Source of the DNA: an uncultured Coriobacteriaceae bacterium | GTDB lineage: Bacteria > Actinomycetota > Coriobacteriia > Coriobacteriales > Coriobacteriaceae | Assembly (NCBI GenBank): GCA_944319885.1 | Contig: CALUFC010000001.1 | Location: 310,001 to 374,000, forward strand | Length of the DNA stretch: 64,000 nt | Direction of reading: 5' to 3' | Shown here: positions 1 to 64,000 of the stretch, one piece after another | How positions within the stretch are numbered: position 1 is the first letter of the stretch | Layout of the letters: the number at the start of each line of letters is the position of its first letter | The notes under the pieces: model-generated | Database searches by the model: none | What the model was told of the DNA's origin: nothing | Seen by the model: the letters and a program-made list of their open reading frames with translations, nothing else | Translations under genes and position numbers: made by a program

Positions 1-375
1 GGGCTCAGGCTCGTCTCGGGCGGCACCGACAACCACCTCTGTCTCGTCGACCTCACCTCGGCGGGCATGAGCGGCCGCGATGCCGAGAAGCTGCTTGAGC
101 GGGCAGGATTCACAGTGAATAAGAATGCTATTCCCGATGACCCCAAGCCGGTGGCGGTGACGAGCGGTATCCGCGTTGGATCTGCCGCTGCCACCACGCG
201 CGGTTTCACCGCCGATGAGTTCTTCGAGATGGGCGAGCTCATTGCGCGGTGCGTGTTTGCCGCGGGAGACGATGCCGTGCTGCGCGATGTGCGCTCCCGT
301 GTTGACGAGCTGCTCGCCGCTCATCCGCTCTATCCGGAGTGCTCGGCCGGGCGTCGCTCGCCGATGTGCGTGTAA
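1..375 (+). CDS. glyA: Serine hydroxymethyltransferase, C-terminal part (5' end outside window)
   Basis: The reading frame is open from the first base and ends with TAA at 373-375, leaving 124 residues of the C-terminal domain. The opening residues LVSGGTDNHLCLVDL and the later VTSGIRVGSAAATTRGF are characteristic of the PLP enzyme that converts serine and tetrahydrofolate to glycine and methylene-tetrahydrofolate. The catalytic lysine and most of the PLP site lie upstream of the window. The protein should be cytoplasmic. No convincing terminator follows; a GC-rich stretch at 380-403 lacks a T run. Confidence 0.93.
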   Translation, partial: GLRLVSGGTDNHLCLVDLTSAGMSGRDAEKLLERAGFTVNKNAIPDDPKPVAVTSGIRVGSAAATTRGFTADEFFEMGELIARCVFAAGDDAVLRDVRSRVDELLAAHPLYPECSAGRRSPMCV

Positions 376-462
376 CTTTACCGCCCCCTCACAGAGCGGC
401 GGCGGAAAAGCTGGTATGCTGTTACCACCTGCAATGCAACCGATAAGGGGGCTGTGCTCACC

Positions 463-1428
463 ATGTATATCATCGGTAACATCATCGGTAGTTTCTTGGG
501 CGTCATCGTGCTTGTCGCCATCATCATCTTCGTGCTCGCGAACGCACTCTTCGTGGTGAAGCAGCAGCATGCGGTGATCATCGAGCGCCTGGGCAAGTTT
601 AATCGCATCGTGGGAGCGGGCATTCACGTGAAGATCCCCGTCATCGACCGCAAGGCGGCGACGGTGAGCCTGCGCACCATGAAGAACGGCTTCGACATCG
701 ACGCCAAGACCGAGGACAACGTGACCATTGGCCTCGAGGTCTCCGCGCAGTACCACGTCTCGTACGACATGGGCTCGGGCCCCGCGGATTCCGGCGTCTA
801 CAAGAGCTACTACATGCTGCAGCAGCCGGTCGCCCAGATGCGCGACTTCATCACCGACGCGTTGCGCTCCTCGATTCCGGTGTACACGCTCGACGAGGTC
901 TTTGCCAAGAAGGACGACATCGCGCAGGACGTGAACGCCACAGTGTCCGAGCAGATGGCTGCCTACGGCTTCACGCTCGTTTCGACGCTCATCACGCGCA
1001 TCGCACTGCCCGCTGAGGTCGAGGACTCCATGAACCAGATCAACGCCGCCCAGCGCACCAAGGCTGCCGCACAGGATCTTGCCGAGGCCGATCGCATCCG
1101 CCGCGTCACCGAGGCAAAGGCCGAGGCTGAAGCGATGGAGAAGGCAGGCGAGGGTATCGCCAATCAGCGCAAAGCGATTGCCGTAGGCATCAAGGACTCG
1201 CTTGAGACCATTCAGGAGACCGGTGTTACCAACAACGAGGCAAACCAGCTGTTCATGTATACGCAGTGGACCGAGATGATGACGGAGTTCGCCAAGACCG
1301 GAAAGAGCTCCACCGTGGTGCTTCCGGCCGACTTCAAGGAGAGCGCCTCGATGTTCGAGCAGATGCTCGCAGCAGGCGAGGCGGGCGAGCAGGGCAACGT
1401 ACCTCCTGCGACGCCGCCGCAGCGCTAA
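463..1428 (+). CDS. SPFH/band-7 domain membrane protein (stomatin-like)
   Basis: A 321-residue protein. A hydrophobic N-terminal segment (about residues 8-28) is followed by a band-7 core beginning QQHAVIIERLGKFNRIV and a coiled-coil-rich region of Ala/Glu/Lys (about 190-250), the usual plan of stomatin/HflK-like scaffolds in membrane microdomains. An in-frame GTG lies at 454, but the GGGGG motif at 447-451 is 11 bases from the ATG at 463 and only 2 from the GTG, so 463 is preferred. No NfeD-type protease partner is adjacent. The cellular role cannot be stated more precisely from sequence. Confidence 0.85.
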   Translation: MYIIGNIIGSFLGVIVLVAIIIFVLANALFVVKQQHAVIIERLGKFNRIVGAGIHVKIPVIDRKAATVSLRTMKNGFDIDAKTEDNVTIGLEVSAQYHVSYDMGSGPADSGVYKSYYMLQQPVAQMRDFITDALRSSIPVYTLDEVFAKKDDIAQDVNATVSEQMAAYGFTLVSTLITRIALPAEVEDSMNQINAAQRTKAAAQDLAEADRIRRVTEAKAEAEAMEKAGEGIANQRKAIAVGIKDSLETIQETGVTNNEANQLFMYTQWTEMMTEFAKTGKSSTVVLPADFKESASMFEQMLAAGEAGEQGNVPPATPPQR

Positions 1429-1475
1429 GGGTACAGCGCGTCGATCACGTGCCATCTGGCATATCGCACGATGAA

Positions 1476-1509
1476 AGCGCCGGCCATGCATCAGTGCATG
1501 GCCGGCGCT
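1476..1509 (+). terminator. Perfect 15-bp hairpin after the SPFH gene
   Basis: AGCGCCGGCCATGCA at 1476-1490 pairs exactly with 1495-1509 around a TCAG loop. It lies 47 bases past the stop codon of the SPFH gene. Only a short T-containing tail follows, so it could be a weak terminator or an mRNA-end stabiliser. Confidence 0.5.
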
Positions 1510-1623
1510 CGTTGTAGACGCTATCACGATGCGCGGCGCTCAGGACATGCGGCGCGCCATGGCATGTTCCACGGCTCTTGCGCGCTCTAAGCCCGATTGA
1601 TGATCTGCTTCTTGGGCTTTTTG

Positions 1624-1760
1624 CAGCTGCGCAATGGTTTAGAACCAGCATGCTGAGTAGCGGCATGGATATGCAACGAGGACTACGCCGTTTATCTCCG
1701 CTATTTCTAGCAAGGATTGGGGTCTATCCAGCAGATTGTGGTCAAACCATTGCCTAGCTG
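1624..1760. repeat. Imperfect inverted-repeat element between convergent genes
   Basis: The left arm 1624-1655 and right arm 1729-1760 are inverted copies. They share CAGCT, then a perfect 10-mer (GCAATGGTTT at 1631-1640 against AAACCATTGC at 1744-1753), then TGCTG, about 22 matches in 32. A second inverted pair, GCAGATTGT at 1731-1739 and ACAATCTGC at 1767-1775, overlaps the right end. A small hairpin followed by T's lies just before (AAGCCC 1589-1594, GGGCTT 1614-1619). The 562-base gap 1429-1990 holds no credible gene. The element could be a decayed miniature element or a structured RNA. Confidence 0.4.
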
Positions 1761-1876
1761 AAAAAAACAATCTGCAAGGGAACTCGGTTGTGGATTATGG
1801 GGGCTATGCGCGCATCGTCGCTCGTCGTGTTCCCGTTTTGCTGTTCCGCATGCGCTCATGTCTTATCGCGCGGAAA

Positions 1877-1913
1877 GCCCTCCAATCAGGTCTAATAAGC
1901 CTGCTTGGAGGGC
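1877..1913 (-). terminator. Probable terminator of the fatty acid operon
   Basis: GCCCTCCAA (1877-1885) pairs with TTGGAGGGC (1905-1913), and CAGG/CCTG continue the stem inside. Read on the minus strand, the hairpin is followed by TTT. It lies 78 bases beyond the accDA stop codon. Confidence 0.55.
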
Positions 1914-1990
1914 GACATTGCATGAGTATCCAGCTTGGTGCGAACGATCACGGCGTGCCAATGGGGACGCCTCGCCGTGACGCCCAATGC

Positions 1991-3707
1991 CTAGAGTCCG
2001 CTGATGGTGTTGGTGCCCATGGCGCGGAACTTTGCATAGCGAGCATCGAGAAGATCGTCGGCATCGAGGCGGTCAAGTTCGTCTAGCTCTGTGACCACGC
2101 GCTCCAGCACGCGCTGCGCAAGCTCGCGAGCGCTGAGGCCCGCGTCGTCGATTACGCCATCGATAAGACCGAGACGGCTCAGGTCGTGCGCGGTGAGATG
2201 TAGGGCGTCTGCAGCGTCTGCGGCGCGATCGGTGGTCTTCCAGAGAATCGATGCGCATCCTTCGGGGCTCACGACCGAATAGGCAGCGCCCGAGAGCATG
2301 AAAACCCGGTCGCCGGCAGCCAATGCCAGTGCGCCGCCGCTGCCGCCTTCACCCACCACAAGGCTCACGAGCGGCGTGCGCAGGCCGGCCATGGTCACGA
2401 GGTTTGCGGCGATGGCCTCACCCTGGCCGCGCTCCTCGGCACCGATGCCGCAATAGGCACCTGCGGTATCGATAAGGCAAAAGACGGGTATACCCAGGTG
2501 TTCGGAAAGCTCCATGAAGCGCTTGCCCTTGCGGTAGCCCTCGGGATGAGCAGAGCCGAAGTTGCGCATCACGCGTTCCTTTGTGGAGCGGCCGCGCTCG
2601 GTGGCGATGATCGTCATAACGCGGTCACCAACCCAGCCGATGCCCGCTACGACGGCGCGGTCATCAGAGAAGCGACGGTCACCATGCAGCTCGACAAAGC
2701 CGTCGAGCCCCTCCTCGATGATTTCGAGGCAGGTGGGACGCGTGCCAGAACGGGCCGTCTGGACGATGTCGTACGCACCCTGAGGCTGCTTGGAGCGCTT
2801 CGGGCGCTTGAGCTTCTTGAGCAGCGCCGGAGGCTCGCTCTTGTGCTCGCAGGCGTGCGGCGCATCGGCGGCGGGCACCTCACCGGCGAGCAGCGCAAGA
2901 AGCTCGGACACGGTGCCGCGCAGCTCGGCGCGATCCACCACGAGGTCAACGAAGCCATGGTCAAGCAAGAACTCAGCACGCTGGAACCCCGCAGGAAGAC
3001 GCTTGTGCGTGGTTTGTTCGACAACGCGCGGGCCAGCGAAGGCAACGAGTGCTCCGCGCTCGGCGATGGTTACATCGCCTTCCATGGCGAAACTCGCCGT
3101 GACACCGCCGGTAGTGGGATCGGTAAGCACGCAGATATAGGGCAGATGCGCCGCTCCATGGCGCTGGACGGCAGCAGAGACCTTGGCCATCTGCATGAGC
3201 GAGGTGGTGCCCTCCTGCATGCGCGCACCACCGGATACGGTGAAGCCCACCACGGGCAGGCGCAGCTTTGTGGCGCGCTCGAACGCGCGGCAGATCTTTT
3301 CGCCCACCACAGCGCCCATCGAACCCATCATGAAATCGGCGTTCATCACGAACAGGGCGCAGGGGCGTCCGTCGATGGTGGCGTAGCCCGTGATAACGGC
3401 ATCCTGCTCACCAGTTGCGGTACGCGTGCGCTTGAGCTTCTCGGCATAACCGGGGAAGTTGAGGAAATCGGTGGCAGCGAGCTCGGCATCCCATTCCTCA
3501 AAGCTGCCCTCGTCGACCGTGAGCTCGATGCGTCGACGCGCGCCAAGGCGCAGATGGTGTCCGCAGCGCGGGCAGACGTCGAGGTTCTCTTCGAGTTCGG
3601 CCTGGTTGATAACGCGGCGGCATCCCGGGCACTTGACCAGGAGATGGCGCTGCGGCAGCTCGAGGGCGACGTCGGTGACGGGCCCCTCGAGCTGGTTGAC
3701 GTTTTTC

Positions 3708-3718
<11 letters not shown>
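1991..3718 (-). CDS. accDA: Acetyl-CoA carboxylase carboxyltransferase, fused beta-alpha subunits (AccD-AccA)
   Basis: A 575-residue fusion of the two carboxyltransferase subunits, which move CO2 from carboxybiotin on AccB to acetyl-CoA to give malonyl-CoA. The N-terminal half is AccD, with the zinc ribbon cysteines C30, C33, C49 and C52 (CPGC...CPRC), then a crotonase-like fold. The AccA half begins near residue 310 and carries GDRRFSDDRAVVAGIGWV and GEGGSGGALALA. In E. coli these are separate proteins. The start ATG at 3718 overlaps the accC stop by 11 bases, so translation is probably coupled. It is the last gene of the fab operon. Confidence 0.95.
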
Positions 3719-5048
<1,330 letters not shown>

Positions 5049-5056
5049 GCGCGCCT

Positions 5057-5479
5057 CTATTCGTTCGGCATGAGCGCGAACGACATGTCGGCGCAGGCGC
5101 ACAACGTGCCGTTGACCGACGCGGTGCCACAAGCGAAGTGGAAGGGTCCGCGCGACTTGGTGATGCGGCAAACGAGTTCGACGGTGTCGCCGGGACGCAC
5201 CGGGTGCTTGAAGCGTACCTTATCGATGCTCGTATAGAACGGGGTCACGTTGGCGTCGAGACCTGTATCGGCCAGCAGCACGCAGCAGTTCTGGGCGAGC
5301 ATCTCGCACAGGATGACGCCGGGCACCACGGGGTTGCCCGGGAAGTGGCCCTGGACAAAAAACTCGTCGCCGGTGATGGTGATCTTGCCGTGCGCCTCGC
5401 CGTCGACGACCTCTGCCTCATCGAGCAGGAGCATGGGCTCACGGTGGGGCAGAATACGTTTGAGCTCTTCTCGATTCAT
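5057..5479 (-). CDS. fabZ: 3-hydroxyacyl-ACP dehydratase FabZ
   Basis: A 140-residue hot-dog fold enzyme that dehydrates 3-hydroxyacyl-ACP to trans-2-enoyl-ACP in each elongation cycle. The active site is visible as H45 in GHFPGNPVVPG and E59 in CEMLAQ. It sits between accB and accC with gaps under 10 bases. No FabA or FabM homologue is seen in this cluster, so the route to unsaturated fatty acids is not explained by this operon. Confidence 0.95.
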   Translation of the reverse strand: MNREELKRILPHREPMLLLDEAEVVDGEAHGKITITGDEFFVQGHFPGNPVVPGVILCEMLAQNCCVLLADTGLDANVTPFYTSIDKVRFKHPVRPGDTVELVCRITKSRGPFHFACGTASVNGTLCACADMSFALMPNE

Positions 5480-5488
5480 ACGTGCTCC

Positions 5489-5968
5489 CTATTTGATCTT
5501 CATGATGCAGCCGCCGAACTCAACGAGGCCGCCGTCTTCCACGCAGATCTCGACGATCTCGCCGTCGCGCTCGGCCGTGACTTCGTTCATGAGCTTCATG
5601 GCCTCGATCACGCACAGCGTATCGCCCTCGTGAACCTTGGAGCCAACATGCACGAACGGCTCGGCGCCGGGTGCGGGCGCGGCGTAGAACACGCCCACCA
5701 TGGGGGCCGTGACCTCGGTGATGCCGTCTTCGGCTGCAGCGGGTGCGGCAGGCTCGGCGGCGGGGGCAGCCTGAGGGGCTGCAACAGGGGCGACGGGCTC
5801 CACCGCGGCCACAGGCGCTACGGCCGCTACGGGCGCCGGAGCAGCCACGGGGACCGTGCGCTCGAGCTCGACCTTGCGGCCGTCCTCCTCGGAGATGCGC
5901 ACACGCGTCAGGCCGTGCTGCTCCATGAGCGCGGCCACCTCGTTCAGTTGCTTTGCATCGAATTTCAT
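5489..5968 (-). CDS. accB: Biotin carboxyl carrier protein of acetyl-CoA carboxylase
   Basis: A 159-residue carrier. An N-terminal stretch is followed by a long Ala/Pro linker (about residues 40-80) and a biotinyl domain with the target lysine K125 in CVIEAMKLMNEV. The 'thumb' region AAPAPGAEPFVHVG typical of acetyl-CoA carboxylase carriers is present. It shuttles carboxybiotin between AccC and AccDA. Only 3 bases separate it from the fabF stop upstream. The divergent biotin transporter gene bioY supplies its cofactor. Confidence 0.95.
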   Translation of the reverse strand: MKFDAKQLNEVAALMEQHGLTRVRISEEDGRKVELERTVPVAAPAPVAAVAPVAAVEPVAPVAAPQAAPAAEPAAPAAAEDGITEVTAPMVGVFYAAPAPGAEPFVHVGSKVHEGDTLCVIEAMKLMNEVTAERDGEIVEICVEDGGLVEFGGCIMKIK

Positions 5969-5971
5969 ACG

Positions 5972-7216
5972 TTACTCACCCTCATAACTCTTGAATGCCA
6001 GCGCGGCGTTATGGCCGCCGAAGCCCAGATTGGTCGAGAGCGCCCAGCGGATGGGCGTCTTCACAGCGGCGTTGGGCGTATAGTCCAGGTCGCAATCGGG
6101 ATCGGGCATGGTGTAGTGGATCGTCGGCGGGACGATGCCCTCGCCGATGGCGCGGGCGCAGGCAAGCGCCTCCACGGCACCGGTGGCACCGAGCATGTGG
6201 CCCGTCATCGACTTCGTGGACGAGATATGGGCGGCGCGCGCGGCATCCTCGCCCAGCGCGAACTTGATACCCATGGTCTCCGTCTTATCGTTCAGCTTGG
6301 TTGAGGTGCCGTGGGCGTTGATGTAGAGGCCCTCGGAAGCGTCGAGCCCGGTGTTGGTAACCGCTTCGGCGATGGCGCGGGTGATGCCGCGCGCCTCGGG
6401 GTCGGGGCTCGTGATGTGGTAGCCGTCGGCGGTGTTGCCGTAGCCCACGACCTCGCAGTAGATGTGCGCCCCGCGCGCGCGGGCGTGCTCAAGCTCCTCG
6501 AGCACGAGGATGCACGCGCCCTCGCCCATCACGAAGCCGTCGCGGCCGGCGTCGAATGGACGGCAGGCGGTTTCGGGATCGGGGTTGCGCGTAAGCGCCT
6601 TGCAGTTGGTGAAGCCCGCGATGGCCTCGGGGCAGAGCGCGCCCTCGGTGCCGCCCGCGAGGATGGCGTCGGCGTAGCCGTGGCGAATAGCGCGGAACGC
6701 CTCACCCACGGTGTGCGCGGAGGTCGCGCAGGCCGTCACGACGGGCAGAGTGGGACCATAGAGCTTGTGGCGGATGGAAACCTCGCCCGCTGCCATGTTC
6801 GCGATCATCATGGGAATCATGAAGGGGCTCGCGCGGCGCATGCCCTTGGCGCGGATGGTGTCGACATTAGCGGTGTACGAGATCATGCCGCCGATGCCCG
6901 AGCCAACGTACACGCCCACGCGGTCGCGGTTGAAGCCGTCCTCGGCGGTAAGACCGGCATCTGCCATGGCTTCATCGGAGGCGATGAGCGCGTACTGGAC
7001 GTTGAGATCCATGTGGCGCGTGTCGCAGCCCAAGCGCTCGGCGGTATCGAGGTCTTTGACCTCGCCCGCCACGGTGACCTTGAGGTCCGAGGTGTCAAAA
7101 CGGGTGATGGTGCCGATGCCGTTGACGCCGGCAACCAGGTTGTTCCAGGTTTCTGGGGCTGTTGTGCCCACGGGTGTCACCGCGCCCATGCCGGTGATAA
7201 CGACCCTATGCTCCAT
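5972..7216 (-). CDS. fabF: 3-oxoacyl-ACP synthase II (FabF)
   Basis: A 414-residue condensing enzyme that elongates acyl-ACP with malonyl-ACP. The Cys-His-His triad is in place: C163 in VVTACATSAH, H302 in NAHGTSTKLND and H340 in STKSMTGHMLGATGA. The length is normal for FabF. It lies in the middle of the minus-strand operon, 27 bases after fabG, with the ribosome site GAGGAGGAGCAC before the ATG. Confidence 0.96.
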   Translation of the reverse strand: MEHRVVITGMGAVTPVGTTAPETWNNLVAGVNGIGTITRFDTSDLKVTVAGEVKDLDTAERLGCDTRHMDLNVQYALIASDEAMADAGLTAEDGFNRDRVGVYVGSGIGGMISYTANVDTIRAKGMRRASPFMIPMMIANMAAGEVSIRHKLYGPTLPVVTACATSAHTVGEAFRAIRHGYADAILAGGTEGALCPEAIAGFTNCKALTRNPDPETACRPFDAGRDGFVMGEGACILVLEELEHARARGAHIYCEVVGYGNTADGYHITSPDPEARGITRAIAEAVTNTGLDASEGLYINAHGTSTKLNDKTETMGIKFALGEDAARAAHISSTKSMTGHMLGATGAVEALACARAIGEGIVPPTIHYTMPDPDCDLDYTPNAAVKTPIRWALSTNLGFGGHNAALAFKSYEGE

Positions 7217-7243
7217 AGTGCTCCTCCTCTGCCCGATAGGGGG

Positions 7244-7999
7244 CTACATGCCCATGCCACCGTCGACGTCGAGCACGACGCCGGTGATGTAGGCGGCTGC
7301 GTCGCTTGCCAAGAAGGCAACGGCGCTCGCGATCTCATCTGCCGTGGCCATGCGGCCGAGCGGAATCTCGCGTGCGTAGCTCGCGCGGACCTCGTCGGAC
7401 AGCGCGGCAGTCATATCGGTTTCCACGAAACCGGGCGCAACGACGTTTGCGGTCACGTTGCGGCTGGCCAGCTCCTGGGCGATCGACTTCGTGAGGCCGA
7501 TGATGCCCGCCTTGGAGGCGGCGTAGTTCACCTGGCCGGCGTTGCCGTGTACGCCCACGATCGAGCTCATGTTGATGATGCGGCCACCGCGCTGACGCAT
7601 GAAGGTGCGCGTGAGCGCGCGGACCATGTTGTAGGTGCCCTTGAGGTTGACCGCGATCACGCGGTCGAAATCGGCCTCTTTCATGCGGGCAACGAGGCCG
7701 TCACGGGTGATGCCGGCGTTGTTGACGAGCGTCCACACACTGCCGAAGTCGGCGAGCACCTGCTCCACGGTGGCGGTAGCCTCCTCGGAGGAGCTCACGT
7801 CGCAGCGGTAGGTGCGTGTCGTGGCGCCGTGCGCGCGCACGGCCTCGGCGGTCTCGTGTGCCGCGTCGTCGTTGCCGGCGTATACGATGGCGATGTCGAA
7901 CCCGGCCTGCGCGAGCGCGATCGAGATGGCGCGGCCGATGCCGCGCGATCCGCCGGTTACCAGTGCGCAACGGCGCTGCGGGGTGGTCTGGTCTGCCAT
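7244..7999 (-). CDS. fabG: 3-oxoacyl-ACP reductase FabG
   Basis: A 251-residue short-chain dehydrogenase that reduces 3-oxoacyl-ACP with NADPH. The Rossmann motif TGGSRGIGRA is near residue 15, NNAG near 93, S145/S146 precede the Y159-x3-K163 catalytic pair (NYAASKAG), and the protein ends GGMGM as FabG proteins do. The ATG at 7999 follows GAGGAGGC at a good distance. A frame extension to 8062 only overlaps fabD and is not used. Confidence 0.95.
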   Translation of the reverse strand: MADQTTPQRRCALVTGGSRGIGRAISIALAQAGFDIAIVYAGNDDAAHETAEAVRAHGATTRTYRCDVSSSEEATATVEQVLADFGSVWTLVNNAGITRDGLVARMKEADFDRVIAVNLKGTYNMVRALTRTFMRQRGGRIINMSSIVGVHGNAGQVNYAASKAGIIGLTKSIAQELASRNVTANVVAPGFVETDMTAALSDEVRASYAREIPLGRMATADEIASAVAFLASDAAAYITGVVLDVDGGMGM

Positions 8000-8003
8000 A
8001 GGG

Positions 8004-8963
8004 TTATGCCTCCTCGTCGCACGTCTCGGCGAGGGCGGCGAGCACCGCGTCGAGGTCTTCAACCGTTTCGCACGAAAGCGCCTGCACGCCGTCGAGCGTG
8101 CGCTTCACCAGACCCGTGAGCGTCTTGCCCGGGCCGACCTCGATAAAGGTGTCGATGCCGGCGGCAGCAAGCTCGCGCAGGGTATCGGCCCACCGCACCG
8201 GGTGGGATGCCTGCTTGGCGAGCGTGAGGGAACGCGCGGTGCGCGCTTCGTCGTCGGAGCCCGCGGGGTAGGGGGCGGCGGTGAGGTTGGCGTACACCGG
8301 GACCGTGGGCTCGGCGAGCCCACCGGTCGTGGCGAGGTAGGCGGAAAGGCCCTCGGTCGCCTCGGCCATGAAGGGGCTGTGGAACGCGCCCGACACCGCG
8401 ACGCGCATCGAGCGGCCGCGTGCCGCCTTCACCAGGCCGTCGAGTGCGGCGAGCGCCTCGGGCGTGCCGGCGACGACGGTCTGCTTCGGGCTGTTGTAGT
8501 TCACCGGCCATGCATCGCCGGCCTGGCGGGCAAGGTCTTCGACCTGTCCGGGGTCGAGCTTCATGACCGCGCGCATCTCGCCGGGGTGCTTTGCTGCGGC
8601 GTCTGCCATGAGCTCCGCGCGATGGCAGACGAGTCGCATGCCCTCCTCATCGGTGAGCGCGCCGGCGAAGGTGAGCGCGGCAACCTCGCCGAGCGAGAAG
8701 CCGGCGACGGCCGCGGGCGCCACGCCGTGGGCGGCAAGCGCGCGGGCGCAGGCAAGGTCCACGGCGAAGACCGTGGGCTGGGTCACGCTCGTCTGGGCGA
8801 GCTCCTCGGCGGTTGCCGAGCGCACAAGCTCGCTCACGCCCGGACGCACGGCGTCGGCCATCTCGAAGACGGCGCGGGCGGCGTCCTCGCGCTCCATCAT
8901 ATCGACGCCCATGCCAGGGTGCTGGGCACCCTGGCCGGCGAACAGCAGCGCTACGCGACCCAT
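8004..8963 (-). CDS. fabD: Malonyl-CoA:ACP transacylase
   Basis: A 319-residue transacylase that loads malonyl groups onto ACP. It starts MGRVALLFAGQGAQHPGMG, the family's usual opening. S90 in the GFSLGE elbow and H195 in SGAFHSPFM form the catalytic pair. The start codon lies inside the end of fabK (13-base overlap), so the two are probably translationally coupled. The stop is 4 bases before fabG. Confidence 0.95.
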   Translation of the reverse strand: MGRVALLFAGQGAQHPGMGVDMMEREDAARAVFEMADAVRPGVSELVRSATAEELAQTSVTQPTVFAVDLACARALAAHGVAPAAVAGFSLGEVAALTFAGALTDEEGMRLVCHRAELMADAAAKHPGEMRAVMKLDPGQVEDLARQAGDAWPVNYNSPKQTVVAGTPEALAALDGLVKAARGRSMRVAVSGAFHSPFMAEATEGLSAYLATTGGLAEPTVPVYANLTAAPYPAGSDDEARTARSLTLAKQASHPVRWADTLRELAAAGIDTFIEVGPGKTLTGLVKRTLDGVQALSCETVEDLDAVLAALAETCDEEA

Positions 8964-9895
8964 GAGCTTGCCTCCAGCAGCAGCTTCTCTGCGCCGCTCA
9001 CCAGGTCGTCGACGATCTCGCGCGCCGTCTGACGCTGGGAGACCAGACCGGCGATCTGGCCGCACATGAACGATCCCTCATCGTAGTTGCCGTCTTTGGC
9101 AGCCTTACGCAGTGCGCCCGCGCCCATCTGCTCGAGCTCCTCGATCGGTGCGCCATCGTTCTCCTTCTTGGCGAACGTGGTGGTGAAGGGGGTCTTGAGG
9201 CAGCGGACGGCATGGCCCGTGCGGCGGCCGGTGACGATGGTCGAGATGTCCTTGGCCTTGAGCACGCGCTCCTTATACTCCTCGGAGACGGTGCACTCCT
9301 CGGCCACGAGGAAGCGGGTGCCCACCTGAACGCCCTGGGCGCCGAGCATGAACGCCGCAGCGACGCCGCGACCGTCGGCGATGCCGCCGGCGGCGATGAC
9401 GGGAATGTTCAGCGCGTCAACGACCTGCGGAACGAGGGCCATGGTCGAAGCCTCGCCCACGTGTCCGCCCGATTCGCCGCCCTCGGCGACGACGGCGGTG
9501 GCGCCGGCGCGCTCGAGGATGCGGGCAAGGCCCACCGAGGCCACCACGGGGATGACCTTGATGCCGGCCTCGCGCCAGGCCTTCATATACTTCGAGGGGT
9601 TGCCGGCGCCCGTCACTACAACGGGAACCTGCTCGTCGATAACAACCTGGGCGACCTCGTCGGCAAACGGGCTCATGAGCATCACGTTGACGCCGAAGGG
9701 CTTGTCCGTCTTGCTCCTGAGCTCGTGGATCTGGCCGCGCAGCCAGTCGGCGTTGGCGTTCATGGCGGCGATGATGCCGAGCCCGCCTGCCTCGGACACA
9801 GCCGAGGCGAGGCTGGCATCGGCGATCCACGCCATGCCGCCCTGGAAGACGGGCTTCTCAATGCCCAAGATGTCGCAAATCTCGGAACGCAGCAT
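8951..9895 (-). CDS. fabK: Enoyl-ACP reductase II (FMN-dependent FabK)
   Basis: A 314-residue TIM-barrel flavoprotein of the FabK/nitronate monooxygenase superfamily. Motifs include PVFQGGMAWIA at the N-terminus, EGGESGGHVG for phosphate binding and AAGGIADGRG plus GAQGVQVGTRF for FMN. It reduces enoyl-ACP in the last step of each cycle. Its place between acpP and fabD supports FabK rather than a generic nitronate monooxygenase. The family is intrinsically insensitive to triclosan (established knowledge). No FabI is seen in the window. Confidence 0.93.
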   Translation of the reverse strand: MLRSEICDILGIEKPVFQGGMAWIADASLASAVSEAGGLGIIAAMNANADWLRGQIHELRSKTDKPFGVNVMLMSPFADEVAQVVIDEQVPVVVTGAGNPSKYMKAWREAGIKVIPVVASVGLARILERAGATAVVAEGGESGGHVGEASTMALVPQVVDALNIPVIAAGGIADGRGVAAAFMLGAQGVQVGTRFLVAEECTVSEEYKERVLKAKDISTIVTGRRTGHAVRCLKTPFTTTFAKKENDGAPIEELEQMGAGALRKAAKDGNYDEGSFMCGQIAGLVSQRQTAREIVDDLVSGAEKLLLEASSWVA

Positions 9896-9897
9896 GA

Positions 9898-10131
9898 TTA
9901 GTTCTCCATGAGGGACTCGACGAGCTCCACGACCTCGCCCACGGTGGTGGGGTTGGCGTCGGTGTCGATCTCGATGTCGAACTCGTCCTCGCAGGCGATG
10001 ACGGCCTCAACGGAAGCGAGGCTGTCGAGGCCGGCGTCGGCGAGCGTGGTCTCGGGCGTCAGCTCGACGTCGGAGAGACCGCCGTTCTCACGGATGATGT
10101 TGCACACGCGGTCGAAAGTGGATTCTGCCAT
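9898..10131 (-). CDS. acpP: Acyl carrier protein
   Basis: A 77-residue acidic protein with the phosphopantetheine site S37 in LDSLASVEA. It carries the growing acyl chain through all steps encoded by this operon. It lies 2 bases before fabK and 77 bases after fabH. The ribosome site AAAGGAGAAAC precedes the ATG. Confidence 0.96.
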   Translation of the reverse strand: MAESTFDRVCNIIRENGGLSDVELTPETTLADAGLDSLASVEAVIACEDEFDIEIDTDANPTTVGEVVELVESLMEN

Positions 10132-10157
10132 GATGTTTCTCCTTTATCTCGATATAC

Positions 10158-10176
10158 AAAGCGCCGGATGCGCTTT
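10158..10176 (-). promoter_or_regulatory. Hairpin in the fabH-acpP spacer
   Basis: AAAGCGC (10158-10164) pairs with GCGCTTT (10170-10176) around a CGGAT loop. On the minus strand it is followed by TTTGTATATC and then the acpP ribosome site. It may act as an RNA processing or partial termination point, letting acpP be expressed at a different level from fabH. The role is inferred. Confidence 0.35.
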
Positions 10177-10208
10177 ATCGACGTGTTATGCCGCGGTACG
10201 CGGCGAGG

Positions 10209-11174
10209 TTAGGCCCAGCGAAGCAGGCACGCGCCGGTGTCGAGGCCGGCGCCGAAGCCCACGAGTGCCACGAGCTGGCCGGATGTGAGCTTGCCCGAGC
10301 GAACGAGCTCGTCGAGTGCGAGCGGAATGCAGGCGCTCGAGATGTTGCCGGTATGCTCGATGAGGCGCACCACGCGGTCGTTCTCGACGCCGAGACGCGT
10401 GGTCGCGGCGGCGAGGATGCGCTCGTTGGCCTGGTGGAATACGAAGTGATCGATATCGGTGGGCGCGATGTTGCAGGCGTCGCACATGGCATGCACGGAA
10501 TCACAGATCGTGCTCACGCCAAACTTGAACACGCGGCGGCCCTGCATGGTAAGAACGTTGGCGCGCGCTTCGCCATCGCGCTGCTTAAACGGCGAGGAGC
10601 CGGCAACGCCGGGAACCTCGAGGACGTCGACCTGCGGGTCGCAGCTCAGGTTGAGATACAGGGGGCTCTCGCCGCCCGCCTCGAGCACGGCCGCCGCAGC
10701 GCCGTCGCCAAACAGCACGCAGGTGGCGCGGTCGGTCCAATCGACCAAGCGGGTCATCTCCTCGGCCGAGACGATGAGCACGTGCTTGCCGCGCCCGCGT
10801 GCAAACCAGCCGTCGGCGATGTCGAGCGCGAACACAAAGCCCGCGCAGGCGGCGGAGATGTCGTATGCCGGGCAGGTTGCGCCAAGCGCGGCGGCAATCG
10901 CGCAGGCCTCGGCCGGGACCAGGTGGTCGCCGGTGGTGGTCGTGCAGATGATGAGGCTCAGGTCGGCGGCCGTGATGCCGGCTGTCTCGAGCGCCTCGTG
11001 TGCCGCGCGGGAGGCGAGCTCGTCGAGCGACTCGGTGGTTACAACCCGGCGCGATTTGATGCCGGTGCGCGGGAAGATCCATTCGTCCGAGGTGTCGAGG
11101 AATGTTGAGAGCTCATCGTTGGTGACGGAGCGCTCTGGAAGCGCCGACGCAGTTCCTACGATCTTGAATGCCAC
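10209..11174 (-). CDS. fabH: 3-oxoacyl-ACP synthase III (FabH)
   Basis: A 321-residue initiation condensing enzyme that joins acetyl-CoA or a branched primer to malonyl-ACP. C110 in ISAACAGF, H247 in FHQANERIL and N277 in TGNISS form the catalytic triad. It is the first gene of the ten-gene operon. The promoter region at 11205-11237 is shared with the divergent bioY. Confidence 0.95.
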   Translation of the reverse strand: MAFKIVGTASALPERSVTNDELSTFLDTSDEWIFPRTGIKSRRVVTTESLDELASRAAHEALETAGITAADLSLIICTTTTGDHLVPAEACAIAAALGATCPAYDISAACAGFVFALDIADGWFARGRGKHVLIVSAEEMTRLVDWTDRATCVLFGDGAAAAVLEAGGESPLYLNLSCDPQVDVLEVPGVAGSSPFKQRDGEARANVLTMQGRRVFKFGVSTICDSVHAMCDACNIAPTDIDHFVFHQANERILAAATTRLGVENDRVVRLIEHTGNISSACIPLALDELVRSGKLTSGQLVALVGFGAGLDTGACLLRWA

Positions 11175-11204
11175 GAGCGCACTCCCTTCAGGAATGATCC
11201 GTGT

Positions 11205-11237
11205 TTTATTGACAATATTTCAATAAGCGTCAATACT
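11205..11237. promoter_or_regulatory. Overlapping divergent promoters and dyad for fabH operon and bioY
   Basis: On the plus strand TTGACA (11209-11214) lies 17 bases before AATACT (11232-11237), pointing to bioY. On the minus strand TTGACG (11233-11228) lies 17 bases before AATAAA (11210-11205), pointing to fabH. The two sites share the same DNA, so polymerase can probably occupy only one at a time. TATTGAC (11207-11213) and GTCAATA (11229-11235) form a 7-bp dyad and could be an operator. No regulator gene is adjacent. Confidence 0.55.
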
Positions 11238-11350
11238 TATGGTACGGTAGCAAACCGCCGTTGCTCCGATGTTGGAAACAGCGGGAAAGCCTGCTATCGT
11301 CATAGGGTTTCCATAGTATAAACCAATGAGAAAGAAGATGGAGACCCGCA

Positions 11351-11890
11351 ATGACCTCACGTTCTATTGCTCAATGCGCTTTGTGCTGCGCGCTGCTCGC
11401 CTGCAGCGCATGGGTGACCATTCCGCTCGGCCCCGTTCCCTTCACGCTGCAGACGCTCGTGGTGGGGCTCATCCCGCAGGTGCTCGGACGTCGCGAGGCC
11501 ATCTTCACCGTGGCGGCGTATCTGGTGATCGGCGCGATCGGGCTGCCGGTGTTCTCGAGCTTCCAGGGCGGCATCGGCGTGCTCGCCGGGCCTACGGGCG
11601 GTTTTCTGTGGGGCTTCCTCGTGGGCATGGTGCCCGCCGCCACCATCATGCACACCGAGCGCATGCCGCATGCTGCGGCTGCGGCGCTCGGTAGCGCGGT
11701 GCTCCTGCTTATCTCCTATGCGCTGGGCACGGTGCAGATCATGTTCGTTGGCAGCATGGAGCTTCCTGCCGCCCTCGCGGTTGCGGTCGTGCCCTTCGTG
11801 GTGCCCGACATCATCAAGCTGGTGGTCGCCTTTGCGCTCGCGCGCGCGGTGAATCACGCACTTGCCGCGAGCAGCGTGGTGCGTTCGTAG
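11351..11890 (+). CDS. bioY: Biotin transporter substrate-binding subunit BioY
   Basis: A 179-residue integral membrane protein with about six membrane segments. LGPVPFTLQTLVV near residue 26 and GPTGGFLWGF near 82 are hallmark BioY motifs. BioY is the S-component of an ECF transporter, and no energising EcfAAT genes are near, so it probably uses a shared module or works alone. GGAG at 11340-11343 is 7 bases before the ATG. It diverges from the fatty acid operon, whose AccB product needs biotin. Confidence 0.92.
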   Translation: MTSRSIAQCALCCALLACSAWVTIPLGPVPFTLQTLVVGLIPQVLGRREAIFTVAAYLVIGAIGLPVFSSFQGGIGVLAGPTGGFLWGFLVGMVPAATIMHTERMPHAAAAALGSAVLLLISYALGTVQIMFVGSMELPAALAVAVVPFVVPDIIKLVVAFALARAVNHALAASSVVRS

Positions 11891-11896
11891 CGCTAC

Positions 11897-13024
11897 CTAG
11901 TAGCTCGAGTTTCCAACAACAGCAGAAAACTCGTCGATCCAGGCGTCGAGCCCATCGGTCATGACGAGTCCGGTCCCGTCGAGTTCGGCGCTGCCTGTGA
12001 AGTCGATGCAGGTAAACGTGTCGTACTCCTCGGGATCTTCCATAAGGCGCGCAAGCTCGTCGCGCAGGAGCTGTTTGTCCTGTTCGGTAAGCGCCTCATC
12101 GTAGATGGCCTGGCTCAGCTGGTCGTTGGTGTCGACAAACGAGCTCAGATCGTAGACGAGATCCCGGATGTCAATCATCGAGAAATCGAAGTAGACGGTG
12201 CACTCGAGATCGTAGCCGTCTTCCGAGGCGTATGCGTAGGCGTAGGCGCTCTCGATGTCGTCATCAATCGAGGCGAGGGCCTGCTGGGCGATCGCTGCTG
12301 TGTCGATGCCGGCGTCGGCGGGGGAGATGCCCAGGTAGGTCTCGAAGCTTTGCGTAAAGCCGCTTACCACGAGGTCGGTGTAGCTTGCGTCGCCCGCTGC
12401 CATGGCGTCGAGGGTGGTACGCGTCTCGTCCTGGCAGAGCGTCTCGAAGTCTTCCTCCAGCTCATAGGCGACATCGTCGTCGTAATAGTCCTCGTCGTTC
12501 ACAAAGCCGTTCGAGCTGCTCGACCATGAATCATCATCCTGCGACCAGCTGTCCTCAAAGCCTGCCTCGAGCGAGCTGCTGCAGCTGGCGATGATGCTGC
12601 TGAGCTGGCCCGTGATGATAAAGATGAGCAACAGGACGATGCAGCCGCAGCCGCGCTTGTTCTTGCTGGTTTTAGCGGTGGGTTCGGTTTGTTTGGAACG
12701 ACGCGGGCGCGCGGGCCGCCGTGTGCCCGCGTCGTTTGCGCTCGACGCCGTGCGGGCGGGGGCGTCGGTGTGCACGGGCGAGGCGTTGCGCTTCGCGCGC
12801 GGGGTCTCGGCTTGCTGGCGCTTCCAGGGCATGCGCGCACGATGCGCGCCGTGTCCGGGCTCCTTGCGCTCATTGCGCAGGATGACGCGCTCGATGCCGT
12901 CGATGTCGCGCGCCTCGTGCTGCAAAAAATCGGGCTCTCCGCCGGGCATGATGGGATCGGGGGCGTTGAACGGGTCGATGTTGGTGCCGGCGTCGTTGCC
13001 AACGAAACGGCGCTTCGAGCTCAT
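11897..13024 (-). CDS. Membrane-anchored protein of unknown function
   Basis: A 375-residue protein not recognised. The first 120 residues are basic, Arg/Lys/Pro-rich and probably disordered and cytoplasmic. One hydrophobic segment follows (CGCIVLLLIFIITGQ, about 127-145). An acidic outer region rich in Asp, Ser and Tyr then leads to a folded-looking C-terminal domain. ATG 13024 is chosen over a GTG at 13033 because AGGTGAGG lies between them. It lies 32 bases downstream of a small membrane protein gene on the same strand, suggesting an operon. It ends 6 bases from bioY. Confidence 0.7.
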   Translation of the reverse strand: MSSKRRFVGNDAGTNIDPFNAPDPIMPGGEPDFLQHEARDIDGIERVILRNERKEPGHGAHRARMPWKRQQAETPRAKRNASPVHTDAPARTASSANDAGTRRPARPRRSKQTEPTAKTSKNKRGCGCIVLLLIFIITGQLSSIIASCSSSLEAGFEDSWSQDDDSWSSSSNGFVNDEDYYDDDVAYELEEDFETLCQDETRTTLDAMAAGDASYTDLVVSGFTQSFETYLGISPADAGIDTAAIAQQALASIDDDIESAYAYAYASEDGYDLECTVYFDFSMIDIRDLVYDLSSFVDTNDQLSQAIYDEALTEQDKQLLRDELARLMEDPEEYDTFTCIDFTGSAELDGTGLVMTDGLDAWIDEFSAVVGNSSY

Positions 13025-13056
13025 GTGCCTCACCTGCCTTGCGGGAGCATGCGTGC

Positions 13057-13227
13057 CTACAGGGTCCAGCCGTCCTCGTCGTCCGAGGCGGAACCGCGGT
13101 CAACGTAGATCTTGTGCGTGCGCTTCTCGAGCACGAATGCAGCGATTGCCACGATTACGATGCCGCCGAAAAACAGGACCGCGAGGCCTGCGCGAGTTTC
13201 GAACAAAAAGCTAAATATCGATTCCAT
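13057..13227 (-). CDS. Small single-pass membrane protein (56 residues)
   Basis: A 56-residue ORF with a hydrophobic helix (GLAVLFFGGIVIVAIAAFVL, about residues 14-33) and a charged tail ending DDEDGWTL. It starts at ATG 13227 behind AGAAGG and stops just upstream of the larger membrane protein gene. The longer frame reaching 14703 is only antisense to serS and is not used. Function unknown; the likely N-out/C-in layout is inferred. Confidence 0.5.
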   Translation of the reverse strand: MESIFSFLFETRAGLAVLFFGGIVIVAIAAFVLEKRTHKIYVDRGSASDDEDGWTL

Positions 13228-13347
13228 GAAACGGCTTCTCGCCTTCTCGGGGGTGCCAATATCGGTATAAGTATATACTGGCGACGCAGGCTTTTCCCGT
13301 AAAGCCTTGTGAAGGTTGCATACGTCGAGATTCAGACCGGAGGGATC

Positions 13348-14634
13348 ATGCTCGACATCAAATTTGTTCGCGAAAACCCCGATGCGGTCGACGCCGCGAT
13401 GGCGAATCGCCAAACTTCGTGGGACCGTGCGCGCTTCTTCGAGCTCGATGGAGAGCGCCGTGCCGTTATCGCCGAGGTCGAGGAGCTGCAGGCAACGCGC
13501 AACGCCGAGTCGAAGAAGATCGGCGCGCTTATGCGCGAGGGCAAGCGCGAGGAGGCCGAGGCGGCCAAGGAGGCGGTGCGCGAGGTCAACGAGCGCATCG
13601 ACAGTCTTGCCGAGCGTCGCAGCACCCTCGAGAGCGAGCTCAACGACTTCATGGCGCACCTGCCCAACATTCCCTGCGCGGCCACGCCCGTGGGCAAGGA
13701 CGAGAACGAGAATCCCGAGCGTCGCCGTTGGGGCGCCCCGCGTGATTTTGCCGCCGAGGGCTTCGAGCCCAAAGCGCACTGGGATCTCGGTACCGATCTG
13801 GGCATCCTCGACTTCGATCGCGGAGCCAAGCTTTCCGGTGCGCGCTTCACGGTGCTCGCCGGCGCCGGCGCCGCGCTCGACCGCGCACTCCAGAACTTCT
13901 TCCTGAACACGCATATCTCTCGCGGCTTCAAGGAGTTCATCCCGCCGGTGATCGTGAATCGCGAGATCATGTACGGCACCGGCCAGCTTCCCAAGTTCGA
14001 GGACGACGCCTATCACACCGGCGAGGACCAGTTCCTCATCCCCACGGCGGAGGTCGCGCTCACCAACCTGCACGCCGGCGAAGTCATCGACGCCGCCGAG
14101 CTGCCGCTGCGCTACACCGCGGGCACGCCGTGCTTCCGCGAGGAGGCGGGCAGCGCCGGTCGTGATACGCGCGGCATCATTCGCCAGCATCAGTTCACGA
14201 AGGTCGAGATGGTGAAGTTCGCCACGCCCGAACAGTCCGACGACGAGCTGGAGAGCATGGTCGCCGAGGCGGAGTACATCCTGCAGCAGCTGGGCCTGCC
14301 GTATCGCGTGATCAGCCTGTGCACCGGAGACCTGGGCTTCTCGGCGCGTCAGACCTACGACATCGAGGTGTGGCTGCCGAGCTACAACGCGTACAAGGAG
14401 ATCTCGAGCTGCTCGAACTGCGGTGACTTCCAGGCGCGTCGCGCCAATATCAAGTATCGCGATCCCGAGCACTTCAAGGGCGTGCGCTTGCTGCACACGC
14501 TCAATGGATCGGGTCTGCCCACCGGTCGCACGATGGCTGCCATCATGGAGAACTACCAGAATGCCGACGGCACCATCACGGTGCCGGAGGTACTGCGCCC
14601 CTACATGGGCGGTATGGAGGTCATCGGCGCGTAG
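13348..14634 (+). CDS. serS: Seryl-tRNA synthetase
   Basis: A 428-residue class II aminoacyl-tRNA synthetase that charges tRNA-Ser. The N-terminal coiled-coil arm (about 30-105), motif 2 (PCFREEAGSAGRDTRG) and motif 3 (GSGLPTGRTMAAIMENYQ) are clear. GGAGGG at 13339-13344 precedes the ATG at 13348. A frame extension to 13309 is not needed. A tRNA-Ser gene lies 3 kb downstream. No T-box is seen in the 120-base leader. Confidence 0.96.
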   Translation: MLDIKFVRENPDAVDAAMANRQTSWDRARFFELDGERRAVIAEVEELQATRNAESKKIGALMREGKREEAEAAKEAVREVNERIDSLAERRSTLESELNDFMAHLPNIPCAATPVGKDENENPERRRWGAPRDFAAEGFEPKAHWDLGTDLGILDFDRGAKLSGARFTVLAGAGAALDRALQNFFLNTHISRGFKEFIPPVIVNREIMYGTGQLPKFEDDAYHTGEDQFLIPTAEVALTNLHAGEVIDAAELPLRYTAGTPCFREEAGSAGRDTRGIIRQHQFTKVEMVKFATPEQSDDELESMVAEAEYILQQLGLPYRVISLCTGDLGFSARQTYDIEVWLPSYNAYKEISSCSNCGDFQARRANIKYRDPEHFKGVRLLHTLNGSGLPTGRTMAAIMENYQNADGTITVPEVLRPYMGGMEVIGA

Positions 14635-14726
14635 CGTCACGCCTGTGCTGCTGCGTGTCCGTTTCTGGCGGAGCGGGCGATTTGCCGAGCCGTTCGGCAC
14701 CATTTCGTCATTTTTGAAAAAAGTGC

Positions 14727-14755
14727 TTGACGGGTTTGGTAGATGGTGCGATTAT
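14727..14755 (+). promoter_or_regulatory. Promoter of tRNA-Arg
   Basis: TTGACG at 14727-14732 is followed after 17 bases by GATTAT at 14750-14755. Transcription would begin just before the mature tRNA 5' end at 14768. Confidence 0.6.
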
Positions 14756-14767
14756 ATCCCTTGCGCT

Positions 14768-14844
14768 GCGGCATTAGCTCAGCTGGATAGAGCGTTTGAC
14801 TACGAATCAAAAGGTCGTAGGTTCGAATCCTACATGCCGCACCA
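14768..14844 (+). tRNA. tRNA-Arg (anticodon ACG), CCA encoded
   Basis: A complete cloverleaf: acceptor GCGGCAT/ATGCCGC, D arm GCTC...GAGC, anticodon arm TTTGA-CTACGAA-TCAAA with anticodon ACG, and T arm GTAGG-TTCGAAT-CCTAC. The discriminator A and CCA are encoded (14841-14844). The A at position 34 is expected to be deaminated to inosine, so it would read CGU, CGC and CGA. Confidence 0.97.
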
Positions 14845-14856
14845 TCTTCGCAACGT

Positions 14857-14883
14857 AGAGCTCCTCTTCGAGGAGCTCTTTTC
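14857..14883 (+). terminator. Intrinsic terminator after tRNA-Arg
   Basis: AGAGCTCCTC (14857-14866) pairs with GAGGAGCTCT (14870-14879) around TTC, followed by a short T run (14879-14882). It closes the single-gene tRNA transcript. Confidence 0.8.
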
Positions 14884-15135
14884 ATATGTGTGCATGTTCT
14901 GGCGCCATCTCGGCAAGTCATCGGGTGCGTTCTCAAGGCGACCGGGTCGCCCCAGGCATCGTGTGTCGCCGTTTCGTGATGCGCTGCCATTTATGCCGCC
15001 AATCGACCGTTCGTGGGTCTGCCAAGAATCGCGCGGCGCGGCGCGAGCGGGCCGGGGCACAATAGGAGTATATCGTCATGCATGCCGTCGTCGTTGCCAG
15101 GCATCTGCGCGCGGTTCCGCTGAGGGGGCACGTCA

Positions 15136-17538
15136 ATGTCCGGCTCCACATCGTTTCGACTACCGTTTCTCGCCCGGAGGAAGCACCTGCCGGCCCTTCC
15201 CGGCCAGCGCTCGGGCATAACGTACGGCGTGATTTGGGATGCCTGGAACATGCCGGTCAAAGGGTCGTGCTACATCGTTGAGTTTGAGCGGGGCTCGCAG
15301 GTCTCCATCATTGCATACGTGAATGAGTCGGGCGGGGCGTATCAGGTGAGTTGCCCCATCTCGCGTGAACCGGACGGTGAGCCCGATTTCGCCCTTGTGC
15401 CCGATGACGGCGATCGAGAGGGCACGGTGTTTGTGAAGTGCGCCGGCTCTACCATGCGGGCGCGCGGCCGTTATCAGGGCTCGATCGAGGGCACCATGCG
15501 CGAGGTGCGCGAGCCCAAGACGTGGAATACCGAGCGCAGGCTTACATACCGCCTGTTCATGGCCTCGATGTTTCTGCGGTACTGCGTGCTCGATGACACT
15601 CAGGGTCCGGGCTGCGTAAATGGGTCATCGACGGACCTCGACTCGATCAAGCTCGCCGCGCCGGTCGAGGTGTTCGACGGATTCCAGTCGCTTGCCCTGC
15701 CCGATGCCATCGAGGCTGCGCTCTATCGCATCGATGGCAGCGCCAATCCATCTGGCATCGAGTGCTTTGCACGGCGTGTGCTGCGCGAGATTGATGTGAA
15801 GCGTCTGCGCGCCATCTCGATGAAGGTAGGGCTGAGTTTGGCGTATATCGAGCGCGTCGAAAGCTTCTACATCAACTTCGATCGCTCGAGCCTTGCTGGC
15901 GACGAAGTGGCGTGCGTGCTGAGCGCTGAGGCCGCGCTGAACAGGATCTGCCGCGTGTTAAACGTTATGGGCTTCGGGCTGCGGCCGGTGCTGTCGTCGC
16001 CTTCCGAGCAGGCCTGCTCGATTATAGACCAGCGCGTGCTGTGCAGCTTGACGGGATGCGTTGAGTCGCTGCTCGCCAAGGTGTCGATGCCGAACCCGTG
16101 GGCGCGCATGGGCACGGTTGCGTGCGAGCCCGGGGGAGAATGGGATATCAGAACACGGCTTGCCACGCTCTGCGAATCGCTGGGCTGCACGGTGCGGCTG
16201 GAGTACGAGCTTCGTTGCCATGCCGCCGCGCATGTCGTGGCGATACGCTATACGCTGCCCACTGCGGCCATGATGCCCGCCTCGCGCTATGACCGGTCGC
16301 TGCGGTGCTGGCGCGATGTCGACGATGCCGAGCGAAACGCGGTGGCGCGCGAGTACGGAAGCCGCCTGGCGCTCGTACTCGGCGCTGCGGCTTTTGCGGC
16401 GAGTCCTGCGATCGAGCAATGCTATATCGAGGGCCATGAAATGGGGCGAGACGACCATCCGGCGCGATATCGCTTCGAGCGCCCGGAGTTTATCGCTACG
16501 TTCGCTCCACTCGCGCGCGAGCTCGAGATGTCGTGGTTGCGAGACGGCATCGCGACCGAACGCCTTGTCGGCTGCGCGGTGGCCGCGATTCCCACCGTCA
16601 GCGAGAGGGCGTGCTTCCGTGCCCCGGCGCACGATGCCCGGCGGCTGCCGCCGGCGCTGCGCGAGCTGTTGCTGGCAGATACCGCAGCCGAGCTTGAGGT
16701 TATGGAGCGCCCCGACGACCCGCTCATGAAGCGTCTCTCCGAGCTGCGCCGTCTCGCTCCCTCCGATTCGCAGGGCGCGATGGCCGGACTGATTGCCTTG
16801 ATCGGCGAGACCGAGGCCTCGTGTGCTGCGCAGGAGCTTATGAGCGACGTTCCGCTGCAGAGTCGGTTCTGTGACAATCATCTCGGCCGTATTCTGTTGC
16901 CGTTGTTTGAAGAAGATCGCCGTGTGCGCTTTGCCCGTGCGCCGGATGCGCTTTTCTTGGCCCAGAGCGAGGTATGCAACGCGTTCGCGCAGGCCGGAAA
17001 CTACGAGGCGGCGCTGCCCGAGGCGCGCAGGCTGCTCGATATGGCGACGACATCCATGCAGGCGCATTTCATGCTCATCAACGTGCTCGCCCGCCTCGAG
17101 CGCTTCGATGAGGTTATCGAGGTCTGCACGCACGGGCTGCGCATCGCCTACGATCGCGACGCCATTGCCTATCTGTACTACCGCATGGCGTTTGCGTACT
17201 GGAGCCGCGGTGCCAGAGAGATTGCGCGTGCGTGCTATCGCATGGTCCCGCGGGGCGAAGAGATGAGTGACATGGCGGCCGAGGAACTTCGGGCGCTGCA
17301 GGCCGAGATGGGCGTGGGCGAGAGCCTCTCGCTCGCCGAGGCGCGCGGCGTGCTCGATGCCGCTGGGATTCCCGTGCCGCCGGTGCGCGAGGTGACCAAC
17401 CAGATCGCCGACGCGGCGGTGCTGCTCACCGATAACGGCTTTTTCTACCTTGCGAGCCGCTGCGTGTTTCACATGTGGCGCATGCTGGGAAGCGACGAGC
17501 TCGGTGTTGTGCAGCGTTCATTGATGTTGCAGGGATAG
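15136..17538 (+). CDS. Large protein of unknown function with TPR-like C-terminal region
   Basis: An 800-residue protein with no recognised enzyme motif, no signal peptide and no membrane segment. The first 100 residues look like a beta-rich module (GSCYIVEFERGSQVSIIAYV). A long Cys- and Arg-containing middle follows. About residues 605-725 form regular helical pairs (AFAQAGNYEAALPEARRLLD, VLARLERFDEVIEVCTHGL) resembling tetratricopeptide repeats, which bind partner proteins. GAGGGGG at 15122-15128 sits 7 bases before the ATG. It stands alone between two tRNA genes. The 250-base leader shows no obvious promoter. Function not known. Confidence 0.75.
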   Translation: MSGSTSFRLPFLARRKHLPALPGQRSGITYGVIWDAWNMPVKGSCYIVEFERGSQVSIIAYVNESGGAYQVSCPISREPDGEPDFALVPDDGDREGTVFVKCAGSTMRARGRYQGSIEGTMREVREPKTWNTERRLTYRLFMASMFLRYCVLDDTQGPGCVNGSSTDLDSIKLAAPVEVFDGFQSLALPDAIEAALYRIDGSANPSGIECFARRVLREIDVKRLRAISMKVGLSLAYIERVESFYINFDRSSLAGDEVACVLSAEAALNRICRVLNVMGFGLRPVLSSPSEQACSIIDQRVLCSLTGCVESLLAKVSMPNPWARMGTVACEPGGEWDIRTRLATLCESLGCTVRLEYELRCHAAAHVVAIRYTLPTAAMMPASRYDRSLRCWRDVDDAERNAVAREYGSRLALVLGAAAFAASPAIEQCYIEGHEMGRDDHPARYRFERPEFIATFAPLARELEMSWLRDGIATERLVGCAVAAIPTVSERACFRAPAHDARRLPPALRELLLADTAAELEVMERPDDPLMKRLSELRRLAPSDSQGAMAGLIALIGETEASCAAQELMSDVPLQSRFCDNHLGRILLPLFEEDRRVRFARAPDALFLAQSEVCNAFAQAGNYEAALPEARRLLDMATTSMQAHFMLINVLARLERFDEVIEVCTHGLRIAYDRDAIAYLYYRMAFAYWSRGAREIARACYRMVPRGEEMSDMAAEELRALQAEMGVGESLSLAEARGVLDAAGIPVPPVREVTNQIADAAVLLTDNGFFYLASRCVFHMWRMLGSDELGVVQRSLMLQG

Positions 17539-17567
17539 TTGAGCGCGCCGAGCAAGTAGGTTAATAT
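17539..17567 (+). promoter_or_regulatory. Promoter of tRNA-Ser
   Basis: TTGAGC at 17539-17544 and TAATAT at 17562-17567 are separated by 17 bases. The -35 hexamer abuts the stop codon of the 800-residue gene, so the tRNA has its own promoter. Confidence 0.65.
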
Positions 17568-17581
17568 GTATTGCTGCTAAC

Positions 17582-17672
17582 GGAGAGCTGACCGAGAGGC
17601 CGAAGGTGCTCGCCTGCTAAGCGAGTATTCCCCACAAGGGAATCTGGGGTTCGAATCCCCAGCTCTCCGCCA
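17582..17672 (+). tRNA. tRNA-Ser (anticodon GCT), CCA encoded
   Basis: A type II tRNA with long variable arm. Acceptor GGAGAGC/GCTCTCC; anticodon arm CTCGC-CTGCTAA-GCGAG with anticodon GCT; variable arm around TATTCCCCACAAGGGAAT; T arm CTGGGG-TTCGAAT-CCCCAG. Discriminator G and CCA are encoded (17669-17672). It reads AGU and AGC serine codons. Confidence 0.97.
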
Positions 17673-17684
17673 GCTGACAATGCA

Positions 17685-17715
17685 AGCCCGGCGCCCGAGC
17701 GGCGTCGGGCTTTTT
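17685..17715 (+). terminator. Intrinsic terminator after tRNA-Ser
   Basis: AGCCCGGCGCC (17685-17695) pairs with GGCGTCGGGCT (17701-17711) around CGAGC, followed by five T's. It ends the tRNA transcript ahead of the convergent gluQ. Confidence 0.88.
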
Positions 17716-17750
17716 GCTATGGAGCGGCGTTTTGTTTGCCTGTGTCCGGC

Positions 17751-18755
17751 TCAGCTCTCGAGTGTGGTCATAACGATGTCGCGATGCTGCGCGCGCAGGG
17801 CATCCCATGTGAACGTGCGCGCGAGTTCGTCGGCGCTGCGCGGCGTTTCGTCGGGGGCGAGGCCGCAGCGATGCGCGACCCAGCCAAGCAGCTTTTCGGA
17901 GCTGCCAAAACGCGCACGTAGCTCGCCCATATCGAGATCGCGGTCGCGTTTGGCGAGCCGGCGCCCGTTGGGGGCAACGAGCAGGGGCACGTGCGCATAG
18001 GCGGGATGCGGATAGCCCAGCAGCTGCTGCAGATACATCTGGCGCGCGCAGGAGCCCAGCAGATCGCGCCCGCGAACAACTTCGGTCACGCCCATTTCTG
18101 CATCGTCCACCACCACGGCGAGTTGGTAGGCAAAGACGCCGTCGCTGCGGCGTACGAGGAAATCGCCGCAGTCGCGCTCGAGCACCTCGTGGTGAGTCCC
18201 GAAGACACGGTCGGTACATAAAATGGATCCTGTGAGGTCGGTGGCCGGGGGCACCTTGAGGCGCAGCGCCGGCCGACGCAGCCGTGCGCGCTCGGCTATC
18301 TCGTCTGCACTCAGATGACGGCAGGTACCCGGATAGATGGGGGTGCCGTCGCTTGCGTGCGGTGCGCTGGCAGCATGGAGTTCCGCGCGCGTGCAGAAAC
18401 ACGGGTAGATGAGCCCCCGCGCCTCGAGGGCGTTGAGCGCGTGTTGATAGAGCTCGATGCGATCGTGCTGGTAGACAATCTCGCCATCCCAGTAGAGTCC
18501 TAGCCAACGCAGGTCGTCGAGCAGAAGCTCCGTCCACGGGCCGCTGCGCGCGCGGTCGTCGAGGTCTTCAATGCGCAGCACGAGCGTACCTTCCGCACTG
18601 CGTGCCGAAAGCCACGCCACGAGCGCGGCAAAGACGTTGCCCAGATGCATCCTGCCCGAAGGCGACGGAGCGAGCCTGCCCACAACAGGAGTGGTGCCCT
18701 GCGGTGTTGCTGGGAGGGCGCGTGGTGCGCCGGTTGTATCGTGTGCGGTAGCCAT
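17751..18755 (-). CDS. gluQ: Glutamyl-Q tRNA(Asp) synthetase
   Basis: A 334-residue truncated relative of glutamyl-tRNA synthetase, lacking the anticodon-binding domain. These enzymes attach glutamate to queuosine in tRNA-Asp. The HIGH-like motif is GRLAPSPSGRMHLGN, the zinc site uses YPCFC and YPGTC, and RLAKRDRD replaces KMSK, as in the family. ATG 18755 is preferred over the upstream frame start because a well-placed promoter would begin transcription at this A, making the mRNA leaderless. No strong ribosome site is present. Confidence 0.88.
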   Translation of the reverse strand: MATAHDTTGAPRALPATPQGTTPVVGRLAPSPSGRMHLGNVFAALVAWLSARSAEGTLVLRIEDLDDRARSGPWTELLLDDLRWLGLYWDGEIVYQHDRIELYQHALNALEARGLIYPCFCTRAELHAASAPHASDGTPIYPGTCRHLSADEIAERARLRRPALRLKVPPATDLTGSILCTDRVFGTHHEVLERDCGDFLVRRSDGVFAYQLAVVVDDAEMGVTEVVRGRDLLGSCARQMYLQQLLGYPHPAYAHVPLLVAPNGRRLAKRDRDLDMGELRARFGSSEKLLGWVAHRCGLAPDETPRSADELARTFTWDALRAQHRDIVMTTLES

Positions 18756-18762
18756 GCCGCTC

Positions 18763-18791
18763 AGTATAAAGGCGAGGAGCCCCGCTGCCAA
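18763..18791 (-). promoter_or_regulatory. Promoter of gluQ, predicting a leaderless mRNA
   Basis: On the minus strand TTGGCA (18791-18786), a 17-base spacer and TATACT (18768-18763) match the consensus in 5 of 6 positions each. Seven bases then lead to the ATG of gluQ at 18755. The expected start point coincides with the start codon. The promoter lies within the hairpin at 18776-18806. Confidence 0.65.
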
Positions 18792-18806
18792 TGGCGACGG
18801 GGCTCC
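18776..18806 (-). terminator. Hairpin downstream of ferritin, overlapping the gluQ promoter
   Basis: GGAGCCCCG (18776-18784) pairs with CGGGGCTCC (18798-18806), and an imperfect inner stem continues toward an AAT loop. It lies 68 bases past the ferritin stop. There is no T run directly after, so termination may be inefficient. Confidence 0.5.
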
Positions 18807-18873
18807 CAGGAAAAGGGGGGCAAAGAAAGCCGGCGCAAGGGGATGAGGGGAAATCCCGGCCGGCGGGAAAGGG

Positions 18874-19392
18874 CTACAGGGGAAGGGCGGTCATCTGGTT
18901 ATAGACGCGCACCTGGTACTCGCGATCGAGGTCGTAGAGGCCCTTGGGATCGCAGCCGAAGAGCTTCATGTTGGTGATCATGTCGCGCGCGTTGGTCTCC
19001 TCCTCGCCCTGCTCGGAGACGAACCAGTCGAGGAACTTCATGGTGCGCACGTCATGCTGCTCGTGCGCCACCTCGTAGCAGTGGTGGATGAGGCTCGTCA
19101 CGTACTCCTCGTGCGCAAGACCTGCCTCGAGCGGCGCCAGATCGTTCTCGAACGCCTTGTCGGGTTTGGCGATGGCCTCCATGGTGGGGGTGAAGTCGTT
19201 ATCAAGGAGATAGCGGCGGATGGCCATGGCGTGGTCCATCTCCTCTTTCGCCTGGATCTCGTACCAGTTGGCAAAGCCCTTGAGGCCGCGATCCTCATAG
19301 TAGTCGGCGAAGGTGAGGTAGAGATACGCCGAGTACAGCTCCTTGTTGATCTGCTCGTTCAAAACCGAGGTGACCTCGTTTGTGAGTGCCAT
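18874..19392 (-). CDS. ftnA: Bacterial non-haem ferritin
   Basis: A 172-residue four-helix bundle protein that oxidises Fe(II) and stores iron in a 24-subunit shell. The ferroxidase residues are seen as E18 (NKELYSAY), E51 and H54 (KEEMDHAMAIRR), with further acidic and Gln residues near 95-131 (SEQGEEE). The length is typical. It is transcribed alone on the minus strand, divergent from purH. No clear Fur-like box was recognised in the 257-base gap. Confidence 0.94.
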   Translation of the reverse strand: MALTNEVTSVLNEQINKELYSAYLYLTFADYYEDRGLKGFANWYEIQAKEEMDHAMAIRRYLLDNDFTPTMEAIAKPDKAFENDLAPLEAGLAHEEYVTSLIHHCYEVAHEQHDVRTMKFLDWFVSEQGEEETNARDMITNMKLFGCDPKGLYDLDREYQVRVYNQMTALPL

Positions 19393-19649
19393 GGATGACC
19401 TTTCTGTTCGAGAAGCGAATAGGAATCCGAGTCGTTGTTGAATATACCCAATCGCCCCCGTTGAAACGGCATCATAAATTACCCACGTCTCGTACAGGTT
19501 TTCACCGCAATTGCCCCGTGCGCCGGCATATGCGCGGCGGTGGCGCGACGCGTCGTTCTTTCCGCGCGGCGCATGGTCAGATGCGTTACAGTAATAGGAT
19601 ATGCATGCCGGCCAAAGGGGAGCCGGATGTGTTGCACAAGGAGGGGCAC

Positions 19650-21281
19650 ATGGGAGCAGAACGCAAGATTGGCCGTGCGCTGATTTCGGTCACCGATAAA
19701 ACGGGCGTAGTCGATTTCGCCCGCGCACTGGTCGAGGATTTCGGCGTTGAGATCGTCTCGACGGGGGGCACCGCCAAAGCCATCGAAGAGGCGGGTGTGC
19801 CCGTGCGTCCCATCGAGGATTTCACCGGATTCCCCGAGATGATGGACGGCCGCGTGAAGACGCTGCATCCCAAGGTCCATGGCGCCCTGCTTGCGCGCCG
19901 CGACTCCGAGGAGCACATGGCGCAGGCGGTCGAGCACGGCATCGAGTTGATCGACATGGTGGTGGTCAACCTCTACGAGTTCGAGAAGACCGTGGCCAAG
20001 CCCGATGTCACCTTTGCCGACGCGATCGAGCACATCGACATCGGCGGCCCCAGCATGCTGCGCTCTGCTGCCAAGAACAATGCCTCGGTTACCGTGGTGT
20101 GCGACCCAGCCGACTATAGCAAGGTGCTCGACGAGATGCGCCTGCACGGCGGCTGCACCACGCCCGCAACCCGCAAGCGCCTCGCTGCAAAGGTCTATAC
20201 GCGCACCGCGGCGTACGACACCGCCATCTCGCTGTGGCTGAACGACTATCTCGACCGCAAGGAGGAGACCGCCGCGCCGATGACCCAGCAGACGCCCGAG
20301 GAGCTCACACTGCACCTCACCAAGGTGCAGGATCTGCGCTACGGCGAGAATCCTCATCAGATGGCGGCCGTCTACCAGTTTGGTCCCGACTTCGCCCATA
20401 TGGGCTGCTCGGCGAACCCGCTCGTGGGTGCTCAGCAGATCCAGGGCAAGCCGCTTTCGTACAACAACCTGCTCGATGCCGACGCGGCGTGGAACGCCGT
20501 GCGCGAGTTCGACGAGCCCGCGGTGGTGATCTTGAAGCATCAGAATCCGTGCGGTTCTGCCGTCGCGGCCGATGTGACGACCGCCTACGATCGCGCCTTC
20601 GCCTGCGACTCCAAGAGCGCGTTCGGCGGCATTATCGCTGCCAACCGCGAGGTCCCGTTGAGCCTCGTCGAGCATTTCGCCGACCAGAACAAGCAGTTCG
20701 TCGAGGTGCTCATCGCCCCGAGCTACACGCCCGAGGCGCTTGAGCGCCTGGCCAAGCGCACCAACCTGCGCGTGCTGGCAACGGGCGGCGCCGAGGGCCA
20801 TGCGGCGTTCGAGCTGCGCTCGGTCGATGGCGGCATGCTGCTGCAGGGCGTCGATACGGTCGACGAGGATCCTACCGCGTTCACCTGTCCCACCACGCGT
20901 AAGCCCACCGACAAGGAGATGACCGACCTGCTCTTTGCCTGGAAGGTCGTGAAGACGGTCAAGTCCAATGCCATCCTGGTTGCCAAAGATCAGATGGGCA
21001 TCGGCATGGGGCCGGGCCAGCCCAACCGCGTGGACTCCGCGCTCATGGCGTGCGAGCGCGCCGAGCAGGCGTGCCGCGACATGGGCGTCGAGGCGTCTGG
21101 CTTCGTGGCGGCGTCCGATGCGTTCTTCCCCTTCCGCGACAACGTGGACGTGCTGGCCGAACACGGTGTGACCGCGATCATCCAGCCGGGCGGCTCGGTG
21201 CGCGACGACGAGTCGATCAAGGCGTGCGACGATCACGGGATCGCGATGATCTTCACGGGTACGCGTCACTTCCGTCACTAG
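19650..21281 (+). CDS. purH: Bifunctional AICAR transformylase / IMP cyclohydrolase
   Basis: A 543-residue enzyme for the last two steps of purine synthesis. The N-terminal cyclohydrolase domain (about 1-200) begins [19 protein letters not shown]. The C-terminal transformylase domain carries [13 protein letters not shown] and [24 protein letters not shown] before ATG 19650 selects this start within a longer open frame. The neighbours are not purine genes. Confidence 0.96.
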
Positions 21282-21334
21282 GGTATGATGCGGCTGCGTG
21301 CGGTTGTCGGCTAAAAGCTGCATATGCGAGCATT

Positions 21335-21366
21335 GCCCGGGGTGCGCAGGCGCCCCGGGCGTTTTT
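21335..21366 (+). terminator. Intrinsic terminator after purH
   Basis: GCCCGGGG (21335-21342) pairs with CCCCGGGC (21353-21360), with extra pairs inside around GCAG. TTTTT follows at 21362-21366. Confidence 0.88.
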
Positions 21367-21386
21367 CGGAGGATGCGGAGGATGTC

Positions 21387-22094
21387 ATGCGTGATGAGCT
21401 GAACAGCGTCGAGCGAGCTGCCGGGGAGGCAGCGGAAACATTCGAGCTGGGTGAGCCTGTGCTTGTCTGCCGCTGGCGTATGGCGTCGCGGCGGGTGCCC
21501 ATGCTCAACCGGCACATTCGTGCGCTGTCGCAGCGCCGCATACACGGCGACCCGCTTACCAAGAACCTGGTTTCGTGGGCAAAGCAGCATATCGAGTGGG
21601 CTTTGGCGGAGGATGCATCGGTCGATCCGGATGGCGTGCTCATGATGGTAGTCGATGAGCAGGGGAGGGCGGCGATGTCCGTCGGGTCGTACGAGCCGCT
21701 TGCAGATCGCTCGACACCCGCTTTGAGCATGCGATTTGCCAGTGCGCGGCGCGAGGCGGCGGCAACCGGCATCGCGCCGGAGATGCTCTGCTGTGCGCGC
21801 TCCGGCGAGCTCGTGGTTGCCGCGCGCGAAGATGAGACGCTGTGCGGCACGATGACGTTCGTGCGCCAGCTCGCCGAGACACGCGGCGTGCGCGTCTGCT
21901 TCGAGCCCGATCTTGTTAATGCCGTTTCCGATGCGCCTCAGGCGGCATTCGGTCTGCCCTTTCTTGCGTCCGATGAACACGGGATCGTCATGCCGGAACC
22001 GTTCGCGCGCGCTGCAGATGACGCCTCGCAAGATGCTGCGCTCGCCCGGTTCTTTGCCGATAGCTATGAGAAGCTGCTTGCTGCCACGAAATAA
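21387..22094 (+). CDS. Protein of unknown function (235 residues)
   Basis: Not recognised. It is soluble, with mixed alpha/beta composition and no membrane helix or signal peptide. The strong site GGAGGATGTC before ATG 21387 sets the start; an upstream in-frame ATG would place the purH terminator inside the coding region. It lies between purH and the two-component genes. The promoter for the next gene begins after it, so it is probably monocistronic or read through from purH. Confidence 0.65.
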   Translation: MRDELNSVERAAGEAAETFELGEPVLVCRWRMASRRVPMLNRHIRALSQRRIHGDPLTKNLVSWAKQHIEWALAEDASVDPDGVLMMVVDEQGRAAMSVGSYEPLADRSTPALSMRFASARREAAATGIAPEMLCCARSGELVVAAREDETLCGTMTFVRQLAETRGVRVCFEPDLVNAVSDAPQAAFGLPFLASDEHGIVMPEPFARAADDASQDAALARFFADSYEKLLAATK

Positions 22095-22133
22095 CGCAGC
22101 ACCTTACGATGCGGCAAGGTTCGCGCGTCGCCG

Positions 22134-22161
22134 TTACGCCGGCGCGATCCGGGGGCATAAT
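22134..22161 (+). promoter_or_regulatory. Possible promoter of the two-component operon
   Basis: TTACGC (22134-22139) is 16 bases from CATAAT (22156-22161). The hexamers are only moderate matches. The leader to the regulator ATG would be about 48 bases. Confidence 0.35.
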
Positions 22162-22215
22162 GGGTAACGTCCTGCTTGCAGGACGTACCGTTGAGCATTG
22201 CCACGAGGAGGGTCC

Positions 22216-22887
22216 ATGCCGCTCGTTTACGTCATCGAAGACGATGCTGCCATCTGCAGTGAGCTGCTCCAGCTGCTTGAGCACAACGGATACGAGGCTG
22301 CCTGCTGCACCGATTTTGAGCACGCGGCAGACGACGTGCGCGCCGCCGATCCCGATCTGGTGCTGCTCGATCTCACCTTGCCCGGCACCGACGGGCACTT
22401 GATCTGCCGCGACATTCGCGCAACATCAGATGTTCCCATCATCGTGCTCACCTCGCGCACCACCGAGATCGACGAGGTCATGAGCATGACCATCGGTGCC
22501 GACGATTTCGTATCCAAGCCCTACAGCGCCCGCGTGCTCATCGCGCGCATCCAAGCGCTGCTGCGCCGCACGGCGGGAACCGAGGCGGGGAGCGTTATCG
22601 AGCACAACGGTGTTTCGCTCGATCTAGCGCGCTCTGTTGCCATGGCAGGGGGCAAGCACGTCGAGCTCACGAAGAACGAGATGCGCATCCTGGCGCTGTT
22701 GATGCGCCGCGCACCGGCGATCGTTTCTCGCGAGGCGATCATGCGCGATCTTTGGGACTCCGATTCCTTCATCGATGACAACACGCTTACGGTCAACATC
22801 AATCGGTTGCGGGCCACACTTGAGCGGATTGGCGTGACCGGATACTTGGTAACACATCGCGGTCGCGGTTATTCGGTGCAACCATGA
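22216..22887 (+). CDS. OmpR-family response regulator
   Basis: A 223-residue regulator. The receiver domain has D9/D10, the phospho-acceptor D52 in LLDLTLPG, T79 and K101. A C-terminal winged helix (about 130-223) ends RGRGYSVQP. GAGGAGGG precedes ATG 22216. Its stop overlaps the histidine kinase start (ATGA), so the pair is co-translated. By similarity of the kinase it belongs to the BceR/VraR-like group that answers cell-envelope stress, but no target is adjacent. Confidence 0.93.
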   Translation: MPLVYVIEDDAAICSELLQLLEHNGYEAACCTDFEHAADDVRAADPDLVLLDLTLPGTDGHLICRDIRATSDVPIIVLTSRTTEIDEVMSMTIGADDFVSKPYSARVLIARIQALLRRTAGTEAGSVIEHNGVSLDLARSVAMAGGKHVELTKNEMRILALLMRRAPAIVSREAIMRDLWDSDSFIDDNTLTVNINRLRATLERIGVTGYLVTHRGRGYSVQP

Positions 22888-23936
22888 GCCCGTTGGACTA
22901 CCTCAAATCCGTTGTCCCGAGCATGGTGCCGCTCGTGGGCGCCGATCTGTTATGCATGTTCGTGCTCGCTGTTGCCGGGGTGGGCCGCGATGTTATCGTG
23001 TTCACGGGCTTCATTGCATTAGCAGGTGCGCTCATGGCGATTTCGTTCGCCTACATGCGGCGCCGAAGTTTCTACCAATCACTCGATACGCTCATCACAT
23101 CGTCCGAACATCCTCGCTGGCTCGCCGATATGGTTGATCGCCCCACCTTTTCCGAGGGCGAGCTCACGTATGATGCGCTTTCCGCAGTTGCCAAATCTGC
23201 CAACGATGACGTTGCGGCCTACCGCCGACAGGTCGAGGATTATCGCGAGTACATCGAAACTTGGGTCCATGAGGCGAAATCGCCGCTGGCTGCGGCGCAT
23301 CTCATGCTTGCCAATCTCGAGGAAACCACAGTGGACGATGCGTCTTATGAGCGGCTACAGAGTGTGGGCGACGAACTGAAGCGTATCGAAGGATACATCG
23401 ACCAGGCGCTGTTTTACGCGCGGTCCGAAGCACTCGATCGCGACTATCTTATCAGGAAGTATTCGCTTGCAGATTTGGTGAACGTATCGATCAAATCGAA
23501 CGCGTCCGCGCTGATTGCCGCTCATATCACTCCTGTGCGGAAGGGTTTGGACCTCACGGTGTTCACCGATGAGAAGTGGATCGAGTTCGTGCTGGGCCAA
23601 ATTATCCAGAACAGCGTGAAGTACGCAGATGCTGCTGACCCTCACATCGAGTTCTCGGGCAGACTTCTCGATGAGGGCGGTGCAAACGAATGCGTCGAGC
23701 TTGTGGTAGCTGATAACGGATGTGGTGTCAGCGCTGCCGATCTACCCCGCGTGTTTGAGAAGGGTTTTACCGGATCAAATGGACGAACGCATAAGCGGGC
23801 GACCGGCATAGGGCTCTATCTCGTGAAGCGCCTCTGCGACAAGATGGACGTGGGGATTGATGCCCGGTCACGCGAAGGCGAGGGCTTCGCCATCGCGCTG
23901 AGGTTCCACACGAATAAGTTCCATTATTTTGGATAG
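22884..23936 (+). CDS. Intramembrane-sensing histidine kinase (BceS-like)
   Basis: A 350-residue kinase with two N-terminal membrane helices (about 13-34 and 37-57) and almost no outer loop, the layout of Bce-type kinases that sense through a partner ABC transporter. H129 in WVHEAKSPLAA is the phosphorylation site. The N box (QIIQNSVKYA), G1 (DNGCGV), F (FEKGFTG) and G2 (TGIGLYLVK) boxes follow. No BceAB transporter genes flank it. The gene seems less GC-rich than its neighbours. Confidence 0.9.
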   Translation: MSPLDYLKSVVPSMVPLVGADLLCMFVLAVAGVGRDVIVFTGFIALAGALMAISFAYMRRRSFYQSLDTLITSSEHPRWLADMVDRPTFSEGELTYDALSAVAKSANDDVAAYRRQVEDYREYIETWVHEAKSPLAAAHLMLANLEETTVDDASYERLQSVGDELKRIEGYIDQALFYARSEALDRDYLIRKYSLADLVNVSIKSNASALIAAHITPVRKGLDLTVFTDEKWIEFVLGQIIQNSVKYADAADPHIEFSGRLLDEGGANECVELVVADNGCGVSAADLPRVFEKGFTGSNGRTHKRATGIGLYLVKRLCDKMDVGIDARSREGEGFAIALRFHTNKFHYFG

Positions 23937-24044
23937 CGTTCGGGTAGTCGGCGAGCGCGTGCGCGTCTTTCAGAAGCGAAGGAGCTGTTGCGAGGAGTTG
24001 AACAAGCTCCTCCATGCAGTTTTTCTATAATTCGCTTTCATTTG

Positions 24045-24236
24045 TGTCATTTAGTTCAGATTCCGGAGCAATGAGGGCCTTGGAGCGACGCGAGAGTGCC
24101 GGTCATTCGTATTGCGCGGCGACTGTTCCTCATAAGATATTGTATCTATCTATATTTAATAGATAGATACAATATCATTTGCATGCTTCGGAAGGTATTC
24201 GCCCCGAATGTGCTCCGGAATCTGAACTAAATGACA
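24045..24236. repeat. 192-bp element with perfect 26-bp terminal inverted repeats (MITE-like)
   Basis: The left end 24045-24070 (starting TGTCATTTAGTTCAG) is the exact reverse complement of 24211-24236. Inside, 24136-24153 and 24159-24176 form a perfect 18-bp palindrome (GATATTGTATC...GATACAATATC) around ATTTA, very AT-rich for this genome. There is no ORF inside and no obvious target-site duplication. It occupies most of the 441-base gap between convergent genes (23937-24377). A weak GAGGAG/CTCCTC hairpin at 23992-24012 precedes it, and a GAAAAATCGATTTTTC palindrome lies at 24247-24262. Confidence 0.65.
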
Positions 24237-24292
24237 TTTTTGGTGCGAAAAATCGATTTTTCTTGAGCGTGACATAGGTAGGCAAGGACATG

Positions 24293-24324
24293 AAAAGCGG
24301 GGGAGGCGATATCGCCTCCCCCGC
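24293..24324 (-). terminator. Intrinsic terminator of the universal stress protein gene
   Basis: A perfect palindrome, GCGGGGGAGGCGAT (24297-24310) with its complement 24311-24324, is followed on the minus strand by TTTT. It lies 53 bases past the usp stop codon. Confidence 0.85.
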
Positions 24325-24377
24325 GTCGCGTTCCGCATGGCTTGAAGTTGCGGGCGATGTCTCGTTGCTGCTGCGAG

Positions 24378-24815
24378 CTACTTCACGACGAGAATGTCGC
24401 ACTCGGAGCTGCGCAGCAAGAACGTCGAAATTGAGCCAAGAAGCGCATACTTGATCGATGAAAGGCCGCGCGCGCCGCACATGACGAGATCGGGCTTGAT
24501 AACATCGAGCATCTCGTCCTTCAGGGTCTCGCGAATGCGTCCAGCGCGAATGATGACCTCTACTTCGGGAATATCCTCAGAGGCTTTGGCTTCCTCGATC
24601 TGGGCGGCAATGGACTCTCTGAACGCCGCTTCGAGACCGTTAACCAGGTCGAGCGGATAGACCCCCGCCGATTCGAGTGCGGTTGAATCGATGACATGGC
24701 CGATGTAGAGCTTGGCCTTGTTGTTCGCTGCGACCTTGATGGCGCGCGCGAGCACGAAATCCTGCTGCTCGGTTCCGTCGAGCGCTACAAATACCTTGGA
24801 ATAGCCTTCGTTCAT
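24378..24815 (-). CDS. Universal stress protein (UspA family)
   Basis: A 145-residue single-domain Usp. It begins YSKVFVALDGTEQQ, and the ATP-binding loop G-x2-G-x9-G-S is present in CGARGLSSIKYALLGS. These cytoplasmic proteins bind ATP and help survival under growth arrest or stress. Which stress is not indicated by the context. It is followed by a strong terminator and so is monocistronic. Confidence 0.9.
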   Translation of the reverse strand: MNEGYSKVFVALDGTEQQDFVLARAIKVAANNKAKLYIGHVIDSTALESAGVYPLDLVNGLEAAFRESIAAQIEEAKASEDIPEVEVIIRAGRIRETLKDEMLDVIKPDLVMCGARGLSSIKYALLGSISTFLLRSSECDILVVK

Positions 24816-25016
24816 GAATGCCTCCTCTACACGGTTTCAGCGGAGCGCCGCATCAGCGTCCGCGTCTTCGCGATAGTTATACCCACGCGCCCGACAGGCG
24901 GTCTTTGTGATTCTGTGAACGTGCTCGTTTTTCCCATGGGCACAGATTGGGTGTCTGATAATGGCGAGAGCGCATAGCTTCGCATCGAAACGAGTGCAAT
25001 CCGTCAGGGAGGAACC

Positions 25017-25988
25017 TTGGACGTTATAGAGTTGCTGAAATCGGCGTTCCTTGGCTTGGTCGAGGGTATCACCGAGTGGTTGCCCATTTCATCGACCGGC
25101 CACATGATTCTGGTCGATGAGTTCATTCATCTCAATGTGACCCAAGAATTCTGGAATATGTTCCAGGTGGTTATTCAGCTTGGCGCTATCTTGGCGGTGT
25201 GCGTGCTCTTCTTCCATCAGCTCAATCCGTTCAGCCCGTCGAAAGGGCGTGAGGGACGCCGTGGCACGTGGCGTTTGTGGGGCAAGATCGTGCTCGCGTG
25301 CATCCCTGCGGCAGTGATCGGCATTCCGCTCGATGACTTCATGGAGGAGCACCTGTATAGCGCACCGGTTGTGGCGCTGGCGCTTATCGTGTACGGCATC
25401 GCGTTCATCGTCATTGAACGTTGGAGGGCAAAGCGCTTGGAGGCACGTGTCGCGGCGGCGGGCGTCGTTCCGGGAAGCCGTCCGGCGGGTGCGCACTTCG
25501 CGCGGAGTGCCGCGGCGGTAGAGCCCACGCCCGATGGCGACTTCGGTGCCATCACCACCATCGACGAGCTCTCCTGGAAGATCGCGCTCGGTATCGGTGT
25601 GTTCCAGGTGCTCTCGCTCATCCCGGGCACCTCTCGCTCCGGATCGACCATCATCGGCGGTCTGCTGCTGGGCACCACGCGTTCGGTTGCTGCGGAGTTC
25701 ACGTTCTTCTTGGCGATTCCCGTGATGTTCGGTGCGAGCGCGCTCAAGCTGGTGAAGTATGTCGTGTTGGACGGCGGTACGTTCGGCGCCAACGAGATCG
25801 CCATCATGGCAGTTGGCTGTCTCGTGGCGTTCGTGGTTTCGATGGTCGCCATCAAGTGGCTCATGGGTTTCGTGCGCCGCCACACCTTCACCGCGTTCGG
25901 CGTGTATCGCATTATCCTGGGCGTGGCCGTGCTCGCATTCTTCTTTGTGATCGCGCCCGCGCTGGGCATCACCACATCGCTGTCGTAA
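25017..25988 (+). CDS. uppP: Undecaprenyl-diphosphatase (UppP/BacA)
   Basis: A 323-residue membrane enzyme that dephosphorylates undecaprenyl diphosphate, recycling the lipid carrier of wall synthesis. GLVEGITEWLPISSTGH near residue 13 and PGTSRSGSTIIGG near 205 are its active-site motifs. The TTG start at 25017 is set by AGGGAGGAA just upstream. A hydrophilic insertion of about 40 residues (about 140-180) makes it longer than E. coli UppP. Confidence 0.94.
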   Translation: MDVIELLKSAFLGLVEGITEWLPISSTGHMILVDEFIHLNVTQEFWNMFQVVIQLGAILAVCVLFFHQLNPFSPSKGREGRRGTWRLWGKIVLACIPAAVIGIPLDDFMEEHLYSAPVVALALIVYGIAFIVIERWRAKRLEARVAAAGVVPGSRPAGAHFARSAAAVEPTPDGDFGAITTIDELSWKIALGIGVFQVLSLIPGTSRSGSTIIGGLLLGTTRSVAAEFTFFLAIPVMFGASALKLVKYVVLDGGTFGANEIAIMAVGCLVAFVVSMVAIKWLMGFVRRHTFTAFGVYRIILGVAVLAFFFVIAPALGITTSLS

Positions 25989-26032
25989 CAACGCGCCGGC
26001 ACAGGTCTTGCTCGCCCGTACGACCGCAGTGC

Positions 26033-26082
26033 AAAACCGGCCGCTCAGGCACGTCGAAACGCGTGCTGAGCGGCCGGTTTTT
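26033..26082 (+). terminator. Intrinsic terminator after uppP
   Basis: AAAACCGGCCGCTCAG at 26033-26048 pairs with CTGAGCGGCCGGTTTT at 26067-26082, with one bulged G in the extended stem. Being A/T-flanked on both sides, it can serve uppP and the convergent deoC. Confidence 0.85.
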
Positions 26083-26139
26083 CAAGCAAGGATGGTGCTG
26101 AGCAGATCGCCGGCGCACAACCCCGGCGAGACGGAGGGG

Positions 26140-26811
26140 CTACTCGGCAACCTCGTTCAGGATCGCGACGGCAGCCGAGACACCCAGGCGGCTCGCACCG
26201 GCCTCGATCATGGCCTCGGCGTCGGCGAGTGTACGGATGCCGCCCGATGCTTTGACGCCGAAGTCCGGACCAACCTCTTCGCGCATGAGGGCGATATCGG
26301 CAACGGTTGCCCCGCCGGTAGAGAAACCCGTGGAGGTCTTGACGTAATCGGCACCGGCGGCAACGGTGAGCTGACAGGCGCGGCGCTTCTCCTCGTCGGT
26401 CAGCAGGCAGGTTTCGATGATGACCTTGAGCAATGCGCCGCCGGCGTGGGCCGCCTCGGCAACTGCGGCGATGTCGGCGCGGACGGCGTCATCATTGCCA
26501 CCTTTGAGCTCGCCCACGTTGATGACCATATCGACTTCATCGGCGCCGGCTTCGATGGCATCGCGCGTCTCGGCAACCTTGGCGGCGGTCGAGGTGGCGC
26601 CCAGCGGGAATCCGATTACGGTGCAGGTCTTGACGTCGGTGCCGGCAAGCCCGGCGGCAACGCGGGGGACCCAGTACGGGTTCACGCAGATCGACGCCGT
26701 ATCAAGGTGCTTCGCCTCCTCGATCACGCGGTCGATATCGCTTGCGGTGGATTCCGGCTTGAGCAGCGTGTGATCCATGAATTTGGCAAGTGCCTGCTTG
26801 GTGAGGTGCAT
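26140..26811 (-). CDS. deoC: Deoxyribose-phosphate aldolase
   Basis: A 223-residue class I aldolase that splits 2-deoxyribose 5-phosphate into glyceraldehyde 3-phosphate and acetaldehyde. The Schiff-base lysine K158 is in [11 protein letters not shown]94 in DEVDMVIN and K187 in GVKASGGIR. The length is typical of the short DeoC type. No other deoxynucleoside genes are adjacent. It fits the catabolic theme of the sugar operon 6 kb away, but no direct link is shown. Confidence 0.95.
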
Positions 26812-26957
26812 GAGAGTCCCTTTCGTATCGACCGTGGCGGTGCGTTGTGCAGCCGCATCGTGATTCTACCGCCCGCCCAAAGGCGGGGCAAACATCATGT
26901 GCTTCATGGCCGTACGACGTGAGACAATTTCACGAGAACAAAATCGAGGAGGCCGAT

Positions 26958-27680
26958 ATGACAACGTCGAGGCACAGCGCGGCTGCTGGCGCGCACGATA
27001 TCCAGGAGGCGTCATCGTTGGGTGCGACGGTGTCGAGCGACCAGGCAGCGCAGGCACGCCGCCATGGAGGTGCGGATATCGTCGTGCGCGTTGCGACGGT
27101 ACAGGATGCTCCGCGCCTGCACGAGATCTACGCGCCCTACGTGCGCGACACGGCGGTCACGTTTGAGTACGAGCCTCCGACGCTCACCGCGTTTACCGAA
27201 CGGCTCGAGCGCACGCTCGAACGCCACCCTTATCTCGTAGCAGAGCGATTCGCACCAGACGGCTCCTCCCGCATCGTGGGCTATGTTTACGCCAGTCCGT
27301 TCAAGGATCGACCTGCCTACGACTGGGCGGTCGAGACCTCGATCTATGTCGACCGCGACGAGCGGCGCGGCGGCGTGGGGCGAGCCATGCACCATGCGCT
27401 CGAATGCGCCCTTCGCGAGCAGGGGATTCTCAACATGGAGGCCTGCATCGCCACCACGCGCACGCCCGACGAGCACCTGACGAACGACAGCATGTATTTC
27501 CATGAGCGCATGGGCTATCGGCTGGTGGGTGAATTTAGCATGTGCGGCTACAAATACGGCCGCTGGTACGACATGATATGGATGGAGAAGCACATCGCGC
27601 CCCATGAGGCGAAGCAGCCCCATCCCGTTCCGTTTCCGCAGATGCGGGCGGTGCTTGCCGAGCGCTATGGAATAGCCTGA
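26958..27680 (+). CDS. GNAT N-acetyltransferase (phosphinothricin acetyltransferase-like)
   Basis: A 240-residue protein. A poorly conserved 35-residue N-terminus precedes a GNAT domain opening VVRVATVQDAPRLHEIYAPYV. The acetyl-CoA loop is seen as RRGGVGRAMHHAL, and MGYRLVGEF and WYDMIWMEK are typical of the Pat/Bar group. The natural substrate is unknown. GAGGAGG at 26946-26952 selects ATG 26958. Its TGA overlaps the recQ ATG by one base. Confidence 0.85.
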   Translation: MTTSRHSAAAGAHDIQEASSLGATVSSDQAAQARRHGGADIVVRVATVQDAPRLHEIYAPYVRDTAVTFEYEPPTLTAFTERLERTLERHPYLVAERFAPDGSSRIVGYVYASPFKDRPAYDWAVETSIYVDRDERRGGVGRAMHHALECALREQGILNMEACIATTRTPDEHLTNDSMYFHERMGYRLVGEFSMCGYKYGRWYDMIWMEKHIAPHEAKQPHPVPFPQMRAVLAERYGIA

Positions 27681-29662
27681 TGACGCGGCGTACCATGCAG
27701 GATGCCCACGCACCGCTCGCCGCGGCGCACGAGGCGCTGGCAACCTATTTTGGCTATCGTTCGTTCAGGCCGGGGCAGGAACGTCTGGTCGAAGCGATCC
27801 TTGCGGGGCACGATGCCCTGGGCGTCATGCCAACCGGTGCGGGCAAGTCGATCTGTTATCAGGTGCCTTCGCTCGTGATGAGCGGTATCACGCTCGTGGT
27901 GAGCCCGCTCGTTTCGCTCATGGCTGACCAGGTTCGCTCGCTCAAAGCTGCCGGAGCGCGTCCGAGCTATCTGAATTCGAGCCTTACGCCGGCGCAGCAG
28001 AACACGGTGCTCAAGCGTGCCCGCGAAGGCTGGTACCAGATCATGTACGTGGCACCCGAGCGACTCGAAGACGAGCGCTTCCTGGCATTTGCACAGGCGG
28101 TGGCATCCCCTGACGGCATCGGCCTGCCTCTGGTAGCCATTGATGAGGCGCACTGCGTCTCGCAGTGGGGGCAGGATTTCAGGCCGTCCTATCTTGGCAT
28201 CGCCTCGTTTGTCGCGGCGCTTCCCACGCGTCCGGTGGTGGCAGCATTCACGGCGACGGCTACCGAGCGCGTGCGGGCGGATATCGTGCAGATGCTGGGG
28301 CTTCGGCAGCCCGAGAGCGTGGTGGCCGAGTTCGATCGGCCCAACCTGTACCTTGGTGTCGAGGAGATGGGCGATAAGGCGAAGGCTGCATGGATTCGCG
28401 ACTTCGCGCTCGAGCATGCGGATGAATCGGGCATCATCTACTGCTCGACGCGCAAGGCAACCGATCAGCTCGCGCTTGCGCTCGATCGTGCGCTGGGGCC
28501 GCATGGCATCCGGGTGGGGCGCTACCACGCGGGCATGGCGCCTGCCGAGCGCGCAGAGAATCAGGCGCTGTTCATCGACGACACGGTGCCCGTTATCGTG
28601 GCAACCAACGCGTTTGGTATGGGCATCGACAAGCCCAACGTGCGCTATGTTATCCACCATAACGTCCCCGAAAGCATCGAGGCGTACTACCAAGAGGCCG
28701 GCCGTGCCGGTCGCGATGGCGATCCGGCGGCATGCATGCTGCTGTGGAACGGCAACGACTTCAGACTGCGGCGCTACCTCATCGATTGCGGCGATGATGA
28801 GGCCTGGCTCGACGAGGCGGCGCGCGAACAGGCGCGGCAGCGACGCTACCGCTTGCTTGCGGCCATGGAGGGCTATTGCGAGACAACGGGCTGCCTGCAC
28901 GAGTATATCTTGCGTTATTTTGGCGACGAGGGGGCGCTCGGTGTTGCGGTGGAGGCGTCGGGGTGCGGACGGTGCTCGAACTGCACCGGCACCGCCGAAA
29001 CGGAAGATGTGACCCGCATCGCACGTGCTGCGGTGAACCTGGTACGCGAGGTAGGCGGGCGGTTCGGTCGCGCGCTGGTGGCGGATGTCCTGCACGGGGC
29101 AAACACCGAGCGCATCAGGTCCTACCGGCTCGACGAGGCGGCGGGCTACGGAGTGCTAGGCGATGTGCCCACCACGCAGATCAAAGACGTGCTGGCACAG
29201 CTGATCGGCCGCGGGTACCTTGCGCAGTCGCAGGGACAGTATCCGGTGGTTGGTCTAGGGCCGCGTGCCGCAGAGGTACTGACGGAGACCCCGGAGCGTC
29301 CGTTTTCCTTCACGATGAAGCGGCGTGGTACGGCACGTGCGAAGGCGGCGCGCGCACGCCGAGCGGTCGATCTGGTGCGCGACGAGGCGGTGCTCGATGC
29401 GCGCCCGCGCGTGGGCGACGATGCCGCGCTCTTCGAGCGTCTGCGCGAGCTGCGGCGCACGTATGCCATCGAGCGCGCCTGGGCGCCGTATATGATCTGC
29501 AGCGACAAGGCTCTGCGCGGCATGTGCCGTCGTCGGCCCCATACCCTCGATGAGCTGCTGGAGGTCCCCGGCATCGGCGAAAAGAAAGCCGAGGATTTCG
29601 GCGAGGCGTTCCTCCGGGAAATCGCCTCGTTTGAGGACGAGGCGCACCGCCACGACGCATAG
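27680..29662 (+). CDS. recQ: ATP-dependent DNA helicase RecQ
   Basis: A 660-residue 3'-5' helicase of DNA repair and recombination. Walker A is PTGAGKSICYQ (about 51-61), the DEAH box is in AIDEAHCVSQWG, and motif VI is YQEAGRAGRDG. The RQC zinc site includes CGRCSNC, and a C-terminal HRDC domain spans about 575-650. The start overlaps the GNAT stop (TGATG), so translation is coupled. Confidence 0.95.
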   Translation: MTRRTMQDAHAPLAAAHEALATYFGYRSFRPGQERLVEAILAGHDALGVMPTGAGKSICYQVPSLVMSGITLVVSPLVSLMADQVRSLKAAGARPSYLNSSLTPAQQNTVLKRAREGWYQIMYVAPERLEDERFLAFAQAVASPDGIGLPLVAIDEAHCVSQWGQDFRPSYLGIASFVAALPTRPVVAAFTATATERVRADIVQMLGLRQPESVVAEFDRPNLYLGVEEMGDKAKAAWIRDFALEHADESGIIYCSTRKATDQLALALDRALGPHGIRVGRYHAGMAPAERAENQALFIDDTVPVIVATNAFGMGIDKPNVRYVIHHNVPESIEAYYQEAGRAGRDGDPAACMLLWNGNDFRLRRYLIDCGDDEAWLDEAAREQARQRRYRLLAAMEGYCETTGCLHEYILRYFGDEGALGVAVEASGCGRCSNCTGTAETEDVTRIARAAVNLVREVGGRFGRALVADVLHGANTERIRSYRLDEAAGYGVLGDVPTTQIKDVLAQLIGRGYLAQSQGQYPVVGLGPRAAEVLTETPERPFSFTMKRRGTARAKAARARRAVDLVRDEAVLDARPRVGDDAALFERLRELRRTYAIERAWAPYMICSDKALRGMCRRRPHTLDELLEVPGIGEKKAEDFGEAFLREIASFEDEAHRHDA

Positions 29663-29768
29663 TCCCAGGCCTCGGCGGCGCGGGCATGATTTGCGCTCGC
29701 GGCACCTTTGCGAAGGTATACTGTAAGCCGTTGCCAACATGGGCGATGGCGCCAATCAAGGAGGGCAC

Positions 29769-30890
29769 ATGCTTCGCACCGCATCACATCCCATCGATTC
29801 CGCTTCGGGCTCCGCAGCCGCCTACGCCGCGGTGAAGGACAAACCCTTTCCCAACGACATTTTCTGCGCGCCCACCTTGCGGTGGGCGGTGATCGGTTGC
29901 GGCGTGATCGCCAACCAGATGGCGCAGGTGTTCGAGCTGGCCGGCAGGCGTCTGGCGGGCGTTGCCAACCGCACGCCCGAGAAGGTGCGCGCGTTCGCCG
30001 AGCGCTACCACGTCGAGCGGGTCTACGAATCTTTCGACGAGCTCTATGCCGATCCATCGATCGACGCCGTCTACATCACCACACCGCACAACACGCACAT
30101 CGACTTCCTGCGCCGCGCGCTCGCCGCGGGCAAGCACGTGCTCTGCGAGAAGTCCATCACGCTCAACACGGCCGAGCTCGACGAGGCCCGCGAGCTCGCC
30201 CGCGCGCACAACGTGGTGCTCATGGACGCCACGACGATTCTCCATATGCCGCTCTACCAGGAGCTGCGCCGTCGCGCCGATTCCGGCGAGTTTGGGCGCC
30301 TCAATCTGGCGCAGGTGAACTTTGGCAGCTACAAGGAGTACGGCGACCTCACCAACCGCTTCTTCAACCCCAAGCTCGCCGGCGGCGCCATGCTCGATAT
30401 CGGCGTGTACGCCATCTCCATCGCGCGCTTGTTCATGGCGAGCCAGCCCACCGAGATCGTTTCGCTTGCCAACCGCGCGGTGACCGGCGTGGACGAGTCG
30501 AGTGGGTTTATCACGCGCAACGCCGAGGGACAGCTGGGCGTGTTCTCGCTCACGCTCCATTCCAAGCAGCCCAAACGCGCCATGCTGAGCTTCGACAAGT
30601 GCTATGTCGAGGTTATGGATTACCCACGCGCCGACAGGCTCGAGATCGTGTGGACCGCCGACGGCCACCGCGAGATCGTGGAGCGCGGCGTCGAGGGCTA
30701 TGCGCTGGCGTACGAGGTCGCCGACCTTGAGGCGGCGGTGGCCGGCGACGAGAGCAAGCTCGCCCTCATCGACTACGCCGCCGACGTCATGGATATCATG
30801 ACCAAGCTGCGCTACGCGTGGGGCATCTACTACCCCGAGGAGCGCGCGCTTGCCGAGGCGGCCGGAGTGAAGGTCGCAGGGGAGGAATAA
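29769..30890 (+). CDS. Gfo/Idh/MocA-family oxidoreductase
   Basis: A 373-residue NAD(P)-dependent dehydrogenase. The Rossmann fold starts WAVIGCGVIANQMAQVF near residue 40 after a 30-residue extension. EKSITLN replaces the common EKP motif, and GGGA-like LAGGAMLDIGVYAI is in the substrate domain. Substrates are usually sugars or related polyols; the exact one is not evident. AAGGAGGG fixes ATG 29769. The stop codon abuts the metA ATG with no gap, so the two form an operon. Confidence 0.85.
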   Translation: MLRTASHPIDSASGSAAAYAAVKDKPFPNDIFCAPTLRWAVIGCGVIANQMAQVFELAGRRLAGVANRTPEKVRAFAERYHVERVYESFDELYADPSIDAVYITTPHNTHIDFLRRALAAGKHVLCEKSITLNTAELDEARELARAHNVVLMDATTILHMPLYQELRRRADSGEFGRLNLAQVNFGSYKEYGDLTNRFFNPKLAGGAMLDIGVYAISIARLFMASQPTEIVSLANRAVTGVDESSGFITRNAEGQLGVFSLTLHSKQPKRAMLSFDKCYVEVMDYPRADRLEIVWTADGHREIVERGVEGYALAYEVADLEAAVAGDESKLALIDYAADVMDIMTKLRYAWGIYYPEERALAEAAGVKVAGEE

Positions 30891-31838
30891 ATGCCCATCC
30901 GTATTCCCGACGCGCTGCCCGCCACGGCGGCGCTCGAGCACGAGAACATCTTCGTGATGACCGAGTACCGGGCGCTGCACCAGGACATCCGTCCGTTGCG
31001 GGTGCTCATCTTGAATCTCATGCCCACCAAGATTGCCACCGAGACGCAGATCATGCGCAAGCTCTCCAACACGCCGCTGCAGATCGAGGTCGAGCTGCTA
31101 CGCACCGAGAGCCATGATGCCAAGAACGTCTCGGCCCAGCATCTCGAGACGTTCTATCGCACGTTCGACGAGGTGCGCTACGACCACTTCGACGGGCTTA
31201 TCATCACGGGCGCGCCGGTGGAGCAGCTCGATTTCGAGGATGTGGACTACTGGGACGAGCTCGAGCGCATCATGGATTGGTCGCAGGAGAACGTGCATTC
31301 AACGCTGCATATCTGCTGGGGCGCTCAGGCCGGGCTCTACCATCACTACGGCATTCAAAAACATGAGCTGCCCCGGAAGCTCTCCGGTGTGTATGAGCAT
31401 CGTTTGGTGAAGCGTTCGTCGCCGCTGGTGCGCGGTTTTGACGACCGTTTCTTCGCGGTACACTCGCGCTACACCGAGGTGCGTGAACAGGACGTGCAGG
31501 CATGCGACGAGCTCGAGATTGTGGCGGTCTCGGATGAAGCGGGCCTGTATATCGTGAAGAGCCGCGATAGTCGCCAGTTCTTCGTGTTCGGCCATCCCGA
31601 GTACGATACCGACACGCTGCGCCTCGAGTACGAGCGCGATCTGGAGCGCGGCATCGATCCCGAGATCCCTGTGAACTACTTCCCCAATAACGACCCCGCG
31701 CAAGAGCCGCTCAACACCTGGTGCAGCCAGGCGCAGCTGCTCTACACCAACTGGCTCAACTACTACGTCTACCAGACCACGCCCTACGACATCCGCCTGG
31801 CGGGCCGCCTTGCTCGTGCGCAGGCAGGACTGGTATAG
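30891..31838 (+). CDS. metA: Homoserine O-acetyltransferase (MetA family)
   Basis: A 315-residue enzyme that acylates homoserine for methionine synthesis. C142 in [10 protein letters not shown]235 and E237 in FGHPEYD form the catalytic set. Residue 111 is Glu ([10 protein letters not shown]). In this family Glu111 favours acetyl-CoA, whereas the E. coli enzyme has Gly and uses succinyl-CoA. The annotation therefore favours acetyltransferase. It directly follows the oxidoreductase gene. No SAM riboswitch was seen upstream. Confidence 0.92.
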
Positions 31839-31906
31839 CAACGTCGTGCTGCTGCGGGCGCGGTGGCAGCGCTGCCCGCTGTTGCACGTCTACCCGAACG
31901 TTGTGC

Positions 31907-31950
31907 AAAGCCCCGAAACCGTGTATGCAACGCGGTCTCGGGGCTTTTTT
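31907..31950 (+). terminator. Intrinsic terminator after metA
   Basis: AAAGCCCCGA (31907-31916) pairs with TCGGGGCTTT (31938-31947) with further ACCG/CGGT pairing inside, and six T's end the structure. Confidence 0.88.
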
Positions 31951-32007
31951 CTGCTGCGGGCGCTCGTTGCGTTCACGTATTTCACCCCAACATGAAACGG
32001 ATGACGC

Positions 32008-32036
32008 TTGTGTGGTCATTTTGTGATGAATAGATT
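32008..32036 (+). promoter_or_regulatory. Likely promoter of the PTS operon
   Basis: TTGTGT (32008-32013) and TAGATT (32031-32036) are 17 bases apart, 24 bases before the regulator's TTG start codon. No catabolite-control box was recognised with confidence. Confidence 0.45.
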
Positions 32037-32060
32037 AGAAAGTAGAGAAGGGAGCCTGTC

Positions 32061-34151
32061 TTGAACACGCGTCAGCGTTACGAGATAAAACTGCTTGCGG
32101 AGCAGGGAAAATTCGACTTGGAGCAAATTGCTGCAAGTTTCGATGTGAGCATGCGCTCCGTGCGCTACGACATCGAGGCGCTGAACCAGAAGCTCTCCCA
32201 CGCGCTCGAGGGTAACGGGGGGTCTGTTCCTTCGAGCTATCTGATCGGCCGAGGTACGTATGCCGATAAGGTGGTCGTGCGCAACAAGATTGCCTATCTC
32301 GACCAGGATGTCCCGCGCCGCGTTGTCTCCGCCCTCGCGTCCGATCCCGATGACATCAGCGCCGCGCCGCTGCCTTCCGACGAGCGCGTGCTCTCGATCG
32401 TCTCGATGCTGTGCTGGTCTGAAGACTTCATCACCGTCCAGGAATTTGCCGACGAGTTCCAGGTGAGCCGTGCAACTGCAACGCGCGATCTCGCCAAGGT
32501 CTACGAGTACTGCGAGGCGAGCGGCCTTGCGATCGAGCGGAGCCGCGGCAAGGGCGTCCGCGCCACCTCCGATGAGAGCGTGCGCCGGCGGGTGTTTGCG
32601 CGCGTCGTCCGCGATTACCAGCGCGTGAGGAGTTCGCATTCGAGCTTCGAGGCGCTCGACTATCTCAAATGGTTTCCAGCCGAAGAGCTCACCGCAATCG
32701 CCGACATCATCCGCGAGGCGGAACGTGAGACGGGCTTTGCGCTCGATGACACGGCGTTCGAGGCGATCGTCATCCACGTTGCGCTCTCCATCAAGCGGTG
32801 CCGCAGCGGCATCGATTTCGGCGCGCCGCTCGACGAGGCGCTGCTGTCCGGTGAGACCGACATCGAGTTCAAGATGGCGGATTGCATCATCGCGAAGATC
32901 GAAGAGGTCTTTGGGATTGCGCTGCCCGAGGAGGAGCGCTACTACATCGAGGTCCACATGGGTGCCCGGTCGGGCGAGGTGGCCTCGGCGCTCGGCTCGA
33001 ACGGCGTGGGACTTGAGTTTGCCTGCGTGCAGGTGATCGCAGACGTCTCCCGCGTGCTGGGGATCGACCTTATGCACGATTACCGTCTGTTCAGCCGCGT
33101 GCTGCAGCACGTCTCGGGCAGCGTCTACCGCAAGAAGATGGGGCTTCTGCTCGAGAATCCCATGCGCGACGAGCTACTGAACAGCTATGCCGAGCATGCC
33201 GAGATCATCCGCCAGGCACTTGTGGAAAACGGGCTCGATCAGTTCATCGTGATGAACGACGACGAGCTCTCCTATATCCTGCTGCATTTCGAGACCGCCG
33301 TTGTGAGCAGCGACAGCCGCGAGCCGCGCCGCCCGAATGTCGTCGTGGTGTGCTCGACGGGGTTCGGTACGGCCGAGCTGCTCGCTGCCGAGATCGGCCG
33401 CTATTTCGATGTCAACCTCATCGCCAACATCCCGGCGCATCAGGTGCCGGCGCTTACCGCCGAGATGGGTATCGATCTGGTCATCTCGACCGTGCCGCTG
33501 CATATCGACCTGCGCTGGGTCGAGGTGCGCCCGCTGCTGAAGGAAGAGGATATCCGCAAGATCTCGGCGGCGCTTTCGGCAACGGGATTCGCCGCGCTCG
33601 ATGCATCGGATTGTACGGGGCCGCGCGCCCCCTTGCCGCCCGGGCAGAGCAAGCAGGAGCACCCGCTGGGCGGGTACCTGCTTGGCGACCTCATCAAAGA
33701 CCACATCGTGCTCGACGCGCCGGCGACAAGCTGGCAGGACGCGGTGCGCGCTGCGGGTGCACCGCTTGTTGCGACCGGCGAGATCACGCCGGCGTACATC
33801 GATGCGACGATCGCGAACATCACCGCGATGGGGCCGTATGTGGTCATCGCCCGGCATGTGGCGCTCCCGCACGCCTCCAATCGCGCTGGCGTGCGGCGCA
33901 CCTCGATGTCGTGCGTGCGCCTAGCGCAGCCCGTTGCATTTGGCAGCAAGCTCAACGATCCGGTGCGCTACGCCTTCATGCTCGCCTGTGCCGATGCCAC
34001 GTCGCATACGCAGGCGCTCGTCAACCTCGCCAATCTCCTCCAGACCGCGGAGTTCATGGATCTGCTCGCGAACGCCACAGATCCGCATGCCATTTTGGAC
34101 TACGTGACGTCTTATGAACGCGCCCGATGCGAGCAGCGCGAGGGGAGGTGA
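32061..34151 (+). CDS. PRD-domain transcriptional activator with EIIB- and EIIA-like domains
   Basis: A 696-residue regulator of the MtlR/LicR type. Two N-terminal DNA-binding helix-turn-helix domains (about 5-50 and 110-165) are followed by PRD1 (about 185-295, H239 and H299), PRD2 (about 315-415, H350 and H409), an EIIB-like domain with C431 in VVVCSTGFGTAE, and an EIIA-like domain with H599 and H604 (ARHVALPHA). Phosphorylation of these sites by PTS proteins would tune activity to sugar supply. The TTG start is set by AGAAGGGAG. It heads the PTS operon, which it presumably controls. Confidence 0.9.
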   Translation: MNTRQRYEIKLLAEQGKFDLEQIAASFDVSMRSVRYDIEALNQKLSHALEGNGGSVPSSYLIGRGTYADKVVVRNKIAYLDQDVPRRVVSALASDPDDISAAPLPSDERVLSIVSMLCWSEDFITVQEFADEFQVSRATATRDLAKVYEYCEASGLAIERSRGKGVRATSDESVRRRVFARVVRDYQRVRSSHSSFEALDYLKWFPAEELTAIADIIREAERETGFALDDTAFEAIVIHVALSIKRCRSGIDFGAPLDEALLSGETDIEFKMADCIIAKIEEVFGIALPEEERYYIEVHMGARSGEVASALGSNGVGLEFACVQVIADVSRVLGIDLMHDYRLFSRVLQHVSGSVYRKKMGLLLENPMRDELLNSYAEHAEIIRQALVENGLDQFIVMNDDELSYILLHFETAVVSSDSREPRRPNVVVVCSTGFGTAELLAAEIGRYFDVNLIANIPAHQVPALTAEMGIDLVISTVPLHIDLRWVEVRPLLKEEDIRKISAALSATGFAALDASDCTGPRAPLPPGQSKQEHPLGGYLLGDLIKDHIVLDAPATSWQDAVRAAGAPLVATGEITPAYIDATIANITAMGPYVVIARHVALPHASNRAGVRRTSMSCVRLAQPVAFGSKLNDPVRYAFMLACADATSHTQALVNLANLLQTAEFMDLLANATDPHAILDYVTSYERARCEQREGR

Positions 34152-34155
34152 GATT

Positions 34156-34626
34156 ATGGCTCAGGAGACACCAACGATCGAGGGCATGATTCAGCGCAAG
34201 AACGTGCAGATTCTCGATGGCGTCGCATCATGGGAGGAAGCGATCCGCGTAGCCGTTACCCCGCTGGTCGAAGACGGCTACGTCGAGGAGCGCTACATCT
34301 CCGGCATCATCGAGAACACGCATGAGATGGGTCCGTATTACGTGCTCTGCCCCGATCTGGCCCTGCTGCACGCGCGTCCCGAGCAGGGTGTTATCAAGCA
34401 GCAACTTGCGCTCACGGTGCTGCGCCATCCGGTGCGCTTCAAGCCCGAGGGCCCCGACGTCCGTGTGCTGGTCACGCTGGCGGCGGTCGACGCCGATTCG
34501 CACATCGAGGCGATGAAGCGCCTGGCAGTGTTGTTTTCGAGTCCTGCGAACATTACGGGCATCGCCGAGGCCGCCGACGCGGACGAGGCGTACCGTCTGT
34601 TTGTGGGAGCTCCCGCGAGCGCTTGA
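34156..34626 (+). CDS. PTS EIIA component, Ula (ascorbate) type
   Basis: A 156-residue phosphotransferase domain with the likely phospho-histidine H72 in DLALLHARPEQGV. It passes phosphate from HPr to the EIIB at 36241. GAGGGGAGGTGAG precedes ATG 34156, 4 bases after the regulator stop. It resembles the EIIA domain fused at the end of the regulator, hinting that the two share an origin. Confidence 0.87.
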   Translation: MAQETPTIEGMIQRKNVQILDGVASWEEAIRVAVTPLVEDGYVEERYISGIIENTHEMGPYYVLCPDLALLHARPEQGVIKQQLALTVLRHPVRFKPEGPDVRVLVTLAAVDADSHIEAMKRLAVLFSSPANITGIAEAADADEAYRLFVGAPASA

Positions 34627-34704
34627 GGGGCCCAGACACCATATGGAAACGGCAATGCTCATCGCGGCATCCGGGCATCTCTAGTCTAAGAGAAAGGAAC
34701 CAAC

Positions 34705-36123
34705 GTGGAAGCTGTCCTTAACTTCTTCGTCAACATTCTGTCGACGCCGGCGATTCTCGTCGGCCTGCTGACGCTTCTTGGCCTCGTGCTGCTCAAGAAG
34801 CCCGTCGAGGACGTCGTCTCGGGTACCATCAAGACCATCGTGGGCTTCTTGGTGCTCAACGCCGGTTCGGCCTTCTTGCAGTCCGATTCGCTGAACGCGT
34901 TCGGCGAGGTATTCAACTACGCCTTCAACATGCAGGGCGTCGTGCCCAACAACGAGGCGGTCGTGTCGATGGCGCTGACCGATTTCGGCCAGGCATCTGC
35001 GCTCATCATGTGCCTCGGCATGATCTTGAACATCGTGCTCGCCCGCTTCTCGCGCCTGCACTACATCTTCCTGACCGGCCACCACACGCTGTACATGGCG
35101 TGCATGCTCGCCGTCGTGCTTTCCATCGGCGGCCTTGAGGGCTGGACCCTCTACATCGCCGGCGGCTGCATTCTCGGCCTCATAATGGCGCTCTCTCCTG
35201 CCTACTGCCAGCCCACGTTCCGCAAGATCGCCAAGACCGATTCCATCGCGCTCGGCCACTTCGGCGGCATCGGCTATGCGTTCGCTGGCTGGGTTGGTCG
35301 CTTCTTCAAGGGCGGCAAGTCCACCGAGGACATCAACTTCCCCAAGCGCCTCATCTTCCTGCGCGACACCACCGTCGCCATCTCCATCACCATGATGGTC
35401 TTCTTCGTGCTCGTGACGGGCGTGGCCGTGGGCCGTGGCATCCTTGCCGAGGATCCCGCGAACTTCGTCTACCTCAACACGCTGCTTAACGTTGGCACCG
35501 AGACCGAGACCAACTGGTTCGTCTGGGCCATCACCTGCGGCATGTCGTTCGCCGGTGGCGTGTACATCATCCTCTCCGGCGTGCGCCTGGTTGTCGGCGA
35601 GCTCGTGCCCGCGTTCAAGGGTATCGCCACGAAGCTCGTGCCCGGCGCCGTGCCCGCCATCGACTGCCCGGTCTGCTTCCCCTATGCGCCCAACGCGGTC
35701 ATCATCGGCTTCCTCGTCTCCTTCGTGGGCGGCATCGTTGGCCTGGTGATCCTGGGCGGTATCAATGCGAGCCTCATGCCCGTCGCGCTCATCCTCCCCG
35801 GTGTCGTCCCGCACTTCTTCTGCGGCGCCACCGCTGGTGTCTTCGGCAACGCCGAGGGCGGCCTCAAGGGCTGCATCGCCGGTGCGTTCGCGCATGGCCT
35901 GCTCATCACCTTCCTGCCCGCCATCTGCATGCCGGTGTTTACGGCTCTCGGTTTCACGAGCGCCACGTTCTCCGATGCCGACTTCTCCTGGATTGGCATC
36001 CTCTTCGGCAACCTTGCCCAGATCACGCCGGGCATGCCGCTGCTCATCATCTGCATCGCATGCTTCTGCCTGCCGATTCTTTACAACGCGCTCGTGCCTA
36101 AGAAGCAGGCCGACGCCGAGTAG
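34705..36123 (+). CDS. PTS EIIC permease, UlaA/SgaT (ascorbate) family
   Basis: A 472-residue membrane permease with roughly ten hydrophobic segments. It opens FFVNILSTPAILVGLLTLLG and has ALILPGVVPHFFCGATAGVFGN, both typical of UlaA-type transporters. Known members import L-ascorbate, but related systems serve other sugars. Start codon is GTG 34705 behind AGAAAGGAA. The genes for ascorbate breakdown (UlaD, E, F, G) are absent, so the substrate may differ. Confidence 0.88.
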   Translation: MEAVLNFFVNILSTPAILVGLLTLLGLVLLKKPVEDVVSGTIKTIVGFLVLNAGSAFLQSDSLNAFGEVFNYAFNMQGVVPNNEAVVSMALTDFGQASALIMCLGMILNIVLARFSRLHYIFLTGHHTLYMACMLAVVLSIGGLEGWTLYIAGGCILGLIMALSPAYCQPTFRKIAKTDSIALGHFGGIGYAFAGWVGRFFKGGKSTEDINFPKRLIFLRDTTVAISITMMVFFVLVTGVAVGRGILAEDPANFVYLNTLLNVGTETETNWFVWAITCGMSFAGGVYIILSGVRLVVGELVPAFKGIATKLVPGAVPAIDCPVCFPYAPNAVIIGFLVSFVGGIVGLVILGGINASLMPVALILPGVVPHFFCGATAGVFGNAEGGLKGCIAGAFAHGLLITFLPAICMPVFTALGFTSATFSDADFSWIGILFGNLAQITPGMPLLIICIACFCLPILYNALVPKKQADAE

Positions 36124-36168
36124 AACAGGTTTGGCATCAATCTCGGCGATGTACGGTTCGGGTCACGC

Positions 36169-36197
36169 TGCGGCGGGTCGCAATGCCTCCCGCCGCA
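36169..36197 (+). promoter_or_regulatory. Hairpin between EIIC and EIIB genes
   Basis: TGCGGCGGG (36169-36177) pairs perfectly with CCCGCCGCA (36189-36197). There is no T run after it. It may be an RNA stability element that lets EIIC and EIIB accumulate differently. Confidence 0.4.
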
Positions 36198-36240
36198 CCG
36201 AATACGAATGGCGCTTGGCGCCAGGAAGGAATTGATCGCT

Positions 36241-36528
36241 ATGAAGGACATCAGGAAGATCATGTGCGCCTGCGGCTCCGGCCTTGGCTCGAGCCTGCTC
36301 GTGGAGATGAACATCCAGGACGTGCTCGCGAAGCTCGGTATCGACGGCGTCGAGGTGACGCATTCCACCACCTCCGACGTGCGCCCCGGCGCTGCCGACC
36401 TCTTCGTGGTTGGGCGCGACCTCGCGGACTTCATCAAGGAGGTCGACGACGATCAGAAGGTCGTGCTGACCAACATCGTCGACAAGGACGAACTCGAGCA
36501 GAAGCTTCGCGAGAAGCTCGACCTCTAA
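36241..36528 (+). CDS. PTS EIIB component, Ula (ascorbate) type
   Basis: A 95-residue EIIB with the P-loop cysteine C11 in CACGSGLGSSLLVEMN. It receives phosphate from the EIIA and donates it to sugar entering through EIIC. AGGAAGGAA precedes ATG 36241. The gene order regulator-EIIA-EIIC-EIIB differs from the E. coli ulaABC order. Confidence 0.9.
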   Translation: MKDIRKIMCACGSGLGSSLLVEMNIQDVLAKLGIDGVEVTHSTTSDVRPGAADLFVVGRDLADFIKEVDDDQKVVLTNIVDKDELEQKLREKLDL

Positions 36529-36595
36529 GATCAAACGCTGTCATCCTGGCAGATGCCGGGGCTGCGTGCGGGCGCCTGCCCGATCGCGCGTACTG

Positions 36596-36630
36596 GCGCC
36601 GCGGCGGTTTGGCCCGCAGCGGCGCTTTTT
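36596..36630 (+). terminator. Terminator-like hairpin inside the sugar operon
   Basis: GCGCCGC (36596-36602) pairs with GCGGCGC (36619-36625), and GCGG/CCGC continue the stem past one mismatch. TTTTT follows at 36626-36630. Lying between EIIB and the transketolase genes, it may reduce or regulate transcription into the enzyme genes. Confidence 0.55.
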
Positions 36631-36662
36631 CTCACGATGGTTCCAACGAAGGGAGTGGATTC

Positions 36663-37517
36663 GTGACTACCGATACGTTGGCGACGGCGCGGCTGCTTGC
36701 CGCCAAGATTCGCCGCGACGTGCTGTCGATGCTGCTCGACGAGGGCCAGGGGCATCTCGGGGGCTCGCTTTCCATAGCGGACCTCATGGGCGTGCTGTAC
36801 GGTAAGGAGCTACGTTACGATGCGAAGAACCCTCATTGGGAAGACCGCGACCGCGTGGTGCTCTCCAAGGGGCATGCCGGCCCCGCGTGGTACGCGGCCC
36901 TTGCCGAGAGCGGATTCTTCGATCGCGACGTGCTCTACACCTTAAACGACGGGGGCACCATGCTGCCCTCGCATCCCGATCGCCTCAAGGTGCCCGGCGT
37001 GGACATGACCACCGGCTCGCTTGGCCAGGGCACCTCGACGGCTGCCGGCATGGCCTATGCGCTCCGGCTCAAAGGGTCGAGCTCCTACGTGCACCTCATT
37101 GTGGGCGATGGCGAGCTCAACGAGGGGCAGTGCTGGGAGGCGTTCCAGTTTATCGCCCACAATCGCTTGAACAATTGCATCGTGTACATCGACGACAACA
37201 AAAAGCAGCTCGATGGCTACACCAAGGACGTGATGAACCCCTTCGATTTGGTCGAGAAGATGCGCGCCTTTGGTTTCCACGCCGTTCGCGTGAACGGCCA
37301 AGATGCCGCGGCGCTCGATGCGGCGATCCAAGAGGCGAAGGCGGTGCAGGACAGCGCCGTCGCCATCGTGCTCGATACCGTCAAGGGCGCGGGCGTGCCG
37401 TTCTTCGAGCAGATGATGGGCAACCACTCGGTGAAGTTCAACACGCCCGAGGTGATCGACGAGGCAAAGCGGGCCATCGCAGCGCTCGATGCTGTTATCG
37501 AGGGGAGTGAGGCATAG
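36663..37517 (+). CDS. Transketolase, N-terminal (TPP-binding) subunit
   Basis: A 284-residue half of a split transketolase. The thiamine diphosphate motif starts VGDGELNEGQCWEAF, and GSLGQGTSTAAGMAYA and LSKGHAGPAWYA are also typical. With its partner at 37518 it moves two-carbon units between ketose and aldose phosphates. The GTG start 36663 follows AAGGGAGTGG. The stop codon directly abuts the partner's ATG. Confidence 0.93.
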   Translation: MTTDTLATARLLAAKIRRDVLSMLLDEGQGHLGGSLSIADLMGVLYGKELRYDAKNPHWEDRDRVVLSKGHAGPAWYAALAESGFFDRDVLYTLNDGGTMLPSHPDRLKVPGVDMTTGSLGQGTSTAAGMAYALRLKGSSSYVHLIVGDGELNEGQCWEAFQFIAHNRLNNCIVYIDDNKKQLDGYTKDVMNPFDLVEKMRAFGFHAVRVNGQDAAALDAAIQEAKAVQDSAVAIVLDTVKGAGVPFFEQMMGNHSVKFNTPEVIDEAKRAIAALDAVIEGSEA

Positions 37518-38480
37518 ATGTTCACCATGGCATCCGATCGTTCCCAGATGGGACGCGAGCTGCGTTCGGTTGTGGTCGAGACGCTGCAGGACCTCATGAA
37601 GACAAACGATCGCGTCGTCGCGCTCGAGGCGGATCTGGGCGGTGCGTCCGGCATGACGAAGATCGCCGCGACCAATCCCGACCGCTTCGTGCAGTGCGGC
37701 ATCGCCGAGGCGGACATGATGGGCATCGCCGCCGGCATGTCTGCCGAGGGCTTCGTGCCCTTCACGCACACGTTCGCCCCGTTCGCCACGCGTCGCGCGT
37801 TCGACCAGGTGTATCTCTCCGGCGCATACGCGGGCAACACGATCAACATCTACGGATCCGATCCGGGCTTCTGCGTGGGGACCAACGGCGGCACGCATAC
37901 GTCGTGGGAGGACGTTGCGCTCATGCGCACCATCCCGGGGGCCGTGGTGTGTGATCCGGCCGACGACGTCCAGACCGAATGGGTCGTGCGCGCGTTTGCC
38001 GAGATGGGCCAGGGCATCCACTACTTCCGTGCAAACCGCAAGGCCGTGCGCAACGTGTACGCGCCCGGCTCGACCTTCGAGATGGGGAAGGGCAACGTTG
38101 TACGCGAGGGCGACGATGCGCTCGTCATCACGGCCGGGCAGCTGCTGAGCGATGCGCTCGATGCTGCCGAGGCGCTCGAGGCCGAGGGCATCGGCTGCGA
38201 AGTGGTCGATATGTTCTGCATCAAGCCCCTTGACGAAGACCTGATTCTCTCAGCGGTTGCGGGCAAGCGCTGTGTGGTAACCTTTGAGAATCACGGTGTC
38301 ATCGGTGGTTTGGGTAGCGCGGTCGCCGAGGTGCTCGCAGAGCACGGCATTTCCGTGCCATTCAGGCGCCATGGCGTTGTGGAGCGCTTCGGTCAGGTTG
38401 GTTCCCCTCACTTCCTGCAGAAGGAGTACGGTCTCACGGCAGAGGCCGTATGCGCCACGGTCCGTGGGCTTCTTGGGTAA
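37518..38480 (+). CDS. Transketolase, C-terminal subunit
   Basis: A 320-residue partner carrying the pyrimidine-binding and C-terminal domains. The TPP-activating Glu is expected in FVQCGIAEADMMGIAAGM, and FENHGVIGGLGSAVAE is typical of the last domain. Its ribosome site (GAGGGGAGTGAGG) lies inside the end of the first subunit. Split transketolases are common next to PTS genes in Firmicutes and Coriobacteria (general knowledge). Confidence 0.93.
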   Translation: MFTMASDRSQMGRELRSVVVETLQDLMKTNDRVVALEADLGGASGMTKIAATNPDRFVQCGIAEADMMGIAAGMSAEGFVPFTHTFAPFATRRAFDQVYLSGAYAGNTINIYGSDPGFCVGTNGGTHTSWEDVALMRTIPGAVVCDPADDVQTEWVVRAFAEMGQGIHYFRANRKAVRNVYAPGSTFEMGKGNVVREGDDALVITAGQLLSDALDAAEALEAEGIGCEVVDMFCIKPLDEDLILSAVAGKRCVVTFENHGVIGGLGSAVAEVLAEHGISVPFRRHGVVERFGQVGSPHFLQKEYGLTAEAVCATVRGLLG

Positions 38481-38503
38481 CGTTTGTGAGAGAAAGGCAC
38501 ACC

Positions 38504-39184
38504 ATGAAATTCTTCATCGATACCGCCGACCTCGACGAGATTGCCGAGGCTAAGAGCTGGGGCTGCTTGGCTGGCGTGACCACCAACCCGACCCTGTACG
38601 CGCGCACCGGCGGCAAGCTGGCCGACTTCGAGCCGCACATGCTCAAGATCGCCGAGCTTTGCGAGGGGCTTCCCGTTTCCGCTGAGTCGACCGCGAACAC
38701 CGCTGAGGGCATGATCGAGGAGGGCCGTCGCCTTGCCGCGCTCGCTCCTAACATCGTGGTCAAGCTTCCGGTGTGCGAGGCCGGTCTCGCCGCGTGCCGC
38801 ACCCTTGCCGACGAGGGCATTCGCATCAACATGACGCTTGTCTTCTCCGCGCCCCAGGCCCTCATGGCCGCCAACGCCGGCGCGCGTTACATCTCCCCGT
38901 TCGTGGGCCGTTTCGACGATATCGCCGAGGACGGCATCTCTCAGTTGGCCGACGTCGTCGCCTGCATTGGCAACTACGATTGGACCGGCAAGAACGTCGA
39001 TGACGAGGTCGAGATCATCACTGCGTCGGTGCGTACGCCCAACCACGTGACACAGGCTGCGCTGCTCGGTGCCGACATTGCCACCGTGCCGTTTGCCGCG
39101 CTCAAGAAGTGCCTCAAGCACCCGCTGACCGACCAGGGTCTCGCCTCCTTCGAGGCCGACTGGGCGAAGGTCGTGAACGCCTAG
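38504..39184 (+). CDS. tal: Transaldolase (TalC-type small transaldolase)
   Basis: A 226-residue class I aldolase-fold enzyme. K87 in NIVVKLPV forms the Schiff base. E61 (PVSAEST) and Phe in ISPFVGRF sit where transaldolases have Glu and Phe, while fructose-6-phosphate aldolase has Gln and Tyr. It therefore likely transfers dihydroxyacetone units rather than splitting fructose 6-phosphate. It ends the PTS-transketolase operon; together they channel an imported sugar phosphate through the non-oxidative pentose pathway. Confidence 0.88.
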   Translation: MKFFIDTADLDEIAEAKSWGCLAGVTTNPTLYARTGGKLADFEPHMLKIAELCEGLPVSAESTANTAEGMIEEGRRLAALAPNIVVKLPVCEAGLAACRTLADEGIRINMTLVFSAPQALMAANAGARYISPFVGRFDDIAEDGISQLADVVACIGNYDWTGKNVDDEVEIITASVRTPNHVTQAALLGADIATVPFAALKKCLKHPLTDQGLASFEADWAKVVNA

Positions 39185-39220
39185 TAAAAGCGGGAGCAGG
39201 CTGAGCCTTGTCAGCTATGA

Positions 39221-39255
39221 AATCCGCCGGCGCGAGATCGCGCCGGCGGATTTTT
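39221..39255 (+). terminator. Intrinsic terminator of the sugar operon
   Basis: AATCCGCCGGCGCGA (39221-39235) is perfectly complementary to 39238-39252, and the T run continues to 39255. It lies 36 bases after the transaldolase stop. Confidence 0.9.
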
Positions 39256-39286
39256 CTATCTTGAGGGCGCTGTACGGGTATATAAG

Positions 39287-39438
39287 TAACCCACTGTTCA
39301 TGAAGTGAGTGTTTCTTTCGGCGCTCGACGAGTATAGCGCTGCATCAAGATAAAGTTTTTCCAGGAAAATGATGAATGGCATGTCGACTGCTAAATTGAA
39401 ACCGCAATCGATACACTCACTTTACGAGAGGTGGGTTA
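39287..39438. repeat. 152-bp element with imperfect 26-bp inverted ends
   Basis: The left end 39287-39312 and right end 39413-39438 are inverted: TAACCCAC pairs with GTGGGTTA, and AAGTGAGTGT with ACACTCACTT, with a diverged 8-base middle. The inside is AT-rich for this genome and has no ORF. It lies between two back-to-back terminators in the 366-base gap 39185-39550 between convergent transaldolase and aldolase genes. Confidence 0.45.
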
Positions 39439-39480
39439 GAAATAAGGTGATTGCCCGCATGTTTTACCCGCATCGCATGT

Positions 39481-39519
39481 AGAAAACGGAGGGAGGATTC
39501 ACAAGATCCTCCCTCCGTT
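39481..39519 (-). terminator. Intrinsic terminator of the FSA-type aldolase gene
   Basis: AACGGAGGGAGGAT (39485-39498) pairs perfectly with ATCCTCCCTCCGTT (39506-39519). On the minus strand TTTTCT follows. It lies 31 bases past the aldolase stop. Confidence 0.88.
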
Positions 39520-39550
39520 GGCGTTTTGTTTCGATGTGCTTTGCTACAGG

Positions 39551-40219
39551 TTAGGCTCGCAGCGTGGAGCGTCCGTACGCGTGCTCCCAGGCGATGCTGA
39601 ACTCATCGACCGCGATGGGCGTACCGGGATGGTCGACCATGTTCTTGAGGACCTCGGGCGGCACGGTGACGGCTTTGATGCCGGCGACGATGAGGTCATG
39701 CACCTGCTGCACGCTCTTGAACGAAGCGGCCACGATCTTAGTGGGCAGGCCGTGCACGGTGAGCATGCGCTGCAGGTCGATCACCTGGCCCACGCCATCG
39801 CCGAAGTTGCACATGCGGTTTACGTAGGGCGCTAGGTAGTCAGCGCCGTTCATCGCGGCGAGAAAACCGGTGTCAGGGGAGTAGATCGAGGTGGCGAGCA
39901 CCTTGATACCCTCCTGCTTGACGAGTTTGATAGCGCGCAAGCCCTCGCGCGTCACCGGAATCTTGGCATACATGTTCTCGGACCGCAGCGACGCGATGTA
40001 GCGCGCCTCCTCCACGATGCCCTCGACGGTGGTTTGGACAGTCTGCACGAAGAGCTTCTGCTCGGGGCGCAGGTAGGCGATGAGCTCGGCGAGCGCGGCT
40101 TCGGGCTCCTTGCCGGTTTTGGTGATGATGGAGGGATTGGTGGTTACGCCGGAAACGGTGAGCAGTTCGTCGTACTCCTTGATGGCGTTCAGGTCGGCGG
40201 TGTCGAGAATGAGTTCCAT
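39551..40219 (-). CDS. fsa: Fructose-6-phosphate aldolase-type (FSA/TalC family)
   Basis: A 222-residue homologue of E. coli FsaA. K86 in MYAKIPVT is the Schiff-base lysine. Q59 in KLFVQTVQT and Tyr in APYVNRM match the FSA signature (Gln59, Tyr131 in FsaA), unlike the Glu/Phe of true transaldolases. It would reversibly cleave fructose 6-phosphate to dihydroxyacetone and glyceraldehyde 3-phosphate. ATG 40219 follows AAGGAGGAACG. It is convergent with the transaldolase of the PTS operon. Confidence 0.85.
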   Translation of the reverse strand: MELILDTADLNAIKEYDELLTVSGVTTNPSIITKTGKEPEAALAELIAYLRPEQKLFVQTVQTTVEGIVEEARYIASLRSENMYAKIPVTREGLRAIKLVKQEGIKVLATSIYSPDTGFLAAMNGADYLAPYVNRMCNFGDGVGQVIDLQRMLTVHGLPTKIVAASFKSVQQVHDLIVAGIKAVTVPPEVLKNMVDHPGTPIAVDEFSIAWEHAYGRSTLRA

Positions 40220-40346
40220 GTTCGTTCCTCCTTGGAGCAGCAGGATGGGTGGGGCACACGTGCGGCTATCTTTACTGTAGCGACGGCATGCCATTCTCGA
40301 CAAGCATCAACCGTTTCCTTTGTGGTCCAAGGTGCATGATTGCCTC

Positions 40347-43343
40347 CTATGCTCCCAACAGATCGATGACATGCCACCCGGCATCGCTCGCCTCAACGAT
40401 CTCACGACCGCCGAACACGCACCGCGGAGCTTCGGCGGCAACGCGGCTCACGTTCTTGCCAAGCGCGCGTAGCGCCTCGGGTGTCGCGGCGAGCATGTCT
40501 GCGCGCACCTGCTCGCGGAACGCCGCGGGCCGCTGCGAGAAGTACTCGGCATTGCGGCGCTTGGTGAGGGCGTAGGGCTTCACGGGTGCGTCGTGGCCCG
40601 AGACCGTGGATACGATGAACCCCTCGAATGTTGCCTGGTCGACATCGAGCGTACCCAGCCAGGCGCCCGCGCGTTCGATGCGTTCGATCGACGGGTCGAT
40701 CGCGGGGTCGCGATAGGTGTAGAACGCCAGCTGGCGATTGGGCGCCGCGCGGAACCCGCAGCCGTAGGCGCCGCCCTTCACGCGGATTTCGTTCCACAGG
40801 TAATCATACGAAAGCGCGTTGGCGGCAACGCACCAGGCGCCGTTTGTCTCGATGCCGAGCATGCGCGGGTCGGTCGAGGTGGCGAGATAGCTCACGTCGC
40901 TGGGAACCACAAACGCCTCGTGCTTGTCTTCGGGCGCGGGAACGTAGAGCTCTTTGGCCGGCGCGGTACGCGGGGTAAGTCCCAGCGTACCGGCAGCGGC
41001 CCAATAGCGCTGGTAATCCTCGGCCGAACCGGTGAAGCTCGCCATGGTGCCCGTCGAGGTGAAGATGCGCGCCTGCAGGTCGCGCAGCCTCGACACGAGG
41101 TCGTCTGCACGCTCGTCAAAATGATCGACGAGGTTTTTCAGGAACAGATAGAAGTCGATGCCGCCCAGCTGCTCGTGCACCACGCCCGCCGGTGAGACGT
41201 AGGAGATGGCGCGGGCAAGCGCCGCCTGGTGACCGGCAGTGATGAAGGCTTGCTCCATGCCGATCTTCATCTGCGTGAGCACGTTGCGTATGCGATCGGT
41301 GTCTTCGAAGAGCGTTTCGCTCCACACTTCGCGCGGGATGTCCGCGAGCGCTTCGATCTTCTCTGAGAGCGCGCCGGCGGATACGCAGAGCATGGGCCGC
41401 GCGAGCCGCCAGTTCTCTTCCTGGTAGAAAACCTCGGGGGTAAAGGCGAGAAAGCCGAGGTTCGATCCTATGTAGCTGTCGAGCTCGGCGGCGCTATGGC
41501 GCTTGGTTGCCAGCTGCTGCATCAAGCGGCACAGGATTTTCGCATACGGGAGCTCGGCGTAGCTCAGATGGCTCAGGTCGAAGTAGGTGAGCGCGTAGGC
41601 GAGCCGGTGGGTGGGGATGTGGTGGACGAGGCAGGGGATGGGCGCCGTGGTGTCGATGGTGAGCGGGTCCTCGGGGCGCGCCTGCCCGATGTCCGAGACG
41701 CGCAGCCTGGGCAGCGTTGCCTTTGCCTCGGGCGAGTCCTCGGCCTCTTGAGCGGCGCGCAGGGCATCGACGTTGGCGACGATGTCGGCAAGCTCCCTGT
41801 CGCTCAGGGTGTCCTTGAGTGCCTGCAGCTGTGTGCCCTCGGCATCTTCGCCCGCCGCGGCGTCGGTGGGGACAAGCTCAACCAAGGCGCGGTGATCGCT
41901 TTCGAGCACGAGCTCGCGCAGCAGGGTTTCAAAGAAGTCGCCGTCGAGCGCCTCGCGCAGCTTGGCGTATGTGGTGCCGTACTCAAGGGCATCGGTTGCG
42001 GCATCGTCGCTGTACAGCCAGGTGTTGAGCGCCTCGCAGGCAAAGACCACGCCGTCGGCGGTGCCTGTGTCGCGCTGGCGCAGGGCGTACTCGTTGCTCG
42101 AGATCACCGCTTCTAGGCGGTCGCGCGGGACGCCGTGCTCCACGAGGTCGCGGCAGGTGTCTTCGATAATCTGGCGGAACGCGCGCGCGGCATGGGGCTT
42201 GGCGCCTTGGAGGATGATCATCTCGTAGGGCTGCGCACAGGTTGCCGCGGTGTAGCTCAGCACGTTGCCGCCCAGCTCCGCCTCGATGATGGCCTTTTTG
42301 ACCGGGGCCTCGTTTGAGCCCAAGAGCGCGTCGAACAGCACATCCGCGGCGATGATGCGCTCGGTGTCGAGGGCATCGCCCAACACGTAGGCCATGCCCG
42401 CGAGCGCGTTGTCGGGCGTCGTGGACATCTCCATGCGTTCGTAATCGCACACAACGGGCTCTTGGTGTCCGAGTACATTGGGGGTCGGTTCGCAGGCGCC
42501 ATCGCTGGCGGGCGGCATGTTGCGACCTGCGCCCATCCTCTCATCGAGGAAGGCAAGCTCGCGGCGCACGTCGGCGAAGTTGCCATAGAGCGTGAGATAG
42601 CTGTTCGCCAAGTTGTAGTGGCACGCATGCGTATCGAGGAAGTCCTCGTAGGTGAGGCTGGGGATGGCGCGCGGGTTGCCGCCCGACTCGTGCGCGTAGG
42701 CCGTATCGGGGAACAGCGCCCGGTTGATGGCGTTGTCGAGCACGTCCATGGGGTCGGAGAGCGCGCCCTTCATCTCGTTGTAGACCACGCCGTTGATGCG
42801 CAGCGTGCCTTCGCGCGGGGTGGCTCCCTCGGGCACGTCGAGCTCGTAGTGCCAACCTTCCTGCTCGAAGATCGCGCGTTTGGTGTAGATGGCGGGATGG
42901 AGCACGGCGTCCAGGTAGACGTCCATGAGGTTCAAGAGATCTTGCTCGTTGGTGGACGCCACGGGGTAGACGGTCTTGTCCGGGTAGGTCATGGCGTTCA
43001 AAAACGTTTGCATCGAGCTCTTGATGAGGTCGACGAACGGTTCCTTGACCGGGAACTTTTCGCTGCCGCAGAGCACCGAGTGCTCGAGGATGTGGAAGAC
43101 GCCGGTGTCATCGGTCGGCGGGGTCTTGAAGGCGATGGCAAAGGCCTTGTTTTCGTCGTCGCAGGCCAGATACAGCAGGCGCGCGCCCGTTGCGGCATGG
43201 CGCAGCACGTAGCCGTCGGCATCGATATCGGTCAGCGGACGGGTGCGCTCTACGGTGAAACCGCACACGGTGCCGCCTATGGGAAGAATCTGCGCCGCCA
43301 TCTCGCGCGGGGATTGGGCAGTGTCGGCGGGGTGCTGGGTCAT
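40347..43343 (-). CDS. Large M16-family zinc metalloprotease (presequence protease/PreP-like)
   Basis: A 998-residue protein in four M16 domains forming a closed peptide-degrading chamber in known homologues. The inverted zinc motif HxxEH is H84-x2-E87-H88 in FHILEHSVLCG, and a distal Glu (in IFEQEGWHYEL) is the likely third ligand. GAYGCGFR near residue 860 resembles the C-terminal Arg/Tyr substrate site. No signal peptide, so it probably clears peptides in the cytoplasm. AAAGGAG precedes ATG 43343. It is divergent from the EamA transporter gene. Confidence 0.9.
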   Translation of the reverse strand: MTQHPADTAQSPREMAAQILPIGGTVCGFTVERTRPLTDIDADGYVLRHAATGARLLYLACDDENKAFAIAFKTPPTDDTGVFHILEHSVLCGSEKFPVKEPFVDLIKSSMQTFLNAMTYPDKTVYPVASTNEQDLLNLMDVYLDAVLHPAIYTKRAIFEQEGWHYELDVPEGATPREGTLRINGVVYNEMKGALSDPMDVLDNAINRALFPDTAYAHESGGNPRAIPSLTYEDFLDTHACHYNLANSYLTLYGNFADVRRELAFLDERMGAGRNMPPASDGACEPTPNVLGHQEPVVCDYERMEMSTTPDNALAGMAYVLGDALDTERIIAADVLFDALLGSNEAPVKKAIIEAELGGNVLSYTAATCAQPYEMIILQGAKPHAARAFRQIIEDTCRDLVEHGVPRDRLEAVISSNEYALRQRDTGTADGVVFACEALNTWLYSDDAATDALEYGTTYAKLREALDGDFFETLLRELVLESDHRALVELVPTDAAAGEDAEGTQLQALKDTLSDRELADIVANVDALRAAQEAEDSPEAKATLPRLRVSDIGQARPEDPLTIDTTAPIPCLVHHIPTHRLAYALTYFDLSHLSYAELPYAKILCRLMQQLATKRHSAAELDSYIGSNLGFLAFTPEVFYQEENWRLARPMLCVSAGALSEKIEALADIPREVWSETLFEDTDRIRNVLTQMKIGMEQAFITAGHQAALARAISYVSPAGVVHEQLGGIDFYLFLKNLVDHFDERADDLVSRLRDLQARIFTSTGTMASFTGSAEDYQRYWAAAGTLGLTPRTAPAKELYVPAPEDKHEAFVVPSDVSYLATSTDPRMLGIETNGAWCVAANALSYDYLWNEIRVKGGAYGCGFRAAPNRQLAFYTYRDPAIDPSIERIERAGAWLGTLDVDQATFEGFIVSTVSGHDAPVKPYALTKRRNAEYFSQRPAAFREQVRADMLAATPEALRALGKNVSRVAAEAPRCVFGGREIVEASDAGWHVIDLLGA

Positions 43344-43427
43344 GATGGTCTCCTTTATGCGATACAACGTGTTGGTTATACCCCTAACTTGCGGTACCGT
43401 GTACGGGGATCATACGAGGGGGATGAG

Positions 43428-44432
43428 ATGGACGAACTGATAGCGGAGCGGGACGGGCGGGAGCACGAGCATGCGGCGGGTGATGCACGGTATGGCAAGG
43501 ATGCCGATGCCCGTGCGCGCAGGCGCCGTCGGCGCGCGGAGCGCAATGCAACCCAGGGCCGCCGCCTTGCCATAGGTGTTGCGGTGACGCTCGCCGGCGG
43601 CATCTTCTGGGGCTTCTCCGGCACGTGCGCGAGCTTCCTGTTCGAGCATTATGCGGTCGACACGCTGTGGCTCATGTGCACGCGCCAGCTGTGCTCGGGC
43701 GCGCTGTTCCTGGTGCCCATCTTGCTGCGTGACCGCGATCGCTTCGTCGCGCTGTGGACCTGTCCGCGCGATCTGGCGGTCTTTGCGGCCTTCGCGTTGG
43801 GCGGTGTGCTGCTCAACCAGTTTGGCTACCTTTTGGCCGTGCGCCTCATGAATGCCGGAACAGCGACGGTGCTGCAGTGCCTGCAACTTATCTTCATCAT
43901 GGTGTACGTGTGCATCACCACGCATCGGCCCCCGCGCAAGCGCGAGCTCGCAGGCGTGATCTTGGCGCTCGCGGGCACCTATCTCATCGCTACGGGCGGC
44001 AACCCCGCCACGCTCACCATTCCGCCCGAGGGTCTTTTCATTGGGCTTGTGGCTGCGGTGGGTGCGGCATGCATGTCGGTTATCCCGGTGAAGCTCCTGC
44101 CCAAGTACGGCTCGTCGGTCATCACGGGCTCGGGCATGCTGGCATCGGGCATCGTGTCGAGCGTGTTTATTCAGCCGTGGGCGCATATGCCCGCCTTCGA
44201 CGCGATGGGCTGGGGCGCGTTTGCCGTGCTGGCGTTCGTGGGATCGTTCTTGGCGTACTTCCTCTACATGCAGGGCGTGAAGGAGATTGGGTCGATGCGC
44301 GCAAGCCTCATCGGCACCGTTGAGCCGGTTTCGGCCACCATCACGAGTGCTCTGTTCTTGGGGACTGTATTCGCCGGCACCGACCTCGTGGGGTTCGCCC
44401 TCATCATCGTGATGGTCTTCCTCACGGTGTAA
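43428..44432 (+). CDS. EamA/DMT-superfamily transporter
   Basis: A 334-residue membrane protein with ten predicted helices in two EamA repeats, after an unusual basic 45-residue N-terminus rich in Arg and Asp. GGIFWGFSGTCASFLF starts the first repeat, and MRASLIGTVEPVSATI is the classic EamA ending motif. Such carriers export metabolites or amino acids; the cargo cannot be told. GAGGGGGATGAG precedes ATG 43428. Confidence 0.87.
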   Translation: MDELIAERDGREHEHAAGDARYGKDADARARRRRRRAERNATQGRRLAIGVAVTLAGGIFWGFSGTCASFLFEHYAVDTLWLMCTRQLCSGALFLVPILLRDRDRFVALWTCPRDLAVFAAFALGGVLLNQFGYLLAVRLMNAGTATVLQCLQLIFIMVYVCITTHRPPRKRELAGVILALAGTYLIATGGNPATLTIPPEGLFIGLVAAVGAACMSVIPVKLLPKYGSSVITGSGMLASGIVSSVFIQPWAHMPAFDAMGWGAFAVLAFVGSFLAYFLYMQGVKEIGSMRASLIGTVEPVSATITSALFLGTVFAGTDLVGFALIIVMVFLTV

Positions 44433-44567
44433 TGGGTCAGTTGGGGACGGGTTCCATTCAACCCATGCATGGCTGCATCCGATGCGGAAAACGCTCGCAC
44501 GGGCAGGGTAGGGCAGGCCGAAACCTATTTCATTCCGCGTGCGGCAACGTACGATTTGCTCGCTGGG

Positions 44568-46067
44568 TTAGAACTTGTTCACAAGGTAGCGGCAGTAATA
44601 CGAGGCATCGAAGGGCGCGCCGCAGGCATCGCGCACCAACTGGGCACCGTCGACGCTGCTGCCCCGACGCCACACGTGCTCGCGCAGCCACGCGCGCACC
44701 GGAGCCAAGTCGCCCGAGGCGCACGCGCCCTCAACATCGACGCCGGCTCGTACCATGGCGTCGAGGAACTGGGCACCATAGGCGCTGCCCAGCGCGTACG
44801 CGGGGAAGTAGCCAAAGCTGCCGTCCGACCAGTGGGTGTCCTGCAGGCAGCCATGAGCGTTGTCGGGAACCTCGAGCCCCAGGTACTCGCGGGTGAGCTT
44901 GCTCCATAGCGCGGGAATCTCGGACACGCGCGCCTCGCCCGCAAAGAGCATGCGCTCGATGTCGTAGCGAATCATGATGTGCAAGGGATAGGTGAGCTCG
45001 TCGGCCTCCATGCGAATGAGGCCGGGACGTGCGCGGTTGACCACCCGATAGAATTCGTCCTCAGTGGCCGTGGCAAACGCTTCGGGCGCATGCGCGCGCA
45101 TGATGGAAAGCAGCTGTCCCATGAAGGGGCGCGAACGGCCGATGTAGTTCTCAAAGAAGCGCGACTGGCTCTCGTGCACACCCGACGACGTGCCGCAGCC
45201 GAGGCACGTGTAAGCATACGCCGGATCGACGTTCTGCTCATAGATGGCATGGCCGCCCTCGTGTAGCACGGAGAACGCGCTGTTGAGCGCGTCGTGCTCG
45301 TAGATATGCGTGGTCACGCGGACATCGCCCGGCGCCACGCCGTTCGAGAAGGGGTGCTCCACCTCTGCGAGCGCCAGCCCGTCCATATCGAGTCCCTCGA
45401 GCGCCAGAAGGTCGCGTGCCTGCGCCAGCTGGGCGGCCGTTGGCACGTACGCGGTGGCGAAGGCGGGCATGGGCTTCTCCGGCCGGCGCGCGATGTCGTG
45501 CACCAGCGGCACGACGGTCTCTTTCACCTGAGCGAAGAAGGCATCATACGCCGCCGCGTCCATGCCGCGCTCAAACTGGTCGAGCATGACGTCGTAGGGA
45601 TCACGCGTGCTATCGAGATACGCGGCGCGCCGCTTGACCCCGTCGACCACGCGGGCGAGGTAGGGCTCAAACGATGCCCAGTCATCTGCTGTCTTGGCGG
45701 CATGCCAAGCGTCGTTCGACTCGGCGGTGAGACGCGCCCATGCGGCCTCCTCCTCGGCGGGAATCGCAGTCGCCTCGCGCTGGTCACGGGCGAGCACACG
45801 CAGCTCGTCGGCGGTTTGCTGATCGAGCTCGCCTGCTGCCTCGGCCTCGGCAAGCGCGGCAACCAGCTCGCGAGCGGCGCCGTTCGTGAGCAGCTCGTGG
45901 CGTTCGGCGGCGAGCTCGCCCATGGCGTCGGCGCGTGCGGCGGCCCCCTTCGCGGGCGCCACGGTCTCACCGTCAAACTCGACGATACTCATCAAGTAGT
46001 AGTTGCGGCACAGTTTGCGCTGGAGGTTTTTGAACGCGGAGATCTGGTTGCTTAGGCTATCGCTCAT
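44568..46067 (-). CDS. M32 family carboxypeptidase (Taq-type)
   Basis: A 499-residue metallocarboxypeptidase. The zinc motif is H269-E270-GG-H273 (LHEGGHAIYE), and HESQSRFFEN, the second family signature, follows with the expected metal-binding Glu. It trims C-terminal residues from peptides, fitting with the M16 peptidase nearby in peptide recycling. GAAGGAG precedes ATG 46067. No signal peptide. Confidence 0.93.
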   Translation of the reverse strand: MSDSLSNQISAFKNLQRKLCRNYYLMSIVEFDGETVAPAKGAAARADAMGELAAERHELLTNGAARELVAALAEAEAAGELDQQTADELRVLARDQREATAIPAEEEAAWARLTAESNDAWHAAKTADDWASFEPYLARVVDGVKRRAAYLDSTRDPYDVMLDQFERGMDAAAYDAFFAQVKETVVPLVHDIARRPEKPMPAFATAYVPTAAQLAQARDLLALEGLDMDGLALAEVEHPFSNGVAPGDVRVTTHIYEHDALNSAFSVLHEGGHAIYEQNVDPAYAYTCLGCGTSSGVHESQSRFFENYIGRSRPFMGQLLSIMRAHAPEAFATATEDEFYRVVNRARPGLIRMEADELTYPLHIMIRYDIERMLFAGEARVSEIPALWSKLTREYLGLEVPDNAHGCLQDTHWSDGSFGYFPAYALGSAYGAQFLDAMVRAGVDVEGACASGDLAPVRAWLREHVWRRGSSVDGAQLVRDACGAPFDASYYCRYLVNKF

Positions 46068-46166
46068 GGCTGCTCCTTCACGCGGGTGTCATATCTACCG
46101 GCTAGAATACCCTGAAACACGCGTACTGCGTACCCCTACGCCAAAGCGATGTTGGGAGGGGCGCCT

Positions 46167-46877
46167 ATGGATGAGGTTTCGCACGACGCAGGGGCCTTGC
46201 GCCACGCCGCCGTTCGTGTACGCATTGGCCGTGGGCTTCAGATTGTGTCGCTCACGCTGACTGTCATTGAGGTTGCCATGCTGGTAGCGGGTGTTCCCGT
46301 GCTGTCGCTCGCCGATGCGGTTTCATCGCCTTGGGTGTTTGGACCGTTCGTTGTGGCCAATCCCGGAACAGCGGCGCTTGTTCTCATCGCACTGCTTCCT
46401 TGGGTTTTCCTCGCGGCATCGGTTATCTTGCGCTACTCCGCCGCTCTCGACGTGCGACGGGCCCATCGCTCCCGGCGCGCGGTCGAGGTCGCGCGCAACC
46501 TTGCCAGCGTTATCGCCGCGTTCGTCATGGTTCCGCTTGTGGCGCCCGCCTTGCTGCTCGCGATAGTTGAGGAGGGCTATGTGGTTGGGCCCCCAAGCGA
46601 GGCGGGGGACCGTATCGTCATCGTCGAGCGTCATTTCCTACTTCTCAGCTCAGGTGACGTCTACATAGTTCCTGCGGGCGCCCTTGTCGGCGAGCACGTG
46701 GGCGCGTTTACCTGCGACGATGCGTACAGCCCGGTGTACGCAGGAAGCTATCGCGTAACATGGCACGGCGGGTGCGCCCACGTGCAGGTCTGGAGCGATT
46801 CGGCCGTCGATCCCATGGTCCCGCTCGATGTGACGGCCAGCGTCGGGGAGGGTGTGAGTAGTCGTTGCGGCGATTAA
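46167..46877 (+). CDS. Membrane protein of unknown function
   Basis: A 236-residue protein with three hydrophobic segments in the first 140 residues (VSLTLTVIEVAMLVAGV, ALVLIALLPWVFLAASV and VIAAFVMVPLVAPALLLAIV), then a soluble C-terminal domain of about 95 residues. Not recognised. GGGAGGGG before ATG 46167 sets the start. It ends about 95 bases before a truncated hydrolase fragment. Confidence 0.65.
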   Translation: MDEVSHDAGALRHAAVRVRIGRGLQIVSLTLTVIEVAMLVAGVPVLSLADAVSSPWVFGPFVVANPGTAALVLIALLPWVFLAASVILRYSAALDVRRAHRSRRAVEVARNLASVIAAFVMVPLVAPALLLAIVEEGYVVGPPSEAGDRIVIVERHFLLLSSGDVYIVPAGALVGEHVGAFTCDDAYSPVYAGSYRVTWHGGCAHVQVWSDSAVDPMVPLDVTASVGEGVSSRCGD

Positions 46878-46972
46878 CGAAATTGTAGAAATCGTCAAAC
46901 AGCATACAGGGTCTGCTAGGATGGTCCGCGCTCTATTGGACGAGTGAAGGAGATTCCACGGCAGGGAAGTCC

Positions 46973-47626
46973 ATGTCGCGCGCGAAGAAGACGCTCGCTG
47001 CGCCCTATGCGCCGCTCGATGGCGTGAACGAGGCGGGCCTTGCCGTGGGCGTGCTGCTGATCGATACCGATCCAACGAACCAGGAGACCGACAAGGTTGA
47101 CATCACGACCACGACGGCCATTCGCATGATGCTCGATAGCTGCGCCACGGTGGACGAGGCGCTCGCGCTGCTCGGCCAATACGACATGCATTCGAGTGCA
47201 AACAGCTGCTACCACTTCCAGATCGCCGACGCCTCGGGTGATTCGGCCATCGTTGAGTACATCGACAACGAGATGAGCATCCTCGAGCCCGGCGACGAGA
47301 CAACCATGGGTGCGCTGTCCGGCGCGGACGGCGTGACCTATCAGGCGGCGACGAACTTCCTGCTTACACCCGGCGAATACGATTTCGGCGGCGGCCAGGA
47401 CCGCTACCAGGTGCTCATGGAGACCCTGATGGCGGCGGGCGGCGTGCTCTCTGAGGAGGATGCGATGGGGCTGCTCCAGAGCGTGTCGCGCGAGGTGCAG
47501 ATCCGCGACGACGGCAGCGTGTTCCAGACGCAGTGGTCGGTCGTCTACAACCTCGACGACCTCACCGCATCGATCATCATGGGCGGCACCTACGACGAGC
47601 CTGCCTACGAGGTGAGCCTGGGTTAG
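46973..47626 (+). pseudogene. Fragment of an Ntn-hydrolase (choloylglycine hydrolase / acyltransferase-like), N-terminus missing
   Basis: A 217-residue frame matching the C-terminal part of the linear amide C-N hydrolase / penicillin acyltransferase-like superfamily: PLDGVNEAGLAVGVLL, then TTTTAIRMMLDSCATVDEAL. Family members have an N-terminal catalytic Cys roughly 100-150 residues before the DGVNEAGL motif; here only about 15 precede it. Upstream the frame stays open only to a TAG at 46886-46888 and shows no family residues. It is probably inactive, though the ATG at 46973 behind GAAGGAG could still be translated. Confidence 0.6.
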
Positions 47627-47654
47627 CGTTGCCTTGACATATCATGCGTTCGAG

Positions 47655-47690
47655 CGCGCGGTCGGCTTCTGGTGCTGGCCGCGCGTTTTT
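47655..47690 (+). terminator. Intrinsic terminator after the hydrolase fragment
   Basis: CGCGCGGTCGGC (47655-47666) pairs with GCTGGCCGCGCG (47674-47685), followed by TTTTT. Confidence 0.88.
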
Positions 47691-47733
47691 CTATACACGC
47701 GCATACTTCCGTGTGGTATCTTGAGTATGTAAT

Positions 47734-47753
47734 ACGCATGCAAAACGCATGCA
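47734..47753 (+). promoter_or_regulatory. Direct-repeat operator candidate upstream of vapBC
   Basis: ACGCATGCA occurs at 47734-47742 and again at 47745-47753, exactly one helical turn (11 bp) apart, 20 bases before the antitoxin start. Each contains the palindrome GCATGC. Ribbon-helix-helix antitoxins commonly repress their own operon through such tandem sites. Confidence 0.5.
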
Positions 47754-47773
47754 TTGAGGCGAGAGGGGAACAA

Positions 47774-48130
47774 ATGCCCGCCTTGCAGATTCGAGAATTT
47801 CCGCAGGATGTTTACGAAGAGCTCAAGACCTGTGCCGAGGAGGAGCACCGCAGCATCTCTCAGCAGGCGCTTGCCATCATCGAGGGGTTTCTTGCCGAGC
47901 GTAAGCGCCAGCAGGAGGTCGCGGCAATCGTGGATCGCGCGGTGCCGCTTCCCCCCAAGCCGTGGGAGCCGGATTACCGTGCCTATCAGCGCAGCGAGGC
48001 GGATCGCAAGGAGCGCCTCGAGCGTCGGCGTGCGGTATTCGCCAGCATCGATGCACGCGAGCCGTTTGAGGTCCCCGAGGATTTCCCCTCTATCGAGGAG
48101 ATTGTGCGCGAGATGAGGGATGAACGATGA
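47774..48130 (+). CDS. VapB/FitA-like ribbon-helix-helix antitoxin
   Basis: A 118-residue protein. The N-terminal 45 residues (LQIREFPQDVYEELKTCAEE then SISQQALAIIEGFL) are a ribbon-helix-helix DNA-binding module of the FitA type. The rest is charged and helical and likely wraps the toxin. AGAGGGGA precedes ATG 47774. The stop overlaps the toxin start (ATGA), the usual arrangement for such pairs. Confidence 0.82.
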   Translation: MPALQIREFPQDVYEELKTCAEEEHRSISQQALAIIEGFLAERKRQQEVAAIVDRAVPLPPKPWEPDYRAYQRSEADRKERLERRRAVFASIDAREPFEVPEDFPSIEEIVREMRDER

Positions 48131-48630
48131 AGGTCGTGCTCGACTGCAGCGCTGCTGTTGAGATGGCTCGCCATACGCCGAAGGGCGATGTGTGTCGATC
48201 GCACTTAGCCATGAGGGGTGATGATGAGGTTCTCGCCCCAGATTTGCTCTACGCCGAGGTAGGCAGTGCTATGGCGAAATACGTGCGCGCTGGGCTTGCC
48301 ACTATGCAGGAGGCGGAGGGTATTGTTCGCGATGCCATAGAGCTGGTTGACACCGTCGTTCCAATTGGAGCGTTGCATGAGGAGGCGTTTGCCGAGGCGG
48401 TGCGTTTGGGGCATTCGGTCTACGATATGTTCTACTTCGTGTTGGCGCGCCGCAATGCTGCGACGCTGTATTCGTTTGACAAGCGCCTGAATGCCCTGTG
48501 TGAACGAGAGGGCATCAGCTGCATCCATGAGCTTAATGCGAGTGAGTTGCTCGCGCGGCGAGGTGGCAAGGACACATCGGGTACCGTTAACGCGGGTGAT
48601 GGTGGACCCGGCTCGACCGTCTCACCATGA
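48127..48630 (+). CDS. VapC-like PIN-domain toxin
   Basis: A 167-residue PIN-domain ribonuclease. The acidic site is visible as D6 (VVLDCSAAVE), E44 (LLYAEVGSAM), D100 (HSVYDMFYFVLA) and D118 (YSFDKRL). VapC toxins cut RNA, often tRNA, when freed from the antitoxin. The C-terminal 20 residues (Gly/Asp-rich) extend beyond the PIN fold. The gene shows no damage. The target is unknown. Confidence 0.83.
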   Translation: MKVVLDCSAAVEMARHTPKGDVCRSHLAMRGDDEVLAPDLLYAEVGSAMAKYVRAGLATMQEAEGIVRDAIELVDTVVPIGALHEEAFAEAVRLGHSVYDMFYFVLARRNAATLYSFDKRLNALCEREGISCIHELNASELLARRGGKDTSGTVNAGDGGPGSTVSP

Positions 48631-48684
48631 ATTCATGCATTTTCCTGCTGGTGCACGGATTGCTTGGGTGCTAACATACAGACC

Positions 48685-48957
48685 AACGCGTTGACGGAGA
48701 GGGTTGCACCCGCCGCGTCGCCGCACAGAGAGGGAGGGTCACCGGCTGAAAGCCCGCCCGCGGAGGCAAGGATGCAGCGTTCACTCCCGAGCAGCGACCT
48801 GAACGGTCTGTCATACACAGATGCCAGTAGGGAAGCCGTTGCCCCACGATACGGGGCCAAAGGGGGCACGTGGGGAGACATCCCACGGCCAAGCAAGGTG
48901 GTACCGCGGATTTTTACCGTCCTTGGGCAGGAAATGAGCCCGAGGACGGTTTTTTGT
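48685..48957 (+). ncRNA. T-box riboswitch, phenylalanine type, with terminator
   Basis: The leader of pheST contains the T-box core AAGGTGGTACCGCG at 48895-48908, which pairs with the 3' end of uncharged tRNA. A likely specifier codon TTC (Phe) is at 48780-48782 near the end of stem I. An intrinsic terminator, ACCGTCCTTGGGC (48916-48928) pairing with GCCCGAGGACGGT (48938-48950) plus T7, ends it. Uncharged tRNA-Phe would favour the antiterminator and switch on pheST. The 5' boundary is approximate. Confidence 0.9.
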
Positions 48958-49034
48958 TCGATGCCGTGGCGCGCGAGCAGCCGAACTCGGGGGATCCCGC
49001 GACGCAGGGATCTGAACGACATGAAAGGGACAAC

Positions 49035-50111
<1,077 letters not shown>

Positions 50112-50164
50112 CCGGCGCATGGGGCAGGTACCTTTTTCACCTTTGGATAGGAAGAGATAGCAAG

Positions 50165-52627
50165 ATGAAAGTTTCGCTAAACTGGCTCCGCGATCTGATC
50201 GATGTGCCGGAAACGCCTGAGGAGCTCTCGCGCGAGTATATTCGCACCGGTACCGAGGTCGAAGCGATCGACACCGTGGGCGAGGCGTTTGAGCACGTGG
50301 TCACCGCCCAGGTGGTTTCCAAGGAGCCGCATCCCGATTCCGATCACATGTGGGTCACGATGGTCGACGTGGGCCGTTTCAATCTGGGCGAGGATGGCGA
50401 GCCCGCTCCGCTGCAGATTGTCTGCGGCGCCCAGAACTTCGAGGCGGGCGATCATATCGTGACGGCGCTTGTAGGTGCCAAGCTTCCCGGCGGTATCAAG
50501 ATCAAGAAATCCAAGCTGCGCGGCGTGGTGTCGTGGGGCATGAACTGCTCGGCGCGCGAGCTTGGCCTGTCGGGTGATCACTCCGGCATCATGATCCTGC
50601 CCGAGGATGCGCCGGTGGGCGTGCCGTTTGCGGAGTATCACAACACGGCCGATGCGGTGCTCGACTGCGAGATCACCCCCAACCGTCCCGATTGCCTCTC
50701 GATGATGGGCATGGCGGTGGAAACCTCGGCCATCTTCGATCGCGACACGCATATCGAGCTGCCGCAGATCAAGCGCGAGGACACGTCGGTGAGCGTGGAT
50801 GATCTCGTTGATGTGCGCGTGGATGATCCCGCCCTCTGCAGCCGCTACACGGCGCGCGTGGTGCGCGGTGTGAAGATCGGCCCCTCGCCTGCATGGCTTG
50901 CCGAGCGCGTTGCAGCTGCGGGCATGCGCCCCATCAACAACGTGGTCGACGTCACGAACTACGTGATGATGCTCACCGGCCAGCCCCTGCACACGTTCGA
51001 CCTCGGCAAGCTGACCGAGCGCGATGGCCGCCGGCACGTGGTGGTGCGCGCTGCGCACGAGGGCGAGCAGATCGTGACGCTCGACAACGTGGAGCGTACG
51101 CTTTCCGCCAACATGTGTGTCATCACCGATGACGGCAACCGCCCGGTGTGCCTTGCCGGCGTGATGGGCTCGCTCGATTCCGAGATCGATGAGACCACGC
51201 ACGACGTGCTGCTCGAGGCCGCGTGCTTCGATTCGAGCCACATCTCGCGTACGAGCCGCAATCTCTCGCTCATCTCGGAGGCGTCCATTCGCTACGAGCG
51301 CCAGGTCGATCGCACCCGTTGCCCCGAGGTCTCCCGTATTGCGGCGGCGCTCTTCGAGGAGTGCTGCGGTGCCACCGTGGTTTCCGGTGCCATCGACGTC
51401 TATCCGGTGCCCGTCGAGCCTGCGACCATCGTGCTGCGTCCGGCCCGTGCGTGCGCCATCGCCGGTGCGGACATCCCCGCTGCCTTCATGGCGACGCGCC
51501 TGACGCGACTCGGCTGCACCGTTGCCGAGCAGGCGGATGGCGCCCTCGCGGTGACCGTTCCCACCAACCGTCCCGATCTCGAGCGCGAGATCGACCTCAT
51601 CGAGGAGGTCGTGCGCCTTTGGGGCATGGATAGCGTGCCGGCGACCATCCCCGCCGCCAAGAACCATATCGGCGGCTTGACCCACGACCAGCGCCTGGTG
51701 CGCGAGGTCGGTCAGATTCTGCGCGCCTGCGGCCTCAACGAGACGCTTTCGTATGCGTTTGCCGCGCCCGACGACCTTACGCGCTGCGGCATGGTCGACG
51801 AGGGCCGCGGTGTGCCGGTCAAGATCATGCGTCCGCTCGTTGCCGAGCAGTCCGAGATGCGTCGCACGCTGCTGCCGGGACTTCTCACCTCGGTGGCGTA
51901 CAACGAGGCGCACGGCTCGGAGAACGTGCATCTGTATGAGATCGGCACGCTCTTCCATGGTCGCGAGAACGCAAGCCTGCCGAAGGAGCGCCAGAGCGTT
52001 GCAGGCGTGCTCTCCGGTGCCTGGGGCAACATCACGTGGAACCAGAAGTACGCGCCGCTGCGCTTCTTCGATGGCAAGGGCATCGTCGAGGAGCTGCTCG
52101 CGCAGCTGCGTGTCGAGAAGGTGCGCTTCCGTCCAGCTGAGGGCGCGGGCTTTGGCTTCCTGCAGCCCGGCCGCGGTGCCGAGGTGCTTTCGGGCGGCAC
52201 GGTGCTCGGCTGGATTGGCGAGATCCATCCCGAGGTGCGCGATGCCTTCGATATCGCGCTGCCCGTCGTGGCGTTCGAGCTCGATCTCGATAAGCTGCTG
52301 ACGTGTGCACACGACCAGGGCGCCTACGCTGGATTCTCCACGTATCCCTCGGTCGATGTGGACCTTGCCATCGTGGTGGACGAGTCAGTGACCTACGAGA
52401 CGCTCGTTCAGCGCCTGACTTCCGCCGGTGGCAAGCTGCTGCGCGATGTCCGTCTCTTCGACGTGTACCGCGACGAGGAGCGCGTGGGCGCGGACAAGAA
52501 GTCGATGGCGTTTGCGCTTACGTACCGCGCCGACGACCATACGCTCACCTCGGATGAAGTCGAGCGCGTCCATGGCAAGCTCGTGACCAAGGTGTGCCGC
52601 GCCGTGGGCGGCGAGGTGCGCAGCTAG
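50165..52627 (+). CDS. pheT: Phenylalanyl-tRNA synthetase beta subunit
   Basis: An 820-residue subunit beginning MKVSLNWLRDLIDVP. It contains an EMAP/OB tRNA-binding domain (about 40-160), the B3/B4 editing domain (about 210-400), the B5 domain, a catalytic-like core and a C-terminal ferredoxin-fold anticodon-binding domain ending FALTYRADDHTLT. It forms the alpha2beta2 enzyme with PheS. AGGAAGAG lies before ATG 50165. Confidence 0.96.
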   Translation: MKVSLNWLRDLIDVPETPEELSREYIRTGTEVEAIDTVGEAFEHVVTAQVVSKEPHPDSDHMWVTMVDVGRFNLGEDGEPAPLQIVCGAQNFEAGDHIVTALVGAKLPGGIKIKKSKLRGVVSWGMNCSARELGLSGDHSGIMILPEDAPVGVPFAEYHNTADAVLDCEITPNRPDCLSMMGMAVETSAIFDRDTHIELPQIKREDTSVSVDDLVDVRVDDPALCSRYTARVVRGVKIGPSPAWLAERVAAAGMRPINNVVDVTNYVMMLTGQPLHTFDLGKLTERDGRRHVVVRAAHEGEQIVTLDNVERTLSANMCVITDDGNRPVCLAGVMGSLDSEIDETTHDVLLEAACFDSSHISRTSRNLSLISEASIRYERQVDRTRCPEVSRIAAALFEECCGATVVSGAIDVYPVPVEPATIVLRPARACAIAGADIPAAFMATRLTRLGCTVAEQADGALAVTVPTNRPDLEREIDLIEEVVRLWGMDSVPATIPAAKNHIGGLTHDQRLVREVGQILRACGLNETLSYAFAAPDDLTRCGMVDEGRGVPVKIMRPLVAEQSEMRRTLLPGLLTSVAYNEAHGSENVHLYEIGTLFHGRENASLPKERQSVAGVLSGAWGNITWNQKYAPLRFFDGKGIVEELLAQLRVEKVRFRPAEGAGFGFLQPGRGAEVLSGGTVLGWIGEIHPEVRDAFDIALPVVAFELDLDKLLTCAHDQGAYAGFSTYPSVDVDLAIVVDESVTYETLVQRLTSAGGKLLRDVRLFDVYRDEERVGADKKSMAFALTYRADDHTLTSDEVERVHGKLVTKVCRAVGGEVRS

Positions 52628-52638
52628 CAAGCCCTTTG

Positions 52639-52674
52639 GCTGCGGCGGCCCGGTGCGCGCGGGGCCGCCGCAGC
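52639..52674 (+). terminator. Hairpin after pheT
   Basis: GCTGCGGCGGCCC (52639-52651) pairs perfectly with GGGCCGCCGCAGC (52662-52674). No T run follows, so it may be a weak or Rho-assisted terminator. Confidence 0.55.
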
Positions 52675-52747
52675 ATCATTGCAGCGCGTCGCGGTGCGTT
52701 GCGTGCATGGTTTTCGCCATGTGTCTGAGCGAGCGGGGGAGTGCGAG

Positions 52748-53602
52748 ATGCCGAGCTGGAACATCCATATAGCGCAGACGGAGGCTCTGTTCGAGACCCC
52801 CGGCGCCATCGCGCGGCTTGTGCGCGACAGGAACGCCTTTCTATTCGGGGGCCTCGTCCCCGATATCTACGTTGGCTATATGGTCCCTGCGATCGAGCAC
52901 CCCATCGCGTACCGGATAACGCATTTCGCGGCGCCGGCGCACATCCCTAAGCCCCGCGAGCACGAGTTTTGGGACACGTACGTCGCTCCGCATGCGGCGC
53001 GTCTCGGCCTCGATGCACCGACGACGTTCTCGCGTGCCCAAGAGCCAGTTATTCCTGCCTCGTCACTCAAGTTGGAGCAGGATTTCGTGAGCCGCACGCA
53101 TTATCCCGCGCGCTATGTTGACGCCGATCCCCCGGTTGTTCAGGCGTTCGCGCACGATAGCGAGCCCGGCGAAGCGGCGCTCGACCGCGCACTCTTTGAC
53201 TTCGTGCTGGGCGTGTGGTCGCACCTGGTAGCGGATAACCTCTGGAACACCCGCGTCAACGAGTTTCTCGATGCTCGTGGCGGGAAGCCCAGCGAGCAGT
53301 TTCGCATTAAAAAGCAGGGCGATTTCGATGCGTTTGGCAAGACGCTTCGAATTGACTGGGTTCCTCGACCAACGCCGCGCCTCTTGGCAACGGCGGCACG
53401 GTTCCCCCAGTATGCGATCGACGGGCAGACAGCGCTGCTCGCGATCGGCGTCGCCCACGAAACGGTTCGCACCAATCACGAACCGCTCGAACCCTATCAA
53501 TATCGCTTGCTTACCAGCGAGTTCTTCGACAAGACCTTCACCGAGTCCGTTGAGCTCACCAACTGCCTGCTCGAGGAGCGTCTACCAATCTGCCGGAGCT
53601 GA
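52748..53602 (+). CDS. Zinc-dependent phospholipase C-like protein
   Basis: A 284-residue helical protein beginning PSWNIHIAQTEALFE, with an early His cluster, LFGGLVPDIYVG and LGVWSHLVADNLWN. The order (N-terminal Trp/His, PD, SH-D) is that of the bacterial zinc phospholipase C-like domain. There is no signal peptide, unlike secreted phospholipases, so it is probably an intracellular hydrolase of unknown substrate. GGGGGAG precedes ATG 52748. Confidence 0.7.
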   Translation: MPSWNIHIAQTEALFETPGAIARLVRDRNAFLFGGLVPDIYVGYMVPAIEHPIAYRITHFAAPAHIPKPREHEFWDTYVAPHAARLGLDAPTTFSRAQEPVIPASSLKLEQDFVSRTHYPARYVDADPPVVQAFAHDSEPGEAALDRALFDFVLGVWSHLVADNLWNTRVNEFLDARGGKPSEQFRIKKQGDFDAFGKTLRIDWVPRPTPRLLATAARFPQYAIDGQTALLAIGVAHETVRTNHEPLEPYQYRLLTSEFFDKTFTESVELTNCLLEERLPICRS

Positions 53603-53611
53603 TGAATGCCA

Positions 53612-54697
53612 TCATGTTCTCCTTCGATATGGAATCTCCCATGATCCGAGCTTGCTCCAATCCATGAAGAGCAGGCGGTCCAATTCTTTCTCGCGGTCTT
53701 CCATCCATGGCGTTTTCTTCCTGAGGGGGATGTCGAGCTGCCTCTCGACGGTTTCGATGAACGCATGGAAGCCGCGGGGATTGATAAGCGTCTTGTATGT
53801 TAGCGGCACGACCTGGATGCCCATGCTTTGAAGCGCGGCGGTTCGCTCGGCATCCGAGAGAAACGCTTCTGCGTGTTCGTGAATGAATGCGCTTTGGCAT
53901 TCGATGTCCATGTATTGCGCATGGTTTGACGACTCGATGAATATGTCTGCGACGCACGAATCACGATTGGCGAGCCGGCGTGCGGGCTGCGATAGATGGA
54001 TCCGACGGTTGTTTTCCGCGATCGGAATGCCTTCACCTCCCATGCGTCGGGGTAGCTCCAGCTTCAGCGATGAGCGTGCTTCGAAGGGCGACGCCACAGT
54101 TCCATGTATCCATTGAGCTGCGCGCGCCAGCTTTGCATTGCCACGAAGGCCTTTTGTATCCCTTATGAAGCGAAACAGCTCATCGTTGCTTACGAGCGGA
54201 TTGCATGTCCACAGGTCGCTCGTTTTTCCTGATGCATTGGATACCCTCTTCCAGTATCCAAAGCTTGCCCCTTCAAGTTGATGCTGGCACAGCAGCTAAT
54301 TGATTGGAGCTGGAGGACGGTACACGGAAAAGGTCCCGCAGATCTCCATGAGCATCATGGTGAGGTCGACAATATGCATTCTGGGGGCCATGCAGAGCAG
54401 CGTGAACAGCGGGGAGGTAACGGAAAAGCCGAAGTCGGTATCTTGGATAGCGCCTATGGGCATGTGCTCGCATGTACATAGGTGTGTTGTGAGCAACTTT
54501 GCTTTTTGGCGATGGTTACGTTCGTGAACAAGCGTGTGCAACGGGAACCCGATTCCACCGGTACCTGCCGGAAGATCCTCCAGCTCTTTTCTGCCCGTGG
54601 CGGACGAGATTCGCTCAAGGTCGGGCAGCAGATCGAGCACCTGCGGAGGAATGCGGTGAAAACGAAAGGCCGAAATATGTGAGAGCGTGATAGTCAT
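53612..54697 (-). pseudogene. Nuclease-like protein (AbiEi/DUF559-like) interrupted by one in-frame amber codon
   Basis: Two consecutive frames are one reading frame of 361 codons, broken only by TAG at 54298-54296. The first 133 residues (from ATG 54697, SHISAFRFHRIPPQVLDLL) resemble the AbiEi-like N-terminal half common in actinobacterial proteins. After the TAG, 66 sense codons without any start codon lead into VADIFIESS and YMDIECQSAFIHEHAE, a DUF559/PD-(D/E)XK-like region with E-x-Q instead of E-x-K. A single CAG-to-TAG change would explain it. No ribosome site is obvious. Function, if intact, is unproven. Confidence 0.65.
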
Positions 54698-54758
54698 GTA
54701 TACACCGTAGCAACGGCGATGATGGCGATTCGAAATAAATTGAGAAAGTGACGAACGG

Positions 54759-54778
54759 TCTAACAGGCATCTAACAGG
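54759..54778. promoter_or_regulatory. Tandem 9-mer repeat upstream of the broken nuclease gene
   Basis: TCTAACAGG occurs at 54759-54767 and 54770-54778, 11 bp apart, the spacing used by many OmpR-type regulators that bind direct repeats. It lies 62 bases upstream of the minus-strand gene start. Confidence 0.35.
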
Positions 54779-54822
54779 TAGATAACAAAGGCGCCCGGGG
54801 CGTAGGGGAGTGCATAAGATAG

Positions 54823-55003
54823 ATAAAAATGATACTTGATGAGTATCATATGCGAAGTGTGGACGTTTTCCCTGAGATCTCGTTATGACTGGACGAACAT
54901 GCGCTATTTGCGCAGTTGAGCGGGCTGTCAAACAGTGCGCTCTTTGCTTGGAGCCAGAAAGCATCCACACTTCGCATATGATATTTAATCAGTATCATTT
55001 TAT
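54823..55003. repeat. 181-bp element with long inverted ends and terminal dyads (MITE-like)
   Basis: TATCATATGCGAAGTGTGGA at 54844-54863 is the exact reverse complement of 54964-54983. Outside this core the ends also match (ATAAAAATGATACT at 54823-54836 against AGTATCATTTTAT at 54991-55003, one base difference in length). Each end holds a 21-bp dyad: ATGATACT-N5-AGTATCAT at 54829-54849, and a near-copy at 54978-54998. No ORF lies inside. It fills much of the 497-base gap 54698-55194, the rest of which holds only the 9-mer repeats and the pyk terminator. Confidence 0.6.
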
Positions 55004-55128
55004 AAGGTGAAATAGACGCCAAAACAGGGCCCGCACCCGTCAGAGCGAGCAATGTATGTGGGTGATATCGGGGATGAGGCGGCGTTACGCAGCACAATGC
55101 ACGACAGCGTTGAATAGGCGGGTTGATT

Positions 55129-55167
55129 AAAAAACGGCCCCCCCACTCTTAGGAATGGGGAGGCCGC
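55129..55167 (-). terminator. Intrinsic terminator of pyk
   Basis: CGGCC...CCCC at 55135-55144 pairs with GGGG...GGCCG at 55157-55166 with one mismatch. On the minus strand six T's follow (A run at 55129-55134). Confidence 0.85.
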
Positions 55168-55194
55168 GAAGTGTTGGTGGTTGGTGAGGGGGTA

Positions 55195-56655
55195 TTACCG
55201 CACCTGTGCCACGTAGACCACGTTCGTCGATGTGATCTTGTCGGCCAGCGAGACGGAGGTCTTGGGGTCACCAACAGTCACAACGGTGACGTCACCCTCC
55301 TTCACATAGCCGCGCTCCTTTGCCGCCTCGATCGCCTTGGTGACGGTGTTGTCGACGGTGTCCTGGGTAAGCGCTGCGAGATGCGGCTCGACGCCCCAGT
55401 ACATGATCATTTTCTGGACGGCCCACGGATGGCGCGAGAACGCTGCGACCGGGGTGTGCGGATGGAAGTGCGAGATCAGACGTGCGGTGCGTCCCGTGGT
55501 GGTGGGGACGATGATGCAGCGCGCGCCGGTGGTAGTGGCCATGTTCACGGCGGAGAGGCCAACGACGTTGTTGATCACGCGCGTGCCGGTGCTGCCCTCG
55601 GGAACCTGGAGCGGGCCATGCGCCGCAAGGTGCTTCTCGGTCTCGTGGGCGATCGACGCCTGCATCTTCACTGCTTCGACCGGGTACAGGCCGGCAGCGG
55701 TCTCGCCGGAGAGCATCACCGCGTCGGTGCCGTCATAGATGGCGTTGGCAACGTCGGCGACTTCGGCGCGCGTGGGGCGCGGATTGCGAATCATGGAGTC
55801 GAGCATCTGCGTGGCGGTGATAACGGGCTTGTAGGCCGCGTTGCACTTGGCGATGATCGTCTTCTGGAAATGCGGCACGAGCTCGGCGGGCACCTCGATG
55901 CCCAGGTCGCCGCGGGCGACCATGACGCCGTTGGAGGCTTTCAGGATGTCATCGAAGTTCTTGATGGCCATCGCGCATTCGATCTTGGGGAAGATGCCGA
56001 CATGCTCGCCGCCGTTCTCGTCGCACAGCTTGCGGATTTCGCGCACGGCGTCGCCATTGCGGATGAAGGAGGCGGCGATGTAATCGATGCCCTCGTTGAG
56101 GCCGAAAAGAATATCCTCGCGGTCGCGCTCTGTGATCGCGGGCAGGCCGATGTGCACGTTGGGGACGTTGATGCCCTTGTGCTCGCCGATCTCGCCGTCG
56201 TTCTCGACCACGCAGTGCATGTCCTGACCGTCGACGCTCTCGACCGTGAGCTCGATGAGGCCGTCGTCGATCAGGATCTTGGAGCCCTTCTCAACTTCGC
56301 TGGGCAGGGCAAGGTAATCAAGCGAGATATGACTGGCGTTTCCCAGGAAGTCCTCAGAGGTGGGCTGGGCGGTAACAACGATCTTGTCGCCGGTGTGAAC
56401 GGAAACCTTCTCGTGGTTTTCCAGCAGGCCGGTGCGAATCTCGGGGCCCTTGGTGTCGAGCAGGATGCCGATGGGCGTATCGAGTTCGGCGGCGATGCGC
56501 TTGACGCGCTCGATGCGGCCGCGATGCTCTTCATACGAGCCGTGGCTGAAGTTGAAGCGGGCAACGTTCATGCCGGCGAGAATCATCTCGCGCAGCGTAT
56601 CGTCGTTGTCGCAGGCAGGACCCATCGTGCATACTATCTTAGTGCGCTTGTACAT
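55195..56655 (-). CDS. pyk: Pyruvate kinase
   Basis: A 486-residue glycolytic enzyme that turns phosphoenolpyruvate and ADP into pyruvate and ATP. It begins YKRTKIVCTMGPACDN. NFSHGSYEEH, LLDTKGPEIRTG, the catalytic KIECAMAIKNFD lysine and MVARGDLGIEVP are all present. The C-terminal domain spans about 350-486. It is transcribed alone. A perfect -10 hexamer lies at 56716-56721. Confidence 0.96.
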   Translation of the reverse strand: MYKRTKIVCTMGPACDNDDTLREMILAGMNVARFNFSHGSYEEHRGRIERVKRIAAELDTPIGILLDTKGPEIRTGLLENHEKVSVHTGDKIVVTAQPTSEDFLGNASHISLDYLALPSEVEKGSKILIDDGLIELTVESVDGQDMHCVVENDGEIGEHKGINVPNVHIGLPAITERDREDILFGLNEGIDYIAASFIRNGDAVREIRKLCDENGGEHVGIFPKIECAMAIKNFDDILKASNGVMVARGDLGIEVPAELVPHFQKTIIAKCNAAYKPVITATQMLDSMIRNPRPTRAEVADVANAIYDGTDAVMLSGETAAGLYPVEAVKMQASIAHETEKHLAAHGPLQVPEGSTGTRVINNVVGLSAVNMATTTGARCIIVPTTTGRTARLISHFHPHTPVAAFSRHPWAVQKMIMYWGVEPHLAALTQDTVDNTVTKAIEAAKERGYVKEGDVTVVTVGDPKTSVSLADKITSTNVVYVAQVR

Positions 56656-56715
56656 TCAGACCTCCATCTGACGTTGCTTCTCGCGCTTTCAGGCTCTTTG
56701 CCAGTGTCATCGCGC

Positions 56716-56721
56716 ATTATA
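56716..56721 (-). promoter_or_regulatory. -10 element of the pyk promoter
   Basis: ATTATA on the plus strand reads TATAAT on the minus strand, an exact consensus about 61 bases before the pyk start codon. The hexamer 17 bases upstream (GATGAA) is a poor -35, so an activator or weak basal use is possible. Confidence 0.5.
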
Positions 56722-57004
56722 GTTGAAGCAAGATACCGTTCATCGAGAAATATGCACCGCACACCGTTTTAATCTCATCAGAAGACGATACGTGGTCTAA
56801 CTGCTGGAGCACCAAAAAAGCGCCCAATGCCTGCGGTTTCGCTGGTGTTCATATCGACAGTTCGTCAATCATTGCGTCGGACTGCGATATCGTGTGCGCA
56901 TCTTATGTAGACTTGGGTATATGTCACGCTACGACAGGACGAGGTGCGCGGCGCGGCCAACGGGATCGGGTGGTGCGCTTCACGAAGCAACGGAGGTTGC
57001 GACC

Positions 57005-57493
57005 ATGATCATCGACAGCTTGCAGGCAATTGGCCGATATCGGGGCATTTCGGCGGGCCTGGACATCCTTATCGATTGGCTCGAGCACAATGACCCCACA
57101 GAGCTGCCCGTGGGTTCGAACCAGATCGCGGGGGATCGGGTATTCGCCAATGTGATGGATGCCACGACGCGCCCTGCGACCGACGCGCTCTACGAGGCGC
57201 ATCATCGCTACATGGATGTTCATGTCGACATAACGGGCGTCGAGTCCTTCAAGACCTGCTTGAGCGCAGTCGAGCCGGCGGGTCCGTTCGACGAGGAAAC
57301 CGACGGCGGCCTCTTTGCGCCGCGCGCCGAAGAAGACGCGCTCGAGGGCATCCTGGGGCCCGGCCGCTTCGTGGTCTTCCTGCCCGACGAGCAGCACATG
57401 CCCACGCTCGTTCCCGCGGGCGCAGAGCCGGCGCCTGTGCACAAGATTTGCTTCAAGGTGCTCGCCGACGCGTACTGGAACGAAGGCGCATAG
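57005..57493 (+). CDS. YhcH/YjgK/YiaL family protein
   Basis: A 162-residue cupin-like protein of the YhcH family. HHRYMDVHVDITG and FLPDEQHMPTL contain the conserved His and acidic residues of the metal site, and KICFKV lies near the end. Family members occur with sugar or sialic acid genes and may act on sugars, but the reaction here is unknown. GGAGGTTG precedes ATG 57005. It stands alone between pyk and the P-type ATPase. Confidence 0.83.
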   Translation: MIIDSLQAIGRYRGISAGLDILIDWLEHNDPTELPVGSNQIAGDRVFANVMDATTRPATDALYEAHHRYMDVHVDITGVESFKTCLSAVEPAGPFDEETDGGLFAPRAEEDALEGILGPGRFVVFLPDEQHMPTLVPAGAEPAPVHKICFKVLADAYWNEGA

Positions 57494-57676
57494 CGCCGCG
57501 GGGCGTTGATTACCTGCAACATTGCACAGTCGTGTACCTGCAAATTATCGGAGAGTCAGGTACTATATTCATCTGCATGGCGAGCCCTTGCCTTCCTGGA
57601 ATTATGATCGGGAGCCATGTGCCTTGTACGAGGTGTGCGATGCACCTAAAGACACGTTACCCGGGAGGGGATTCGT

Positions 57677-60358
57677 TTGAAGGAGTACCTAGCTTCGGCT
57701 GAGGACGTGCTCGCAGAGCAGTCCAGCGATGCCGAGTCTGGCCTTGCCTCGGGCGTTGCCTCGCAGCGCCTCGCCGAGGTGGGCCCCAACAAGCTGGACG
57801 AGGAGGAGAAGACGCCGCTGTGGAAGCGCTTCTTCGAGCAGATGGCCGACCCCATGGTCATCATGCTCATCTGCGCCGCAGCCATCTCCGCCATCACCGG
57901 CACCATCCAGGGTGAGCCCGAGTGGGCCGACGTCATCATCATCATGGCGGTCGTCATCATCAACTCCGTGCTCGGCGTGGTCCAGGAGGCCAAGTCCGAG
58001 CAGGCGCTCGAGGCCCTGCAGCAGATGAGTGCCGCCCAGTCCAAGGTCATGCGCGACGGCAAGCTCGTGCATCTGCCTTCGGCGGATCTTGTGCCCGGCG
58101 ACATCGTGGTGCTCGAGGCGGGCGACTCGGTGCCGGCGGACTGCCGCGTGCTCGAGAGCGCGTCCATGAAGATCGAAGAGGCCGCTCTCACCGGCGAGTC
58201 CGTGCCGGTTGAGAAGCACGTGGACGCGATCGCGCTCGCCGAGGGCACCGATGACGTGCCGCTGGGCGACCGCAAGAACATGTGCTACATGGGCTCCACC
58301 GTGGTGTACGGCCGCGGCCGCGCCGTGGTGGTTGCCACCGGCATGAAGACCGAGATGGGCAAGATCGCCAACGCCCTCACCACCGCCAAGAAGGAGCTCA
58401 CGCCGCTCCAGATCAAGCTGAACGAGCTCTCGGGCATCCTTACCAAGCTCGTGCTGGGCATCTGCGTGGTCATCTTCGCGGTCGACCTGCTGCGCCACGG
58501 CGGCGACCTGGGCTCCAACCCCGAGATGATCCTCGACACCTTCATGGTGGCCGTGTCGCTTGCCGTCGCCGCCATCCCCGAGGGCTTGGTGGCCGTGGTC
58601 ACCATCGTGCTCTCCATGGGCGTCACCAAGATGGCCAAGCGCCAGGCGATCATCCGCAAGATGACCGCGGTGGAGACGCTCGGCTGCACGACTGTGATCT
58701 GCTCGGACAAGACGGGCACCCTCACGCAGAACAAGATGACCGTGGTGCGCCATGAGCTCGCCGCGCCCGAGGAGAAGTTCCTCGCCGGCATGGCGCTCTG
58801 CTCCGACGCCAAGTGGGACGAGGAAAAGGGCGAGGCCGAGGGCGAGCCCACTGAGTGCGCGCTCGTGAACGACGCCGCCAAGGCCGGCATGACGGGGCTC
58901 GAGGTCGAGCATCCGCGTGTGGGCGAGGCGCCGTTCGACTCCGGCCGTAAGATGATGTCCGTGGTGGTCGAGGAGGCCGACGGCAGCTTCGAGCAGTACA
59001 CCAAGGGCGCGCCCGACGTGGTGATCGACCTTTGCACGCACATCTACGACGGCGACCAGATTGTACCGCTCACCGCCGAGCGCAAGGCCGAGCTTCTCGC
59101 TGCCAACAAGGACATGGCCAACAACGCCCTGCGCGTGCTGGCGCTCGCGAGCCGCACGCATGCCGCGGTGCCTGAGGATTGCAGCCCGGCGGCGCTCGAG
59201 CACGATCTCGTGTTCTGCGGCCTCTCCGGCATGATCGACCCCGAGCGTCCCGAGGTGGCCCCCGCCATCGCCGAGGCGCGCGAGGCCGGCATCCGTCCCG
59301 TCATGATCACCGGCGACCACATCGATACCGCCGTGGCCATTGCCAAGAACCTCGGCATCCTCGAGGGCGACGGCGCGGGCCACGCCATCACCGGCGCCGA
59401 GCTCGACAAGATCTCCGACGAGGACTTCCACGAGAAGGTCACCGAGTACAGTGTCTACGCGCGCGTCCAGCCCGAGCACAAGGCGCGCATCGTCGACGCG
59501 TGGAAGAGTCGCGGCAACATCGTCGCTATGACCGGCGATGGCGTGAACGACGCGCCCTCCATCAAGCGCGCCGACATTGGCGTTGGCATGGGCATCACCG
59601 GTACCGACGTCACCAAGAACGTGGCCGATATGGTGCTTGCGGACGATAACTTCGCCACCATCGTGAGCGCGGTCGAGGAAGGCCGTCGCATCTACGACAA
59701 CATCCGCAAGGTCATCCAGTTCCTGCTTTCCGCCAACATCGCCGAGGTGCTTTCGGTCTTCGTGGCAACGCTCGTGGGCTTCACCATCTTCCAGCCCGTG
59801 CAGCTGCTCTGGATCAACCTCGTGACCGACTGCTTCCCGGCGCTCGCGCTGGGCATGGAAGGCGCCGAGGGCGACATCATGAAGCGCAAGCCGCGTAAGG
59901 CGAGCGATGGCGTCTTTGCCGGCGGCATGGGTGTAGACATCGTGGTGCAGGGCGTGATCATCACCGCGCTCGTGCTCGCCTCGTTCTTCGCGGGCGTGTG
60001 GTTCGACATGGGCTACATCAACATCGCCGATATGATCGCCGGCACCGCCGACGAAGAGGGCGTTACCATGGCGTTCATCACCCTCTCTATGGTCGAGATC
60101 TTCCACTGCTTCAACATGCGCAGCCGCCGTCAGTCGCTCTTTACCATGAAGAAGCAGAACAAGTGGCTTTGGGGCGCTGCAGCGCTCGCGCTTGTGCTCA
60201 CCGTCGTGGTGGTGGAGTTCGATCCTCTGGCCGAGATGTTCGGCTTCATGGTGCTCCCGCCTGAGGCGCTGGCAACGGCGCTTGGCTTGGCGTTCCTCAT
60301 CATCCCGCTCATGGAGGTCTACAAGGCAATCATGCGCGCGGTGGAGAAGGACGCCTAA
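57677..60358 (+). CDS. Cation-transporting P-type ATPase, calcium (type II) family
   Basis: An 893-residue pump. The actuator loop TGES lies at 172-175, PEGL at 301-304 in the fourth helix matches Ca2+ or Na+/K+ type II pumps, D344 in DKTGTLT is phosphorylated, and the hinge MTGDGVNDAPSIKRADIG is intact. About ten membrane helices are present. It likely exports Ca2+. The TTG start 57677 is selected by GGGAGGGG. It carries no N-terminal metal-binding domain, arguing against copper or zinc. Confidence 0.92.
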   Translation: MKEYLASAEDVLAEQSSDAESGLASGVASQRLAEVGPNKLDEEEKTPLWKRFFEQMADPMVIMLICAAAISAITGTIQGEPEWADVIIIMAVVIINSVLGVVQEAKSEQALEALQQMSAAQSKVMRDGKLVHLPSADLVPGDIVVLEAGDSVPADCRVLESASMKIEEAALTGESVPVEKHVDAIALAEGTDDVPLGDRKNMCYMGSTVVYGRGRAVVVATGMKTEMGKIANALTTAKKELTPLQIKLNELSGILTKLVLGICVVIFAVDLLRHGGDLGSNPEMILDTFMVAVSLAVAAIPEGLVAVVTIVLSMGVTKMAKRQAIIRKMTAVETLGCTTVICSDKTGTLTQNKMTVVRHELAAPEEKFLAGMALCSDAKWDEEKGEAEGEPTECALVNDAAKAGMTGLEVEHPRVGEAPFDSGRKMMSVVVEEADGSFEQYTKGAPDVVIDLCTHIYDGDQIVPLTAERKAELLAANKDMANNALRVLALASRTHAAVPEDCSPAALEHDLVFCGLSGMIDPERPEVAPAIAEAREAGIRPVMITGDHIDTAVAIAKNLGILEGDGAGHAITGAELDKISDEDFHEKVTEYSVYARVQPEHKARIVDAWKSRGNIVAMTGDGVNDAPSIKRADIGVGMGITGTDVTKNVADMVLADDNFATIVSAVEEGRRIYDNIRKVIQFLLSANIAEVLSVFVATLVGFTIFQPVQLLWINLVTDCFPALALGMEGAEGDIMKRKPRKASDGVFAGGMGVDIVVQGVIITALVLASFFAGVWFDMGYINIADMIAGTADEEGVTMAFITLSMVEIFHCFNMRSRRQSLFTMKKQNKWLWGAAALALVLTVVVVEFDPLAEMFGFMVLPPEALATALGLAFLIIPLMEVYKAIMRAVEKDA

Positions 60359-60502
60359 GACGCTGTTTCCGCGCATTGCACATATGCTCCGCTGAGATGC
60401 GGGCGCATCCCTGCCGCTTTGCGGCCCCGGGGTGCGCCCGTGTTTGCGTTTGGGCGGGTGAGTTGTGCGGGTCACAGCGCATCAATCGCACGAGCTGGTC
60501 AC

Positions 60503-60598
60503 TCGACACGGTATTGTCGAACATGATCGACAAAATCGGCTAAATTTGTCGAATATATTCGACGAAATTGCTAGTATTTTGTCGAACATAGTCGACAA
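60503..60598 (+). promoter_or_regulatory. Array of three operator-like dyads upstream of the ATPase gene
   Basis: TTGTCGA-N6-TCGACAA occurs at 60514-60533, 60546-60565 (one mismatch) and 60579-60598, centres 32-33 bp apart (three helical turns). An extra half-site TCGACA lies at 60503-60508, in phase with the first dyad. A possible -10, TAGTAT at 60572-60577, sits between the second and third dyads. The last dyad ends 16 bases before the ATG. This suggests cooperative binding by a repressor, possibly acting on several copies around the genome. Confidence 0.6.
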
Positions 60599-60614
60599 AA
60601 AAGGATTGGCGCTC

Positions 60615-61877
60615 ATGAACCATGAAATACTGAAGCGCGTTATCTTCGACCAGCACCAGATCATACGCAACGCAACGATAGTTCCCCGTCGCTACTCGTT
60701 CGATTTACAGGCGAATTATGTTGTCACGGGGCTTCGACGCGCAGGTAAGTCGACGTTGCTCTATAAGGTGGTGCAGGATCTGGTTGCGGAAGGTGTCGAT
60801 TGGAGTCGCATCATATACATCAACTTCGAAGACGAGCGTTTGGCTGAATTCTCGCTCGAAGACTTTCAAGATATCCCGCTGGTGTTGAGCGAGCTTTCGG
60901 ATGAGCGTGGGTTTTACGTTCTTGATGAGGTGCAAAACATTGCAGGATGGGAGCGCTTTGCACGCCGCATGGCAGATGCGGGGGAGCGCGTGTTCATTAC
61001 CGGCAGCAACGCGACGATGCTTAGCTCGGAGATGGAGAGGGCGCTTGGCGGACGCTATCTTGTGCGGCATATCACCCCGTATCGGTTCGACGAGTATTTA
61101 GATGCCCAGGGCCAGCCCTACGATATGGCGGCACGCTACACAACAAGTGAGCAGGGTCGTATCATGCGCTTGTTTGATCGGTTCATGCATCTCGGTGGTT
61201 TCCCCGAATCGCTCAAGCTGTCTGATCCTCGGGAATATGTTGGCAACGTGTACCAGAAGGTGCTGCTTGGTGACATCGTTGCTCGCTTCGGCATTCGTAA
61301 CGTCGATGCGTTGCGTGTCCTGATGAAAAAAGTTGCCGAAACCGTACGAAGCGACGTTTCATATTCGAAGCTTCACAATACGCTTAAATCGATTGGGTAC
61401 GAGCTCTCTAAAGACAGCGTAATCACGTATATCAGCCATGCCATGGAGGCATTCTTGATTTTCAGGCTCGAAAACGCTGTAGCGAGTTTTGTGGAGCGCT
61501 CCGGCAATCCAAAATTCTATTTTTCTGATAACGGATTGCTGAACCTCTTTCTGTTTGATCGGGATACCGCGTTGTTGGAGAACGAGATTGCCGTTGCGCT
61601 GCTCGATGTGTACGGCGACCAGTTGCGGTATTTAAAATCGCGGAAATACGGCATCGATATCGACTTCTATGTGCCCGAAGAGCACCTGGCGGTACAAGTA
61701 GCCTATTCGATTGCGGGACAAGCACGCGATCGCGAGATTGCAAATCTAGCGAAACTTGCGGAGCTGCAACATGGGGAAGGACGCTTGATCATCGTAACGA
61801 TGGAAGAGGAAGAAGCGATCGAGTATCGGGGGGCGACAATCGAGGTCGTTCCGGCTTGGAAGTTCTTGCTGCGGTAA
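60615..61877 (+). CDS. AAA-type ATPase with DUF4143-like C-terminal region
   Basis: A 420-residue protein of the AAA_14/DUF4143 group. Walker A is GLRRAGKSTLLYKV (about residues 42-55), Walker B is FYVLDEVQNIAGWERF, and ITGSNATMLSSE follows as sensor 1. The C-terminal half ends in a nuclease-like fold region (YGIDIDFYVPEEHLAVQVAYS). Role unknown; such ATPases are often strain-variable. The start MNHEILKR follows AAAGGA. It is visibly less GC-rich than its neighbours, suggesting acquisition by transfer. Confidence 0.82.
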   Translation: MNHEILKRVIFDQHQIIRNATIVPRRYSFDLQANYVVTGLRRAGKSTLLYKVVQDLVAEGVDWSRIIYINFEDERLAEFSLEDFQDIPLVLSELSDERGFYVLDEVQNIAGWERFARRMADAGERVFITGSNATMLSSEMERALGGRYLVRHITPYRFDEYLDAQGQPYDMAARYTTSEQGRIMRLFDRFMHLGGFPESLKLSDPREYVGNVYQKVLLGDIVARFGIRNVDALRVLMKKVAETVRSDVSYSKLHNTLKSIGYELSKDSVITYISHAMEAFLIFRLENAVASFVERSGNPKFYFSDNGLLNLFLFDRDTALLENEIAVALLDVYGDQLRYLKSRKYGIDIDFYVPEEHLAVQVAYSIAGQARDREIANLAKLAELQHGEGRLIIVTMEEEEAIEYRGATIEVVPAWKFLLR

Positions 61878-61924
61878 GATGGCGGGGCGCCCTGTTTGGG
61901 GCGAGATGGGCCGAAAGGGAGCGA

Positions 61925-63082
61925 ATGGCAAAGCGGAAGCGGCAAACGCAAGGTGCGGCGGCTAAGCGGCGGCAGCGCCGGGGCCGGCAGGAGGCTATGG
62001 GCACCGAGGGGCTTCCCGCGCCTGAGACGCTTCACGACCTGCCGGCGTTTTCCGACATACGCATCGATGACGCACAGCGCGCCGCATTCGAGGAGGCACG
62101 TGCTGCTTCCGAGGTGCCCGACGAGATGCATCTGGGTGTGGTCATTCGCCTCGATCGCGGTTTCCCGCTCGTGACGTGCGAGGACGCATGCTTTCGTGCC
62201 GAGCACGGTGTGGCGTTTGCCAAGCAGAACAAGGAGAAAGACGAGGGGCTGCTCCCCGCCGTTGGCGATGCGGTGATGGTTCGCCGCGCACCCGGTCACG
62301 GCATGGGCGTGATCGAGCGCGTGCTGCCGCGCCGCACCTCGTTCGAGCGGTGGCGCGGCAAAAACCGCGGGCAGCGCCAAGTGCTGTGCGCGAATCTCGA
62401 CACTGTGCTCATCGTGGCAGCGCTGGGTGCCGGCGAGGTGCTGCTCGATCGCATCGCGCGCTCGCTCATCCTGGCGCGTGATTGCGGGGCGGAGCCGGCG
62501 GTCATTCTCACCAAGGCAGACCGCTGTACGCATGAGGAACGCGAGGTCGAGCTGGGGCGTGTGCGTGAATTGGTTGGCCCTGACGTGCGCGTGGTGGTGA
62601 CTTCGTCGGTTGATAAGGACGGTCTTGAGGCGGCGCGCGCCTGTGTACCAGCGCAAACCTGTGCGCTCATTTTGGGCGAGTCGGGCGTGGGGAAGTCAAC
62701 CCTGCTCAACGCGCTATTGGGATACGATGCGCTGGCAACCGGTGCGGTGCGCGAGCGCGACGACATGGGGCGGCACACCACGGTTGCCCGCGTGATGGTC
62801 AAATTGCCGGGCGAAGCCGGTGTGATCGCCGATGCGCCGGGACTGCGCAGCTTGCCCTTGGTGGGGCACGAACGCGGGCTGGCACGGACATTTTCCGAGA
62901 TTGTCGAGGCGTCGCGGGGTTGCCGCTTCAATGATTGCTCGCATACGCATGAACCGGGCTGCGCGGTGCGCGAAGCGCTTGAGGCGGGCGAAATCAACGC
63001 GGTGCGGCTCGATGAGTTTTTGCTGCTCGCCCGCGAGATGCGCGTGAGCGCGCAGTCGCTCGATCCTGATATCCATATCTAG
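61925..63082 (+). CDS. rsgA: Ribosome small subunit-dependent GTPase A
   Basis: A 385-residue circularly permuted GTPase that helps mature the 30S subunit. A basic N-terminus and OB fold (about 60-130) precede G4 (LTKADRC), then G1 (GESGVGKSTLLNALLG) and G2/G3 (MGRHTT, DAPGLRSL). The zinc knuckle C-x4-C-x-H-x5-C follows as CRFNDCSHTHEPGC. AAGGGAGCGA precedes ATG 61925, 47 bases after the ATPase gene. Confidence 0.94.
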   Translation: MAKRKRQTQGAAAKRRQRRGRQEAMGTEGLPAPETLHDLPAFSDIRIDDAQRAAFEEARAASEVPDEMHLGVVIRLDRGFPLVTCEDACFRAEHGVAFAKQNKEKDEGLLPAVGDAVMVRRAPGHGMGVIERVLPRRTSFERWRGKNRGQRQVLCANLDTVLIVAALGAGEVLLDRIARSLILARDCGAEPAVILTKADRCTHEEREVELGRVRELVGPDVRVVVTSSVDKDGLEAARACVPAQTCALILGESGVGKSTLLNALLGYDALATGAVRERDDMGRHTTVARVMVKLPGEAGVIADAPGLRSLPLVGHERGLARTFSEIVEASRGCRFNDCSHTHEPGCAVREALEAGEINAVRLDEFLLLAREMRVSAQSLDPDIHI

Positions 63083-63373
63083 CGTCGATGCGCCTTGGGC
63101 GTCACGCTGCCGGCGCGATGCGGTGGCATAGTCTGGCGTGCTGGTTACTACCTCTTGTGAAGGGTACACCTGCGACCTGCTGGTTCTTTCCGCTCTAACG
63201 GCAAACAAACAAGATGCAACGCATATCTAACACGCTTGTGAGACGCGTGGACGCGTCCTGTAAGGTGCGTGTTCACTTTCTCACTTTCCTCGGCTGAGGG
63301 CGCGTTGGTGCTTCGACAATGGTCGCAGGGAGCACGTTCCGCGTTGCTGCGAAGCATGTTGGGAGGGCGGCGC

Positions 63374-64000
63374 ATGAAACGAACATCGAGATTGCTGCTG
63401 AGCGCCGGCACCGGTCTCATGGCTGCTGCGTTGGCATGGGGATATGGTTCCCTGATTCGCGCGGAGGCGGAGCAAGCGCAGCGGGAGGTGCTTGCCGCCT
63501 ATGGCGGCGATCTCGTTGTCGCATGCGTTGCCTCGCGTGATATCGAGCCGGGTGAGGTGCTCGATGAGGCCAACGTTCAAGAGGAGGAGTGGGTTGCTAG
63601 CCTGCTGCCCAAAGATGCGGCAACGTCGCTTGAAGAGGTTGTTGGCGAACGCGCCACATCGAGCATTCCCGCCCGCGCGGTGCTCAATCCGGTCTATTTC
63701 AAGCAAGACGACCGCGCCATCGAGGTTCCCGAGGGCATGGTCGCCGTCTCGGTTCCTTCCGACGACGAGCGTTCGGTGGGCGGTGCGGTAACGCCGGGAG
63801 ATCAGGTAGACGTGTATGTTTCGAATGCCGGTGTCGCCGATTTGCTGTGCCGGGCGCAGGTGATCGATACCAGCGCGCGTGCCGAGGAGGCAGATGGTGC
63901 CTCGATTGCCTGGGTGACGCTGGCAGTCGAACCGGAGCGCGTTGCAGAGGTGCTCGCCGCGACGGCCCAAGGGACGATCAGCCTCGTATTGCCCGGTGCG
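63374..64000 (+). CDS. CpaB-like SAF-domain protein (Flp/Tad pilus assembly), 3' end outside window
   Basis: 209 residues are visible with no stop before the window end. A membrane anchor (LLLSAGTGLMAAALAWGYGS, about 6-25) is followed by a SAF domain (VVACVASRDIEPGEVLDEAN) and by IPARAVLNPVYF and VTPGDQVDVYV, the order seen in CpaB/RcpC proteins of Tad pili. Further pilus genes would be expected downstream, outside the window. GGGAGG precedes ATG 63374. The 291-base gap before it (63083-63373) holds no gene; CACTTTC is repeated in tandem near 63273-63287. Confidence 0.75.
   Translation, partial: MKRTSRLLLSAGTGLMAAALAWGYGSLIRAEAEQAQREVLAAYGGDLVVACVASRDIEPGEVLDEANVQEEEWVASLLPKDAATSLEEVVGERATSSIPARAVLNPVYFKQDDRAIEVPEGMVAVSVPSDDERSVGGAVTPGDQVDVYVSNAGVADLLCRAQVIDTSARAEEADGASIAWVTLAVEPERVAEVLAATAQGTISLVLPGA

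Follow-up and report, generated by a model that had tools for sequence, protein, structure and literature searches.

The element at positions 24045-24236 of the window, i.e., the whole 64,000-nucleotide stretch of an uncultured Coriobacteriaceae genome that was analysed, is one of ten dispersed copies in which two identical inverted arms enclose a variable interior, with both the total length and the position of the centre following the turns of the DNA helix. We think that this element probably, if by no means surely, acts as a DNA scaffold on which a looped nucleoprotein complex forms; a single dedicated protein would bind its arms in a sequence-specific manner. The initial annotation had offered a protein-binding site among its readings and, from its sequence, the element does look like one.

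As initially annotated, the two 26-nt arms of the window element are perfect inverted ends (100% complementary) and the interior contains a perfect AT-rich palindrome with 18-bp arms and a 5-nt loop (Table 1), which extends to 24131-24181 at 91%. The element, which overlaps no conventional gene, lies, also as annotated, between two convergent genes encoding a histidine kinase (22884-23936, + strand) and a universal stress protein (24378-24815, - strand). The inverted-repeat score of this element and of the copies sharing its ends, hereafter family 1, was 24-26, whereas three 400-kb simulations under a first-order Markov model gave no inverted repeat that had a loop of 60-260 bp and scored 17 or more. 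A terminator hairpin was observed at 24297-24324 of the window. In the sister species (G005), the kinase side together with the element and the stress-protein side are found on different contigs (C15 and C2), the break or rearrangement relative to the window falling at about 24330-24380, just past this hairpin.

Table 1. Coordinates, in the window, of the features of the family-1 and family-2 elements.
Feature	Positions	Strand	Remarks
Left inverted arm, 26 bp	24045-24070	+	Invariant heart TTAGTTCAGATTCCGGAG at 24051-24068
Right inverted arm, 26 bp	24211-24236	-	Invariant heart at 24213-24230
AT-rich central palindrome	24136-24176		Shared centre TCTATA-n-TATAGA; on the ~10.5 bp ladder
Outer T tract	24020-24024	+	21-25 bp outside the left arm
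Outer T/A tract	24257-24261		21-25 bp outside the right arm
Family-2 left arm, TATCATATGCGAAGTGTGGA	54844-54863	+	Found by inverted-repeat search of the window
Family-2 right arm	54964-54983	-	Element of 140 bp in all
Degenerate copy GCAGTTGAG of the central motif GCAGGTAGA	54912-54920	+	Starts 68 bp from the left end, like other copies

When end patterns were searched with up to three mismatches, the host genome (29 contigs, 2.02 Mb) gave 20 matches to the 24-bp end of family 1, all of them in facing pairs (ten in total) and none single, and the reversed pattern used as a control gave no match in this genome. The sister species carries eight pairs, all of them at loci matching those of the host, and is the only other carrier of these ends among 67 genomes of the bacterial family. 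A scan of GTDB returned only the MAG of the sister species (uncultured Coriobacteriaceae bacterium) and one unpaired cyanobacterial match, while no match to the family-1 ends was obtained in IMG/VR or in phage and plasmid collections; a phage or plasmid origin was set aside, family 3 (described below) giving no match either. The family-1 copies adjoin unrelated genes: they are located after a histidine kinase gene, after a flavodoxin gene, beside a ribose-phosphate pyrophosphokinase gene, between the Sir2 and dihydropteroate synthase genes, between carA and carB, after pspA and at other sites, in contexts that are convergent, tandem, divergent or, for the carA-carB copy, internal to a gene pair. 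A common regulon was rejected, the genes flanking the copies being unrelated. An intrinsic terminator was also rejected, the right arm being followed by no consistent T run and one copy lying between divergent genes. Finally, recognition of the arms by a guide RNA would need an unpaired guide copy, and none was found in the genome with up to three mismatches.

Judging from the comparison of the host with its sister species, the inverted ends are held letter for letter by selection, whereas the DNA between them appears to drift freely except in length. Over eight orthologous loci, the 18-bp heart of the arms showed no change in 288 compared positions, while the interiors of the same pairs were on average about 67% identical; the flanking DNA was 77-85% identical in most alignments. 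Mere insertion relics would have drifted along with the interior. Besides, a T or A tract located 20-25 bp beyond each arm keeps its position at most of the 20 host ends and 16 sister ends, and host and sister species agree at 15-16 of the 16 ends for positions -25 to -22, vs about 65% for neighbouring positions. Within the host, the interiors of the ten copies gave no alignment, their only common parts being the palindrome centre and its register. At one of the loci (L035, 1432-1725), a contig-end ORF matches phosphate acetyltransferase together with a short methionyl-tRNA synthetase stretch, which may be an assembly chimera.

The ten host copies measure 170, 171, 181, 181, 192, 192, 192, 193, 202 and 203 bp, and these lengths concentrate at a period of about 10.5-10.8 bp (R = 0.95 at 10.5 bp, with 0 of 100,000 random draws as high), a statistic that is weakened if the copies descend from one another, the lengths being then not fully independent and the effective sample smaller than ten. 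Orthologous lengths agree within 1 bp in all eight pairs, four of which align without gaps at 60-81% identity. The distances from the palindrome to the ends follow the same ladder of about 10.5 bp (R = 0.89), the centres lying 80.5/81.5, 89.5-91.5, 99.5-101.5 or 111.5/112.5 bp from the ends. This is illustrated by the window copy, with its palindrome centre at 111.5 and 80.5 bp from the left and right ends, respectively, and by its like-oriented orthologue in the sister species, with corresponding distances of 101.5 and 90.5 bp: both elements are 192 bp long, and the palindrome has shifted by about one turn at constant total length. The sites are in helical register, as is required of the sites of a DNA loop. 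Such quantisation is seldom visible in natural genomes, and with lengths and centres locked to whole turns and the intervening sequence free, the geometry of a protein-DNA complex would be legible from comparative genomics.

Several other families display the same arm-centre-arm layout. De novo inverted-repeat scans covered 454 kb of the host genome (G000), 400 kb each of G003 and G004, and 142 kb of G010; related species were found to carry families with unrelated ends, several of them with a common central motif, CGCAGGTAGA, at fixed distances. The end of family 2 occurs 21 times in the host genome and eight times in the sister species. Its host copies, about 11 pairs, are 140-141 or 150-152 bp long and one sister copy reaches 161 bp; GCAGGTAGA or a degenerate form begins 68/69 or 79 bp from one end, and the column information amounts to 22.4, vs 16.3 ± 0.47 after shuffling. 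The family-2 element of the window (54844-54983) lies downstream of an ORF reading like pyruvate kinase. One orthologous family-2 pair (L194 1020-1169 and L199 1037-1186) is 93% identical inside, the other pairs being 55-76% identical. Family 3, common to G001 and G003 with 12 pairs each, comprises elements of 155 or 166 bp. The motif CGCAGGTCAGA, or a sequence close to it, starts at bp 76 in 20 of 20 copies; AAGTAG/CTACTT is also found, at bp 44-49 counted from either end. These elements are often bordered by further repeats, GTGACATTTTCGCGCAACGACGAC and CTCTCGGGGGCGTTTTCACT (flanks of L228, L240, L242, L245, L229 and L234). The idea that one family takes the place of another at a given locus was considered and rejected, families 1 and 3 having only one locus in common, beside a phosphate acetyltransferase gene. 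A fourth layout (G004, G006, G007 and G002) combines doubled arm repeats with the same core at a fixed distance in most copies. In another genus (G010, 142 kb), 8 of 111 occurrences of the core motif are located between inverted arms scoring at least 13, vs 1 of 111 random positions. Contig C1 of this genome contains many inverted-arm elements (L302-L309) with differing arms and the same CCGCAGGTAGA centre, among them clusters in which GTCCCgcCTTGGGAGAG is repeated, near 86.5-87 kb and 99.6-100 kb. The host genome itself seems to hold one further core-bearing family (C1:148956-149096, 307011-307145 and 417525-417654), with arms like AGGTATTCCATGGTTT, the core CGCAGGTA and an inner AGTAG/CTACT. 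From its layout and register, family 1 may be assigned to the same class as these core-bearing families, the AT palindrome taking the place of the core.

In the proposed scaffold, the two arms (about 24 bp, with the A/T tract about 20 bp further out) would both be bound by the same dedicated protein and the DNA between them would bend until the arms meet, the centre (AT-rich palindrome in family 1, CGCAGGTAGA in several sister families) serving as apex or accessory site on the same helix face. Sites that must meet would have to face the same way because, at a spacing near the persistence length, twist is costly. The resulting complex may serve the host. What counts against the scaffold reading is that no common regulated function is visible from the mixed gene contexts, that close relatives lack such elements at the tested loci and that four of the ten copies have no clear central palindrome. 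As for their origin, the elements most likely arose as miniature-transposon-like insertions, at sites that selection would since have maintained. The absence of the elements from the tested loci of relatives indeed keeps a transposon origin plausible.

It could be proposed instead that these elements are ordinary, non-autonomous MITEs, the ends of which would bind a transposase and the interior of which would carry an accessory site; the transposase that spread them would since have been lost or be unrecognised, and the length steps would reflect a short-loop requirement of the transpososome at insertion. This explanation deserves consideration, but we regard it as unlikely. Part of the initial proposal of a miniature transposable element stands: the window element is short, lacks coding capacity and has terminal inverted repeats, and it belongs to one of several lineage-specific families, with intergenic copies of 170-203 bp dispersed at ten places of the host genome, rather than being a single copy conserved in all relatives. 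All the assemblies used here are drafts or MAGs; in the close relatives, the elements are missing at the tested loci, where intergenic DNA is short or absent, and helical length steps are known for the excised elements of Paramecium (PMC3464196). However, the copies of a MITE should share their interior, and the unrelated interiors found here do not agree with that part of the proposal. No target-site duplication was seen, as already noted for the window copy, matching flanks being absent at all ten copies, although old insertions could have lost them. Neither an autonomous relative nor a solo end was found, the 20 ends being all paired at 170-203 bp and absent elsewhere in the 67 genomes of the bacterial family, so that the full transposon with matching ends envisaged initially has no counterpart in these genomes. 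Besides, once a MITE is dead, its ends are expected to decay at their locus, whereas arms and outer tract remained unchanged across the species split while the interiors fell to 67% identity, and the stretches missing at the loci of relatives exceed the size of the element.

The structured RNA also suggested at first, taken here as an RNA family closed by a long stem, appears improbable. It would account for the folding of the window copy, which is far better than that of shuffled sequences (z = -9), for the strong inner hairpin present in six of the ten copies (no clear central palindrome being found in the other four), and for a palindrome symmetry that is element-specific and sometimes compensated, as own partners match at 0.81 of positions, vs a mean of 0.45 (maximum 0.52) for exchanged partners. 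However, several family-1 interiors fold no better than shuffled sequence and Rfam gave no match to a known RNA family. Moreover, the arm sequence itself is invariant, beyond what pairing requires, and the outer tract is conserved as well; length and centre shift by whole turns of B-DNA on one side only, which a hairpin does not need and an RNA leaves unexplained.

It is very improbable that the elements are stand-alone attachment-like sites, with arm sites around a core, for an integrase of phage or ICE type. The doubled direct repeats in each arm of one sister family, at a fixed distance around the core, do resemble attP, but the host genome encodes no arm-binding integrase, only Xer-type recombinases, the searches of IMG/VR, phages and plasmids gave no match, and families 1 and 2 of one genome differ in their core. 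An invertible switch, in which a recombinase would flip the segment between the arms and vary the expression of neighbours, is hardly credible: the layout of perfect inverted arms separated by about 190 bp recalls that of invertible promoters, and in one of the eight orthologous family-1 pairs (L035/L057) the element is reversed with respect to the flanks, but the other seven pairs, four family-2 pairs and nine family-3 pairs keep their orientation (judged, for the latter two, from flanks and motif orientation), the genome has no serine recombinase (no PF00239 match) and, as tyrosine recombinases, only two Xer-type PF00589 proteins (XerC/XerD-like), and the convergent-gene and carA-carB sites are ill suited to promoter switching.

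With the looped scaffold as the preferred reading, a broader proposal is made only tentatively and is rather doubtful, namely that Coriobacteriaceae hold an unrecognised chromosomal system in which each family comprises about ten arm-centre-arm sites able to form loops, the centre being conserved across families and species and the arms turning over together with a co-evolving binding protein, for chromosome organisation or another host-wide function. If so, this would be a DNA-looping machine of a new kind, with a fast-changing arm specificity, in a bacterial family common in the gut. Alongside these elements, the host seems to have a standard ParB/parS system; two TGTTTCACGTGAAACA-type parS-like sites are located 99 bp apart in the host genome (C1:122312-122410).

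Among known systems, repressor operator pairs of the lac, gal and ara type consist of two sites kept in helical register by a protein bridge. Family 1 is alike in having two sites in register; unlike these operators, it is not tied to promoters, occurs as about ten copies in unrelated intergenic places and has a third, central site. The RIP/BIME repeats of enterobacteria are comparable in that two repeat units in inverted orientation flank a central site of bending, whereas the arms described here are not REP-like hairpins and several unrelated arm families share one centre. Correia repeat enclosed elements are intergenic, 100-200 bp long and present in many copies, with 26-bp inverted ends and a possible internal protein site (PMC2649163, PMC10969869). 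Our elements are alike in all these respects, but Correia elements have a conserved core and a target duplication, while the copies of family 1 have unrelated interiors and showed no target duplication. Finally, the internal eliminated sequences of Paramecium show a length period of about 10 bp, ascribed to a looping that puts both ends on one helix face (PMC3464196), in line with the periodic lengths reported here. They are excised, decay fast and have short variable ends, whereas the bacterial elements, not known to be excised, have invariant arms of about 24 bp and an internal site that is also in register. If derived from transposons, the elements described here would be a bacterial counterpart of these ciliate eliminated sequences.
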